Part shown: in pieces, positions 1-36,598 of the stretch | Position numbering within the stretch: the stretch's first letter is position 1 | How the letters are laid out: every line of letters begins with the position of its first letter | Virus record (IMG/VR): IMGVR_UViG_3300023284_000531 | Coordinates: 1 to 36,598 of that record | Source: a virus | Strand: one strand, 5' to 3' | DNA length: 36,598 bases | Position numbers and translations under genes: made by a program | The notes under the pieces: generated by a model | Database searches by the model: none | What the model was told of the DNA's origin: nothing | What the model saw: the letters and a program-made list of their open reading frames with translations, nothing else

Positions 1-67
1 AGCCATTCGATAAGGAAGGCCAAGAGAGTCAGGTAAAGTTTCAGCCGTTTGAGCTTGACCATATCAA
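1..67. repeat. Inverted repeat, left copy (contig edge)
   Basis: Bases 1-67 are the exact reverse complement of 592-658. After one mismatch the match resumes for about 8 more bases. The copy at 592-658 sits inside an intact gene, while this one ends at the window edge and runs into the 3' end of the next gene. This is most simply a chimeric junction from amplification or assembly, but a real inverted partial duplication cannot be excluded. Confidence 0.85.
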
Positions 68-363
68 GCTGGCATTTCAGTTAGGCACTCAACGATGTCA
101 CTGCCTTTGTTGTGCATCTCTATTAGCTGATCTACTTCAGGGTCATTCAAGACACCACTAATTATTATGGCTCCTTGCTCATCAAGGATCATCGTCCCAT
201 TTCTCTGCCTAACAATCTTTATGTATCTGGTTGTCTGTTCCTGCTTGGCATCGTCCTTGCCTGAATGAATGACAGCCTTTAGTAGCGCGATGGGGAACAC
301 AAGCACATAGACAATGCACCTTATCAGTTCCTTAATCTTGGCAAGGATCATTGGCCTATTCAT
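64..363 (-). CDS. Small membrane-anchored protein, 3' end uncertain
   Basis: The product is 99 aa and I do not recognise it. One hydrophobic segment lies at about residues 13-31, followed by a soluble basic-to-acidic tail, so the likely topology is a single N-terminal anchor. Its ATG overlaps the stop of the upstream gene (ATGA), indicating translational coupling. The stop codon at 64-66 lies inside the inverted-repeat copy at the window edge. The last few residues, and the stop itself, may therefore be products of the junction, and the natural protein could be longer. Confidence 0.6.
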   Translation of the reverse strand: MNRPMILAKIKELIRCIVYVLVFPIALLKAVIHSGKDDAKQEQTTRYIKIVRQRNGTMILDEQGAIIISGVLNDPEVDQLIEMHNKGSDIVECLTEMPA

Positions 364-698
364 TCTGATTTGATTGTTTTGAATTCAGTTCCACTGGCCA
401 CAACAATGACTCTTCCTTCTGCCTTTAAAAACTTTATAACGGGCTGTAAAGCTTTCAATTGGACGGTGGCCGCATCGGGGGCCAAAATGAATAGGGCCTC
501 ATCTTTGGCCAATGAAATCTTACGGGTATCGATCACCTTATCACCTGTTTGCTCGGCGCCTACATCGGCTGCTGCCTGCCTGAATGCCAGATTGATATGG
601 TCAAGCTCAAACGGCTGAAACTTTACCTGACTCTCTTGGCCTTCCTTATCGAATGGCTGCGCTACATTGTTCATAAACTGTACAAATAATTCAATCAT
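360..698 (-). CDS. Unknown 112-aa protein
   Basis: No family is recognised. The protein is soluble, with a mixed helix/strand composition and an Ala/Val-rich C-terminal half (about residues 66-105) that could be a small alpha/beta fold. The ATG at 698 follows an AAGGGC ribosome site at good spacing. The gene lies downstream of a predicted tail-anchored protein and overlaps the next gene by 4 nt, so it belongs to the left minus-strand operon. The segment 592-658 is duplicated in inverted orientation at bases 1-67. Confidence 0.65.
   Translation of the reverse strand: MIELFVQFMNNVAQPFDKEGQESQVKFQPFELDHINLAFRQAAADVGAEQTGDKVIDTRKISLAKDEALFILAPDAATVQLKALQPVIKFLKAEGRVIVVASGTEFKTIKSE
592..658. repeat. 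Inverted repeat, right copy
   Basis: This is the internal copy of the 67-base inverted repeat whose other copy is bases 1-67. It lies wholly inside the 360-698 gene and reads through without disruption, so it is likely the original copy. Confidence 0.85.
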
Positions 699-716
699 TG
701 CCCTTGCTCCCTTGTC

Positions 717-1217
717 TCATAGGTACTTGGCCATTAAGAACAGCATAGTACCAGCGGCCACGCCCCAAAAGAATAGGTGATACAGAGTCCCTTTGGTTTC
801 ATCGCTCAATTGATGCTTCAAAACGCTTTCTGCTGATGCCCAATCAGTATTTTTGTTAAGTATTTTATAGAGCGCCTGTGTTGTTTGCGCTGAAGCCTTT
901 TCAGATGGCATAGAGCGCAAAGCAGACTCAACACCTTTACGCATTGATATCGTCTGGTCTATTAGCTCATCCCTGAACTTAAGCACATTATCTCTTGATT
1001 TCACTACTGCATCATGCGCGGCCTGCAGTTGCTGTTTCTCTTTTGTTATTTGCGCCAATGGGTCAAGTGACCATACAAGAATTTGGGATATCTTTAGGTC
1101 TTGTTCTGGGTTTAACATCAACTCATCGGCAAAGCGCATAGGCCTATGGGTGTCAACACTAAACATAATATGATAACTACCCGCTGGATTTGGCTCTGAC
1201 TGCAAAAAGTCACTCAT
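717..1217 (-). CDS. Coiled-coil protein with C-terminal membrane anchor
   Basis: The product is 166 aa from the ATG at 1217. I prefer this over the ATG at 1253 because it sits just ahead of the upstream gene's stop (ATGAGTGA), the coupling pattern used throughout the window. Residues about 50-110 are rich in charged heptad-like helix, and residues about 145-163 form one hydrophobic segment ending in Lys-Tyr-Leu. That makes it look like a tail-anchored protein. No family is recognised. It sits in a run of small membrane proteins. A spanin- or exclusion-like role is possible but is inference only. Confidence 0.6.
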   Translation of the reverse strand: MSDFLQSEPNPAGSYHIMFSVDTHRPMRFADELMLNPEQDLKISQILVWSLDPLAQITKEKQQLQAAHDAVVKSRDNVLKFRDELIDQTISMRKGVESALRSMPSEKASAQTTQALYKILNKNTDWASAESVLKHQLSDETKGTLYHLFFWGVAAGTMLFLMAKYL

Positions 1218-1623
1218 CGTCCCAATCCCTCCAACGCGGATCGTATCTGTCATAGTCGCCTAGGCCATGCACCCGCTCAATCATGCACCAATGTTCATTG
1301 CGCCTTAGTAGCGCTTGTAGATAATCGTATGTAGAAACGCCTCCCTTAAGCGCGTATGTAGTTAGCTCGTTCCATTCTTTTATTTCTTCTTCTGACAGCC
1401 CCCTATTCCATGCAGTCACTTCAGCATTAGCAGCATAGAATTCATTGATTGTGTTCATGCCTTGGGCCAGTGCGCCGGATGCAAGGATGATGGGGCTAAC
1501 ATGGCTCATGCCGTCTGATAGGCTCATGACACTACCCATCCTCATCAGCAGACATAGCCACATCAATAAACCCAACGCAAAAAACAGGAAGTAAGAAAAG
1601 AACCATGAGCGTCTTTTCTCCAT
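1210..1623 (-). CDS. Small membrane protein, start uncertain
   Basis: From the ATG at 1623 the product is 137 aa, with a strongly hydrophobic segment at about residues 8-28, then a soluble acidic/aromatic tail ending in Asp-Asp-Glu. No good ribosome site precedes 1623. Internal starts near 1541 or 1524, just after GAGGATGGG, would remove the membrane segment. The N-terminal 92 nt overlap out of frame with a second small membrane-protein ORF (1532-1684). I do not recognise the family. It is coupled to the downstream coiled-coil gene. Confidence 0.5.
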   Translation of the reverse strand: MEKRRSWFFSYFLFFALGLLMWLCLLMRMGSVMSLSDGMSHVSPIILASGALAQGMNTINEFYAANAEVTAWNRGLSEEEIKEWNELTTYALKGGVSTYDYLQALLRRNEHWCMIERVHGLGDYDRYDPRWRDWDDE

Positions 1624-1684
1624 AGATAAGAGGGATAACCCAAAACCCCCACATGATTAGGGCTATCCATACAAGTGCTTTCAT
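1532..1684 (-). CDS. 50-aa two-helix membrane protein (overlapping ORF)
   Basis: ATG at 1684, TAG at 1532-1534, 50 aa. Two hydrophobic stretches (about residues 3-20 and 26-43) are separated by a short charged turn, and the tail is acidic (SADEDG). It fills the otherwise empty space between 1623 and 1702 and overlaps the next gene out of frame. Its size and two hairpin helices resemble small holins or other phage membrane peptides, but there is no clear Shine-Dalgarno and no family match, so this is tentative. Confidence 0.4.
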   Translation of the reverse strand: MKALVWIALIMWGFWVIPLIYGEKTLMVLFLLPVFCVGFIDVAMSADEDG

Positions 1685-1701
1685 CTGCCATGAGAGGGGC
1701 A

Positions 1702-1890
1702 CTATATTTTCTCCTTCTTGGCTTTCATGAGGTCTTTAACAATAACGTCATAGGTAGGCTTGCAATCAGGGTGGTATTCAACCTCCACACCGCCTGATTT
1801 AAAATAAACCGATCCTGTTAGCTTCGTTATGAGCTTTTCACAAGCACAGCAGATTGGGTTGTCTTTGTATGGCTTAGGCAATGTCTTCAA
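1702..1890 (-). CDS. Small zinc-finger-like protein
   Basis: The product is 62 aa with Cys14, Cys15, Cys17 and, after a short beta-rich stretch, His40-x2-Cys43. This spacing suggests one zinc site of treble-clef or LIM-like type. The C-terminal tail is Lys-rich and could touch nucleic acid. The start overlaps the end of the upstream gene by 17 nt. It is a hypothetical early protein with no assigned role. Confidence 0.6.
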   Translation of the reverse strand: MKTLPKPYKDNPICCACEKLITKLTGSVYFKSGGVEVEYHPDCKPTYDVIVKDLMKAKKEKI

Positions 1891-2083
1891 TACCTAAGTT
1901 TTCCAAACATTCATCCATTAAAATTTTAGTTTGCTCAAATATAAAGCCCTTGTTCACATGACCGCCGATAATATGCTGGCCATCGCTCGATATTGAAACT
2001 ATATAATGATCTATGCCAGCCGCCTTAAACATATCGCACACACACTGGACTATTTCGCGCTGTTCTTTTTCTATTGGCGTCAT
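1874..2083 (-). CDS. Unknown 69-aa early protein
   Basis: A short soluble protein with an N-terminal helix containing two cysteines (about 14-16) and a central beta segment (about 27-45). No family is recognised. The ATG at 2083 overlaps the upstream stop as ATGA, and the 3' end overlaps the zinc-finger gene, placing it firmly in the left minus-strand operon. Confidence 0.6.
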   Translation of the reverse strand: MTPIEKEQREIVQCVCDMFKAAGIDHYIVSISSDGQHIIGGHVNKGFIFEQTKILMDECLENLGIEDIA

Positions 2084-2319
2084 CGTACAACCTTTACCCT
2101 TGAAAGCTCAACCATTGCCTCAACAACCTCATCATCAATCAGTGAAATGCTTTTAAGAAAATCAATATATCCATTGTCTGTCATGCTGTTCAAGGCTGCG
2201 CGCTCAATTGGGAATATGTCCCTATGTAATTTGAATCTGAAATTGAGCCTTTCATAGACCCTGCTGCATTCGCAGTATTTTGCATGACGGCCACACTCAG
2301 CGCATATTGATATTGTCAT
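2080..2319 (-). CDS. Small Cys-rich N-terminal protein
   Basis: From the ATG at 2319 (in a TCATGA junction with the upstream helix-turn-helix gene) the product is 79 aa. Cys6-x2-Cys9 and Cys15-x-Cys17 near the N-terminus form a compact CxxC...CxC metal-binding-like knuckle. The remainder is helical and charged. The longer in-frame start at 2388 would overlap the upstream gene by 72 nt and lacks the junction pattern, so I reject it. Function unknown. Confidence 0.6.
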   Translation of the reverse strand: MTISICAECGRHAKYCECSRVYERLNFRFKLHRDIFPIERAALNSMTDNGYIDFLKSISLIDDEVVEAMVELSRVKVVR

Positions 2320-2513
2320 GACTTGATTTTGCCCTTCAAGGCCAGAACATCCTTCTTCAGAAGAAGCACAATGCCCTTCCTTTTCCATACCTGAATACTT
2401 TTAATGTAGGTTATACGGTGATGGATAGCAGACTTACTAACCTTTAGCATTTTTGCTGCTTCTTCAGCAGTCATTAGTTCTGAAATTCTTGGATCTCTAA
2501 CCTTTGATGCCAT
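2316..2513 (-). CDS. Excisionase/AlpA-like helix-turn-helix protein
   Basis: The product is 65 aa. Residues about 14-55 match the HTH_17/excisionase-type winged helix pattern: a helix with AEEAAKMLKVS, then the recognition-helix region KSAIHHRI, then a short basic wing (WKRKG) and a final helix. Family members are small DNA-binding regulators or recombination directionality factors. It lies directly downstream of a promoter bearing three copies of the window's dyad repeat (2534-2591), so autoregulation is plausible. No integrase is present to pair it with, which favours a regulator over Xis. It resembles the 2593-2853 product in design. Confidence 0.7.
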   Translation of the reverse strand: MASKVRDPRISELMTAEEAAKMLKVSKSAIHHRITYIKSIQVWKRKGIVLLLKKDVLALKGKIKS

Positions 2514-2533
2514 ATATGCCCTTTCATCAATGC

Positions 2534-2591
2534 TTGATGATTATGAAGGGCTGCTATTCGATTATCAAGGGGTATCTTTGATAATTGTTAA
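2534..2591 (-). promoter_or_regulatory. Early promoter with three operator-like dyads
   Basis: On the minus strand, -35 TTGATA (2568-2563), a 17-nt spacer and -10 CATAAT (2545-2540) precede the helix-turn-helix gene at 2513. Three copies of the TTGACAATCATCAA-like repeat occur at 2534-2547, 2555-2568 and 2578-2591. They overlap the -10, overlap the -35, and lie just upstream. This layout is typical of a multi-site operator. Confidence 0.65.
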
Positions 2592-2592
2592 A

Positions 2593-2853
2593 TTAGGCTG
2601 CTGCTGGTTCGGGCTCTTTAGCTAATTCCGCCTTCTTTTGGGCTCTCTGTTCAGCTATCTGAATTCTTGATTGGTTGATTGTCTCTATATCTTCTTTATA
2701 TACCAGACGCATACCTGTAAGTGGGACATGCCTCAAAGTCTGTCTTCCTACATAGTAGTGTATGCATGATGTGGTTACTTTTAGATATTTAGCTGCGATT
2801 GTGGCCGGGATGAGTTCGTGAATGTTTCCTTCATCGTCTTTGAATTGCAGCAT
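2593..2853 (-). CDS. Second helix-turn-helix protein with Ala/Glu-rich tail
   Basis: The product is 86 aa. Residues about 14-60 have the AlpA/excisionase pattern: PATIAAKYLKV, TTSCIHYYV, a wing around residues 42-50 and a closing helix. A charged Lys/Glu/Ala tail then ends in poly-Ala. It is a DNA-binding regulator by family, and its target is not known. It is separated from the second HTH gene by the operator-rich promoter at 2534-2591. Its own upstream region has a TATAAT box at 2888-2893. Confidence 0.65.
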   Translation of the reverse strand: MLQFKDDEGNIHELIPATIAAKYLKVTTSCIHYYVGRQTLRHVPLTGMRLVYKEDIETINQSRIQIAEQRAQKKAELAKEPEPAAA

Positions 2854-2887
2854 ATGTCTTCTCCATGGGGGTTAGTGTCATGGATAG

Positions 2888-2916
2888 ATTATATCGGCCC
2901 TTGCTGAATTTCAAAG
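2888..2916 (-). promoter_or_regulatory. Possible promoter upstream of HTH gene
   Basis: On the minus strand there is a perfect TATAAT (2893-2888). A TTGAAA/TTTGAA-type -35 lies at about 2914-2909, giving a short 15-16 nt spacer. It lies 35 bases upstream of the 2853 start. The -10 is good but the spacing is sub-optimal. No copy of the dyad repeat overlaps it. Confidence 0.35.
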
Positions 2917-2978
2917 GGGGTTTTTAGCTATTGTGCCCAAATCAGCCGCTTGCTCTAGCGGTATAGGCTTTTTCATGG

Positions 2979-3167
2979 TTAAATCCCGTCTCTTTTGCGT
3001 GCATCATGGGCAACTCGATCTAAAAGCATCTTAACGCCCCAGAGTGTGGTTTTCATTTCGTTGGGCGTTATGTCGTGGACATTCTTAATGGCATCCAACA
3101 AACGCCTTGTTGCACTTTGGATTATTTCGTGGTCTTTCATATCGCTGATTAATTTTTTTGTTTTCAT
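2979..3167 (-). CDS. Unknown 62-aa helical protein
   Basis: From the ATG at 3167, two bases after the upstream stop (TAAAATG), the product is 62 aa. It is basic at the N-terminus and mostly helical, with no cysteines and no family match. The in-frame upstream ATG at 3218 would overlap the previous gene by 50 nt and add a non-native-looking hydrophobic leader, so I do not use it. It is part of the operon starting at 3866. Confidence 0.55.
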   Translation of the reverse strand: MKTKKLISDMKDHEIIQSATRRLLDAIKNVHDITPNEMKTTLWGVKMLLDRVAHDARKRDGI

Positions 3168-3168
3168 T

Positions 3169-3633
3169 TTAGCGCCAATTAAAATCGCCGTTAGCGAATT
3201 CAGAAGGAGGCACGTCAAGATAGATAAAATTTACTTCATCGAGGTTTCCGTCCCATTCAGGAGAGCGCTTTTCTAAAAGTTTTGTAAGAGCCGTTTGTGC
3301 TTCCTCAAATGTCATGCCTTCGAATTTTTCCTTAACATCATCGGCAATTCGATAACCGTCAGTGCTGTTAATTCTTCCAACAAAGCCGATGGATCTCCGA
3401 CTGACGTGAATGCCCGTATTCATTTCTTTTGAGGTCTGTGTCAAAGACATCGATATGCTCTCGATTAATTTTTTCATTTCTTGAGGTGTCTTGAAATTAA
3501 ATCCATTCTTGGCCGTCCACAATGCCCGTGCGCAGCTATGAACAGCATCGGCGTAACTAGCGGCTCTGAGGTTGCCTTTTTCGATAGCGTTGATCTGCGC
3601 CTCTGTGTATTGGCTTGGTTTTTTGTTTTTCAC
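3169..3633 (-). CDS. Unknown 154-aa early protein
   Basis: A soluble protein with no recognised domain. It has a basic N-terminus (MKNKKPS), a helical middle (about residues 55-75) and an acidic C-terminal half with a predicted beta segment (about 132-145). The ATG at 3633 overlaps the upstream stop by 4 nt. As the second gene behind the strong 3.9-kb promoter it is probably expressed early. Function unknown. Confidence 0.6.
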   Translation of the reverse strand: MKNKKPSQYTEAQINAIEKGNLRAASYADAVHSCARALWTAKNGFNFKTPQEMKKLIESISMSLTQTSKEMNTGIHVSRRSIGFVGRINSTDGYRIADDVKEKFEGMTFEEAQTALTKLLEKRSPEWDGNLDEVNFIYLDVPPSEFANGDFNWR

Positions 3634-3866
3634 GATTTGTTCCTTTGTTTGATTTCGTCAAGTTCAAAACGATCCATCAGGGTGTACACATCTTCGATAT
3701 TTGAGATCAGGTCTTCCCAATCGCTTTTGTAATAGGAAACTACCTCAGAGCCTTTGTGGCAGACTGTGACCCATTCAAGACCGGCGGCTATTTCTGTGGA
3801 GTATGCCCAGCCATTCTCGTTTAGTTCTTTTTTCCAGCCTCTTTTGATTTTCTTGGTGTTGTTCAT
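3630..3866 (-). CDS. Unknown 78-aa protein, first gene of left early operon
   Basis: The product is 78 aa with a basic N-terminus (KKIKRGWKKE), a beta-rich centre with aromatic residues and an acidic C-terminal helix. No family is recognised. It is the promoter-proximal gene of the leftward operon, about 25 bases downstream of the TATAAT at 3897-3892. First-position genes behind operator-controlled promoters are often regulatory or host-takeover proteins, but nothing in the sequence proves this. Confidence 0.65.
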   Translation of the reverse strand: MNNTKKIKRGWKKELNENGWAYSTEIAAGLEWVTVCHKGSEVVSYYKSDWEDLISNIEDVYTLMDRFELDEIKQRNKS

Positions 3867-3891
3867 TTTGTTTCCTTTGCCTTACACCTAA

Positions 3892-3953
3892 ATTATACCC
3901 TGTTCCTTGATGATTGGCAAGGGGAAATCAGATCTTTTCTTGATAATCGTCAA
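3892..3953 (-). promoter_or_regulatory. Strong leftward early promoter with two operator-like dyads
   Basis: On the minus strand, -35 TTGCCA (3920-3915), a 17-nt spacer and a perfect -10 TATAAT (3897-3892) stand upstream of the gene starting at 3866. Two dyad repeats of the TTGACAATCATCAA type lie at 3907-3920, containing the -35, and at 3940-3953, upstream. The second copy also lies between this promoter and the divergent RusA gene. Confidence 0.75.
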
Positions 3954-3989
3954 ATTAGCTCCTAGCCCCCAAATCAGCTAAAATAGGCC

Positions 3990-4391
3990 ATGCACCTAAG
4001 CTTCTTCGTTCCCGGTATGCCTGTTCAGAAGGGGAATATCAAATTTGCCCGGGGGAGGTACTTCCACAAGGAGGGTAAGAGGCTAGAAACGTGGTCTGAG
4101 TGCGTTTCCATAGCTGCAGGGGTGGCCATGCATGAATCAGGGGAGAAAAAGCTAGTAAATACCCCCATATCAGGAACAGCCCACTTCTACATGCTTAAGC
4201 CAAAGAAAACGAAGGCCAAAGATATGCCTGCAGTCAAGCCCGATCTAGATAAGCTTGCTAGAGGCTTATGGGATCCAATGGAAGGCATCGTATTCGACAA
4301 TGACTCCCGTATCTGCTCAATGGTCCTTAAAAAATCATGGGCAGAAGACGCTTCTAAGGTTGGCGTAGCTGTCACCATTCAGGACATATAA
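3990..4391 (+). CDS. rusA: RusA-like Holliday junction resolvase
   Basis: The product is 133 aa, close to the family's usual 120-140. RusA enzymes are dimeric, metal-dependent endonucleases that cut four-way DNA junctions. The fold begins with the typical FxVPGxPVQKG strand (residues 5-14). The catalytic aspartates are visible as KPDLDKL (Asp85, Asp87) and in FDNDSRI (Asp105). In phages RusA resolves recombination and replication junctions before packaging. It is a single plus-strand gene between two minus-strand blocks. No Shine-Dalgarno precedes the ATG. A TAAAAT box at 3979-3984 would place the transcript start at or next to the ATG, so a leaderless mRNA is possible. Confidence 0.88.
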   Translation: MHLSFFVPGMPVQKGNIKFARGRYFHKEGKRLETWSECVSIAAGVAMHESGEKKLVNTPISGTAHFYMLKPKKTKAKDMPAVKPDLDKLARGLWDPMEGIVFDNDSRICSMVLKKSWAEDASKVGVAVTIQDI

Positions 4392-4431
4392 AAAACCCCC
4401 GCCCCTCCGTGCAAGAAAGGCGAGGGTCGGG
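4390..4431 (-). terminator. Leftward rho-independent terminator
   Basis: A stem pairs 4398-4407 with 4422-4431 (9 of 10 pairs, GC-rich) over a 14-nt loop. On the minus strand it is followed by six Ts (4395-4390). The orientation fits termination of the leftward genes at 4567-5557, and the hairpin may also stop rightward RusA transcripts. Confidence 0.7.
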
Positions 4432-4456
4432 ATGGTGTGATAAGCCTAGTATACAT

Positions 4457-4494
4457 AAAAAACCGACCCGGGGAGAACGGACACCCCGGGCCGG
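4457..4494 (-). terminator. Second leftward terminator
   Basis: CCCGGGG (4467-4473) pairs with CCCCGGG (4484-4490), and an outer CCG/CGG extends the stem. On the minus strand it is followed by six Ts (4462-4457). It lies in tandem with the terminator at 4390-4431. Confidence 0.7.
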
Positions 4495-4509
4495 AAGCCA
4501 TGAAGGGCA

Positions 4510-4548
4510 CACGGCAATCCATGAAGCCGTGAGAAGGGATCCCCCCTT
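4510..4548. other. Two further small hairpins
   Basis: CACGGC (4510-4515) pairs with GCCGTG (4526-4531) over a 10-nt loop, and AAGGG (4534-4538) pairs with CCCTT (4544-4548). With the two terminators they make four consecutive hairpins in the 175-base gap between convergent genes. Neither has a T-run, so their role is unclear. Confidence 0.5.
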
Positions 4549-4566
4549 TAGGCAAAGAAGAAGTGT

Positions 4567-4761
4567 TTATGCGTGACTTGTAGCGCCCTTGCTAACACCA
4601 TCGGCAAATCCCTGTGCGACAAAATAGGCCATTAGGGTTTTACAAACATATGCATAGGTTTCTGCGTCTATGTCTAGCTTGGTTTTGAGCAATGTCACCA
4701 GCATATAGGCAACCAAAGCTGCCATCTTCTTGCCACCAAGTTTATTCAGTAGTTTTCCCAT
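4567..4761 (-). CDS. Small hydrophobic phage protein, possible holin-class
   Basis: The product is 64 aa. After a Gly-Gly-Lys-Lys turn there is a hydrophobic segment (about residues 12-26). A short soluble hinge is followed by a second moderately hydrophobic helix (about 37-56) ending in FADGVSKG. This resembles the short GGKK-type membrane proteins often found near phage lysis genes. The start overlaps the stop of the upstream lipoprotein gene by one base. It is the last gene before the tandem terminators. The holin role is inference; a small structural membrane protein is equally possible. Confidence 0.55.
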   Translation of the reverse strand: MGKLLNKLGGKKMAALVAYMLVTLLKTKLDIDAETYAYVCKTLMAYFVAQGFADGVSKGATSHA

Positions 4762-5180
4762 TATGTATTTCCTTTTCTCTTCTCGATTTCATTTACGCCA
4801 AATGCGCTCAAAATAACAGTTAATAAAAATGCGCCTGCAGTTCCGTAGCCGCCTAGAAATGCTGTGCCGACAACTAATTTATTCTGCAGTTGCGGGGCGC
4901 TCATAAACGTCTTTGCCCCGTCTTCGATAGGCGGTGCAGCATCCAATGAAACGGCATCACCAGTAACACCCCTATAACCTTGATCCAATCCATACCTGAA
5001 AGCATGTTGTCTTTCTTCTTCAATGTTTTTCAAAGCCTCTTCTGTAAGAAACCCATGAACCTCTTTGAAGGTTGCTCTGATACCGGTCTTAATCCCCAAA
5101 GACGCTCCACATGCAGACGCAAAAAGCGACAGCAATAACAAACCAAAAACCAATAATCGTCCACTCTTCCATTTTGACAT
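4761..5180 (-). CDS. Phage lipoprotein with C-terminal membrane segment
   Basis: The product is 139 aa. The N-terminus is a lipoprotein signal: a basic start (KWKSGR), a hydrophobic core and the lipobox FASAC with Cys at about residue 24. A second hydrophobic segment lies at about 105-128, followed by a charged tail (EKRKG). The lipobox implies export and attachment to a membrane of a Gram-negative host, where phage lipoproteins act as outer-membrane spanins or exclusion factors. The C-terminal helix is unusual for an o-spanin. It lies between a coiled-coil membrane protein and a small hydrophobic protein, which fits a lysis or exclusion cassette. Confidence 0.6.
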   Translation of the reverse strand: MSKWKSGRLLVFGLLLLSLFASACGASLGIKTGIRATFKEVHGFLTEEALKNIEEERQHAFRYGLDQGYRGVTGDAVSLDAAPPIEDGAKTFMSAPQLQNKLVVGTAFLGGYGTAGAFLLTVILSAFGVNEIEKRKGNT

Positions 5181-5191
5181 AATGCCCTTTC

Positions 5192-5557
5192 TTACTGGGA
5201 GCCGTTACCATCGCTTATACGATGCTTAAATTGTGATGTGTGCTTAAACATACTTGCTTCTAATTTTGTGTCTAAATGGCTACTCCATTCAGTGTCGCGC
5301 TCTTTTAATTTTTTGCTGAATTCTGGATAGGTTACTCGGTTGTTTATTTCAACGACATTTGTATCTACTCTGTTATCCATTTCTTTAAACGCTTTGCTTG
5401 TCTCTTCAGTGTTTTTATGTATTTCAGTTATTTTTGTTTTAAAAACCCATAGTGCAAGGCCTAAAAGAAGGGCTGCAAGGGTGCCTATAATGGTGAATGA
5501 AAGGCCCAGCGCGCCTAGGATCAATTCCAAGTTTGTCATTTGCTGGATTCCATTCAT
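5192..5557 (-). CDS. Membrane-anchored coiled-coil protein
   Basis: The product is 121 aa. A long hydrophobic segment (about residues 10-35) is followed by Lys-rich residues and then a heptad-rich coiled coil (about 38-75). The tail is charged. It is the first gene of the three-gene leftward cassette. Topology and size resemble XhlA- or Rz-like membrane partners of lysis systems, but the order (helix first, then coiled coil) is all that supports this. An in-frame ATG at 5539 (MTNLEL) is an alternative start. Its start is only 14 bases from the divergent HNH gene. Confidence 0.55.
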   Translation of the reverse strand: MNGIQQMTNLELILGALGLSFTIIGTLAALLLGLALWVFKTKITEIHKNTEETSKAFKEMDNRVDTNVVEINNRVTYPEFSKKLKERDTEWSSHLDTKLEASMFKHTSQFKHRISDGNGSQ

Positions 5558-5571
5558 GATAGAATTACATA

Positions 5572-5967
5572 ATGCCCCATAAGCCCAAAACCCACGAATC
5601 TAGGTTAAAGGAACAGGGCGGCAAATCAAGACTTAAAAGCTACAACGAGCGCCTTTATGAGTTTAAAAGAGCGAACGACCCAGCGCTTAATAAAGCAAAG
5701 CAGATTAGAAGCTCTGGAAGATGGCAGAAGGTACGCGCTGAGTTCCTGAAAGCAAATCCTTTGTGCTTTGATCCCTTTGACGCTCATGTAACAGAGAGGG
5801 TGGTGGTGCCAGCCCAACAGGTCCACCATATACAGGGATTGATTGTGAGGCCGGACCTAGCCTTTTACCCGGACAATCTGGCCGGTCTTTGTACTGGTTG
5901 CCATGCAAAGCTAGAGGCCATGGAGAGGGCAAATAAGCGCACCGCCTATCTATTCGTAAAAGAGTAA
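5572..5967 (+). CDS. HNH endonuclease
   Basis: The product is 131 aa. The C-terminal half is an HNH/McrA-type nuclease: Cys65 after NPL, QVHHI with His85-His86, Asn102 in DNLAGLC, and Cys107-x2-Cys110-His111. The paired cysteines indicate a structural zinc. The N-terminal third is basic. Phage HNH proteins of this size usually sit beside the terminase and help cut DNA at packaging. Here it is about 31 kb from the large terminase gene on the linear map, which may place it near the true genome junction. No ribosome site precedes the ATG. A TAGAAT at 5560-5565 would start the transcript at the ATG. Confidence 0.85.
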   Translation: MPHKPKTHESRLKEQGGKSRLKSYNERLYEFKRANDPALNKAKQIRSSGRWQKVRAEFLKANPLCFDPFDAHVTERVVVPAQQVHHIQGLIVRPDLAFYPDNLAGLCTGCHAKLEAMERANKRTAYLFVKE

Positions 5968-5982
5968 AGCTTTTTATTGCCC

Positions 5983-5996
5983 TTGCCGACCATCAA
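5983..5996 (+). promoter_or_regulatory. Operator-like dyad repeat
   Basis: TTGCCGACCATCAA matches the window's 14-bp repeat at 11 of 14 positions and is followed by AGGG as in the other sites. It is in the 45-base gap upstream of the 6013 gene. No well-spaced -10 follows, so it may be an isolated operator. Confidence 0.5.
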
Positions 5997-6012
5997 GGGT
6001 AGTATCTCCATC

Positions 6013-6180
6013 ATGATTACAAGAATTTCACCAACAGAGCCATTTCCGGGCGATATGCCTACGGATAGAAATCAACCCTCTAACTTCAAGCGGGGTGTAC
6101 GGAATTCGGACGCTGAGAAGAGTTTTCATGACTCGTTCTTGTCCTTTCTGGATGACAAGGAAGAAGTAGACGGATCATGA
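6013..6180 (+). CDS. Unknown 55-aa early protein
   Basis: From the ATG at 6013 the product is 55 aa, hydrophilic, Pro-rich at the N-terminus and acidic at the C-terminus (DDKEEVDGS). AAGGG at 5995-5999 is a distant ribosome site. The next in-frame ATG at 6055 would give 41 aa. No family is recognised. It ends in a TCATGA junction, but the ATG there is followed two codons later by TAG, so no gene is attached at this junction. Confidence 0.45.
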   Translation: MITRISPTEPFPGDMPTDRNQPSNFKRGVRNSDAEKSFHDSFLSFLDDKEEVDGS

Positions 6181-6215
6181 AATAGAAATAACTTTCAATG
6201 CTTAAGGGGCACACG

Positions 6216-6554
6216 ATGAGTGAAGAATTAAAAAGTCTGTCAGTTTTTGAGATAATTGTGTTTGCGTTTTTCGTAAATGTGGTTGGTATCGCCGTCATAG
6301 TTGGCGTGTCAAGATTTTTAACGATCAGGAAGAGCAAGAAAAGGGATGAAAACGGAATTCTAGAATCTTGGAAGATCTGGCATTTTAGATACTTCTGCCC
6401 CTGCGGCTGGACAACAATGGTTAGTGATAAGCCCCTTTTATTTGCTAGTTTTGCTTTTTGCCCGGATTGTGGCGCCGTCAAACCAACACATGCCAATGCA
6501 AAGACTTACAAATGGTTAGATGGTAAATGGATAAAAGCGGCGGGTGAATCATGA
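6216..6554 (+). CDS. Membrane protein with zinc-ribbon C-terminus
   Basis: The product is 112 aa from the ATG at 6216, preceded by AAGGGGC. One hydrophobic segment (about residues 10-32) is followed by a basic stretch. A treble pattern CPCGW ... CPDCG (about residues 66-68 and 86-89) predicts a zinc ribbon. The anchor plus a cytoplasmic zinc ribbon suggests a membrane-bound adaptor, but the function is unknown. The start 18 nt upstream at 6198 lacks a ribosome site. Confidence 0.6.
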   Translation: MSEELKSLSVFEIIVFAFFVNVVGIAVIVGVSRFLTIRKSKKRDENGILESWKIWHFRYFCPCGWTTMVSDKPLLFASFAFCPDCGAVKPTHANAKTYKWLDGKWIKAAGES

Positions 6555-6946
6555 GCGAAGAATTTTTTAAAGATGGCGATGGGTCAAGCTTGGTGTATTT
6601 AGTTGCTATTCCGCATCTGAAGAGCCAAAAATTCATAGCAATAGCTGATGCAAACCTTCTCTTAGAACGGGGGTCTAGTCTTGTTTACAGGTTAAAGGGG
6701 GCTGGTTGGTCCCCCGGTTGGTATGCCGGGGAAAAACCATTAGAGAAAGCCCGCTTGATAAACAGACAGCCTTTCCAGCCTGATAAGCCTGTATGCGACT
6801 GCGTAGTGCGCCTAGAGGTAACAACCACATCATCAAGCGGAGAGACAAAGGTAACGCGCACTCAATTTATGGATAACTGTATGGAGTGCGGAAAAGATCT
6901 AACGAATGCGAATCGAACAGGCATGGCTTCTGATGGGATTGTCTGA
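6551..6946 (+). CDS. Unknown protein with C-terminal CxxC site
   Basis: The product is 131 aa, soluble and beta-rich in the first 60 residues. Cysteines occur as CDC (about 80-82) and CMEC (about 113-116), spaced like a split zinc ribbon. It overlaps the upstream gene through GAATCATGA and the downstream gene by one base (TGATG). It is a hypothetical phage early protein with no recognised family. Confidence 0.6.
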   Translation: MSEEFFKDGDGSSLVYLVAIPHLKSQKFIAIADANLLLERGSSLVYRLKGAGWSPGWYAGEKPLEKARLINRQPFQPDKPVCDCVVRLEVTTTSSSGETKVTRTQFMDNCMECGKDLTNANRTGMASDGIV

Positions 6947-7338
6947 TGACTCAATCAGAACAGCCCCCCTGTGAGACATGCCATGGCGTAAGACATTCAA
7001 CCTACGAGGGAACACTCTGCATAATTTGCAAACAAGCCTTCTGCTTCAGCCACTTCAAAGGGCATGAGTGCAAAGCCATGAAGGTATTTAATATGAATGA
7101 TTGCGATTGGTTCATGGCAAGAAGTCTTGAAGAAGCAATCTATGAATACAAAAAATACCTCAAATCTCAGGATATGGATGATGAGCCTGAGTATTGGGAG
7201 GACGCAGTAGAGTTGACAGAAGAAGAAATGGACCGCCTTAAATACCGTGATGAGGATTTGCCGGAAGCGGTGACATTCAGGGAGGCACTTGCTATGCGTG
7301 GGAGTGAGCCTGAGTTTTTTGCGTCAACGGAGTATTAA
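6946..7338 (+). CDS. Zinc-finger N-terminal acidic protein
   Basis: The product is 130 aa. Residues 9-45 carry two CxxC pairs and a CFSHF...HEC motif, giving a likely two-zinc B-box- or AN1-like finger. The rest is strongly acidic helix (DMDDEPEYWEDAVELTEEE region). A nucleic-acid or protein adaptor role is possible. The gene sits directly upstream of the DUF1376 replication protein with a 2-base gap. Confidence 0.6.
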   Translation: MTQSEQPPCETCHGVRHSTYEGTLCIICKQAFCFSHFKGHECKAMKVFNMNDCDWFMARSLEEAIYEYKKYLKSQDMDDEPEYWEDAVELTEEEMDRLKYRDEDLPEAVTFREALAMRGSEPEFFASTEY

Positions 7339-7340
7339 CA

Positions 7341-8348
7341 ATGACCAACAAAGACCCATCCTCCCCCGCATATCAATGGTATCCCGCTGAGTACCTTGCT
7401 GATATGAAGGTGCAGGCCTTAACCCTTCTTGAAGAGGGGGCATATAACAGGCTGCTTAACTATTGTTGGAGGGAAGGAAGCCTGCCTGATGATGTAGACA
7501 CCCTCCGGGCACTGTGCAAAATGTGTGATGCCTCAGTGTTGGTTAAGCCATTGGAATGCTTCCAAAAGAGGGGGGATAGGTACTACCATAAGAGACATGA
7601 CAAAGAGAGGTTGAAACAGAAAACTTTTAAGAAGGAGCGCTCAACCTCTGGTAAAAAGGGAGCTAAAGTTAGGTGGGCTAAGGGGTTAAGTGCTGATGGC
7701 TCAGCTATAGCTCAGCCAATGGCTCAGCCTATGGCTAACGATAGCTCTTCATCTTCATCTTTATCTTCTTCTTCAAACACACATGCAGAGAGTGTTGATG
7801 ATTTTGTTGATAACCCAGATAAACCAAAACTGCAGCATGACACTGTGGGTATGGGGTTTAAGCTGTGGGAGGTTTGGAAGCAGACCAAGATGAGGCAGGG
7901 GGCTAACCCACATGGGTGTGAGAGGGCTTTTAAGAAGCTTGGGGAGGACATTGACATACCCCACTTCAAAGCCTGCCTCGAGAACTACGTCAAGGTGACA
8001 ACGTTCACGGCTGAGTTTAAGGGCTTGGGGATGGATCGGATGATAGGGGATGGTGAGTACCGCGAATACGACCCCGGGAAGGGATCCACCAGCATTTCCC
8101 CACAACCTAGGCAGAAAACCATATACATAGGCCGAAAACGATTACAGGCCGTTAAAGACGCCTTAGAACAGGGGCACATTGTTGAGGTTAGTTCTGATGA
8201 TGGGGGGCTTTGGTTGCCTGTTGAATCTGTTAGGGGGTCGAGATTTGACAATGATGAGCAGGTGTCCCTAGAAAACGGTACGCAGATACTGGCTGAAACG
8301 TTTGCTGATTGGAAGTGGCGTAAAAAAAAAGCTAAGCGGGCAGGATAA
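7341..8348 (+). CDS. DUF1376 replication-initiator-like protein
   Basis: The product is 335 aa. Residues about 8-75 match DUF1376 (YQWYPAEYLADMKVQALTLLEEGAYNRLL), the N-terminal winged-helix-like domain of lambda O-type phage replication proteins such as YdaU. A Lys-rich segment and a low-complexity Ser linker (about 134-147, encoded by TCT/TCA repeats at 7742-7776) separate it from a second helical domain (about 165-235) and a beta-rich C-terminus (about 260-320). By family it probably directs origin recognition or helicase loading. No helicase or loader gene is visible nearby. Confidence 0.75.
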   Translation: MTNKDPSSPAYQWYPAEYLADMKVQALTLLEEGAYNRLLNYCWREGSLPDDVDTLRALCKMCDASVLVKPLECFQKRGDRYYHKRHDKERLKQKTFKKERSTSGKKGAKVRWAKGLSADGSAIAQPMAQPMANDSSSSSSLSSSSNTHAESVDDFVDNPDKPKLQHDTVGMGFKLWEVWKQTKMRQGANPHGCERAFKKLGEDIDIPHFKACLENYVKVTTFTAEFKGLGMDRMIGDGEYREYDPGKGSTSISPQPRQKTIYIGRKRLQAVKDALEQGHIVEVSSDDGGLWLPVESVRGSRFDNDEQVSLENGTQILAETFADWKWRKKKAKRAG

Positions 8349-8354
8349 ATAGGC

Positions 8355-8383
8355 TTGACAATCAACAAGGGATCTATATCCTT
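8355..8383 (+). promoter_or_regulatory. Rightward promoter with operator-like dyad
   Basis: A consensus -35 TTGACA (8355-8360), a 16-nt spacer and TATCCT (8377-8382) stand upstream of the 8407 gene. The dyad TTGACAATCAACAA (8355-8368) includes the -35 and is followed by GGG. The -10 is weak, so activation or repression by a bound protein is plausible. Confidence 0.6.
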
Positions 8384-8406
8384 GTGGTTCATGAAGGGAT
8401 TTAACG

Positions 8407-8742
8407 ATGGATGACCTAGTAAAACGTGAATGGTGCAAGGCCCTGCGGTCTAAAGACTTTGAACAGGGCAGAGACACTCTTCTAAAGGGCGGCAAACATT
8501 GCTGCTTGGGCGTACTTTGCGAATTAGCTATAGAGGCTGGGCTAGGGATACAAAAAAGCAAAGTATTCCGTGATATTTTCATTTTTGATAACTCTGAAAC
8601 AGCTTTGCCCGACATTGTTGTTGCGTGGGCCGGTTTAGACTCAGAAGACCCAATCGTGGATGGGACAAACCTAGCAAATCGAAACGATGATTTGCTTGAA
8701 ACTTTTGATGAAATAGCTGACCTGATCGAGAAGCACCTATGA
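8407..8742 (+). CDS. W-ALRS/CCLGVLC family phage protein, copy 1
   Basis: The product is 111 aa. It carries the family signature EWCKALRS, then FEQG, then CCLGVLC (residues 32-38), and closes with FDEIADLIEKHL. Two paralogues occur at 13712-14095 and 14307-14681. This is a widespread hypothetical family in phages and bacteria, with no assigned reaction that I know. The paired cysteines could bind a metal or form a redox pair. It is the first gene behind the 8355 promoter and has a clear ribosome site (GAAGGG). Confidence 0.7.
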   Translation: MDDLVKREWCKALRSKDFEQGRDTLLKGGKHCCLGVLCELAIEAGLGIQKSKVFRDIFIFDNSETALPDIVVAWAGLDSEDPIVDGTNLANRNDDLLETFDEIADLIEKHL

Positions 8743-9140
8743 ACGAAAGAGCGTTTAAGTGTACCGGCTGTGGCAAAACCCATTATCCAGATAGGTTTGA
8801 AGATGGGCATGAACTGGTCGGCTGCTGCTATTCGTCGTATCTGGGATACACGAAGAAAAACCAAGACATGATTAAAAACGGAATATTGCCAGACTATTTA
8901 AGGGAAACCAGACCTTACAAATTCAAAGGGGGGCCATTAGACGGTCGGACAATGGATCTTGTAGGGGCGCCAATTCTAAAAGTACCATGCGCGCCAAATC
9001 TGAAAGTTCCAACCCGGGGCATCGATGCGGTTATTGAATTTGATGAGTACGGAAGGATCAAGCCACTTATTCCCCGGCTAAACGCTGTGTATGAGGTAGA
9101 TGACTGCGGGGTGTATGTTTTTCAGGAGATGGAATCATGA
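8739..9140 (+). CDS. Zinc-finger plus GGPLDGR-motif protein
   Basis: The product is 133 aa. The N-terminus has CTGCGK (Cys8, Cys11) and a CC pair near residues 29-30, a probable zinc knuckle. The middle carries KFKGGPLDGRTM (about residues 63-74), a motif common in small phage proteins of unknown function. The C-terminus is a beta-rich segment ending in a YEV...VYVFQ hairpin. It overlaps both neighbours through ATGA junctions. Confidence 0.6.
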   Translation: MNERAFKCTGCGKTHYPDRFEDGHELVGCCYSSYLGYTKKNQDMIKNGILPDYLRETRPYKFKGGPLDGRTMDLVGAPILKVPCAPNLKVPTRGIDAVIEFDEYGRIKPLIPRLNAVYEVDDCGVYVFQEMES

Positions 9141-9307
9141 ACGGAAGCAGCCCTAGCCCGGGATCCGACGAGGCCATAGAGGCGGGCTGCAAGTGCCCTG
9201 TACTAGATAACGAGCATGGGCAGGGGTATAAGGGACAAAAGGGCATCTTCGTTATGGTTGCTGATTGCCCCTTACATGGGATGACTGAGGGGGCCAGCAA
9301 TGGATGA
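9137..9307 (+). CDS. 56-aa SPSPGSDEA/CxC phage protein
   Basis: ATG at 9137 overlaps the previous stop in GAATCATGA; TGA at 9305-9307. The product contains SPSPGSDEAIEAGCKCPVLD, then GYKG, and a final CPLHG. I recognise this as a small hypothetical protein found in many phages and prophages. The three Cys and a His (CxC...CPLH) suggest one metal site. No function is assigned. Confidence 0.65.
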   Translation: MNGSSPSPGSDEAIEAGCKCPVLDNEHGQGYKGQKGIFVMVADCPLHGMTEGASNG

Positions 9308-9689
9308 GCTAGAGAATTTGACCGATGACGTTTTAAACAGGACCGCTGCAATTGAGGTTATGACCGAATGGGTCAGGGTAGAGGACATGGACGATGGGAG
9401 GTACGCGCTAGAGCTTCGCGGCTTCACAATCCCAGATTGGAACCCTTGCAAGAACCATAACCATGCTCAGATGCTTGCCGGAACAATTGGCCCTCTGAAG
9501 CTACTAAACGCCTGCCCACATAACCTGTTAGATGAAATTTGCAAAAAGGATTGGGAAGGCCTACAGGAACGAATGAACGATGAGGAGGGGCGCTGGCTCC
9601 TTGCTGCAATTACAGGCCTGATGATGCCAGCACGTACCAAAACAATAGCGGCCATTCTTGCCAGTAGAGAGGTAGTGAGTAGTGCTTAA
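9300..9689 (+). CDS. Phage ABA-sandwich-like protein
   Basis: The product is 129 aa. The beginning (DELENLTDDVLNRTAAIEVM, then WVR) and the later DWNPCKNHNHAQML region resemble the phage ABA-sandwich domain proteins, in which a small alpha-beta-alpha fold follows an AAxKVMGW-type start. No enzymatic role is known for them. The C-terminal 60 residues are helical and extend beyond the usual short family members. It overlaps the 9137 gene by 8 nt. Confidence 0.5.
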   Translation: MDELENLTDDVLNRTAAIEVMTEWVRVEDMDDGRYALELRGFTIPDWNPCKNHNHAQMLAGTIGPLKLLNACPHNLLDEICKKDWEGLQERMNDEEGRWLLAAITGLMMPARTKTIAAILASREVVSSA

Positions 9690-9864
9690 AGATCAAGTTA
9701 AAGGCTCTTGGGAGTTTGAAGAGTTTCCTAGAGCCCTTACAGATAGGGAGCATGCTGAGCTTTGGAATGGTGGATATGGCTTCATGACCCGTAGAGGTAG
9801 GTGGTGGGGCAGGATTGTGCCTCAATGGCTTAATTGCTGGTTGTTTAAGAGAAAGTATCGATGA
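9682..9864 (+). CDS. Unknown 60-aa basic aromatic protein
   Basis: GTG start at 9682 overlapping the upstream stop. The product is 60 aa, Trp-rich (six Trp) and basic, with a Gly/Arg central turn (TRRGRWWGRIV). No domain is recognised. It could be peripheral to the membrane, because the next two genes encode short hydrophobic peptides. Confidence 0.5.
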   Translation: MLKDQVKGSWEFEEFPRALTDREHAELWNGGYGFMTRRGRWWGRIVPQWLNCWLFKRKYR

Positions 9865-10031
9865 TGGGAAACGGAAAACGGATTATCGCAGAAAGAATTG
9901 GGGAGGTCATTTTGTTTTCAATTTTGACCTTGATTCTGTATATGTTTTTTAAGGGTGCGTTTAGTCATGACCTGTACCTACTGGGCGCGGGCTCTATTGG
10001 GTGGGGGCTGTTGGTTTGGAGGGGGAAATAA
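9861..10031 (+). CDS. 56-aa small membrane protein
   Basis: ATG at 9861 inside the upstream stop (ATGATGG). The product has a basic N-terminus and two hydrophobic stretches (about residues 16-30 and 38-52). It ends in TAATGG, which provides the next start. No family is recognised. Continuous overlap with both neighbours and a clean membrane-helix pattern support it being real. Confidence 0.5.
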   Translation: MMGNGKRIIAERIGEVILFSILTLILYMFFKGAFSHDLYLLGAGSIGWGLLVWRGK

Positions 10032-10156
10032 TGGCTTTGATGTTCGGTGCGCTCTGCGTGGGCTGTTCTACGTTTCTGATATTGGAGGGGGAGGGGTGGT
10101 TTAGCCTTATACCCTTGGTTTTTTATATGTGTGCCCCGCTAAGCAAGGAAGATTAA
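10031..10156 (+). CDS. 41-aa small membrane protein
   Basis: ATG at 10031 shares a base with the previous stop (TAATG). The 41-residue product is hydrophobic almost throughout except for an EGEGW turn, so it is probably a double-helix hairpin or a single membrane segment. No family is recognised. The start context is weak, but the coupling is good. Confidence 0.4.
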   Translation: MALMFGALCVGCSTFLILEGEGWFSLIPLVFYMCAPLSKED

Positions 10157-10161
10157 GGGAG

Positions 10162-10308
10162 ATGGTGTATGTGGAATGGGAAGATAGGGAGTGTGAAACG
10201 TGCGGAAATGCCATGTCTACCTATTGTAAAAAGTGCGGTAATGGAGAAGGCTTTTGCAGGTTTTGCGATTGCGATGAAGATGCTTGCCATTTGGAGAAGA
10301 TGAGATGA
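10162..10308 (+). CDS. 48-aa Cys-rich zinc-finger protein, copy A
   Basis: ATG at 10162, five bases after the previous stop, which is followed by GGGAG. Eight cysteines: C11-x2-C14, C22-x2-C25, C32-x2-C35-x-C37 and C42. That is enough for two zinc sites in a rubredoxin- or RING-like arrangement. The sequence is nearly identical over about 35 residues to the 11572-11721 product, so the two are recent duplicates. Function unknown. Confidence 0.6.
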   Translation: MVYVEWEDRECETCGNAMSTYCKKCGNGEGFCRFCDCDEDACHLEKMR

Positions 10309-10514
10309 GTGAATTTTGGTTTGTAACTATCTACTGGGAAGAGTCTCACCCGGCATACACCACTTCAGGTTACATGAATAGGGTTTACAACATGGCGTTC
10401 GCAGACATTGCTCTCAAATATTTTCAGAGTAGTGGTGGCGCAAAAATGAGAATAGTTTTCGCCAAACAAATAACGGGGGCCGAATTTAATGAATTGGAGG
10501 ATTGGGATGACTGA
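10305..10514 (+). CDS. Unknown 69-aa protein
   Basis: From the ATG at 10305 (ATGA overlap with the zinc-finger gene) the product is 69 aa, aromatic at the N-terminus (SEFWFVTIYW), with a short C-terminal acidic tail (ELEDWDD). The in-frame ATG at 10284 lies inside the previous gene and is less likely. The fold is probably beta-alpha. No family is recognised. Confidence 0.55.
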   Translation: MSEFWFVTIYWEESHPAYTTSGYMNRVYNMAFADIALKYFQSSGGAKMRIVFAKQITGAEFNELEDWDD

Positions 10515-10746
10515 AACAAGCCCAGATAGCAGTAGCCACATAGTAGACGGCCAATTCCAATCAGATAAATACGATTGGTGCCCGCCCGGGTTTGTCCCCT
10601 TGAAAATCACTGATCCAATGGCCTTTGGGCCTCTCATAGCTTACGCAAAGGAGAGGCAGAAGGTAGATCCCCAATTCAGTAAGGATCTATTGGAAGCTGT
10701 TATGCGGGCTTCTTTTGATAGGAACAAAAATAAGGGGAAACCATGA
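10507..10746 (+). CDS. Unknown 79-aa protein, MTETSP leader
   Basis: ATG at 10507 just after TTGGAGGATTGGG, overlapping the previous gene by 8 nt. The product is 79 aa with a disordered N-terminus, a WCPPGFVPL motif and a basic C-terminus (RNKNKGKP). Its first 20 coding bases are nearly the same as those of the gene at 17070, though the rest is unrelated. Confidence 0.55.
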   Translation: MTETSPDSSSHIVDGQFQSDKYDWCPPGFVPLKITDPMAFGPLIAYAKERQKVDPQFSKDLLEAVMRASFDRNKNKGKP

Positions 10747-10865
10747 AGGGCGCCGATGCATTGTTGATAGCCATACCAGCGGGGACAATTCTTGCCCTTG
10801 CCATTTTGGGCGGGCTGTTTCTCTATTTCAGTTGGAAAGAGAATAGGGATAGGGGCAAAAAATGA
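10743..10865 (+). CDS. 40-aa single-pass membrane peptide
   Basis: ATG at 10743 overlaps the upstream stop (CCATGA). One hydrophobic helix spans about residues 6-29, followed by a basic tail (WKENRDRGKK), giving a predicted N-out, C-in topology. The stop overlaps the next ATG. No family is recognised. Confidence 0.5.
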   Translation: MKGADALLIAIPAGTILALAILGGLFLYFSWKENRDRGKK

Positions 10866-11188
10866 TGAGGCGTAGTCTAAACGAAGAGTATTACAGGATT
10901 CTGATGAAGAAGGCTCAAGATCGGGCGGTTGAGTTAAAAAGGAAATATTCTGGCATGGAGTCAGAGCTTGCGGCACAGAAGATGATTGTTGAGCAGTTTA
11001 AAGCCGTTGTGGACATTGGCATTAAATCGACTGAGACCCTGCACCAAGCACTGACCGATGCCATAAAGATAATTGATTCAATTCATGGCCCACAAGAGCA
11101 TAAATGGCTTAAAGAAAATGCTGACCTAGTGAAATATCTAAAGAAAAAGGAGGCTGCTAATGGACGAAAAAGAGCGCCGGGAGTTTAA
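10862..11188 (+). CDS. Coiled-coil protein
   Basis: The product is 108 aa and almost wholly helical, with heptad-like charge patterning (about residues 5-50 and 80-100) and a basic terminus. No catalytic motif is seen. It overlaps both neighbours, 28 nt downstream. A structural or DNA-associated early protein is possible. Confidence 0.55.
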   Translation: MMRRSLNEEYYRILMKKAQDRAVELKRKYSGMESELAAQKMIVEQFKAVVDIGIKSTETLHQALTDAIKIIDSIHGPQEHKWLKENADLVKYLKKKEAANGRKRAPGV

Positions 11189-11357
11189 TAGTGCCCTTGG
11201 TGATATTTGCTCCGAAGAGATGGAGAAGCTGATAAGGCAATATGCGAAATCATATTTCGTGGCGTTTACAGCTTTAAAGGCTGAAGGGTTTGATTCTAAA
11301 GAGGCGTTGCAGATAACAATTAAGCGGGGTCCGTTTCTACATGGCGGTACGGTGTGA
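11160..11357 (+). CDS. Unknown 65-aa helical protein
   Basis: ATG at 11160 has one of the best ribosome sites in the region (AAGGAGG, 6 bases upstream), which decides this start despite a 28-nt overlap with the previous gene. The product is a 65-aa helical, acidic-then-basic protein with a Ser-Lys-Glu-Ala helix near residues 40-48. No family is recognised. Confidence 0.55.
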   Translation: MDEKERREFNSALGDICSEEMEKLIRQYAKSYFVAFTALKAEGFDSKEALQITIKRGPFLHGGTV

Positions 11358-11575
11358 TGACTGAAAAAAGGGCCTCTAAATCAGAATCCCTCAAAGATGC
11401 TCAGAACAACGTCTATAAGCTGCTGATGGATAAATACACCTTAGATGAGTTGAGCGCGATGCTCTGGAAGTCTACTCACCCCGGGTATGCCCATGGTAAG
11501 CAGTTGCCTAAAGATGATCCGAACTACATAGAAGTGCTTGAAATGGTGATAGAGAAGAAAAGGGCGTCTTTATGA
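11357..11575 (+). CDS. Unknown 72-aa protein
   Basis: The ATG at 11357 shares a base with the upstream stop (TGATGA); a GTG at 11354 is the alternative. The product is 72 aa, charged and helical, with a central HPGYAHGKQLPKDDP loop. No domain is recognised. Its stop overlaps the start of zinc-finger copy B. Confidence 0.5.
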   Translation: MTEKRASKSESLKDAQNNVYKLLMDKYTLDELSAMLWKSTHPGYAHGKQLPKDDPNYIEVLEMVIEKKRASL

Positions 11576-11721
11576 GTGAGTATGTGGAATGGGAAGATCG
11601 AGAGTGTGAGAAGTGTGAAAATGCCATGTCAACCTATTGTAAAAAATGCGGTAATGGTGAGGGCTTTTGCGCCTTTTGTGATTGTGATGAAGAGGCTTGC
11701 ACTTACAGGAATGAAACATGA
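11572..11721 (+). CDS. 49-aa Cys-rich zinc-finger protein, copy B
   Basis: ATG at 11572 overlaps the previous stop, and the TGA at 11719-11721 overlaps the next start. It is a paralogue of 10162-10308 with the same eight cysteines (C12, 15, 23, 26, 33, 36, 38, 43). The shared core runs from EYVEWEDRECE-type residues through GFCxFCDCDE, and the ends differ. The DNA copies are direct repeats about 1.4 kb apart. Confidence 0.6.
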   Translation: MSEYVEWEDRECEKCENAMSTYCKKCGNGEGFCAFCDCDEEACTYRNET

Positions 11722-12116
11722 ACGAAACAAACCCAGAGGGGCCGGAGCCAGAAGATTTAATTTCTTTTGTTCTGACGATAGATTTCAGCCGCCTTGATGA
11801 TTACGCTTACCCAGATAAGGTATGGGAACATATCAAGGCCCTTGCCATCTATGCCGCCAACAAGCTGCCAGAGCTTGAGGCAGAGGTTACACAGCTTGAA
11901 GAAGATATGCAGGACTGCCGCCAAGAGGTTCAAGATATTTGCGCTGTGGGCTTGCGCCATGAGGCAGAGGCTAAGCGGCTACGGGAGGCGCTGGAGAAGG
12001 TCGTATTTGGATTGGTTTCGAGCCTGACCGACTCAACCATGAACAAGGTAACGCATCCGGTTTGTAGGATTGCTATGGATGCTATCAAATTACCAGACGG
12101 AGGCAGCAGTGCCTAA
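11718..12116 (+). CDS. Coiled-coil early protein
   Basis: The product is 132 aa. An acidic N-terminus (MNETNPEGPEPED) precedes an amphipathic region and a coiled coil at about residues 50-95 (ELEAEVTQLEEDMQDCRQEV region). The C-terminal short domain, ending HPVCRIAMDAIK, resembles the ends of many phage coiled-coil hypothetical proteins of the Ead/Ea22 kind. It is translationally coupled to NinG by an 8-nt overlap. Confidence 0.55.
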   Translation: MNETNPEGPEPEDLISFVLTIDFSRLDDYAYPDKVWEHIKALAIYAANKLPELEAEVTQLEEDMQDCRQEVQDICAVGLRHEAEAKRLREALEKVVFGLVSSLTDSTMNKVTHPVCRIAMDAIKLPDGGSSA

Positions 12117-12525
12117 CGCATCAGCAAAAAAGAAGTGCTGGCAAGCCTTTGCCGAATTTATTCGTTTAAGGGACGCATCAGACGGCTATGGGGAATGCAT
12201 CTCATGCGGGAAGAAGGTTGAGTATCCCAATAGTTCAGGGCATTGGCATTGCGGCCATTTTTACCCCCGATCAACTAGCCCCGCTGCTTTATATTTCGAT
12301 GAGAAGAACTGTAATGGTCAGTGTTCTCATTGCAATGTCTTCCTAGATGGGAATGAAGAGGGGTATGGGGATGGATTGATTAAGAGATATGGGGAAGGAA
12401 TCCTTCAAGATTTGGCTGAACTAAGGCTAGATAAAACAAGGATGCTTAACTATGAATATGACGAAAAGGCAGCGTATTACCGGGAACTGGTTAGGGACAT
12501 GAAAAAAGTAAGGGGCATTTCGTGA
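12109..12525 (+). CDS. ninG: NinG/Rap-like recombination protein
   Basis: The product is 138 aa from the GTG at 12109, chosen because GGAGG lies 5 bases upstream. An upstream in-frame ATG at 12070 lacks this. Zinc-binding pairs CISC (30-33), then HWHCGHFYPR (45-54) and CNGQCSHCN (68-76), match the NinG (Rap) family. In lambda this protein binds branched DNA and aids RecBCD-pathway recombination. It is shorter than lambda NinG (about 200 aa), lacking an N-terminal region. Together with RusA it gives the phage two junction-processing proteins. Confidence 0.85.
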   Translation: MPNASAKKKCWQAFAEFIRLRDASDGYGECISCGKKVEYPNSSGHWHCGHFYPRSTSPAALYFDEKNCNGQCSHCNVFLDGNEEGYGDGLIKRYGEGILQDLAELRLDKTRMLNYEYDEKAAYYRELVRDMKKVRGIS

Positions 12526-13226
12526 AAGAAAGACCGATTCCGTTTAATGGGGAGATGGTGCGGGCTGTACTTGAGGGGCGTAAGACTCAGACCCGGAGGG
12601 TTATTAATCCAAGGGGGAAGCATTTAATTGAGGCAGTCACCAACGACAAAAACATTCCCTTTGTGATATTTGGATGTAATTGTGATGAGTGCAGGAGCAA
12701 TAACGACCATATGTTTGGGATGAATTGTCCTTATGGCCAGCCGGGGGACCGCCTTTGGGTGAAAGAGACATGGGCTGACATTGCGGATCAAAAGCAGAAG
12801 GCCAGAGATACGGCGGCGCGCTGGCCGTATGGTGATGTGACGCTGCCTGAAGACGATGGGGTTAACCTCTATTACAAAGCAGACCATGAAGGTAAGAAGA
12901 TGCTATTTAAATGGCGCTCTGGTCGATACATGCCCCGGTTGGCCTCAAGGATAAATCTTGAAATAACTGGGATCCGCGTTGAGAGAGTGCAAGAGATCAG
13001 CGATGAAGACGCTTGCAGTGAGGGGTATAAGCCGTCTGATTTTTACCGTGAGCTTGATAAGGCGTGTTTAACATCAAAGAATGCTCGAATGTTTGGCCAT
13101 AAAGTAGACACCCCAAGCAAGGGCTGGTTTCGTTTTCTTTGGGATCAAATCAACGAAAAAAGGGGCCACGGCTGGGAATCTAATCCTTGGGTGTGGGTGG
13201 TTGAATTTAAAAGAATAAATGCTTGA
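12522..13226 (+). CDS. ASCH/PUA-like phage protein
   Basis: The product is 234 aa with a GTG start at 12522 overlapping the NinG stop. It opens with PIPFNGEMVRAVLEGRKTQTRR, the hallmark of a common prophage family with an ASCH/PUA-like beta-barrel. It continues with CPYGQPGDRLWVKETW (about residues 69-84), MPRLASRI and a C-terminal WVWVVEFKR strand. A cluster CNCDEC (about 49-54) may bind metal. PUA-like barrels bind RNA or modified nucleotides, but the role in phages is not established. Its stop codon lies within the next promoter's -35. Confidence 0.75.
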   Translation: MKERPIPFNGEMVRAVLEGRKTQTRRVINPRGKHLIEAVTNDKNIPFVIFGCNCDECRSNNDHMFGMNCPYGQPGDRLWVKETWADIADQKQKARDTAARWPYGDVTLPEDDGVNLYYKADHEGKKMLFKWRSGRYMPRLASRINLEITGIRVERVQEISDEDACSEGYKPSDFYRELDKACLTSKNARMFGHKVDTPSKGWFRFLWDQINEKRGHGWESNPWVWVVEFKRINA

Positions 13227-13251
13227 CAATCGCCAAAGCTCCCCATAGACT
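13223..13251 (+). promoter_or_regulatory. Rightward promoter with operator-like dyad
   Basis: A perfect TTGACA (13223-13228), a 17-nt spacer and TAGACT (13246-13251). The dyad TTGACAATCGCCAA (13223-13236) includes the -35 and even overlaps the stop codon of the upstream gene (13224-13226). The next gene starts at 13278. Confidence 0.7.
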
Positions 13252-13277
13252 TGTCTGAGCATGAGAAGGGATCAATC

Positions 13278-13715
13278 ATGACATGGAAAGACGGACAATT
13301 AAGTGAAAAGAAGGCCATAGCCAAGGCGCGCCGCATGGCCAGATATGCCGCTTCTGACACACTTGGCCCGGGTAAGTCCCCCCTCACTAGGGTGTACTGC
13401 ATTCTTAAAGACGTTGACTCTAGACCCTATGGCACTAAATCAGAATTGATTGACTACCTTGTGTATCGGTATATGAGCCTTTACGGTGAAGGGAAATTGA
13501 TGGACCGCTTCAGAAGGGGCGGGGTAGACACAATTAAGGTTGTGAGGGACACAAGCGAGACTGTGTATCGGTGTGCCCGGCAATGCTGGGAGGATAAGTC
13601 AAGCGTCTATTTGGGGGCAGAGGGGCGCTCTAAGGATGCAGCAGATACATTTGGTAACTCGATAACCATTGAAGGGGCGCTGTTTCCTGAACAGAAGGAA
13701 ACGGTTGAATCATGA
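13278..13715 (+). CDS. Unknown 145-aa basic protein
   Basis: From the ATG at 13278 (GAAGGGA ribosome site) the product is 145 aa. The N-terminal half is Arg/Lys-rich helix (AIAKARRMARY region), the middle aromatic (LIDYLVYRYMSLYGEG) and the C-terminus acidic. The upstream ATG-like TTG at 13251 overlaps the -10 box and is rejected. No domain is recognised. It is the first gene of the second promoter block. Confidence 0.55.
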   Translation: MTWKDGQLSEKKAIAKARRMARYAASDTLGPGKSPLTRVYCILKDVDSRPYGTKSELIDYLVYRYMSLYGEGKLMDRFRRGGVDTIKVVRDTSETVYRCARQCWEDKSSVYLGAEGRSKDAADTFGNSITIEGALFPEQKETVES

Positions 13716-14095
13716 AGGCTGAAATTAAAGAGAAGTGGCTAGAGGCCTTGCGTTCAGGGGATTATGAGCAGGGGGAGGGCGGTTTACATAAAGGCGAAAC
13801 ATTCTGTTGCCTTGGTGTCTTATGCGATATAGCCATAAAGGAAGGTATCGGGAGGTGGGCGCCTAACGTAGACCTAGAAAATGAAAATGAAATCGACCTA
13901 TATGGATTTAACGGCGGGGAGTGTCGCGTTTTGCCGCTTCAAATACAGGATTGGGCGGGGTTAAGGCTTTCTAATCCAATTGTTAGGCACTCGAATGTAA
14001 AAGGCTCAAATCCTTTCAAGAAAGCGATATCAGTAGTAAATGATAATTATGGCGATTTTGATGAAATAGCCGATTTAATAGAAAAGCAGCTCTAA
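13712..14095 (+). CDS. W-ALRS/CCLGVLC family protein, copy 2
   Basis: The product is 127 aa. KWLEALRSGDYEQG is followed by CCLGVLC at residues 32-38, and the end is FDEIADLIEKQL. The middle (about residues 45-110) diverges strongly from copy 1 and copy 3, while both ends stay conserved. The start is in a GAATCATGA junction. Family function unknown. Confidence 0.7.
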   Translation: MKAEIKEKWLEALRSGDYEQGEGGLHKGETFCCLGVLCDIAIKEGIGRWAPNVDLENENEIDLYGFNGGECRVLPLQIQDWAGLRLSNPIVRHSNVKGSNPFKKAISVVNDNYGDFDEIADLIEKQL

Positions 14096-14310
14096 TGATG
14101 GATTGGGCAAAGGAAAAAATCACAGAGCAGGAATTCATGAAGGCCGTCCAAGACGCTAGTGCTGGACGGGATCCGCTTTTTACCTCTCTATCTATGAGCA
14201 GGGAAGTAGTAGAAACGGGGTGGGAAGAAGACAAAGACGGCAAGCGATGGGTGAAAAGAGAACCAGTGCCCGAGAGCGTTACCTACAAGGGAGTTAGGAC
14301 ACAATCATGA
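14095..14310 (+). CDS. Unknown 71-aa acidic protein
   Basis: The product is 71 aa, starting inside the upstream stop (TAATGATG) and ending in an AATCATGA junction. An N-terminal helix (MDWAKEKITEQEFMKAVQD) is followed by a charged region with EEDKDGKRWVKREP. It separates two copies of the W-ALRS family. No domain is recognised. Confidence 0.55.
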   Translation: MMDWAKEKITEQEFMKAVQDASAGRDPLFTSLSMSREVVETGWEEDKDGKRWVKREPVPESVTYKGVRTQS

Positions 14311-14681
14311 AAGCTGACATTAAAAAGAAATGGGTTGAAGCTCTGCGTTCTGGGGATTATGAGCAATGTTCGGGGGGCCTCCGAACAGGGGATAAATATT
14401 GCTGCTTAGGTGTCTTGTGTGATCTTTCAAGTAAAGATGGCGCGGGCGTTTGGACTGACCATGGCGGCAGGGCATATGAATTCTCTATAAAGGATGATGG
14501 GCACTCATCAGTATTGCCCGAGTTCGTTTGTAATTGGGCGGGGCTTAATAGCAATTCCCATGGCGGCTGCAATCCATATTTTCTAATACCCAAACAAAGA
14601 GCGGCTACCACACTTTCAGGCGAAAACGACTCCGGCAAAACATTTGCAGAAATAGCAGATTTGATAGAGGAACATTTCTAA
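14307..14681 (+). CDS. W-ALRS/CCLGVLC family protein, copy 3
   Basis: The product is 124 aa with KWVEALRSGDYEQ, CCLGVLC (residues 32-38) and FAEIADLIEEHF at the end. Its opening 16 codons are close to those of copy 2 at DNA level. The three copies share length, signature and C-terminal helix, so the family has expanded inside this phage. Confidence 0.7.
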   Translation: MKADIKKKWVEALRSGDYEQCSGGLRTGDKYCCLGVLCDLSSKDGAGVWTDHGGRAYEFSIKDDGHSSVLPEFVCNWAGLNSNSHGGCNPYFLIPKQRAATTLSGENDSGKTFAEIADLIEEHF

Positions 14682-14959
14682 TGGGCAATAAAGCAAAAGC
14701 ATCCTGTTTCTTTTGTAAGGAACGGTTTAAGCAGTCTCCAAGAAAGGGGATGGAGGCTCACGTATTTGTCCCATTTAGGAATCTGACAACCAATGAGAAG
14801 TTTTATCACCGTAGGGCATTCCATTTTAGGCATGTGCCTGATGATTATAAGAAGCCTATAGCGTTGGGGCCTGACTTTAATGATTCACCCCCTATAGTTG
14901 TGCAAAAGCCTAAAGTAGAGGCTTGGTATAGGCGGCTTTGGGCTTGGATAAAACGATGA
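14681..14959 (+). CDS. Unknown protein with N-terminal CxxC
   Basis: The product is 92 aa. CFFCKERF at residues 9-16 and His residues downstream (HRRAFHFRH, about 47-55) could complete one zinc site of a C2H2-like kind. The C-terminus is Trp/Arg-rich (WYRRLWAWIKR), perhaps membrane-peripheral. It starts one base into the upstream stop. Function unknown. Confidence 0.55.
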   Translation: MGNKAKASCFFCKERFKQSPRKGMEAHVFVPFRNLTTNEKFYHRRAFHFRHVPDDYKKPIALGPDFNDSPPIVVQKPKVEAWYRRLWAWIKR

Positions 14960-14983
14960 ACCAACTAAACCGGAGGCTGTGTA

Positions 14984-15316
14984 ATGCTTGGAGAAAATCA
15001 AGGCCCTGTGCTACAGGCATATGCAAAGCACCATTTAATGCCCTTAAAGGTTGCTGAAACCATATACAGACGGTCCACATATGATGAAAGGGCCAATGTA
15101 GTAGAAGCATTTAAAAGGGGGGTCTACACCGATAACGAGGAATTGATTGATGATTTAAGGGATGAGGTATCGGAATTGAAACATGAATTCCCAGATGCTA
15201 AGGCGGATTCTAAGGCTGCTGTTAAGAAGGCCTTGAAAAAGCTGGTTATGTGGATAGCAATAGTCTCTGTGGTTGGCGTAGGCCTTTGGTTCTGTTGGGT
15301 GCATTACTATGGATAG
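14984..15316 (+). CDS. Helical protein with C-terminal membrane anchor
   Basis: The product is 110 aa with a strong GGAGG ribosome site (14971-14975). Residues 1-85 are helical and charged, with a Lys-rich stretch before a hydrophobic segment at about 88-107 (VMWIAIVSVVGVGLWFCWV). It is a tail-anchored topology, as in the left-arm coiled-coil protein. No family is recognised. Confidence 0.6.
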   Translation: MLGENQGPVLQAYAKHHLMPLKVAETIYRRSTYDERANVVEAFKRGVYTDNEELIDDLRDEVSELKHEFPDAKADSKAAVKKALKKLVMWIAIVSVVGVGLWFCWVHYYG

Positions 15317-15446
15317 CTTAAAAGCACTGGCCGTGACCGCTACCAATATGGTATTTTGCGGATGGCTCGGAGTGGATCTACAAGGGGCCATCCTTTACTT
15401 CGTTCTCCTTGTGTATTTCAAGCAAATAGGTAAAAAAGATGCCTAA
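15309..15446 (+). CDS. 45-aa membrane peptide
   Basis: ATG at 15309 overlaps the end of the tail-anchored protein gene; TAA at 15444-15446 overlaps the next start. Hydrophobic segments span about residues 5-20 and 24-38, and the tail is basic (KQIGKKDA). It probably spans the membrane twice. No family is recognised. Confidence 0.5.
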   Translation: MDSLKALAVTATNMVFCGWLGVDLQGAILYFVLLVYFKQIGKKDA

Positions 15447-15684
15447 AGAAGAAATAATTGATTTTACTGAGCATGTTTGTCATGCCGTTGGATGTGATAC
15501 GCCCTGTCACCCAAGATATTTAATGTGCGCCGATCATTGGAAGATGGTCCCTCAGACAATACAGGCCTGCGTATATTTTGAATATACCACCGGGCAGTGT
15601 AATGGGCGCGTTATGCCAACAAAAGCATATTTTGACGCGGCGCGCTCAGCGATTATGTTCGTCAGAAAGCGTGAGGGCAAGTAA
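15439..15684 (+). CDS. Unknown 81-aa Cys/His protein
   Basis: The product is 81 aa with HVCHAVGCDTPCHPRYLMCADHW (about residues 12-33), a dense Cys/His cluster that likely binds zinc. This region resembles a small family of phage proteins with a C...C...C..HW pattern. The rest is helical and basic. The start overlaps the upstream stop by 8 nt. Confidence 0.6.
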   Translation: MPKEEIIDFTEHVCHAVGCDTPCHPRYLMCADHWKMVPQTIQACVYFEYTTGQCNGRVMPTKAYFDAARSAIMFVRKREGK

Positions 15685-15687
15685 CCG

Positions 15688-15852
15688 ATGCCTAAATACC
15701 ACGTAAAGATAGCCGCTAAAGAAAAGGATACTTTAGTCATCCATGCCCATTCAAAGAGCGAGGCAAGGAGAAAGGCCGCTGCCCGTATAGAGCAGGACTA
15801 TGGGCCGGATTGGTCTATAGATGAAATCCTTATTTGTAAAGAAGGGCAATAG
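15688..15852 (+). CDS. 54-aa small basic protein
   Basis: ATG at 15688, 3 bases after the previous stop; TAG at 15850-15852. The layout is a strand, a helix (KSEARRKAAARIEQDYG) and a strand (DWSIDEILIC), so it could be a small beta-alpha-beta or dodecin-like fold. No family is recognised. Confidence 0.5.
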   Translation: MPKYHVKIAAKEKDTLVIHAHSKSEARRKAAARIEQDYGPDWSIDEILICKEGQ

Positions 15853-15855
15853 ATT

Positions 15856-16086
15856 ATGGCAGGGTCATACAGGCACGTAACAAATGAAAATAATGAGTTT
15901 ATTGGCATCGACCTGATTGAAAACTTAGGCGATGCATACGAAGCCCTAGAAGACTGTTACAAAATAATAAAATACCTTGGGGGCACTAAAGAAAAGATAT
16001 ACCAGTGTGAGGTTAACGAATATAAAGAGAGCTTCCCCGGTGAAGACTTTCCGTTTTCTTTTGATGAGTGGTGGAGCGAAGAATAA
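15856..16086 (+). CDS. Unknown 76-aa acidic protein
   Basis: The product is 76 aa, acidic, with a central helix (DAYEALEDCYKIIKYL) and an aromatic C-terminal stretch (FPFSFDEWWSEE). It is separated from the previous gene by 3 bases, and its stop provides the next ATG (TAATG). No domain is recognised. Confidence 0.55.
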   Translation: MAGSYRHVTNENNEFIGIDLIENLGDAYEALEDCYKIIKYLGGTKEKIYQCEVNEYKESFPGEDFPFSFDEWWSEE

Positions 16087-16346
16087 TGAGCAACCCAAAA
16101 GAACAAAAAGCGGCCTTAGAGCGATTCTTAACGATGATGATTGAGGGGATAAGTAAGAATTCAGATAAGGCCCCCATGGAAAGCATGACCACGGCTGAGT
16201 TATTCAAAGGGCTAAAGCTTGAGGTCAATCAATTGGAAGTGGCCTTTAGGGACAAAGCCATAACACCCCAAGAGGCTCAGATTAAATGTGCTGATATTGC
16301 TACCTTTGCAATGGGGATTAGTAATAGCTTAGAGGCCGGTCTGTGA
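16086..16346 (+). CDS. Unknown 86-aa helical protein
   Basis: From the ATG at 16086 (TAATG coupling) the product is 86 aa and almost entirely amphipathic helix, with no Cys except one near the C-terminus. The ATG at 16068 lies inside the upstream gene and is less likely. It may oligomerise. No family is recognised. Confidence 0.55.
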   Translation: MSNPKEQKAALERFLTMMIEGISKNSDKAPMESMTTAELFKGLKLEVNQLEVAFRDKAITPQEAQIKCADIATFAMGISNSLEAGL

Positions 16347-16864
16347 CCTATAAGGTTAGAAAGTATGCCACCCTATCGGACTGTGGAAGGTACAGGTACA
16401 CGCTGTCACGCGATTGGGAGCCGCGACTGCCTCAAGCCGTCTTTGTTATGTTGAACCCTTCAACGGCTGATGCTGAAGATGATGACCCAACAATAAGAAG
16501 GTGTATCGCCTTCGCTAAGGCTTGGGGGTGCGGGGCTATTAAGGTTTTAAACTTGTTTGCTTTGAGGGCAACAAAACCCAAAGAGCTTTATTCTTCTGAT
16601 GATCCGATAGGCCCCTTGAATGATTGGTGGTTAGAGAAGGCAAACGAGTGCGAAAGAAACCACATTGAACCTAAGCACTTTGTCTGCGCGTGGGGGAACC
16701 ATGGGGGGTATCTAAACAGGGCAGAGCGAGTGTGCAGGAATTGGGCAAACAGGAACGCGCCGGTTAATACATCGGCCCTCAAGATAAATAAATCTGGGCA
16801 GCCCGGGCACCCTCTTTTTCTAAAAGGTACGCTTTATCCATTCTATTACGGGGGAAGCGCATGA
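16343..16864 (+). CDS. DUF1643 protein
   Basis: The product is 173 aa with a GTG start overlapping the upstream stop (GTGA). The motif VMLNPSTADAEDDDPTIRRC (residues 35-54), followed by KVLNLFALRAT, is diagnostic of DUF1643. The family is common in phages and defence-rich bacterial loci, with no proven activity. Conserved Asn/Asp/Arg positions suggest an enzyme. The length is normal for the family. Confidence 0.85.
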   Translation: MTYKVRKYATLSDCGRYRYTLSRDWEPRLPQAVFVMLNPSTADAEDDDPTIRRCIAFAKAWGCGAIKVLNLFALRATKPKELYSSDDPIGPLNDWWLEKANECERNHIEPKHFVCAWGNHGGYLNRAERVCRNWANRNAPVNTSALKINKSGQPGHPLFLKGTLYPFYYGGSA

Positions 16865-17073
16865 GGGCTTCTGGTTACTCTATGGATATTTATTGTGACG
16901 CGCCGGATTGTTATAAGGGTGGTAGTATTTCAGATGGAAAAGCAGAGTACGGAAGCTTTAACGGCCAACGCACGGAAACTTCTTGCATAAAAGCCGCTAG
17001 AAAAGATGGATGGCAAATAGGTACGCATAGAGATTTGTGCCCAAAATGCAGGACAAGGAAAAAGAAATCATGA
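16861..17073 (+). CDS. Small zinc-ribbon-like protein
   Basis: The product is 70 aa with CDAPDC (about residues 12-17), an isolated Cys at about 42 and CPKC (about 60-63) before a basic tail (RTRKKKS). The spacing suits one zinc ribbon. It ends in an AAATCATGA junction. Function unknown; the basic tail would allow nucleic-acid binding. Confidence 0.55.
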   Translation: MRASGYSMDIYCDAPDCYKGGSISDGKAEYGSFNGQRTETSCIKAARKDGWQIGTHRDLCPKCRTRKKKS

Positions 17074-17285
17074 CCGAAACAAGCCCAGAGCGCCTCACAC
17101 CAGCAGAAGCCCTTGAAATGTATGATGAGCTTCTAAAGGAAATGGAAAAGAGAGAGGAGCGGGGTAAGCGGATATTTCGGAGTACGGGGGAGCCGCTTGA
17201 AGTTAATGACCAGAGGAATTTGAAGCTGGCCACCATCGCGCCTATTCTGGCTGAAGCCTTGAGGAAGACATTAGATAAAACTTAG
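17070..17285 (+). CDS. Unknown 71-aa helical protein, MTETSP leader
   Basis: From the ATG at 17070 the product is 71 aa, helical and charged (ALEMYDELLKEMEKREERGKR). It is the last gene of the rightward operon, 8 bases before the tRNA-like gene. Its first 20 coding bases nearly match those of the 10507 gene. No domain is recognised. Confidence 0.55.
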   Translation: MTETSPERLTPAEALEMYDELLKEMEKREERGKRIFRSTGEPLEVNDQRNLKLATIAPILAEALRKTLDKT

Positions 17286-17293
17286 CAAACTTT

Positions 17294-17400
17294 AGTCGCG
17301 TAGCTCATCAGGTAGAGCGCATCTAGCAACCCTATGGAGATTCCTAGGTAATCTACGGGCCAAGTGGGTGAGGTAGGAGGTTCAAATCCTCCCGCGACTT
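17294..17400 (+). tRNA. tRNA-like gene with expanded anticodon arm
   Basis: Acceptor AGTCGCG (17294-17300) pairs perfectly with CGCGACT (17393-17399). The D arm is GCTC/GAGC with a normal 8-nt loop, and the T arm is GGAGG-TTCAAAT-CCTCC. The variable loop before it is AGGTA. Between the D arm and that loop there are 52 bases where about 18 are normal. CATCT can pair with GGGTG (two G-U pairs) as the anticodon stem, leaving a 41-nt loop. Inside that loop AGATT-CCTAGGT-AATCT forms a second perfect 5-bp/7-nt hairpin. CCA is not encoded. No loop has the usual U33, so the isotype cannot be assigned. Confidence 0.6.
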
Positions 17401-17528
17401 CCTTGTTAATTGTGAAGGATTGAGCCAATATAAAGCTTTCTAAGCCTTCGGGGTCACATCAGGTCTGATGACGGGGGCAACCCAATAAAAGTCTAGCCCT
17501 GCCCGGGATCCGCCCGCCCTTTGCTATA

Positions 17529-18791
17529 TCAGTTTGATGACAAAGTAAATGGCTCACTGGCCTCATGATTCAAGGTAGTTATGGTCAGGTTGTCTGGATC
17601 AGCCTTCACGGTCCCGCCATTGTTGAGGTTCAGAGTGGTTATGGTCCGGGCCTCATTCACTTGATTAGCGTCAAGGGTTCCGCCATCGATGGTTAATGTG
17701 GCAATCTCAACGCCGGAGGTCTTGGTGTGGTTGAATACCCATGTTCCCCCGCTAATGGTTCCTGTGGTTACTGTGTAGTCCCCCTCACTTGTGAGAGTCC
17801 CGCCCTTTACATCAACAGTGGTAATGGTGGCTGCAGCATCCAATACATTGATTCCGCCCTTTTGGTCATAATTGAGAACGGTCACACCACTTGAAAGGGT
17901 CATTCTTGAAGTAGTGGAGTTATCAGATATGGAAACCTTGCGGATGGATGAGACTTCATCAGCAGCATCGACGGCTATACCTACGCCGCCTTGCGCTTTT
18001 CTTACAAATAGGTCTGTAGTGGCGTCATTGCAAAGTATCCTGATAGATGGCAAGCCGGTTTCTGATGGTGTAGAGGATGTATCAAAGATATTTATGATTG
18101 TCCCGGGGTTGGCGTCTACATCCATCATGATTCGCTGGGATCCGGCAGGCTTGGATGGGCCGAAGTTTTCTCCAATGTCCCACCTATCAGATTTAATGTT
18201 TAGGTATGCCTGCCTGTATTCAACCTCTGTAGCGTCCTCTGTCTCGGCATCTATTGAAGTGGCAAAGGCCCTGCTATTAAGGCCGATCTTGCCTGTAAAT
18301 ATCTTTTTAATGGTCAGGCTGTCGAGTGTTACACCTGATTGGGCAAGGCCCCATGAAATATTTACTGAGCTTGAGTCTATGACTACATCATCGCCATTTG
18401 CGGGTATGGACCCAGCAGACCAGTTTGCAGCAGTAGACCAATCATTAGGCCCACTTGTAACGGTTGAATCTGAAAAGCCGCTAACCGTCCCTGTACCTCC
18501 TGATACGGTGAGGGTGGCCACAAATGGAACGCCAGCCACTACAGCAGTCCCGGTTATGGTGTCGGCACTTGGGTTTGTCCATGTCACAGCGGTGAAATAA
18601 GGATCTGTAGAAGCAGCCAAAGCTGTAAATAGGTCTGTAGCGGTTTGGGTGGTGCTTGTGTTCCCCAGCACTGAAACAGTGTGCCCACCTATTGTGACTA
18701 TGTAAGTGGTGGTCACATCGAATGCAGTGACTGTGCCTGTGGTTATCTGCGCCACCGCATCAGCGGTTCCTAACCAATAGATAGTAGCCAT
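17529..18791 (-). CDS. Beta-rich tail fibre / surface protein
   Basis: The product is 420 aa, Thr/Ser/Gly/Asp-rich with few Lys. After an N-terminal MATIYWLGTADAVAQ segment there is a small beta domain (about residues 20-110). The rest has a repeated strand-turn pattern (DSLTIKK, ATITTVDVKGGTLT, EIATLTIDGGTLD, TITTLNLNNGGTV, LTITTLNH), pointing to a right-handed beta-helix or stacked beta fold as in phage fibres. As the last late gene it is a good candidate for a host-recognition fibre, though the target is unknown. A similar N-terminus occurs in other marine and planctomycete-type phage proteins from memory. Confidence 0.6.
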   Translation of the reverse strand: MATIYWLGTADAVAQITTGTVTAFDVTTTYIVTIGGHTVSVLGNTSTTQTATDLFTALAASTDPYFTAVTWTNPSADTITGTAVVAGVPFVATLTVSGGTGTVSGFSDSTVTSGPNDWSTAANWSAGSIPANGDDVVIDSSSVNISWGLAQSGVTLDSLTIKKIFTGKIGLNSRAFATSIDAETEDATEVEYRQAYLNIKSDRWDIGENFGPSKPAGSQRIMMDVDANPGTIINIFDTSSTPSETGLPSIRILCNDATTDLFVRKAQGGVGIAVDAADEVSSIRKVSISDNSTTSRMTLSSGVTVLNYDQKGGINVLDAAATITTVDVKGGTLTSEGDYTVTTGTISGGTWVFNHTKTSGVEIATLTIDGGTLDANQVNEARTITTLNLNNGGTVKADPDNLTITTLNHEASEPFTLSSN

Positions 18792-18851
18792 AATTTATAT
18801 CCTTTATTCGCTCAAGTAGAGTACAAGATTCCGCTTATTACGCCAAGATCA

Positions 18852-19979
18852 TTATGAAACAAGATCCTCAAAATCAATCAACGATGTAGCCGCCCCATTG
18901 AGCCCGGTATCAACTTCTACCCATGATGATGATGATTTAACCCACTTTGCAATTCTTCTTAAAGTAGTTGCCCCTGTTAATGTAAAGAAACCGGCAGCAT
19001 AAAGCGTCCCGTCCAATACCCACAAGGCCTTTACCTCATCGTTAAATCCATCACCCATAGTGTTGTAGTTTGTCCCATCCCAAGAAACTACTTTGGAATT
19101 AGCCACCCCTCCCGCTACTGTGAAGGTTCCGCCGATAATCAACTCCTCACCATTCCCAAATGGGTCAAAGGCTACAAATGCACGTATAAATGCGTTTGTT
19201 CCATCGTTGGGCGATGTTCCTACAGAAGACCAAGTATCAGAGGCGACATTAAATCTGGCTAGTCCGTTTACTGAACCGCCCCCAACAATGCCTGTGAAGT
19301 TACCCCCTACATAAATATCCCCTTGATATGAAATAACGCCCGTTCCACTACTAAGGTTAGGGGATAGGCCCTGATCCATAGCGGTAAACACACTCCCGTT
19401 CCAAAGGGCGGCATGGGGGCTAGTTACCTGAGTGCCACCGGACCCAGCCGTAATAAAGTCACCGACCACGACTAAATCTGAACCATGTTTTGTCAGTGCG
19501 AGAACATCATTTTGAGTCCCACCATCAGGATCGTTCCACGCCCCGTCCCAATAAGCAAAATGGGTTGCAAAAAATGTTTCTCCGTCACCTTGAAAATCCC
19601 CACCGACATATAGATTGTCTTGGTAAACCTCAACGGTGTTAAAAAGAACAACGTCCAATATCTCGTTGGCGAATACATCCCATGTTTCTGGCCCCACGTT
19701 GTATTCAAGAAGTCTCTTACCTAGAGCTTGACAGACCACCAGCTTTTCTCCGAACACTGTTGAATCCGATGTGTCACCGGTCATCCCACCACCGATCTGC
19801 AAAAAACTACCCTCAAAAAGTTGCCCCGCCCGTAAGATGGTGTTTGAATCATTATCGGCTGTAAATGTTCCAAATACACAAAGCAGACTAGCTAGAACAC
19901 CCCCACCCCTAACACCATGGGCAGACTCAGAGTAAACGCCATGTTCAGACTCATTGAACGAATCGAAGTCACTACCCAT
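18852..19979 (-). CDS. Kelch-like beta-propeller tail protein
   Basis: The product is 375 aa with at least five repeats of the kind GDIYVGGNFT ... LARFN...W..VG and EELIIGGTFTVAGG...KVVSWDGTNY...MG (from about residue 95 to 360). These are the blade repeats of Kelch- or Delta60-like beta-propellers. The first 60 residues are Gly/Ser/Glu-rich and probably flexible or fibre-attached. Propellers in phage tails are typically receptor-binding or glycan-binding heads. Its position between tail-tip genes and the fibre gene fits a receptor-binding protein. Confidence 0.6.
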   Translation of the reverse strand: MGSDFDSFNESEHGVYSESAHGVRGGGVLASLLCVFGTFTADNDSNTILRAGQLFEGSFLQIGGGMTGDTSDSTVFGEKLVVCQALGKRLLEYNVGPETWDVFANEILDVVLFNTVEVYQDNLYVGGDFQGDGETFFATHFAYWDGAWNDPDGGTQNDVLALTKHGSDLVVVGDFITAGSGGTQVTSPHAALWNGSVFTAMDQGLSPNLSSGTGVISYQGDIYVGGNFTGIVGGGSVNGLARFNVASDTWSSVGTSPNDGTNAFIRAFVAFDPFGNGEELIIGGTFTVAGGVANSKVVSWDGTNYNTMGDGFNDEVKALWVLDGTLYAAGFFTLTGATTLRRIAKWVKSSSSWVEVDTGLNGAATSLIDFEDLVS

Positions 19980-20542
19980 TATTCAGTTTTCTTTGCCCAG
20001 AACCGACCATCTAGGTTCATGTCTATCCAAATAACGGGTACGCTTGGTTCATTGGCCACTACGGCGGTTACACCCGTTCCTCCGTCTATGTTCTTAATAC
20101 AGAAAATAACATCCTTAACAACATAGCTAGGTACAATAACTTGGATTTCAGTGGTGCTGTCCGATGTTTTGGTTGATACCCGCTCTGTGTCAGTGGTGTA
20201 GACGAATGTAAAGCCGTTGCGTCCTACTGTACCATCAAAGGGGGTACGCCTTAACAGGAAGGGCTTTGCTATTTTGATTAGCCCGCCCTCTGTAGATACG
20301 CCATTGAAGGGCTCAGCAAATAAGTAGTCTCCCTTTATAGAAACTATTCTAAATTGGCGCATCTGCGTGAATGTCTGGACGCCCGGGCTTGTCACCTGCT
20401 CCGGTAGCTGTACGCTTTCAAGGATCCTGTTAATAGCTTTTGGCGATTCATCTAAATGCTTAGCCAATAAAGGGTCTTGTTTACGCCAGCCCTTAAGGGG
20501 CGCCATTGGTGAATTTAATCTAATGGAGGGATCGTCAACCAC
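19979..20542 (-). CDS. Tail-tip-associated protein, unknown family
   Basis: The product is 187 aa. The first 65 residues are extended and Pro-rich (LNSPMAPLKGWRKQDPLLAKH), followed by a beta-barrel-like stretch (RFRIVSIKGDYLFAEPF, KIAKPFLLRRTPF). It overlaps the upstream and downstream genes by one base. Its location after the tape measure suggests a tail-tip or fibre-adaptor role; no named family is recognised. Confidence 0.5.
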   Translation of the reverse strand: MVDDPSIRLNSPMAPLKGWRKQDPLLAKHLDESPKAINRILESVQLPEQVTSPGVQTFTQMRQFRIVSIKGDYLFAEPFNGVSTEGGLIKIAKPFLLRRTPFDGTVGRNGFTFVYTTDTERVSTKTSDSTTEIQVIVPSYVVKDVIFCIKNIDGGTGVTAVVANEPSVPVIWIDMNLDGRFWAKKTE

Positions 20543-21348
20543 TATAAACCTAGATTCAGGTCATTGAATTCTGCCCTCTCATATATTCTAAAGGGTGAGC
20601 AGCTAGGCTCAGCCTCGCCGGTTGCGGCGTTTTCTGTAGTGGCTATTTGGTTTGTGTCGGGATCAATAAAGCATACGGTTGCAAGCCAAAGGGGGTCTGC
20701 TCTTTGAAACATATAATTTACATCGAATGACTCCCCGCCGTCATTGGTCTGCCCGGTTATGTTTGTGCAAAGCCAAGTATCCAAAATATCACCAAGGAAT
20801 TCCGTTTTATTGGTCTTTCCTGCAAACTCTAAGGCCTTTTGCAAGGGGTTGAATAGTTCTTTTCTTTGAACAGAAACGGTGACTGTGGGAACCTGCTTCC
20901 TGACTGTGCCTGTTTGCTGAGCAACGCGGCTAACTTCGTTCCCTTGCTCATCCAAATCCCTAAACTCATGGAACACTATAATAGGCCCACCAAGAGCGTC
21001 TATATTTGTCTCTATAGACTGAACAACAGCCCCTACGCTAACCCTACCGGGCTGCGTGTCATCGGGGGATTGCTGAAAGGCGTCATTGTGTGGCTTGTAA
21101 ATAATGGACACATTGGCTGTGGTTGCCCCATCAGGGTTTACATTCCTAGTTTGTACAAAGATGTTAGGTATGGTTGGATGGGCGTCACCCTTGGCAGGGA
21201 TGGACGGGGCGAAGAGGGCATTAAATAGCTTTACCGATCTTGAACCGGTTAGTCCTGAAACCTCGAACATTCGGGTTACTTGAATCCCGCCCTCTGCCGT
21301 TTCAGTTAAGGCGGCTCCCTTTACTACATCTTTTTCAGTGACAGCCAT
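20542..21348 (-). CDS. Tail-tip protein of unknown family
   Basis: The product is 268 aa, immediately downstream of the tape measure gene where siphoviruses usually encode the distal tail (Dit) protein. I see a beta-rich first half (RMFEVSGLTGSRSVKLFNALFAPSIP) and a later region with two cysteines (CTNITGQ, CFIDPDTNQ), but no Dit signature. It could be a diverged distal-tail or baseplate hub protein by position. Overlap with the tape measure gene is one base. Confidence 0.5.
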   Translation of the reverse strand: MAVTEKDVVKGAALTETAEGGIQVTRMFEVSGLTGSRSVKLFNALFAPSIPAKGDAHPTIPNIFVQTRNVNPDGATTANVSIIYKPHNDAFQQSPDDTQPGRVSVGAVVQSIETNIDALGGPIIVFHEFRDLDEQGNEVSRVAQQTGTVRKQVPTVTVSVQRKELFNPLQKALEFAGKTNKTEFLGDILDTWLCTNITGQTNDGGESFDVNYMFQRADPLWLATVCFIDPDTNQIATTENAATGEAEPSCSPFRIYERAEFNDLNLGL

Positions 21349-23117
21349 CAGCCCGCCACCCCTACGCCGCCGCCTTTGATTAAGCCTCTTTCAATGCTGG
21401 TTAACAGGATATTGGTCTCTTTTAGCTGTGGGTCTTCCACTATCTGCTTTTCCATCTTATTGAGGCCAGCAATAACGGCAATATTGGCCGCGTCTAATTC
21501 TCTGAATTGGCCAACATCCCGGCTGATTCTGTCAAACTTAGACTTTTCAGTCTTCAATGAATTCATGGCGTCTTTTAATGCCCTTCCGAATGTTTCTTTA
21601 TCAATGAGGCCAGCACTTAATAGCAATCTAAGGCGCATGAGCCTCTTTGTAAATCTTTCAGCAGGGCTGCGGGTAGCGTCGAAGATGGATTGAGCCTCAT
21701 TCTTGAGCTTCTCAAGGGCAGGCGATATGTTCGCAAATGCCTTTGTGCCAAACTCTTTTACTGACCCTATCCCGGCGTTGATACCAGCAATGATCTTTGA
21801 GAATAGGCCCTCAGTCCTTTTCATCTTGTTGACAATGTTGGTTGCTGCTTTGTTTGCCTCTTCCGTAACAGCCTTGAATCCATTCACAACCTGATTTTTC
21901 AAGGTGTCATTTGCAAAGTCTCTCCATGCCTGATTAGCAGTTATTTCAGCAATGAAGCTGCCAACCTGAAACCCGAAACCAGATAAGCCGATGGATAGAA
22001 GCCCCGATCTAAGCTCTTTAACGAATTTCTGAGCGTCCCTTACAGCCGCCCTGTCTATGAATCCGATTGAGTTGAGCCCCTCCGCTGTTAGCTCTATGAA
22101 TCTTGCCATGCCCTCGCCCACAAACTTTATAGCCTTAGCTATGTTGGAAGCGATTCTTAATATAAATGATTTCACTTCAAAGAATACAGCCTTGATGGCG
22201 CTGAAGAGGTTTACAACCTTTCCAATGAATCTAACTGTTGTATCTATTATTAGATCTACCATTTTTGCTGCACCCCTGCCGGAGTTTAGGAACCCCGCCA
22301 GCTTCTTATTCATAAGCACAATGATCGGGGCAAGCCTAACGGCTATTCTGTTCACGATGCCCTGAAGCGTGGCACCAAGCCTTGTAAAAGAATCGTTAGC
22401 GGCTTCCACCTTTGCGGCATCTATCCTATTGAAAGCAAATCCCATCTTGATAGCTTCGGCTCTAAACCTTTGCAGGGCCTTGGATCCGCCCCGCATTGTG
22501 TTGACCAGCGCAACACCTTCAGAGTCAAACAGCTTCATAGCCAACCGGACACGATCCGATTGTGAAGTTACCTTTTCCATGGCATCGGCAATGGCTTCAA
22601 ATTGCTTGTCGGGGGAGAGCTTTGATATCTTCAGCGCGTCTAGGCCTAGTTCAGCAAGGGCCGCTTTGGCTTCACCGAATCCCTTAGCAGCCTCAGACAC
22701 CCGCCGGGTCATACGCTGTAAACCTAATTGAAGGTTTGTAATGGTTACGCCTGATATCTTTGCCGCTAACTGTAGGCCTCCTAGGGCCTCAGTTGATATA
22801 CCTATCCTGTCTGCAAATTTGGCTGTGGCATCGATTGCCGAAAAGGTTGATTTAGTCCAAAAGGCCAAGGCCCCTACAACGATTGCTGTAAGGGTTGTCC
22901 CAAAGCGACTAATCCGCAATAGCAGTCTCTTGAACGCACCGGCTAGTTTTGCAATCAGGAGCTTTGTTATGGCTATGCCAAACGCCCTAACGGCAAAGGT
23001 GGCTATACGCATCTTTTGAGCAAAGCGGCCAATCCTTGTTTCTGCGCGCTTCAGGCCTTTAGCGAATTGCTTTGTATCGGCTCGAATTGATGCGGAGATG
23101 ACGGCAATGGTGGACAT
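21348..23117 (-). CDS. Tail tape measure protein
   Basis: The product is 589 aa, the largest tail gene. The N-terminus (SASIRADTKQFAKGLKRAETRIGRFAQKM) matches TP901/phage_min_tail-type tape measures. It continues with long Ala/Lys-rich helices, a hydrophobic segment (about residues 70-87), repeated GFGEAKAALAELGLDALKLS-type motifs and a coiled C-terminus. Tape measures fix tail length and are ejected on infection. The size predicts a comparatively short siphoviral tail. It directly follows the G/T chaperone genes, as in lambda. Confidence 0.85.
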   Translation of the reverse strand: MSTIAVISASIRADTKQFAKGLKRAETRIGRFAQKMRIATFAVRAFGIAITKLLIAKLAGAFKRLLLRISRFGTTLTAIVVGALAFWTKSTFSAIDATAKFADRIGISTEALGGLQLAAKISGVTITNLQLGLQRMTRRVSEAAKGFGEAKAALAELGLDALKISKLSPDKQFEAIADAMEKVTSQSDRVRLAMKLFDSEGVALVNTMRGGSKALQRFRAEAIKMGFAFNRIDAAKVEAANDSFTRLGATLQGIVNRIAVRLAPIIVLMNKKLAGFLNSGRGAAKMVDLIIDTTVRFIGKVVNLFSAIKAVFFEVKSFILRIASNIAKAIKFVGEGMARFIELTAEGLNSIGFIDRAAVRDAQKFVKELRSGLLSIGLSGFGFQVGSFIAEITANQAWRDFANDTLKNQVVNGFKAVTEEANKAATNIVNKMKRTEGLFSKIIAGINAGIGSVKEFGTKAFANISPALEKLKNEAQSIFDATRSPAERFTKRLMRLRLLLSAGLIDKETFGRALKDAMNSLKTEKSKFDRISRDVGQFRELDAANIAVIAGLNKMEKQIVEDPQLKETNILLTSIERGLIKGGGVGVAG

Positions 23118-23461
23118 TACTTGCCCTCATCAGTTGTAGCGTTATGCATTTTCACAAATTGTCGGAGCAGGCCCTGCATCTGTCTAGATTTCATTTTCGG
23201 CTTCTCTCTTTCTCCAAACTCCGGCATAAACTCATCTGCTGTAAACGACTTCTGACCTTTACCCCTATGAATATTGGCCATCACAGATGATATTATACCC
23301 GCCCTTAAATCTGCTCTACTTTCTCCAAAGGGTTCGACGTTGTTATAGGCTATCCATTGTGAAAACTCTGCTGAACTAATTTCTTGTTGCGCCCGAACCA
23401 GTGACATGCCCAAACCTAGGGCAAGTCTATGCCACATCTTTAGGTCGGGGCGCTCTCTGAT
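23117..23461 (-). CDS. Tail assembly chaperone T region (made by -1 frameshift)
   Basis: This ORF has an ATG at 23437. Reading from 23461 in the -1 frame of the upstream chaperone adds IRERPDLK before it and joins both as one 229-aa G-T polypeptide. The region contains SAEFSQWIAYNNVEPFGESRADLRAG and ANIHRGKGQKSFTADEFMP, which match the lambda gpT-like Phage_tail_T family. In lambda, G and GT chaperone the tape measure during tail assembly and the GT minority form is essential. There is no ribosome site at 23437, supporting frameshift expression over a separate start. Confidence 0.85.
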   Translation of the reverse strand: MRERPDLKMWHRLALGLGMSLVRAQQEISSAEFSQWIAYNNVEPFGESRADLRAGIISSVMANIHRGKGQKSFTADEFMPEFGEREKPKMKSRQMQGLLRQFVKMHNATTDEGK

Positions 23462-23805
23462 TTTTTTTCAAGCTCCTTAATGTCATGCTCACCTATACCA
23501 TTCAGGCGCTGTGCAACATCAAAAACACGATCAAGTGCCGCTGCTGACTTTTCTCCCAAAGCCAAGGCATCTGAATCAGAGAATATACGTATTTTATTTT
23601 CGTCACCTATGCATCTGACACAGAGCAGAGCCCTAATATTAATATTCTTGGCCTTCTCGCCTGCAAGCACATCGGTTTCAAACCTATCGCGCTCCCGGCC
23701 CGTCATAGTCATTACATTTACTTCGAGATCCCATTCAGGTATGAAAAGTTTCTCACTGGGCAGATCATCCTTCGATAAAATCTGATCCTTGGTAAGCTTT
23801 TCCAT
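23440..23805 (-). CDS. Tail assembly chaperone G
   Basis: The product is 121 aa: an acidic first half, MTMTGRERDRFETDVLAG at about residues 32-49, which is typical of the lambda gpG-like chaperone family, and a helical C-terminus. It lies between the tail-tube genes and the tape measure, the canonical position. Its last codons carry the A AAA AAA slippery run, so a fraction of ribosomes should shift to make the G-T fusion. Confidence 0.8.
   Translation of the reverse strand: MEKLTKDQILSKDDLPSEKLFIPEWDLEVNVMTMTGRERDRFETDVLAGEKAKNINIRALLCVRCIGDENKIRIFSDSDALALGEKSAAALDRVFDVAQRLNGIGEHDIKELEKKSESAPT
23461..23469 (-). promoter_or_regulatory. Programmed -1 frameshift slippery site
   Basis: On the minus strand the codons GAA AAA AAA (residues 113-115 of G) contain the heptamer A AAA AAA in the correct phase. 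After slippage the next codon is ATC and reading continues without a stop into the T region. The G stop codon lies 6 codons downstream. Confidence 0.8.
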
Positions 23806-23841
23806 TCTGCGCCCTTTCTTTCATTCTAATAAACTAATGCG

Positions 23842-23859
23842 CCCGGGGATTATTCCCCG
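23842..23859. other. GC-rich hairpin over a stop codon
   Basis: CCGGGG (about 23842-23848) pairs with CCCCGG (about 23854-23860), and the loop contains the stop codon of the 56-aa gene. No T-run follows on the minus strand, so it may slow RNA decay or modulate expression rather than terminate. Confidence 0.4.
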
Positions 23860-24020
23860 GACGTTGGTTTGTTTCTTGTTCTTGGCCGCGTTTCTGTTTC
23901 GCTGACCTCCTCTATCAAGCCATCTTTGATGTAGCGCTTGGCCACATCTTCAGGGAAGGATTTGATAGTTCCCGCGTTGCCGAGTTGGTTACGGCCCACC
24001 AGTACCTTGTAGACAGCCAT
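23850..24020 (-). CDS. 56-aa protein between tail tube and chaperone
   Basis: ATG at 24020 overlaps the tail-tube stop (TGATG); TAA at 23852-23850. The product begins MAVYKVLVGRNQLGNAGTIK, then PEDVAKRYIKDGLIEEV and a basic Arg/Thr-rich tail. The middle, with VAKRYIKDGLIEEV, resembles the short A..LI..GLIE motif of small phage head or tail proteins. It fills an otherwise empty 215-base gap in a tight operon. Confidence 0.65.
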   Translation of the reverse strand: MAVYKVLVGRNQLGNAGTIKSFPEDVAKRYIKDGLIEEVSETETRPRTRNKPTSGE

Positions 24021-24454
24021 CAGCTAGTCGTACCGCCTGTGATGGTTATGTTTCCGCTCCACTTGACAGTGAGCGTTGCCGTCATCTTGTCATCAAGGGG
24101 TCCGGTCATATCCCATCCAGTAGCGAAACCAGTGCCCACGAAGGTGGCGCCAGTAACATCGGTGTCAGAAGCGCTAAACTGAATCGTGATGATTTCAGCA
24201 ACAGCGTCAATGGGTGGGGTGGTGTCTGGGTTGAAATGAATCTCCATGGTTAACTCACCGGGATCCGACAAGTCACCGGGAATGAATGTTCTGTTTCCGT
24301 ATTTTCCTGCGGCGGGTGCGGCAGTTCCAAAGTGGGAAGTATCAACAGACCCCCTATTGACACTTGCTAAGCCTATCGCAGTTACCTCTGCTGTAAATCC
24401 AGAGGTTGCAAATGTAATTGTTGCCCCGGTTGAAATATCAACATTAGCCGACAT
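24020..24454 (-). CDS. Major tail (tube) protein
   Basis: The product is 144 aa, Thr/Ala/Gly-rich beta protein: ISTGATITFATSGFTAEV, VNRGSVDTSHFGT, PGDLSDPGELTMEIHF and a closing ATLTVKWSGNITI strand. The order and pattern match lambda V-like tail-tube subunits, which form the hexameric rings of the siphovirus tail. It is followed by the chaperone genes and preceded by the DUF3168 tail-completion gene. Confidence 0.8.
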   Translation of the reverse strand: MSANVDISTGATITFATSGFTAEVTAIGLASVNRGSVDTSHFGTAAPAAGKYGNRTFIPGDLSDPGELTMEIHFNPDTTPPIDAVAEIITIQFSASDTDVTGATFVGTGFATGWDMTGPLDDKMTATLTVKWSGNITITGGTTS

Positions 24455-24466
24455 AATCTAAACCTT

Positions 24467-24898
24467 TCAATTGGATGGCGCGTCTTGGTTGAGCCATATT
24501 TCAAAATCCATACGTGTTCTGACTGTTATAGTTTCGCTGCCATCGTCGGGATCTTCAAATATATCTTGCTGATTTTCTAAAAAAATCCGCCTTACATTTG
24601 TTCCCCCCATAGTCCCTGCAAAACCGTCAAGGGCCTCTCTCAGTGCTTCCGATCCTACTTCGGCATCAATGGAAGACTCCGCCCATACATCTAATTGGAA
24701 GACCGGCCTTTGCAATGTTGAGGCGTTTAATAAGTGATGCTCACCTATCTGACTGACTCTCTGAATGGTCACATAGGGAAAGGTTGTGTTTGCTGTGGGC
24801 GCTACATGGGCAAAGATCCTGTTTCCAAGCGCGGCGCCTACACCTACATCTGCAATGAGATAGTCGTATAGGTCTTTTTTGAATGTACTTGCGCTCAT
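24467..24898 (-). CDS. DUF3168 tail terminator/completion protein
   Basis: The product is 143 aa. FKKDLYDYLIADVGVGAALGNRIF, FPYVTIQRVSQIGEHHL and PVFQLDVWAES are the usual DUF3168 features. The family caps the tail tube and joins it to the head. Position (after gp10-like, before tail tube) is canonical. Confidence 0.82.
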   Translation of the reverse strand: MSASTFKKDLYDYLIADVGVGAALGNRIFAHVAPTANTTFPYVTIQRVSQIGEHHLLNASTLQRPVFQLDVWAESSIDAEVGSEALREALDGFAGTMGGTNVRRIFLENQQDIFEDPDDGSETITVRTRMDFEIWLNQDAPSN

Positions 24899-25374
24899 AG
24901 TGTTTTTATAACCTTGGCTATGTTGGTAGATATGTCTGTGGCCAATCCCCCTGTAACCTGTCTTGATTTCGATTTAACAGCAGGCCTTAAAAATGGTAAG
25001 GCCCTTGTCTTCTTCGTACCAAGCTCTACATGGGCCGGGTAGTAGTATTGGGAAGTTAACACATCTTTACCCACTCCGGGGCCTAGAAGGCTGGTTAACT
25101 CTTCTCTAGTGGGGCTTCTAACGTCTACGCTCACTCGGTTCCTTGAACGCTTCTTTCCCTTGAATCCCTTTATGGTGAGGCCCTGTCTGATTGCAAAGGA
25201 TTTCTTGCCGGTTACTACGGTGACGTTGGCCCGGGCCGCGCTCAAAACAAGCTTTGCACCCCTTCTTAAAGATGGAAGAATGACCTTCTTCTGTAGGGCG
25301 GGCTCTAATTTGTTTAGTTTGCGTGATAGCTCCTTGTTCCCCAACATGCTTATATCAAATTTCTTAGCAGCCAT
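24895..25374 (-). CDS. HK97 gp10-like head-tail protein
   Basis: The product is 159 aa with KLNKLEPALQKKVILPSLRRGAKLVLSAARANV (about residues 19-51) and a C-terminal HVELGTKKTRALPFLRPAV, both typical of the HK97 gp10 family of head-tail connector or neck proteins. It overlaps DUF3168 by 4 nt. Confidence 0.82.
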   Translation of the reverse strand: MAAKKFDISMLGNKELSRKLNKLEPALQKKVILPSLRRGAKLVLSAARANVTVVTGKKSFAIRQGLTIKGFKGKKRSRNRVSVDVRSPTREELTSLLGPGVGKDVLTSQYYYPAHVELGTKKTRALPFLRPAVKSKSRQVTGGLATDISTNIAKVIKTL

Positions 25375-25724
25375 TATGGCGAAGTCTTTTCTTCACAGAG
25401 GATTATCCTCATTTTGTCTAATTCGCGGGGGTTTATGACTTCAATGATATTGAAGATCCTTGTGCCGAACAGTAAGCGGTCATGTGGCGTGAGAGCATCT
25501 ACAACGGAGTCACCGGCCCGGATCCTCACTTTATGGGTTACGCGGCTGTCTGTTTGGGCTCCGCCGACGAATTCCCTGCCCTTCATGGGCTCAATCGAAC
25601 ACCACCGCGTAGCGTCTGTGGCCCATGTCTTTCCGGGGTCGCCATGGGCGCTAGGGTTCTCGGATGCACTCTGCAGGGCTATCCTGAACCGCATGGGGCC
25701 TGACTTGACAACCTTGCCCGCCAT
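25374..25724 (-). CDS. Head-tail adaptor (Phage_H_T_join)
   Basis: The product is 116 aa: MRFRIALQSASENPSAHGDP at the N-terminus, RWCSIEPMKGREF, and LFGTRIFNIIEVINPRELDKMRIILCEE at the C-terminus. This matches the SPP1 gp16/head-tail joining family, a stopper ring at the portal exit. Its position after the gp6-like connector is canonical. Confidence 0.82.
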   Translation of the reverse strand: MAGKVVKSGPMRFRIALQSASENPSAHGDPGKTWATDATRWCSIEPMKGREFVGGAQTDSRVTHKVRIRAGDSVVDALTPHDRLLFGTRIFNIIEVINPRELDKMRIILCEEKTSP

Positions 25725-26347
25725 CAGTAAATCTCAACAATCCGCCTTATATCCATCAAGGCGCTGAGGGCCATGGGCAACTCTTTGGGCTGGCCTTCAA
25801 GGGTGAAAGCCTCCCTGTTCTCATACCAATAGGCAAAAAGAAGCTTCATCATGGCTTTAATGTCCTCTGGAACATCGGCAATGCCGCCATATCCAGCCAC
25901 AAAACGGATTGTTACAGCGTTGATTTCATTCTGAGTGGTAGGCCATTGTTTGCCTTCAGCCTCAACCACCCGCCCGGGGAGGCTGTCAGAGTCTACGGTG
26001 AATTCGGTTGTAGCTAGGGTCTGCTCTACGCCATTCTCATCGTTGTATTTGATTGAGGTCACAGAGGAAAGGGGTGAGCGGGGGAAGCGGATTTCATGGG
26101 GGAAGTAATCTAATTTCATATCCCATATGGTGTCCACGAATGAAAGATTCATGTCTCTTTCAGCGAATATCCTTACAGCAGTGATTAGGGTTCCTACTAT
26201 GGTGTCATCGTCCGATATCTCTACTTTTATTTGGTCTTTAGCCTCTGCTAACGTAATGGTGTCAGTAGCGGGCGCGGTGATTTCAACAAGACTCTTTTTC
26301 AGAGAGTTAAAGGGAATCCTGTTATCTATTGAGTCTCTAAAAGGCAT
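25724..26347 (-). CDS. gp6-like head-tail connector
   Basis: The product is 207 aa. TITLAEAKDQIKVEISDDDTIVGTLITAV (about residues 30-58) and FPRSPLSSVTSIKYNDENGVEQTL match the HK97 gp6/phiE125 gp8 family, whose ring binds below the portal. The family is often about 100-190 aa, so this is a full-length form. Confidence 0.82.
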   Translation of the reverse strand: MPFRDSIDNRIPFNSLKKSLVEITAPATDTITLAEAKDQIKVEISDDDTIVGTLITAVRIFAERDMNLSFVDTIWDMKLDYFPHEIRFPRSPLSSVTSIKYNDENGVEQTLATTEFTVDSDSLPGRVVEAEGKQWPTTQNEINAVTIRFVAGYGGIADVPEDIKAMMKLLFAYWYENREAFTLEGQPKELPMALSALMDIRRIVEIY

Positions 26348-26349
26348 GA

Positions 26350-28392
26350 TTACCTACTAATCCCCAGCCATCCGGGCTTAGAAAGTAGGCTTTTGGCGAT
26401 TAAAGCCTCTAGCGGCGGCTGTGCCTCAAAGTTAGACCCGTTCCATTTCCTATCAAATATGGTCGTTACCTCTAGCGTTGATAGCGCCCTACCCCAAACA
26501 TCTACCTCTGCAATGTTAGCCGCTGAACCAGACGCAAAACCGCTATTATTTAAAATGGTCATTGTCATTGTGGTGTCTGATGCTGAAAGGGTTGTGGTCA
26601 GGCTAACGTCGAGTATCCTATTTCTAAAGCAATCGACGTTAGTTCCCTTCTTAACGAATACATACTCAGCTTCATTATCAAAATCTGATGTATCCATATC
26701 GGTAGTGGCAGAACCCAAAGCAGCAGGGCGCAATCTATTAACGTTGTCCTTTACGAGAAAAAAGACAGCAACACCCTGTTTAAGTTCTACGAGGATTTCA
26801 GTAGATCCATTAGTTTCAACTACCCCGACTATCCTGATAGTCCAATCTCCGTTAGAGGAAGATGAATTAAGAGTGAATACTAAATTATTGGGTGCCGCGA
26901 CTCTAGAACTAGCGACTGTCCCATGCCTTGATGTTGTCCAAGGAAGGCCGTAGACCTGTGACGCGGTAGAAACAGCCACATATGAAAAACCCTGCTGCTG
27001 ATCGACTGTTAGGCTCGTATCGGGAACCCATGCTGACCTTAAATTAGTATCAATTCTAGGGGGTTGGAATTTAGCCATAGACGGGGAATATGTTTTATAT
27101 GTTGCTGAATTGTGAAGGTCTGAAATTTCAACGTCTGATAGTACCTTTTGCCACACTGAAATTGCGGCAACGGTTGCATTAAAGTTATTGGCCCCATTAC
27201 TGGAACATATAAAAACATCGTTTGTGGTGACTGGTTTGGTTCCGCGTGTTCCCGTTATGGCTTGGGCGGTATCATCTAGAAACATGGTCATTAAGCCGTC
27301 GTCATCGATGACTATCCATAGATCATAATCAGTCTCATCAACCAAGGGCGCATCTGATTCGGCGGGGTCTATATCAATGTTGTTTTTGCAAACTACCCTT
27401 AGTTCTTTGGTTGTGGTTTTTAAATATATTTGTATATCGTCACCTTTATGAACAAGCACATTGAGGCTTCCGCCAGCCTCCACCCTTACGGTAGCCCTGT
27501 AGGTCAATGCTTTTGCGTAGTCAATGGGGTCTGCAGCGTCTGTATAGCTTGCCTCATCGGATACGCCATCGAAAAGATGCCCAGCACCAGCATCGGCCAG
27601 ATTGTCAAATAGACCGGCCCCCGAATTGGTTAGGGTGATTGCGGCTATATCGTCCGTATCATTTCCTGATTGATTTTCAAAACCGAAATTAATTTTTAAA
27701 TCATCTTCTATGGCGGTGGGTATAAAGGAGTCTGTTACAGAATCATAGCTCTTATAAAGTCCACCATTCCAAAGCTCAGTGACTTGGGCTGCGGTTAGTA
27801 CCTCTTCCCAAACCTCATAGTGCCCTATTGTTACCGCGCTATTTCCAGAATTGGTATTACCGAATCGAACATTTTTATTATCGGTCCCAAAGTTAACAAT
27901 GGATTGAACGGCGATAGTTTCTAAATCACCATTAATGTAACCCCTAATTTCTCTTCCAGTTGGTTCTTCCTCATCGCAAACAAGTATTACGTGATAGGTG
28001 ACACCCTGAAGGAAACTACCATTAGTGGTTGTAGTACTATTGTCTCCACATTGTAGTAGTAGGTTATTTGAAGCCCAGCCAGAAATGCCAAAGTACTTAT
28101 CCATCGCAGTTTTTTGAACAATAAGGGCGCCAAATAAAGTTTCGTCTACACGAATAGATAAGCCGACAGTAAAACCGACCTTACCGCTACTGATGTAGTT
28201 AACCGGATCGACATTATTTTTCATCCGTGGTTTATCGGACACCCCATCAGTAGAGAACCCTTTACCAGCACCACGGACTGATATACCCGGGGTTTCACCG
28301 TCCGTTGTGATAACAGTCCCTAGTAGTTGGTCTATATAGTCTCCCGATGCCTCATCGAGTTTCCAAGAAACCTTTGGTGTGGGGATAGCCAT
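26350..28392 (-). CDS. Triple LamG-like (concanavalin-fold) structural protein
   Basis: The product is 680 aa from the ATG at 28392, which overlaps the upstream stop (TAATG); the ATG at 28410 is less supported. Three similar modules each end in an AxVTELWNGGLYKSYDS- or VEISDLHNSATYKTYSP-like linker helix (about residues 210, 445 and 655). They contain a beta-sandwich pattern with FDGVSD openings, as in LamG/pentraxin carbohydrate-binding domains. Such proteins usually bind glycans. Its place inside the head module, before the connectors, is unusual and suggests a capsid-surface adhesion protein. Confidence 0.65.
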   Translation of the reverse strand: MAIPTPKVSWKLDEASGDYIDQLLGTVITTDGETPGISVRGAGKGFSTDGVSDKPRMKNNVDPVNYISSGKVGFTVGLSIRVDETLFGALIVQKTAMDKYFGISGWASNNLLLQCGDNSTTTTNGSFLQGVTYHVILVCDEEEPTGREIRGYINGDLETIAVQSIVNFGTDNKNVRFGNTNSGNSAVTIGHYEVWEEVLTAAQVTELWNGGLYKSYDSVTDSFIPTAIEDDLKINFGFENQSGNDTDDIAAITLTNSGAGLFDNLADAGAGHLFDGVSDEASYTDAADPIDYAKALTYRATVRVEAGGSLNVLVHKGDDIQIYLKTTTKELRVVCKNNIDIDPAESDAPLVDETDYDLWIVIDDDGLMTMFLDDTAQAITGTRGTKPVTTNDVFICSSNGANNFNATVAAISVWQKVLSDVEISDLHNSATYKTYSPSMAKFQPPRIDTNLRSAWVPDTSLTVDQQQGFSYVAVSTASQVYGLPWTTSRHGTVASSRVAAPNNLVFTLNSSSSNGDWTIRIVGVVETNGSTEILVELKQGVAVFFLVKDNVNRLRPAALGSATTDMDTSDFDNEAEYVFVKKGTNVDCFRNRILDVSLTTTLSASDTTMTMTILNNSGFASGSAANIAEVDVWGRALSTLEVTTIFDRKWNGSNFEAQPPLEALIAKSLLSKPGWLGISR

Positions 28393-28643
28393 TATTCTGC
28401 TGGCTCCCAACCCTCCCCGGCGACGATAGCCCTAGCTTCGGCATACGTTTTATCGACTGCGCCGTGACTGTCACAGGTGGCGCATACGTTGTCATCCGGG
28501 TCGCGGTGGTTTAAATGAATAATGCCCTCACTCTCATCAATCTTAAAGCGGCTGCTGGTTGGGCCGTCCGTATGTGTTGCAATATGGAGGGACGCGGCAT
28601 CGCCGGAAGAGAGGCCCGTAAGGTGTTTGTATGAGCCTTCCAT
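28392..28643 (-). CDS. 83-aa Cys/His protein in head module
   Basis: The product is 83 aa: a Ser/Gly/Asp-rich first half, IIHLNHRDPDDN, then CATCDSH (about residues 54-60), then a helix. The His and CxxC could bind zinc. It is coupled to the LamG gene by TAATG. Position suggests a minor structural protein; no family is recognised. Confidence 0.5.
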   Translation of the reverse strand: MEGSYKHLTGLSSGDAASLHIATHTDGPTSSRFKIDESEGIIHLNHRDPDDNVCATCDSHGAVDKTYAEARAIVAGEGWEPAE

Positions 28644-28645
28644 GA

Positions 28646-29011
28646 TTACGCAATGAGCATTTCAAAGTGGAAATACATGGTCACAGTGGCCCCGGCATCT
28701 TGCACGAAAAAAATCGTTCCACCATTGGCGCAAGGAAGATTGATAGAGCCACCATCGGGGATAAGCCCATAACCCTCGCCTGCCCCAGTGTCTAGGTCTG
28801 TATTATCTCCATATCTCAAATCAGCACCAACGGCTCGGACATGCAGCACCACGGCATTTACAGGTATGACTAGGGGTACTGTGGTTGCGGCTACTGATCG
28901 CGGGGATTCAAGCGCGGTTGCTGTGGCATCGCGTGTCTGTATGTTCGATGCGACCTGAATAGGGCGCCTGTTTAAATCTATGGGCAGTATGCCCGCGTTT
29001 GTCTCTGCCAT
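28646..29011 (-). CDS. Putative head decoration-like beta protein
   Basis: The product is 121 aa: an extended N-terminus with NRRPIQVASNIQTRDATAT, then a beta-rich domain (about residues 45-121) including VPVNAVVLHVRAVGADLRYG. The jelly-roll-like alternating pattern and high Thr/Ala/Asp suggest a small surface or decoration protein, but there is no named family match. Confidence 0.5.
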   Translation of the reverse strand: MAETNAGILPIDLNRRPIQVASNIQTRDATATALESPRSVAATTVPLVIPVNAVVLHVRAVGADLRYGDNTDLDTGAGEGYGLIPDGGSINLPCANGGTIFFVQDAGATVTMYFHFEMLIA

Positions 29012-29033
29012 TAGATGAGCCTTTCAGCTATTT

Positions 29034-29606
29034 CTATTCGTCGCCGTTTTCAGCGTCTTTTTTAGCCTGTGCAGCGGCCTTGGCTTCATCAACCGCTTTA
29101 GCATCAGCATCGGCCTTAGCCTGCTTGTCTGCAGCGGCTTGGTCCTTCTTATCAGAAGCTATGTCTTTTTTGTCTTCCTTGGCCTGTGCGTCTGCCTTGT
29201 CTTTCTCAGCGGCAGCAGCTTTCTTCTGAGCGTCTGCTTTCGCCTTATCGTCTGCCTTGGCTTTCTTGTCAAGTTCTGCCTTGGCCTCTTCATCTTCCTT
29301 AGCGGCAGCGGCCTTGTCTTTTCCATAATTGGGATAGGCCTTTTTAAATTCAGCGTCTTCTTTGTCCCTGCCAGCCTTCTTTGCGTATGCCTTCAACTTG
29401 GCAGCTTCGGCCCTCTCTTGTTCCTTGGTTTCAAAGTGGGCGCATTCGGCCTCGACAGAATGGGGCTCGGCACACTTGGCGTAGCCTCTATCTATCCATC
29501 GCTTAGCGCGTTCCGGGGTGGTTTCAACAACCGTACCTAGATCCGGCATACCTGAGAGGTCTTGTATCATTTCAACTTTCATTTTCTTATCTTTGTTGCT
29601 CATCAT
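29034..29606 (-). CDS. Ala/Lys/Asp-rich coiled-coil structural protein
   Basis: The product is 190 aa. Residues 1-45 contain a compact domain (MKVEMIQDLSGMPDLGTVVETTPERAKRWIDRGYAK) resembling the short N-terminal domain of some phage head or tail fibre-linked proteins. Residues about 55-185 are extremely low-complexity Lys/Ala/Asp/Glu helix. A rod-like spacer or scaffold seems likely. The opposite-strand ORF here is a shadow caused by the base bias. The preceding ribosome site GAAAGGCG supports the ATG at 29606. Confidence 0.6.
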   Translation of the reverse strand: MMSNKDKKMKVEMIQDLSGMPDLGTVVETTPERAKRWIDRGYAKCAEPHSVEAECAHFETKEQERAEAAKLKAYAKKAGRDKEDAEFKKAYPNYGKDKAAAAKEDEEAKAELDKKAKADDKAKADAQKKAAAAEKDKADAQAKEDKKDIASDKKDQAAADKQAKADADAKAVDEAKAAAQAKKDAENGDE

Positions 29607-29612
29607 CGCCTT

Positions 29613-30149
29613 TCAGGCTAACTGTTTTTCTGTTAATTGGTCCACTTCATATCCATAGAAGTTATAACATCCCTTATCAGGTTTCAAGACCGCTGATCCT
29701 TCTGCTATTGATATGTGGCACCCGCTCCTGATAGCAATACCACACCAAGCCTCTACGCAGGCCTTCATGGGCTTGTGTGTTTCATCGCTTGGAAGGTAAT
29801 CAATCCCTACGAGGTTTATAATTTTGTATCCCCTGAAAATCGCCAAGGCAATCATGTAGGCCGGGGTAGATGTGAAGTAAGGGAGGCCGAATTCATCACA
29901 GATGGCTTTGATGGGGTAGTTATCGAGGTTTATAATCTCAAGACCTAGCGCCTTTGCATCTTCTATGGTGCCTACATTGTGGTGTTTAGGATATGTGTGT
30001 ATGTCTTCATCATGCATGAAGAAGATTAGGCTTAAATCCTTGTGGTTTTTATAGACGCCGTTTAGGCCCCATACCTCCCCGCTTATCGGGTGGGCGATAC
30101 GGGAAGGGCCAAGGCCTAATATGGTTACTTCTTTTATCTCTTCAGACAA
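29613..30149 (-). CDS. DUF115-like Rossmann/glycosyltransferase-superfamily protein
   Basis: The product is 178 aa from a TTG at 30149, with AAAGGGG 7-8 bases upstream. VTILGLGPSR (residues 8-17) resembles the N-terminal GxGPS loop of DUF115/Maf-type proteins, and EVWGLNGVY and STPAYMIALAIFRGYKIINLVGIDYL (about 91-118) match their second motif. The family relates to motility accessory factors and sialyltransferase-like enzymes that modify surface proteins with sugars. In a phage head operon it could glycosylate virions, or have lost catalysis. Acceptor and donor are unknown. Confidence 0.6.
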   Translation of the reverse strand: MSEEIKEVTILGLGPSRIAHPISGEVWGLNGVYKNHKDLSLIFFMHDEDIHTYPKHHNVGTIEDAKALGLEIINLDNYPIKAICDEFGLPYFTSTPAYMIALAIFRGYKIINLVGIDYLPSDETHKPMKACVEAWCGIAIRSGCHISIAEGSAVLKPDKGCYNFYGYEVDQLTEKQLA

Positions 30150-30170
30150 AGTAGGCCCCTTTAAAGAAAG

Positions 30171-30196
30171 CCCCCGGCGCGTTACAGCACCGGGGG
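30171..30196. terminator. Hairpin terminator within late operon
   Basis: CCCCCGG (30171-30177) pairs with CCGGGGG (30190-30196) over a 12-nt loop. On the minus strand the stem is followed by CTTTCTTT, and on the plus strand by TTTGTTTATTTTT. It is in the gap between the 30218 and 29613 genes, so it could lower expression of genes after the capsid cluster. Confidence 0.6.
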
Positions 30197-30217
30197 TTTG
30201 TTTATTTTTGTTCGCTA

Positions 30218-30700
30218 CTAAGCGATGACGTTTGCGGTCAAGTCTTTCTGAGGATAACGTGCCCCATATTGGATGTAGGTAACAACGGCCTCATCAGCCG
30301 CGTTAGCCATAGTCAAACGTCCACCGGCAAAGCGTAGATCCACAGGGGTGCCTTGGTCTAAGCCCTCTTTCTTGAGCATATCGACAGAACACTCCTGCAC
30401 AATCAAATCACCAACCGCATCGCCCACAACAGCACCGCTGGTTGTGATTTGAACAGTTGTCCCCGATCCATCGAGGAGGGTGTTACCAACGATTTCCAAG
30501 AGCGTGATGCCCGCTCCTGTAAGAGTAGATGGCATGGCAGCAACCGCAAAACCTTCAAATTCTTGCATGTCCACAAATTGCTTTGTAGTACCACCATCGG
30601 GGGTAACAACAGTGGCAGAGGTGCCGCCGGGATCGTGGTCAAACATGAGGATTTTGGTGTTTCCAAAAAGCTTTTGGTAATCAACGAGTGGAGAAGCCAT
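30218..30700 (-). CDS. Head-associated protein downstream of capsid
   Basis: The product is 160 aa, beta-rich with high Thr/Gly/Val, few charges, and FEGFAVAAMPSTLTGAGITLLEIVGN at about residues 48-73. Position directly after the major capsid gene and before a hairpin suggests a decoration or minor head protein made in quantity. No family name is supported. Confidence 0.6.
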   Translation of the reverse strand: MASPLVDYQKLFGNTKILMFDHDPGGTSATVVTPDGGTTKQFVDMQEFEGFAVAAMPSTLTGAGITLLEIVGNTLLDGSGTTVQITTSGAVVGDAVGDLIVQECSVDMLKKEGLDQGTPVDLRFAGGRLTMANAADEAVVTYIQYGARYPQKDLTANVIA

Positions 30701-30730
30701 AGGGCATAGTCCTTTCTAGGGTAAGCCGGA

Positions 30731-32071
30731 TTAAGCCCGGGCGTCCAATTTAACAAAGGGAGAGAGAGTAGAGCCGTTACGAGGCGTGAGGGCGGCTTTC
30801 CACCATGGCGCGGCATCGTTACGCATCCAGAATTTGAACGTGTTTTCATGCTCAAGGAAACGAACATGGATGCTCTCAGCGGAGCGCAAGGGCTGGTAAG
30901 TTCCGTCAAGATACTGTGACCAGTTGATAGCCATGATATCGCCAGTGTCACCAACGGTAGGCATGAATTCACTGAAGAAGATGGGCCTGCCCATGAAAAC
31001 GTCTGGAACATCTTCCTTCAGGCTGGGCAGCAAGAGGGGCTGTTCACCACTTCCTGTGTCAACCTTCACGCGGCCAAGCTGTTCCATAATGTCATGGTTG
31101 GCCATCCAGATTGCGGTCTTATAACCCCAGACCCGGGCGCGCATCTTAAGGAAGTTTTCAAACAACAGGGTATCGGCTCCCTGACCGCCCTCTTTGGCGA
31201 TAGAGATAGTTGCGGGAGCATTGATAACACCCGTGAATTCTCCGACACCGTTACCGTTCAGCTTCTCATCAAGCATTTCAGCGCGGAATTCATCGCCAAA
31301 TCCATCTTCGATGATGGCCGCGACAGATTGAGGGCTGTCCTGCATGAGTTCCTCGGTCACATGGGTGACGCCAGTAAGCATGCTTGCAGTTAGTACGACC
31401 TGACTGATTTGCATTCTTGAGGCCGTGGTGCTTTCAGTCTCAGGCTTACGGAAGACGCGGAGGCCACCTGAAACAGATGTACTGTGGTCTTCATCAACAC
31501 GCGCAGGGATCTTGACTGTGGGATTCCCCATGGGCAAAGCCATGGTGCGGCCCAGTGTGGGGTCCGGTTCGTTTTCGCGTTTCAGGAGAGTATTCACAAA
31601 GCCAACAGGCACCAAGAACCCGCCGAATGGATCGGCCACCGTGGACTGCTCATCGGCACCAGCGGCGGCAAGGATCTTCAGGCCATCGTGCGTGACTTCT
31701 TTCCTCTTGATGGAATCCATAAGCTCCATGAAGAAATGCTTGTGTGATTCAAAGCCCTTCTGAGGGTCGTCAAGAATGTTGTCTTTACCGACTTGGACGG
31801 TGCCCGTAGTGGTTGTCTTTGAACCTTTTGATTTATTAAGAGCGTCAACATCGGCTTTCAGTCTTTTGTCGAGAGCCTCTTTTTCAGCGATGCTCTTTTC
31901 AAGAGCTTCGATTTCAGCCTTGAGAGTTTCCCCGTTGTCGAGGTAAGCCTTGATTTGTTTTAATTCCTCATCACTAACATCTCTACCTTCATCGGTAGCT
32001 GTGTCGTTGATGGCTTGAGCGAGGTCAATGTAGTTAGCCCGCTTCTGTTTCAGTTCGGTAAGCTTGTCCAT
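30731..32071 (-). CDS. HK97-fold major capsid protein
   Basis: The product is 446 aa from the ATG at 32071 (GAAAGG 9 bases upstream); the ATG at 32131 extends into a poorly conserved leader. Residues about 1-105 form a charged coiled coil, the delta/scaffold domain, ending near a Thr-rich stretch. The HK97 fold starts near DPFGGFLVPVGF (about residue 140), with LTASMLTGVTHVTEELMQDSP (E-loop/P-domain region) later. The upstream S49 protease would remove the delta domain during maturation. It is the core structural gene of the late operon. Confidence 0.88.
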   Translation of the reverse strand: MDKLTELKQKRANYIDLAQAINDTATDEGRDVSDEELKQIKAYLDNGETLKAEIEALEKSIAEKEALDKRLKADVDALNKSKGSKTTTTGTVQVGKDNILDDPQKGFESHKHFFMELMDSIKRKEVTHDGLKILAAAGADEQSTVADPFGGFLVPVGFVNTLLKRENEPDPTLGRTMALPMGNPTVKIPARVDEDHSTSVSGGLRVFRKPETESTTASRMQISQVVLTASMLTGVTHVTEELMQDSPQSVAAIIEDGFGDEFRAEMLDEKLNGNGVGEFTGVINAPATISIAKEGGQGADTLLFENFLKMRARVWGYKTAIWMANHDIMEQLGRVKVDTGSGEQPLLLPSLKEDVPDVFMGRPIFFSEFMPTVGDTGDIMAINWSQYLDGTYQPLRSAESIHVRFLEHENTFKFWMRNDAAPWWKAALTPRNGSTLSPFVKLDARA

Positions 32072-32165
32072 TGCATCTAACCTTTCAGATGTTTTAAAAA
32101 AAGAGTTGGCTTTGCGTCTGCAAAATGACAAAAGAAACTAGGTGACTCTGCACCAATGAAGAAAA

Positions 32166-32186
32166 TCTATCCCCATTTAAGGGGGG
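32166..32186 (-). terminator. Weak hairpin upstream of capsid gene
   Basis: CCCC (32171-32174) pairs with GGGG (32181-32184), loop ATTTAA, followed on the minus strand by ATAGATTTTCTT. It lies between the protease stop and the capsid start. It could be a leaky terminator or RNA processing site; the stem is short. Confidence 0.3.
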
Positions 32187-32194
32187 ATGCAAGA

Positions 32195-33103
32195 TTATTC
32201 TTGTTCGCTAAGCCTAATTAATGTTTCGGCGCGCATCCGATTTGTTCGGGCCGTTGCCTTTTCCTTGTCGCTGGTAAAGGATGACATTTCAGCAACGGCA
32301 TCATCAAGAGTTGATATTGAATCGATCAAACCAAGCGCTTGTGCTTTTTCAGCGATGAACACGCGGCCATCAGACACACTTGCCAATTGTTCAGTGTTTA
32401 ATTTACGGCCCTTGGCCACGGCCTCTTGAAAGTGGTCGTTTAAATCACTGACCTGCTCTTTAATCATGTCTAACATTTCTTCAGTCACTTCAGTGCCAAA
32501 GGCGAAGGCGCCCTTCATGTCTCCTGTACTAATGACATGAACCTTGATGCCTTCCTTCTCAAACAAGGCAGAGAAGTCTTCCACTACTGCAACGGTTCCG
32601 ATGGAACCGACTTCAGCGGTGCGGTTTGCTGTGATGCGGCGGGCTTGGGAGGCTACCCAGAAGGCAGCAGAGGCGCCAAGGTCTTGAATATGGGCGTGAA
32701 TGGGCTTGATTGCATCCACTTCAGCCACATCATCGGCCAAATCGGCAGTGCCTGCCACGGTCCCCCCGGGTGAATCGATGTTTAAAAGGATGGATGAAAC
32801 GGCATCACTGGCCGCTGCCTCCCTTAATTGCCTACGAATATCGACAGTAGACGCCCCTCTAAAGAAGAAACCGCCGCCTGCCTTGCTCATGGGGCCTACT
32901 ATTTGGATGACAGCCACGCCGTTTGAGGTCACATCGAATGATTTAGGCTCATCATCGTCATCAAAGAAGAAGGCTTGAGGCTCATTGAGGGCCTTTGTGA
33001 TACAGGCTCCAACTAAGGAAGCTGAACGGGGATCAATCAACCAAAACCCCGATGCCATGTGCGGGGTTGTTTTGTATAAATTTGTAAATTCAAAAAACTT
33101 CAT
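32195..33103 (-). CDS. S49 (SppA/ClpP-like) prohead protease
   Basis: The product is 302 aa. Catalytic Ser145 lies in DLGASAAFWVAS and Lys197 in STGDMKGAF, with the substrate-groove motif DSPGGTVAG (about residues 110-118). This is the S49 Ser-Lys dyad pattern of lambda C-like prohead proteases, which trim the capsid delta domain. It is between portal and capsid genes, the expected position. It overlaps the portal stop by 4 nt. The Asp-rich run FFFDDDDEP near residue 48 is odd. Confidence 0.85.
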   Translation of the reverse strand: MKFFEFTNLYKTTPHMASGFWLIDPRSASLVGACITKALNEPQAFFFDDDDEPKSFDVTSNGVAVIQIVGPMSKAGGGFFFRGASTVDIRRQLREAAASDAVSSILLNIDSPGGTVAGTADLADDVAEVDAIKPIHAHIQDLGASAAFWVASQARRITANRTAEVGSIGTVAVVEDFSALFEKEGIKVHVISTGDMKGAFAFGTEVTEEMLDMIKEQVSDLNDHFQEAVAKGRKLNTEQLASVSDGRVFIAEKAQALGLIDSISTLDDAVAEMSSFTSDKEKATARTNRMRAETLIRLSEQE

Positions 33104-34797
33104 AGGGCCTGCTCCATTTCAAGGAATGCCTTGCATATATCTTTTACAAGGTCATGAGCTAGTTTTAAATCAAAATCTTCTGCATTAGAAGAGAGAATGT
33201 CATCCTTTTTGCTTTCAAACATAGAAGAATAGCGTGAAGCATACCTATCGAGAGCCACCTTCAAGGCTTTGGGGTTGTAATAATCAAGGCTATCAATGAG
33301 TGGTATGAATGACTCCCTTATGAAGTCCCCCTGTTTGGAATAGAAATCAGGAAGCCATTCGTTCATATCCATGCCTGATTTTTTATCACGTATGGTCGCC
33401 TTCTTTACTGCGCTTATTTCTTTACTAACAATCTTCAAAGCAGCGTTTTGCATCATGGGTTTAAAGGTGTCTAGCTGCGCCGCCAGTGTTCCGCCAGAGT
33501 TGGCGCCACTCACACCGCTGCCATTAGCAATGTCTTCAAGGGTTGACATGTTTAACTGCATGAATGTTTTATCAGAGCCATCAACATTGAGAGGGTTGAG
33601 GTCTTCAAGCGCTCTAATCTCATCGGGTTTAATGGCACCCAATTGGAACAGCGTTTTATAGAAAGTCACTCTTGTAGACATGTCACCGCGCAACAAGGCA
33701 TTAATATTATGCTTTGCCGATACGTTTCTAGGGTCATCGACCAAGAGCTTGCGCCTTATCTCTTGTTCCCATCGTGTAATCCAAGGGACAAGGGCGTCTG
33801 TGACATACTCAATAGACTGCTGTTCAATGTTTGAGAAGGTTGCCTTTTTAAGATCACCTATCTTGTGGGGCGGAATCCTGAACCAACGTGCTATTTCTGA
33901 AACCTGAAACTCCCTGCCCTGAATGAATTGGGAATCTTTGGGGCTTACGCCTAGCTGCTGAAACTTCATTCCATTTTCAAGGATGGCGGGCTTGTGTGCT
34001 TTCAAGGGGCCTTGGTGCATCTCAGACCAAGATTCACGAACGCGGGCTATTGCATCAGTAGAAAGCTTGCCGGGAAACTCTAAAAGACCGCCTAGGTGCG
34101 TACCATTTCCATAATATGAAGCGGCAAAACGCTGCTGCGCGATGCTGATTCCCAATGATTCCGCTGCCAATTGGGCTACAGACCACCCCATAATCCCGTC
34201 TGGGCCTAGGCCGTGTATATGTAATATATCCTTAGCATCAAACCTAGATGTAAACTCGCCGTTTTTTGACAGCGGCGCCTCTTTGTTAAACTCTGAATTG
34301 AGGCGTGATTTAATGTCATAGACTATCTTGGTCTGATCCGGGTCGGCTGGGTCTTTTATGCGTTTGATAGTGACCCTTGTAGGGTGGATAATAAAAAGCT
34401 CAACAGGATCATCCCTTCCATTCCTAACAATCTCAGCGTAGCCATTGCCTGAAGCCATGGCGTGTGCGTTCAAGGTTTCCCTGAAAGTCATGGATGAATA
34501 TTCAGGGTTGGGACTGAATCTCAAGAGATCATAAGAAGGGTGATCGAATAGGATGGTGGTAGATCCGTCCTTACCCTTCTCGATTATGTTGAGGGGAAGC
34601 TTGGCAATGTCTTCTGATATGTTCCTGATAGATGCAAAGTAGGCAGACAATTGATTAGCAGAGTGGGGGCTGACCCGAACACCGGACGCTGTTCTGCGTC
34701 CAGCGATTGCGTTGTTGATAAAAGAGTCTATCCAAAGGGCGTCTTGGCCGGGATTATGTGATGCCATCGGGCTAAGTAGGGCTTTGATTAATGACAT
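33100..34797 (-). CDS. HK97-family portal protein
   Basis: The product is 565 aa. The portal core (about residues 45-400) contains ASGNGYAEIVRN, DILHIHGLGPDGIMGWS, and RFRIPPHKIGDLKKATFSNIEQQSIEYV, all typical of the HK97 portal. A C-terminal extension of about 160 residues after MSTLEDIANGSG is helical and Lys/Asp-rich, longer than the usual 380-420 aa portal. The dodecameric ring is the DNA entry channel. The extension could line the head interior or bind connectors. Confidence 0.87.
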   Translation of the reverse strand: MSLIKALLSPMASHNPGQDALWIDSFINNAIAGRRTASGVRVSPHSANQLSAYFASIRNISEDIAKLPLNIIEKGKDGSTTILFDHPSYDLLRFSPNPEYSSMTFRETLNAHAMASGNGYAEIVRNGRDDPVELFIIHPTRVTIKRIKDPADPDQTKIVYDIKSRLNSEFNKEAPLSKNGEFTSRFDAKDILHIHGLGPDGIMGWSVAQLAAESLGISIAQQRFAASYYGNGTHLGGLLEFPGKLSTDAIARVRESWSEMHQGPLKAHKPAILENGMKFQQLGVSPKDSQFIQGREFQVSEIARWFRIPPHKIGDLKKATFSNIEQQSIEYVTDALVPWITRWEQEIRRKLLVDDPRNVSAKHNINALLRGDMSTRVTFYKTLFQLGAIKPDEIRALEDLNPLNVDGSDKTFMQLNMSTLEDIANGSGVSGANSGGTLAAQLDTFKPMMQNAALKIVSKEISAVKKATIRDKKSGMDMNEWLPDFYSKQGDFIRESFIPLIDSLDYYNPKALKVALDRYASRYSSMFESKKDDILSSNAEDFDLKLAHDLVKDICKAFLEMEQAL

Positions 34798-34959
34798 TTA
34801 AGCGCCTTTGTCGGTTGTCGTGTGTAGGTCAAAGAAGATTAAAAGGCCGATTGCTATGTATGCATAAGCGGGATCTATTAAATAGAAACCATACCCCACT
34901 AATCCAAGGGGTACAAGGACTGAAAGCCACCTGATTAAATACTGAATTACTATATTGAT
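34798..34959 (-). CDS. Small membrane protein between terminase and portal (atypical start)
   Basis: A 53-codon frame runs from 34959 to TAA at 34800-34798, overlapping the terminase 3' end. It encodes two hydrophobic stretches (about residues 3-25 and 31-44) with a DLHTTTDKGA tail. No ATG, GTG or TTG begins it: an ATC at 34959 sits 6 bases after GAAAGGGG, an ATA at 34953 and an ATT at 34947 follow, and a GTG occurs only at codon 21. Small two-helix proteins are common at this locus in HK97-like phages. A non-standard start or no translation are both possible. Confidence 0.35.
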   Translation of the reverse strand: MNIVIQYLIRWLSVLVPLGLVGYGFYLIDPAYAYIAIGLLIFFDLHTTTDKGA

Positions 34960-36548
34960 ATTATTCCCCTTTCTTCATAGGCCGAATCTTCGGTGCCGCC
35001 GTTAATCATTCCACAGCCCAGAGCCATGGCGAGACTCACCGGGCCGTCAACCTTGTCAATGGATTTCTCTTTATCTATCCTAATATTCATTGAGGGGTTA
35101 CTCCTGATAGCTATGTTTCCCATCTGCCATCTCAAAACCGGGTGCTTTCTATGTGCAAGGGTTCCTTGTAATATCTTTCTTTCCATGAGCTTGCAGGGCT
35201 CGTTCATGCTTATCCATCCCTGCCTGAATTCAACCATTGGCAAGCCGTCTTTTTCCTGCATACCTACGGCTATCTGCCTGCAATTATAGGGGTCGTACCC
35301 TATTTCCCGAATATCAAACTGCTCTGAAAGCTTCAATATATCGGCCTTTACGAAATCATAGTCAACCACATTCCCCTCTGTCATCGTTAAGAAGCCTTCC
35401 TTTTCCCAAGCAAGGTAATGCACTTTGTCTTTCTTCTGTCTAGCTATCACGTTTTCCTTTGGTATCCAGAAATAGGCCAACACAGCATCATTGTGTGGGA
35501 ACCATAAGACGAATGAAGTGGTATCAACGGTTGATGAAAGATCCAGACCGCCGAAACATGGATGCCCTAGTAACTCATCAAATGGGATTACGATTTCCCC
35601 GCATGCATCCCATGCCTGAAGAGATATCCATCTTTTAGCCTGTTCGGTCTTGGTGTTTAGATGGAGGCGCCGGAAGGTGTTCTCATAGCTTGGCGTATGG
35701 CAGGCCTTCTTATATTCGCGCCTGAAATAGTCCCATCTGACGCTTACCCCTAAGTTTGGGTTAGCCTTTTTCCATATTTCCTCATCGTGCCAATCGTCTT
35801 CAAGATCAGCTTCATAGATTACAGGCAGGAATCGGGGGTCTGGTATGACGCCATCGCGTACCTCTTTGGCATATTTCAGCTTGGTATTGCAGATTGAGGG
35901 GCGGTCATAGTCGGATGTTGTTAGGTAAATGATCAAAGATTCACGCCTTGCGCCTACTGAGGTCTCCAAAACCTCCACCAATGTAGGGTTTTTGTGGGCG
36001 TGAAGCTCATCAATCAGGACACAATGGCTATCATATCCATGCTTTGATTTGGCATCTGAGCTAATCGCCTTGAAGGATGAGCCCATTTCTTCAAGGACTA
36101 TTGACTTTTTAAGTATGTTGCAAGACTCTTCTAGTTCAGGGTTGTTTTCTACTTGTCGCTTGGCTATCTCAAAGATGATGGCGGCTTGATCACGTTCAGA
36201 CGCAGCGGAGTAGATTTCGGCCCCGGGCTCCCCATCACAGAACAGGACAAGGTTAGCAATGCAGGCGCAGATGGTGGTTTTTCCATTCTTACGTGGGATG
36301 AAATAGAAGACTTCTTTGAATCGCCGGAACCCATCGGCATCCACCCATCCGAATATGTTGGCAATCAGCGCCTTTTGACCTATCTCAAGGTCTATATTTT
36401 GCCCTGCCTTGGCGCCCTTTGTAAAGGTAAGCATGTCCTCAATGAACCCAATGGCTCTAGTAGCCCGGTCTTCATCGAGAAAGAATCCTTCACAATCGTC
36501 ATAGGGGTCATAGCCGGGTAAGCACTTAACTAGCTCTTTGATATCCAT
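34950..36548 (-). CDS. terL: Terminase large subunit
   Basis: The product is 532 aa, a normal length. Walker A PRKNGKT (residues 85-91) and Walker B VLIDE (177-181) mark the packaging ATPase. The RNase-H-like nuclease starts at GGLDLSST (333-340, with Asp336) and continues through GYDPYNCRQIA (about 427-437). It resembles the Terminase_1/HK97-type large subunits that package and cut phage DNA at the portal. It is the first gene of the late operon here. Only 50 bases lie upstream, with stop codons in all forward frames on that strand, so the small subunit is not visible. Confidence 0.9.
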   Translation of the reverse strand: MDIKELVKCLPGYDPYDDCEGFFLDEDRATRAIGFIEDMLTFTKGAKAGQNIDLEIGQKALIANIFGWVDADGFRRFKEVFYFIPRKNGKTTICACIANLVLFCDGEPGAEIYSAASERDQAAIIFEIAKRQVENNPELEESCNILKKSIVLEEMGSSFKAISSDAKSKHGYDSHCVLIDELHAHKNPTLVEVLETSVGARRESLIIYLTTSDYDRPSICNTKLKYAKEVRDGVIPDPRFLPVIYEADLEDDWHDEEIWKKANPNLGVSVRWDYFRREYKKACHTPSYENTFRRLHLNTKTEQAKRWISLQAWDACGEIVIPFDELLGHPCFGGLDLSSTVDTTSFVLWFPHNDAVLAYFWIPKENVIARQKKDKVHYLAWEKEGFLTMTEGNVVDYDFVKADILKLSEQFDIREIGYDPYNCRQIAVGMQEKDGLPMVEFRQGWISMNEPCKLMERKILQGTLAHRKHPVLRWQMGNIAIRSNPSMNIRIDKEKSIDKVDGPVSLAMALGCGMINGGTEDSAYEERGIISI

Positions 36549-36598
36549 GCGGCCTGACTATATCACAGGGCCTATTTTGTTAAAAATAAATAGACGGC

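Follow-up and report, generated by a model that had tools for sequence, protein, structure and literature searches.

A variable capsid–connector slot in an uncultured tailed phage, and its possible role in the addition of sialic acid-type sugars to the head

The window, that is, the whole stretch of 36,598 nucleotides that was analysed (IMG/VR record IMGVR_UViG_3300023284_000531), contains a head operon of the HK97 type, in which the major capsid protein (MCP) gene is followed by six minus-strand ORFs and then by a head–tail adaptor gene. All six ORFs are real, and the gene order and flanking genes given in the initial annotation, which had placed six genes between capsid and connector, are confirmed. 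The features, starting from the capsid gene, are as follows.

30731..32131, minus strand: MCP, HK97 type (Pfam Phage_capsid, 2e-25; phrog_10, 3e-27)
30218..30700, minus strand: H160 (160 aa), probably a decoration (cement) protein of the jelly-roll type (relatives and predicted fold)
30171..30196, minus strand: terminator-like hairpin 3' of H160 (ten pairs, T-rich tail)
29613..30149, minus strand: predicted GT42/Maf-like transferase, 178 aa, TTG start (profile, fold and context)
29034..29606, minus strand: Lys/Ala/Asp-rich protein, 190 aa, with an N-terminal small pre-connector domain (HMM, 1.3e-5)
28646..29011, minus strand: beta-rich slot protein, 121 aa (59% identity to a protein of locus L091)
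28392..28643, minus strand: Cys/His-containing protein, 83 aa (ORF)
26350..28392, minus strand: protein of 680 aa with three LamG (concanavalin-like) domains (Pfam Laminin_G_3, 2.2e-16)
25724..26347, minus strand: head–tail adaptor, which closes the slot (Pfam Phage_connect_1, 3.5e-8; phrog_442 connector, 1.6e-25)

The region is a variable capsid–connector slot, which in backbone relatives is either empty or occupied by other proteins. Relatives of H160 were found at 22 IMG/VR loci; because in most of them the gene comes directly after the MCP, usually with a hairpin behind it, and the H160 product is a predicted jelly-roll, H160 is assigned to the phage backbone and lies outside the insert. 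The insert proper therefore comprises five genes, and of the "six-gene insert" originally described, the five slot genes stand and H160 is removed. The idea that the six genes form a single mobile cassette was rejected, since H160 is backbone and the identical set occurs in no relative found. No close relatives of the MCP could be confirmed in IMG/VR.

The AlphaFold model of H160 (pLDDT 85.4) is a jelly-roll-like beta sandwich whose structural matches include many jelly-rolls. Among these are the cement proteins of BPP-1 (3j4u, Z 7.7) and KHP40 (7dou, Z 6.9), which share with H160 both the fold and the gene position after the MCP, although Z values of 6.9–7.7 are also reached by unrelated jelly-rolls; sequence homology between H160 and these two proteins was not found. 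From its predicted fold and gene position, H160 is probably a jelly-roll decoration protein, in keeping with its first description as a head-associated beta protein. The hairpin (30196–30171) proposed at the same time as a terminator after this gene is real: nine of its ten pairs are G-C, its energy was reached by none of 100 shuffles, and 12 of 18 loci possess a hairpin at the equivalent position, each with at most 3 of 100 shuffles as low.

The 29034–29606 protein had been read as a rod. An HMM built from eight small proteins of other phages, with the window protein excluded, recovers it at the value listed above, placing a common small pre-connector domain in its N-terminal ~60 aa and leaving a low-complexity Lys/Ala/Asp-rich tail; this match replaces the separate structural rod. 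The relative of the 121-aa protein in L091 likewise lies between MCP and connector. For the 83-aa Cys/His protein, relatives were not found, nor was a family in Pfam, PHROGs or NCBIfam.

The last slot gene does encode a triple LamG protein, as first described, with three stretches matching PF13385 (60.8 bits against a cut-off of 27.6). Its start is most likely the ATG at 28392, which gives 680 aa and overlaps the preceding stop (TAATG). Large beta proteins occupy the equivalent slot in L091, L095, L105 and L109, and one large beta slot protein among the relatives has a carbohydrate-binding module. Close LamG relatives could not be confirmed in IMG/VR. LamG and transferase as a fixed pair was considered and rejected: LamG is present in only 5 of 50 transferase-family records, and among those five it lies between MCP and connector only in the window, as far as the contigs show.

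The transferase is one of a virus-borne family that is essentially unnamed and of which 94 members were collected; the window protein has no curated-family match in Pfam, PHROGs or NCBIfam. The family is homologous to GT42 sialyltransferases and to the Maf/DUF115 domain. With a 61-member profile, the nine best matches among PDB sequences are all GT42 (7e-7 to 8e-4) and the next, unrelated match stands at 0.14; a profile of only three sequences already yields GT42 exclusively as its nine best. Pfam MptE-like and CST-I give weak matches in 6 and 5 of the 61 members (best 0.0014 and 0.034, respectively). The window copy itself stays below the gathering cut-off of Maf/MptE-like PF01973, gives no hit to any Pfam family even at E values up to 1, and sits on a long branch (1.83) of the family tree with no well-supported sister. 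Its AlphaFold model (pLDDT 89.9) shows the GT42 variant of the GT-A-like fold, aligning with CstI (2p56) over 140 residues (Z 11.2, rmsd 3.0); GT42 structures take ranks 1–10 of the structural list, followed by archaeal HPPK, with GT29 sialyltransferases lower. The initial annotation of a DUF115-like Rossmann protein was thus right in kind, the profile and structural matches pointing to a GT42/Maf-type fold.

Set beside Campylobacter CstI and CstII (profile 7e-7, fold Z ~11), the phage transferase has in common with them an N31-equivalent Asn and a Tyr-Met-x-Ala-x-Ala-Ile helix. It differs in its length (178 aa versus ~260–290 aa), in its location in a head operon, and in the lid, which is short or absent, the profile alignment stopping before it. 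In GT42 enzymes the catalytic His sits in this lid (His188 of CstII, His202 of CstI; PMC4202792). No conserved His was found in the lid region across the phage family and no catalytic base could be assigned; the window protein has His125, where its relatives have Tyr.

Family members were confirmed in 109 IMG/VR stretches, whereas cultivated phages hardly ever carry one (one record in 50,697); plasmid sequences gave no match. Microcystis phage Mvi-Yong1342-1 has a relative, located upstream of the terminase gene. An MCP gene lies within four genes of the transferase in 30 of 31 loci, as against 14.3 expected (P<5e-5), and these capsid-adjacent loci span four MCP families or clusters. Most of the 22 backbone (H160) relatives lack the transferase.

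The family also keeps company with genes for nonulosonic acids (NulOs). NeuB occurs in 8 of 50 family records and 3 of 50,697 phage records (p 8e-23), and CMP-sugar synthetase in 12 of 50 versus 1 of 50,697 (p 3e-36), the background rate being approximate since phage and IMG/VR records are different samples. None of 22 backbone relatives without the transferase has NeuB. In L069, the order is portal, protease, NeuB, NeuC, NeuA, MCP, transferase and connector; other NulO routes are present in L018, L113, L115 and L117. The NulO-linked members are spread across the tree, with at least five label changes, and on two Clostridia MAG contigs relatives adjoin NeuB and, on one of the two, NeuA as well. 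NeuB and CMP-sugar synthetase were not found on the window contig. Because the window copy is divergent, its contig is without these genes and its base is not located, its role as a NulO transferase is inferred from the family.

From the gene order, the homology and fold of the transferase, its capsid linkage and the NulO co-occurrence computed here, we arrive at the following model, to which we give, as a whole, a probability of roughly 0.6. The H160 jelly-roll would decorate the head, and the hairpin behind it would probably reduce expression of the downstream slot genes. The transferase would move a NulO (sialic, pseudaminic or legionaminic type) from a CMP-activated donor, presumably supplied by the host in the case of the window phage, to Ser/Thr residues exposed on a head protein, for instance the MCP, H160 or one of the other slot products, akin to the action of Maf on flagellin. 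The remaining genes would provide the small pre-connector protein and head-surface proteins, the triple-LamG protein being the likely glycan-binding member; the coat may benefit the virion through adhesion or shielding. The initial interpretation is partly supported: the sugar-modified heads suggested at the outset fit the family's MCP adjacency and sialic acid-type pathways, whereas the adhesion to mucus or polysaccharide suggested with them is a conjecture.

Other readings should be weighed against this. The transferase might instead modify host LPS, capsule or flagellin late in infection, blocking superinfection, and merely ride in the head operon. Bacterial GT42 enzymes use lipooligosaccharide as acceptor, phages are known to encode transferases that modify surfaces, and the bacterial relatives L088 and L089 are located in sugar gene clusters; however, superinfection-exclusion genes usually lie in moron or lysogeny regions, and adjacency to MCPs of four families in all but one of the loci makes this an improbable explanation. 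Scarcely more credible is a nucleotide enzyme of the MptE/HPPK or thiamine pyrophosphokinase kind, or a structural head protein that binds nucleotides without catalysis, even though HPPK (8sd5, Z 9.8) and TPK (3lm8, Z 9.4) come soon after GT42 among the structural matches, more members match MptE-like than any other Pfam family, the catalytic base is unassigned and many members carry a C-terminal coiled-coil-like extension. GT42 is the only group of solved structures that the sequence profiles match at E<0.01, and the association with NulO genes also argues against such an enzyme.

For the LamG protein, a role in the tail fibre or in adsorption, with the gene in the head region by chance, is a more serious competitor, which we nevertheless consider less probable than a place on the head. 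Residues 152–213 match a tail fibre PHROG weakly (0.0032), but the tail-tip genes lie downstream of the tape measure (21348–17529), and the slot holds large beta proteins in the four loci named above.

A close precedent in mode would be the Maf enzymes (Maf_flag10/MptE-like, PF01973), which O-glycosylate flagellin with NulOs via a CstII-like domain (PMC11339370); the mode proposed for the phage enzyme is likewise NulO transfer to a protein of a particle surface. Maf proteins have three domains (PMC11339370), whereas the phage transferase has one. Phage virion glycosylation has been demonstrated in a few mycobacteriophages. In Che8, Corndog and Myrna, a phage-encoded glycosyltransferase glycosylates capsid and tail-tube proteins, as summarised in PMC12363180 (citing Freeman 2023). 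The window phage would differ in the proposed NulO-type sugar, and tblastn with members of the transferase family matched no mycobacteriophage record. Among the papers searched, we found none on phage NulO transferases or on phage capsid sialylation.

The position of such transferases next to the capsid genes of many uncultured phages, in some together with sialic acid-type synthesis genes, suggests that these phages may sugar-coat their heads. More tentatively, and at slightly less than even odds, many uncultured tailed phages with unrelated heads may independently carry capsid sialylation, with an MCP-adjacent transferase and, in some, all the genes of a CMP-sialic or CMP-pseudaminic acid pathway within the operon; they would wear a bacterial-type sialic coat, joined here by a LamG lectin on the head. 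An essentially unnamed family would tie sialic acid-type sugars to phage heads. Operons of the L069 type place a whole sialic acid route beside the presumed capsid target, and the family offers a concrete test of surface charge, adhesion or decoy avoidance in environmental phages.

The window, a linear virus record from IMG/VR with a length of 36,598 bases, carries an HK97-type head module of the ordinary kind on its minus strand, in the order terminase, portal, protease, major capsid protein (MCP), six genes, head-tail adaptor (connector), head closure, gp10-like and tail genes. The initial annotation placed the six genes between MCP and adaptor correctly. The LamG gene most likely starts where its ATG overlaps the preceding stop as TAATG, giving the 680 aa already proposed, and the hairpin after the first gene lies far beyond chance (0 of 100 shuffles).

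32131-30731, minus strand: MCP
30218-30700, minus strand: first gene after MCP, 160-aa protein (H160)
30196-30171: hairpin
29613-30149, minus strand: GT42/Maf-like 178-aa protein (the transferase)
28392, minus strand: most likely start of the LamG gene
26347-25724, minus strand: connector

Relatives of H160 were found at 22 IMG/VR loci, mostly directly after MCP. Among the listed same-strand neighbours, the connector follows H160 directly at L090/L099, L094, L102, L108 and L112, and a single small gene separates them at L098; elsewhere this slot is filled as follows.

L095: 300-aa protein and 144-aa protein
L105: 306-aa protein
L109: 253-aa protein, by eye with a concanavalin-type domain, without Pfam match
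L091: seven genes, one product sharing 59% identity with the 121-aa protein of the window

Since H160 is conserved after MCP and the slot contents differ among relatives, the insert proper consists of the five genes behind H160. The earlier proposal of a capsid surface kit is not supported as one unit: the first gene is part of the backbone, and the gene set is so far unique to this phage. A hairpin follows H160 at 12 of 18 loci (at most 3 of 100 shuffles), its sequence different in each, and we infer a terminator or attenuator dividing high-dose head proteins (MCP, H160) from lower-dose slot genes. The AlphaFold model of H160 is a jelly-roll (pLDDT 85.4), and the cement proteins of two phages (3j4u and 7dou) are among the structures it matches; because many other jelly-rolls score equally, a decoration role is predicted as likely. 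Related-looking repeat-like proteins of ~300 aa, from unrelated head modules, also occur right after MCP or H160 (L095 7653-8555, L105 4294-5214, L020 5780-6715, protein cluster c26). The two scanned (L095, L020) matched no Pfam family, and they are possibly a head decoration family.

Searched alone, the transferase had no match in Pfam, PHROGs or NCBIfam. Searches with it as query, and then with an alignment, matched 109 confirmed IMG/VR stretches, five in 84,980 prokaryote genomes and one of 50,697 phage collection records, and 94 distinct members were collected, window copy included. A 61-member profile placed nine GT42 sialyltransferases on top of the PDB sequences (7e-7 to 8e-4), the next hit being unrelated (0.14), and a three-sequence profile found the same nine. 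For the AlphaFold model (pLDDT 89.9), GT42 structures took ranks 1-10 (CstI: Z 11.2, rmsd 3.0, 140 residues), followed by archaeal HPPK (9.8) and thiamine pyrophosphokinase (9.4), with GT29 enzymes of mammals lower, near 7; matches among viral predicted structures were mostly uncharacterised, a few being named MptE-like or DUF115. Among the family-conserved residues, the window's copy keeps Asn30 (the counterpart of CstII Asn31 in the alignment), Pro79, Tyr98, Ala101, Ala103, Gly115, Asp117, Glu133 and Tyr165, whereas positions 124/125 are Thr-His where the family has Glu-Tyr. As the lid is short, no residue could be assigned as general base.

The gene order around family members locates them in head modules. 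MCP was recognised in 31 of 50 non-redundant records and lay within four genes of the transferase in 30, against 14.3 expected by random placement (reached in none of 20,000), the lineages counted being partly non-independent and representing four MCP clusters (the window's Phage_capsid/phrog_10 type, phrog_371, phrog_267 and phrog_1328). Loci L002, L003, L069, L075, L078, L079 and L081 have the window's order of MCP, (beta protein), transferase, small protein and connector side; an HMM of the small protein, built without the window's Lys/Ala/Asp protein, matches the start of the latter (1.3e-5). The same HMM matches a 56-aa ORF after the window's tail tube gene (23850-24020; 0.00099). At L064, one protein encoded in the slot has a carbohydrate-binding module (CBM96, 4e-11). 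Transferase paralogues stand in tandem or nearby at L025 (7995-10439, four in a row), L009, L010, L011, L013, L014, L015, L061, L079 and L088, perhaps for sequential sugar addition or different acceptors. In one phage group, a protein matching phrog_3704 (5.6e-28), which is named ferredoxin under auxiliary metabolic genes, is encoded upstream of the transferase at a distance of a few genes; this is cluster c10, seen at L041 (5235-5984) and at ten further loci.

Genes for nonulosonic acids (NulOs, sialic-acid-like) accompany the family, several names at L018, L117, L113 and L115 coming from reading sequences and only part from scans.

L069, between protease and MCP: NeuB (4e-51), NeuC-kind UDP-GlcNAc 2-epimerase (1e-42), cytidylyltransferase (1e-12); transferase immediately behind MCP
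L004, L062, L077, L055: cytidylyltransferase immediately ahead of transferase
L073, L074: one small ORF between these two
L018, L117: PseB/PseH-like genes
L113: SpsF-like gene and aminotransferase set
L115: NeuC, NeuA, NeuB

Whole records held NeuB in 8 of 50 and CTP_transf_3 in 12 of 50. The phage collection held NeuB in 3 of 50,697 records, one a bacterial-looking contig that was also the only record with a cytidylyltransferase (Fisher tests 8e-23 and 3e-36, between collections that differ, as do the search methods). Filed among phage records is FPLJ01000048.1, a Moritella viscosa contig of bacterial appearance with NeuA and NeuB. No NeuB was found in the 22 H160 relatives, where no transferase was seen, and the association is scattered across the family tree. 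Cellular DNA could account for some of the IMG/VR records, and G018/L116 looks doubtful; the contigs of L069, L020, L064, L079 and L025 also bear head genes of phages. Two Clostridia MAG contigs (L088, L089) have family members beside NeuB/NeuA-type genes and are a possible cellular source of the family.

We read the family as NulO transferases, with a probability of about 0.75. Slightly less secure, yet still probable, is a virion protein as the target, and we lean, with less assurance again, toward the window's divergent copy being active in this way. It is the sugar-modification half of the proposed kit, rather than the kit as a unit, that independent evidence has strengthened. At a strength like that for the window's copy, position and the slot contents in relatives argue for the LamG protein sitting on the head; adhesion to polysaccharide or mucus and shielding are both guesses at the benefit. 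With no donor pathway on the window contig, CMP-NulO would have to be supplied by the host. Maf enzymes have a CstII-like domain and place NulOs on flagellin Ser/Thr (PMC11339370); on this analogy and the capsid linkage, the phage family would most likely add NulOs to a head protein, as Maf enzymes do to flagellin.
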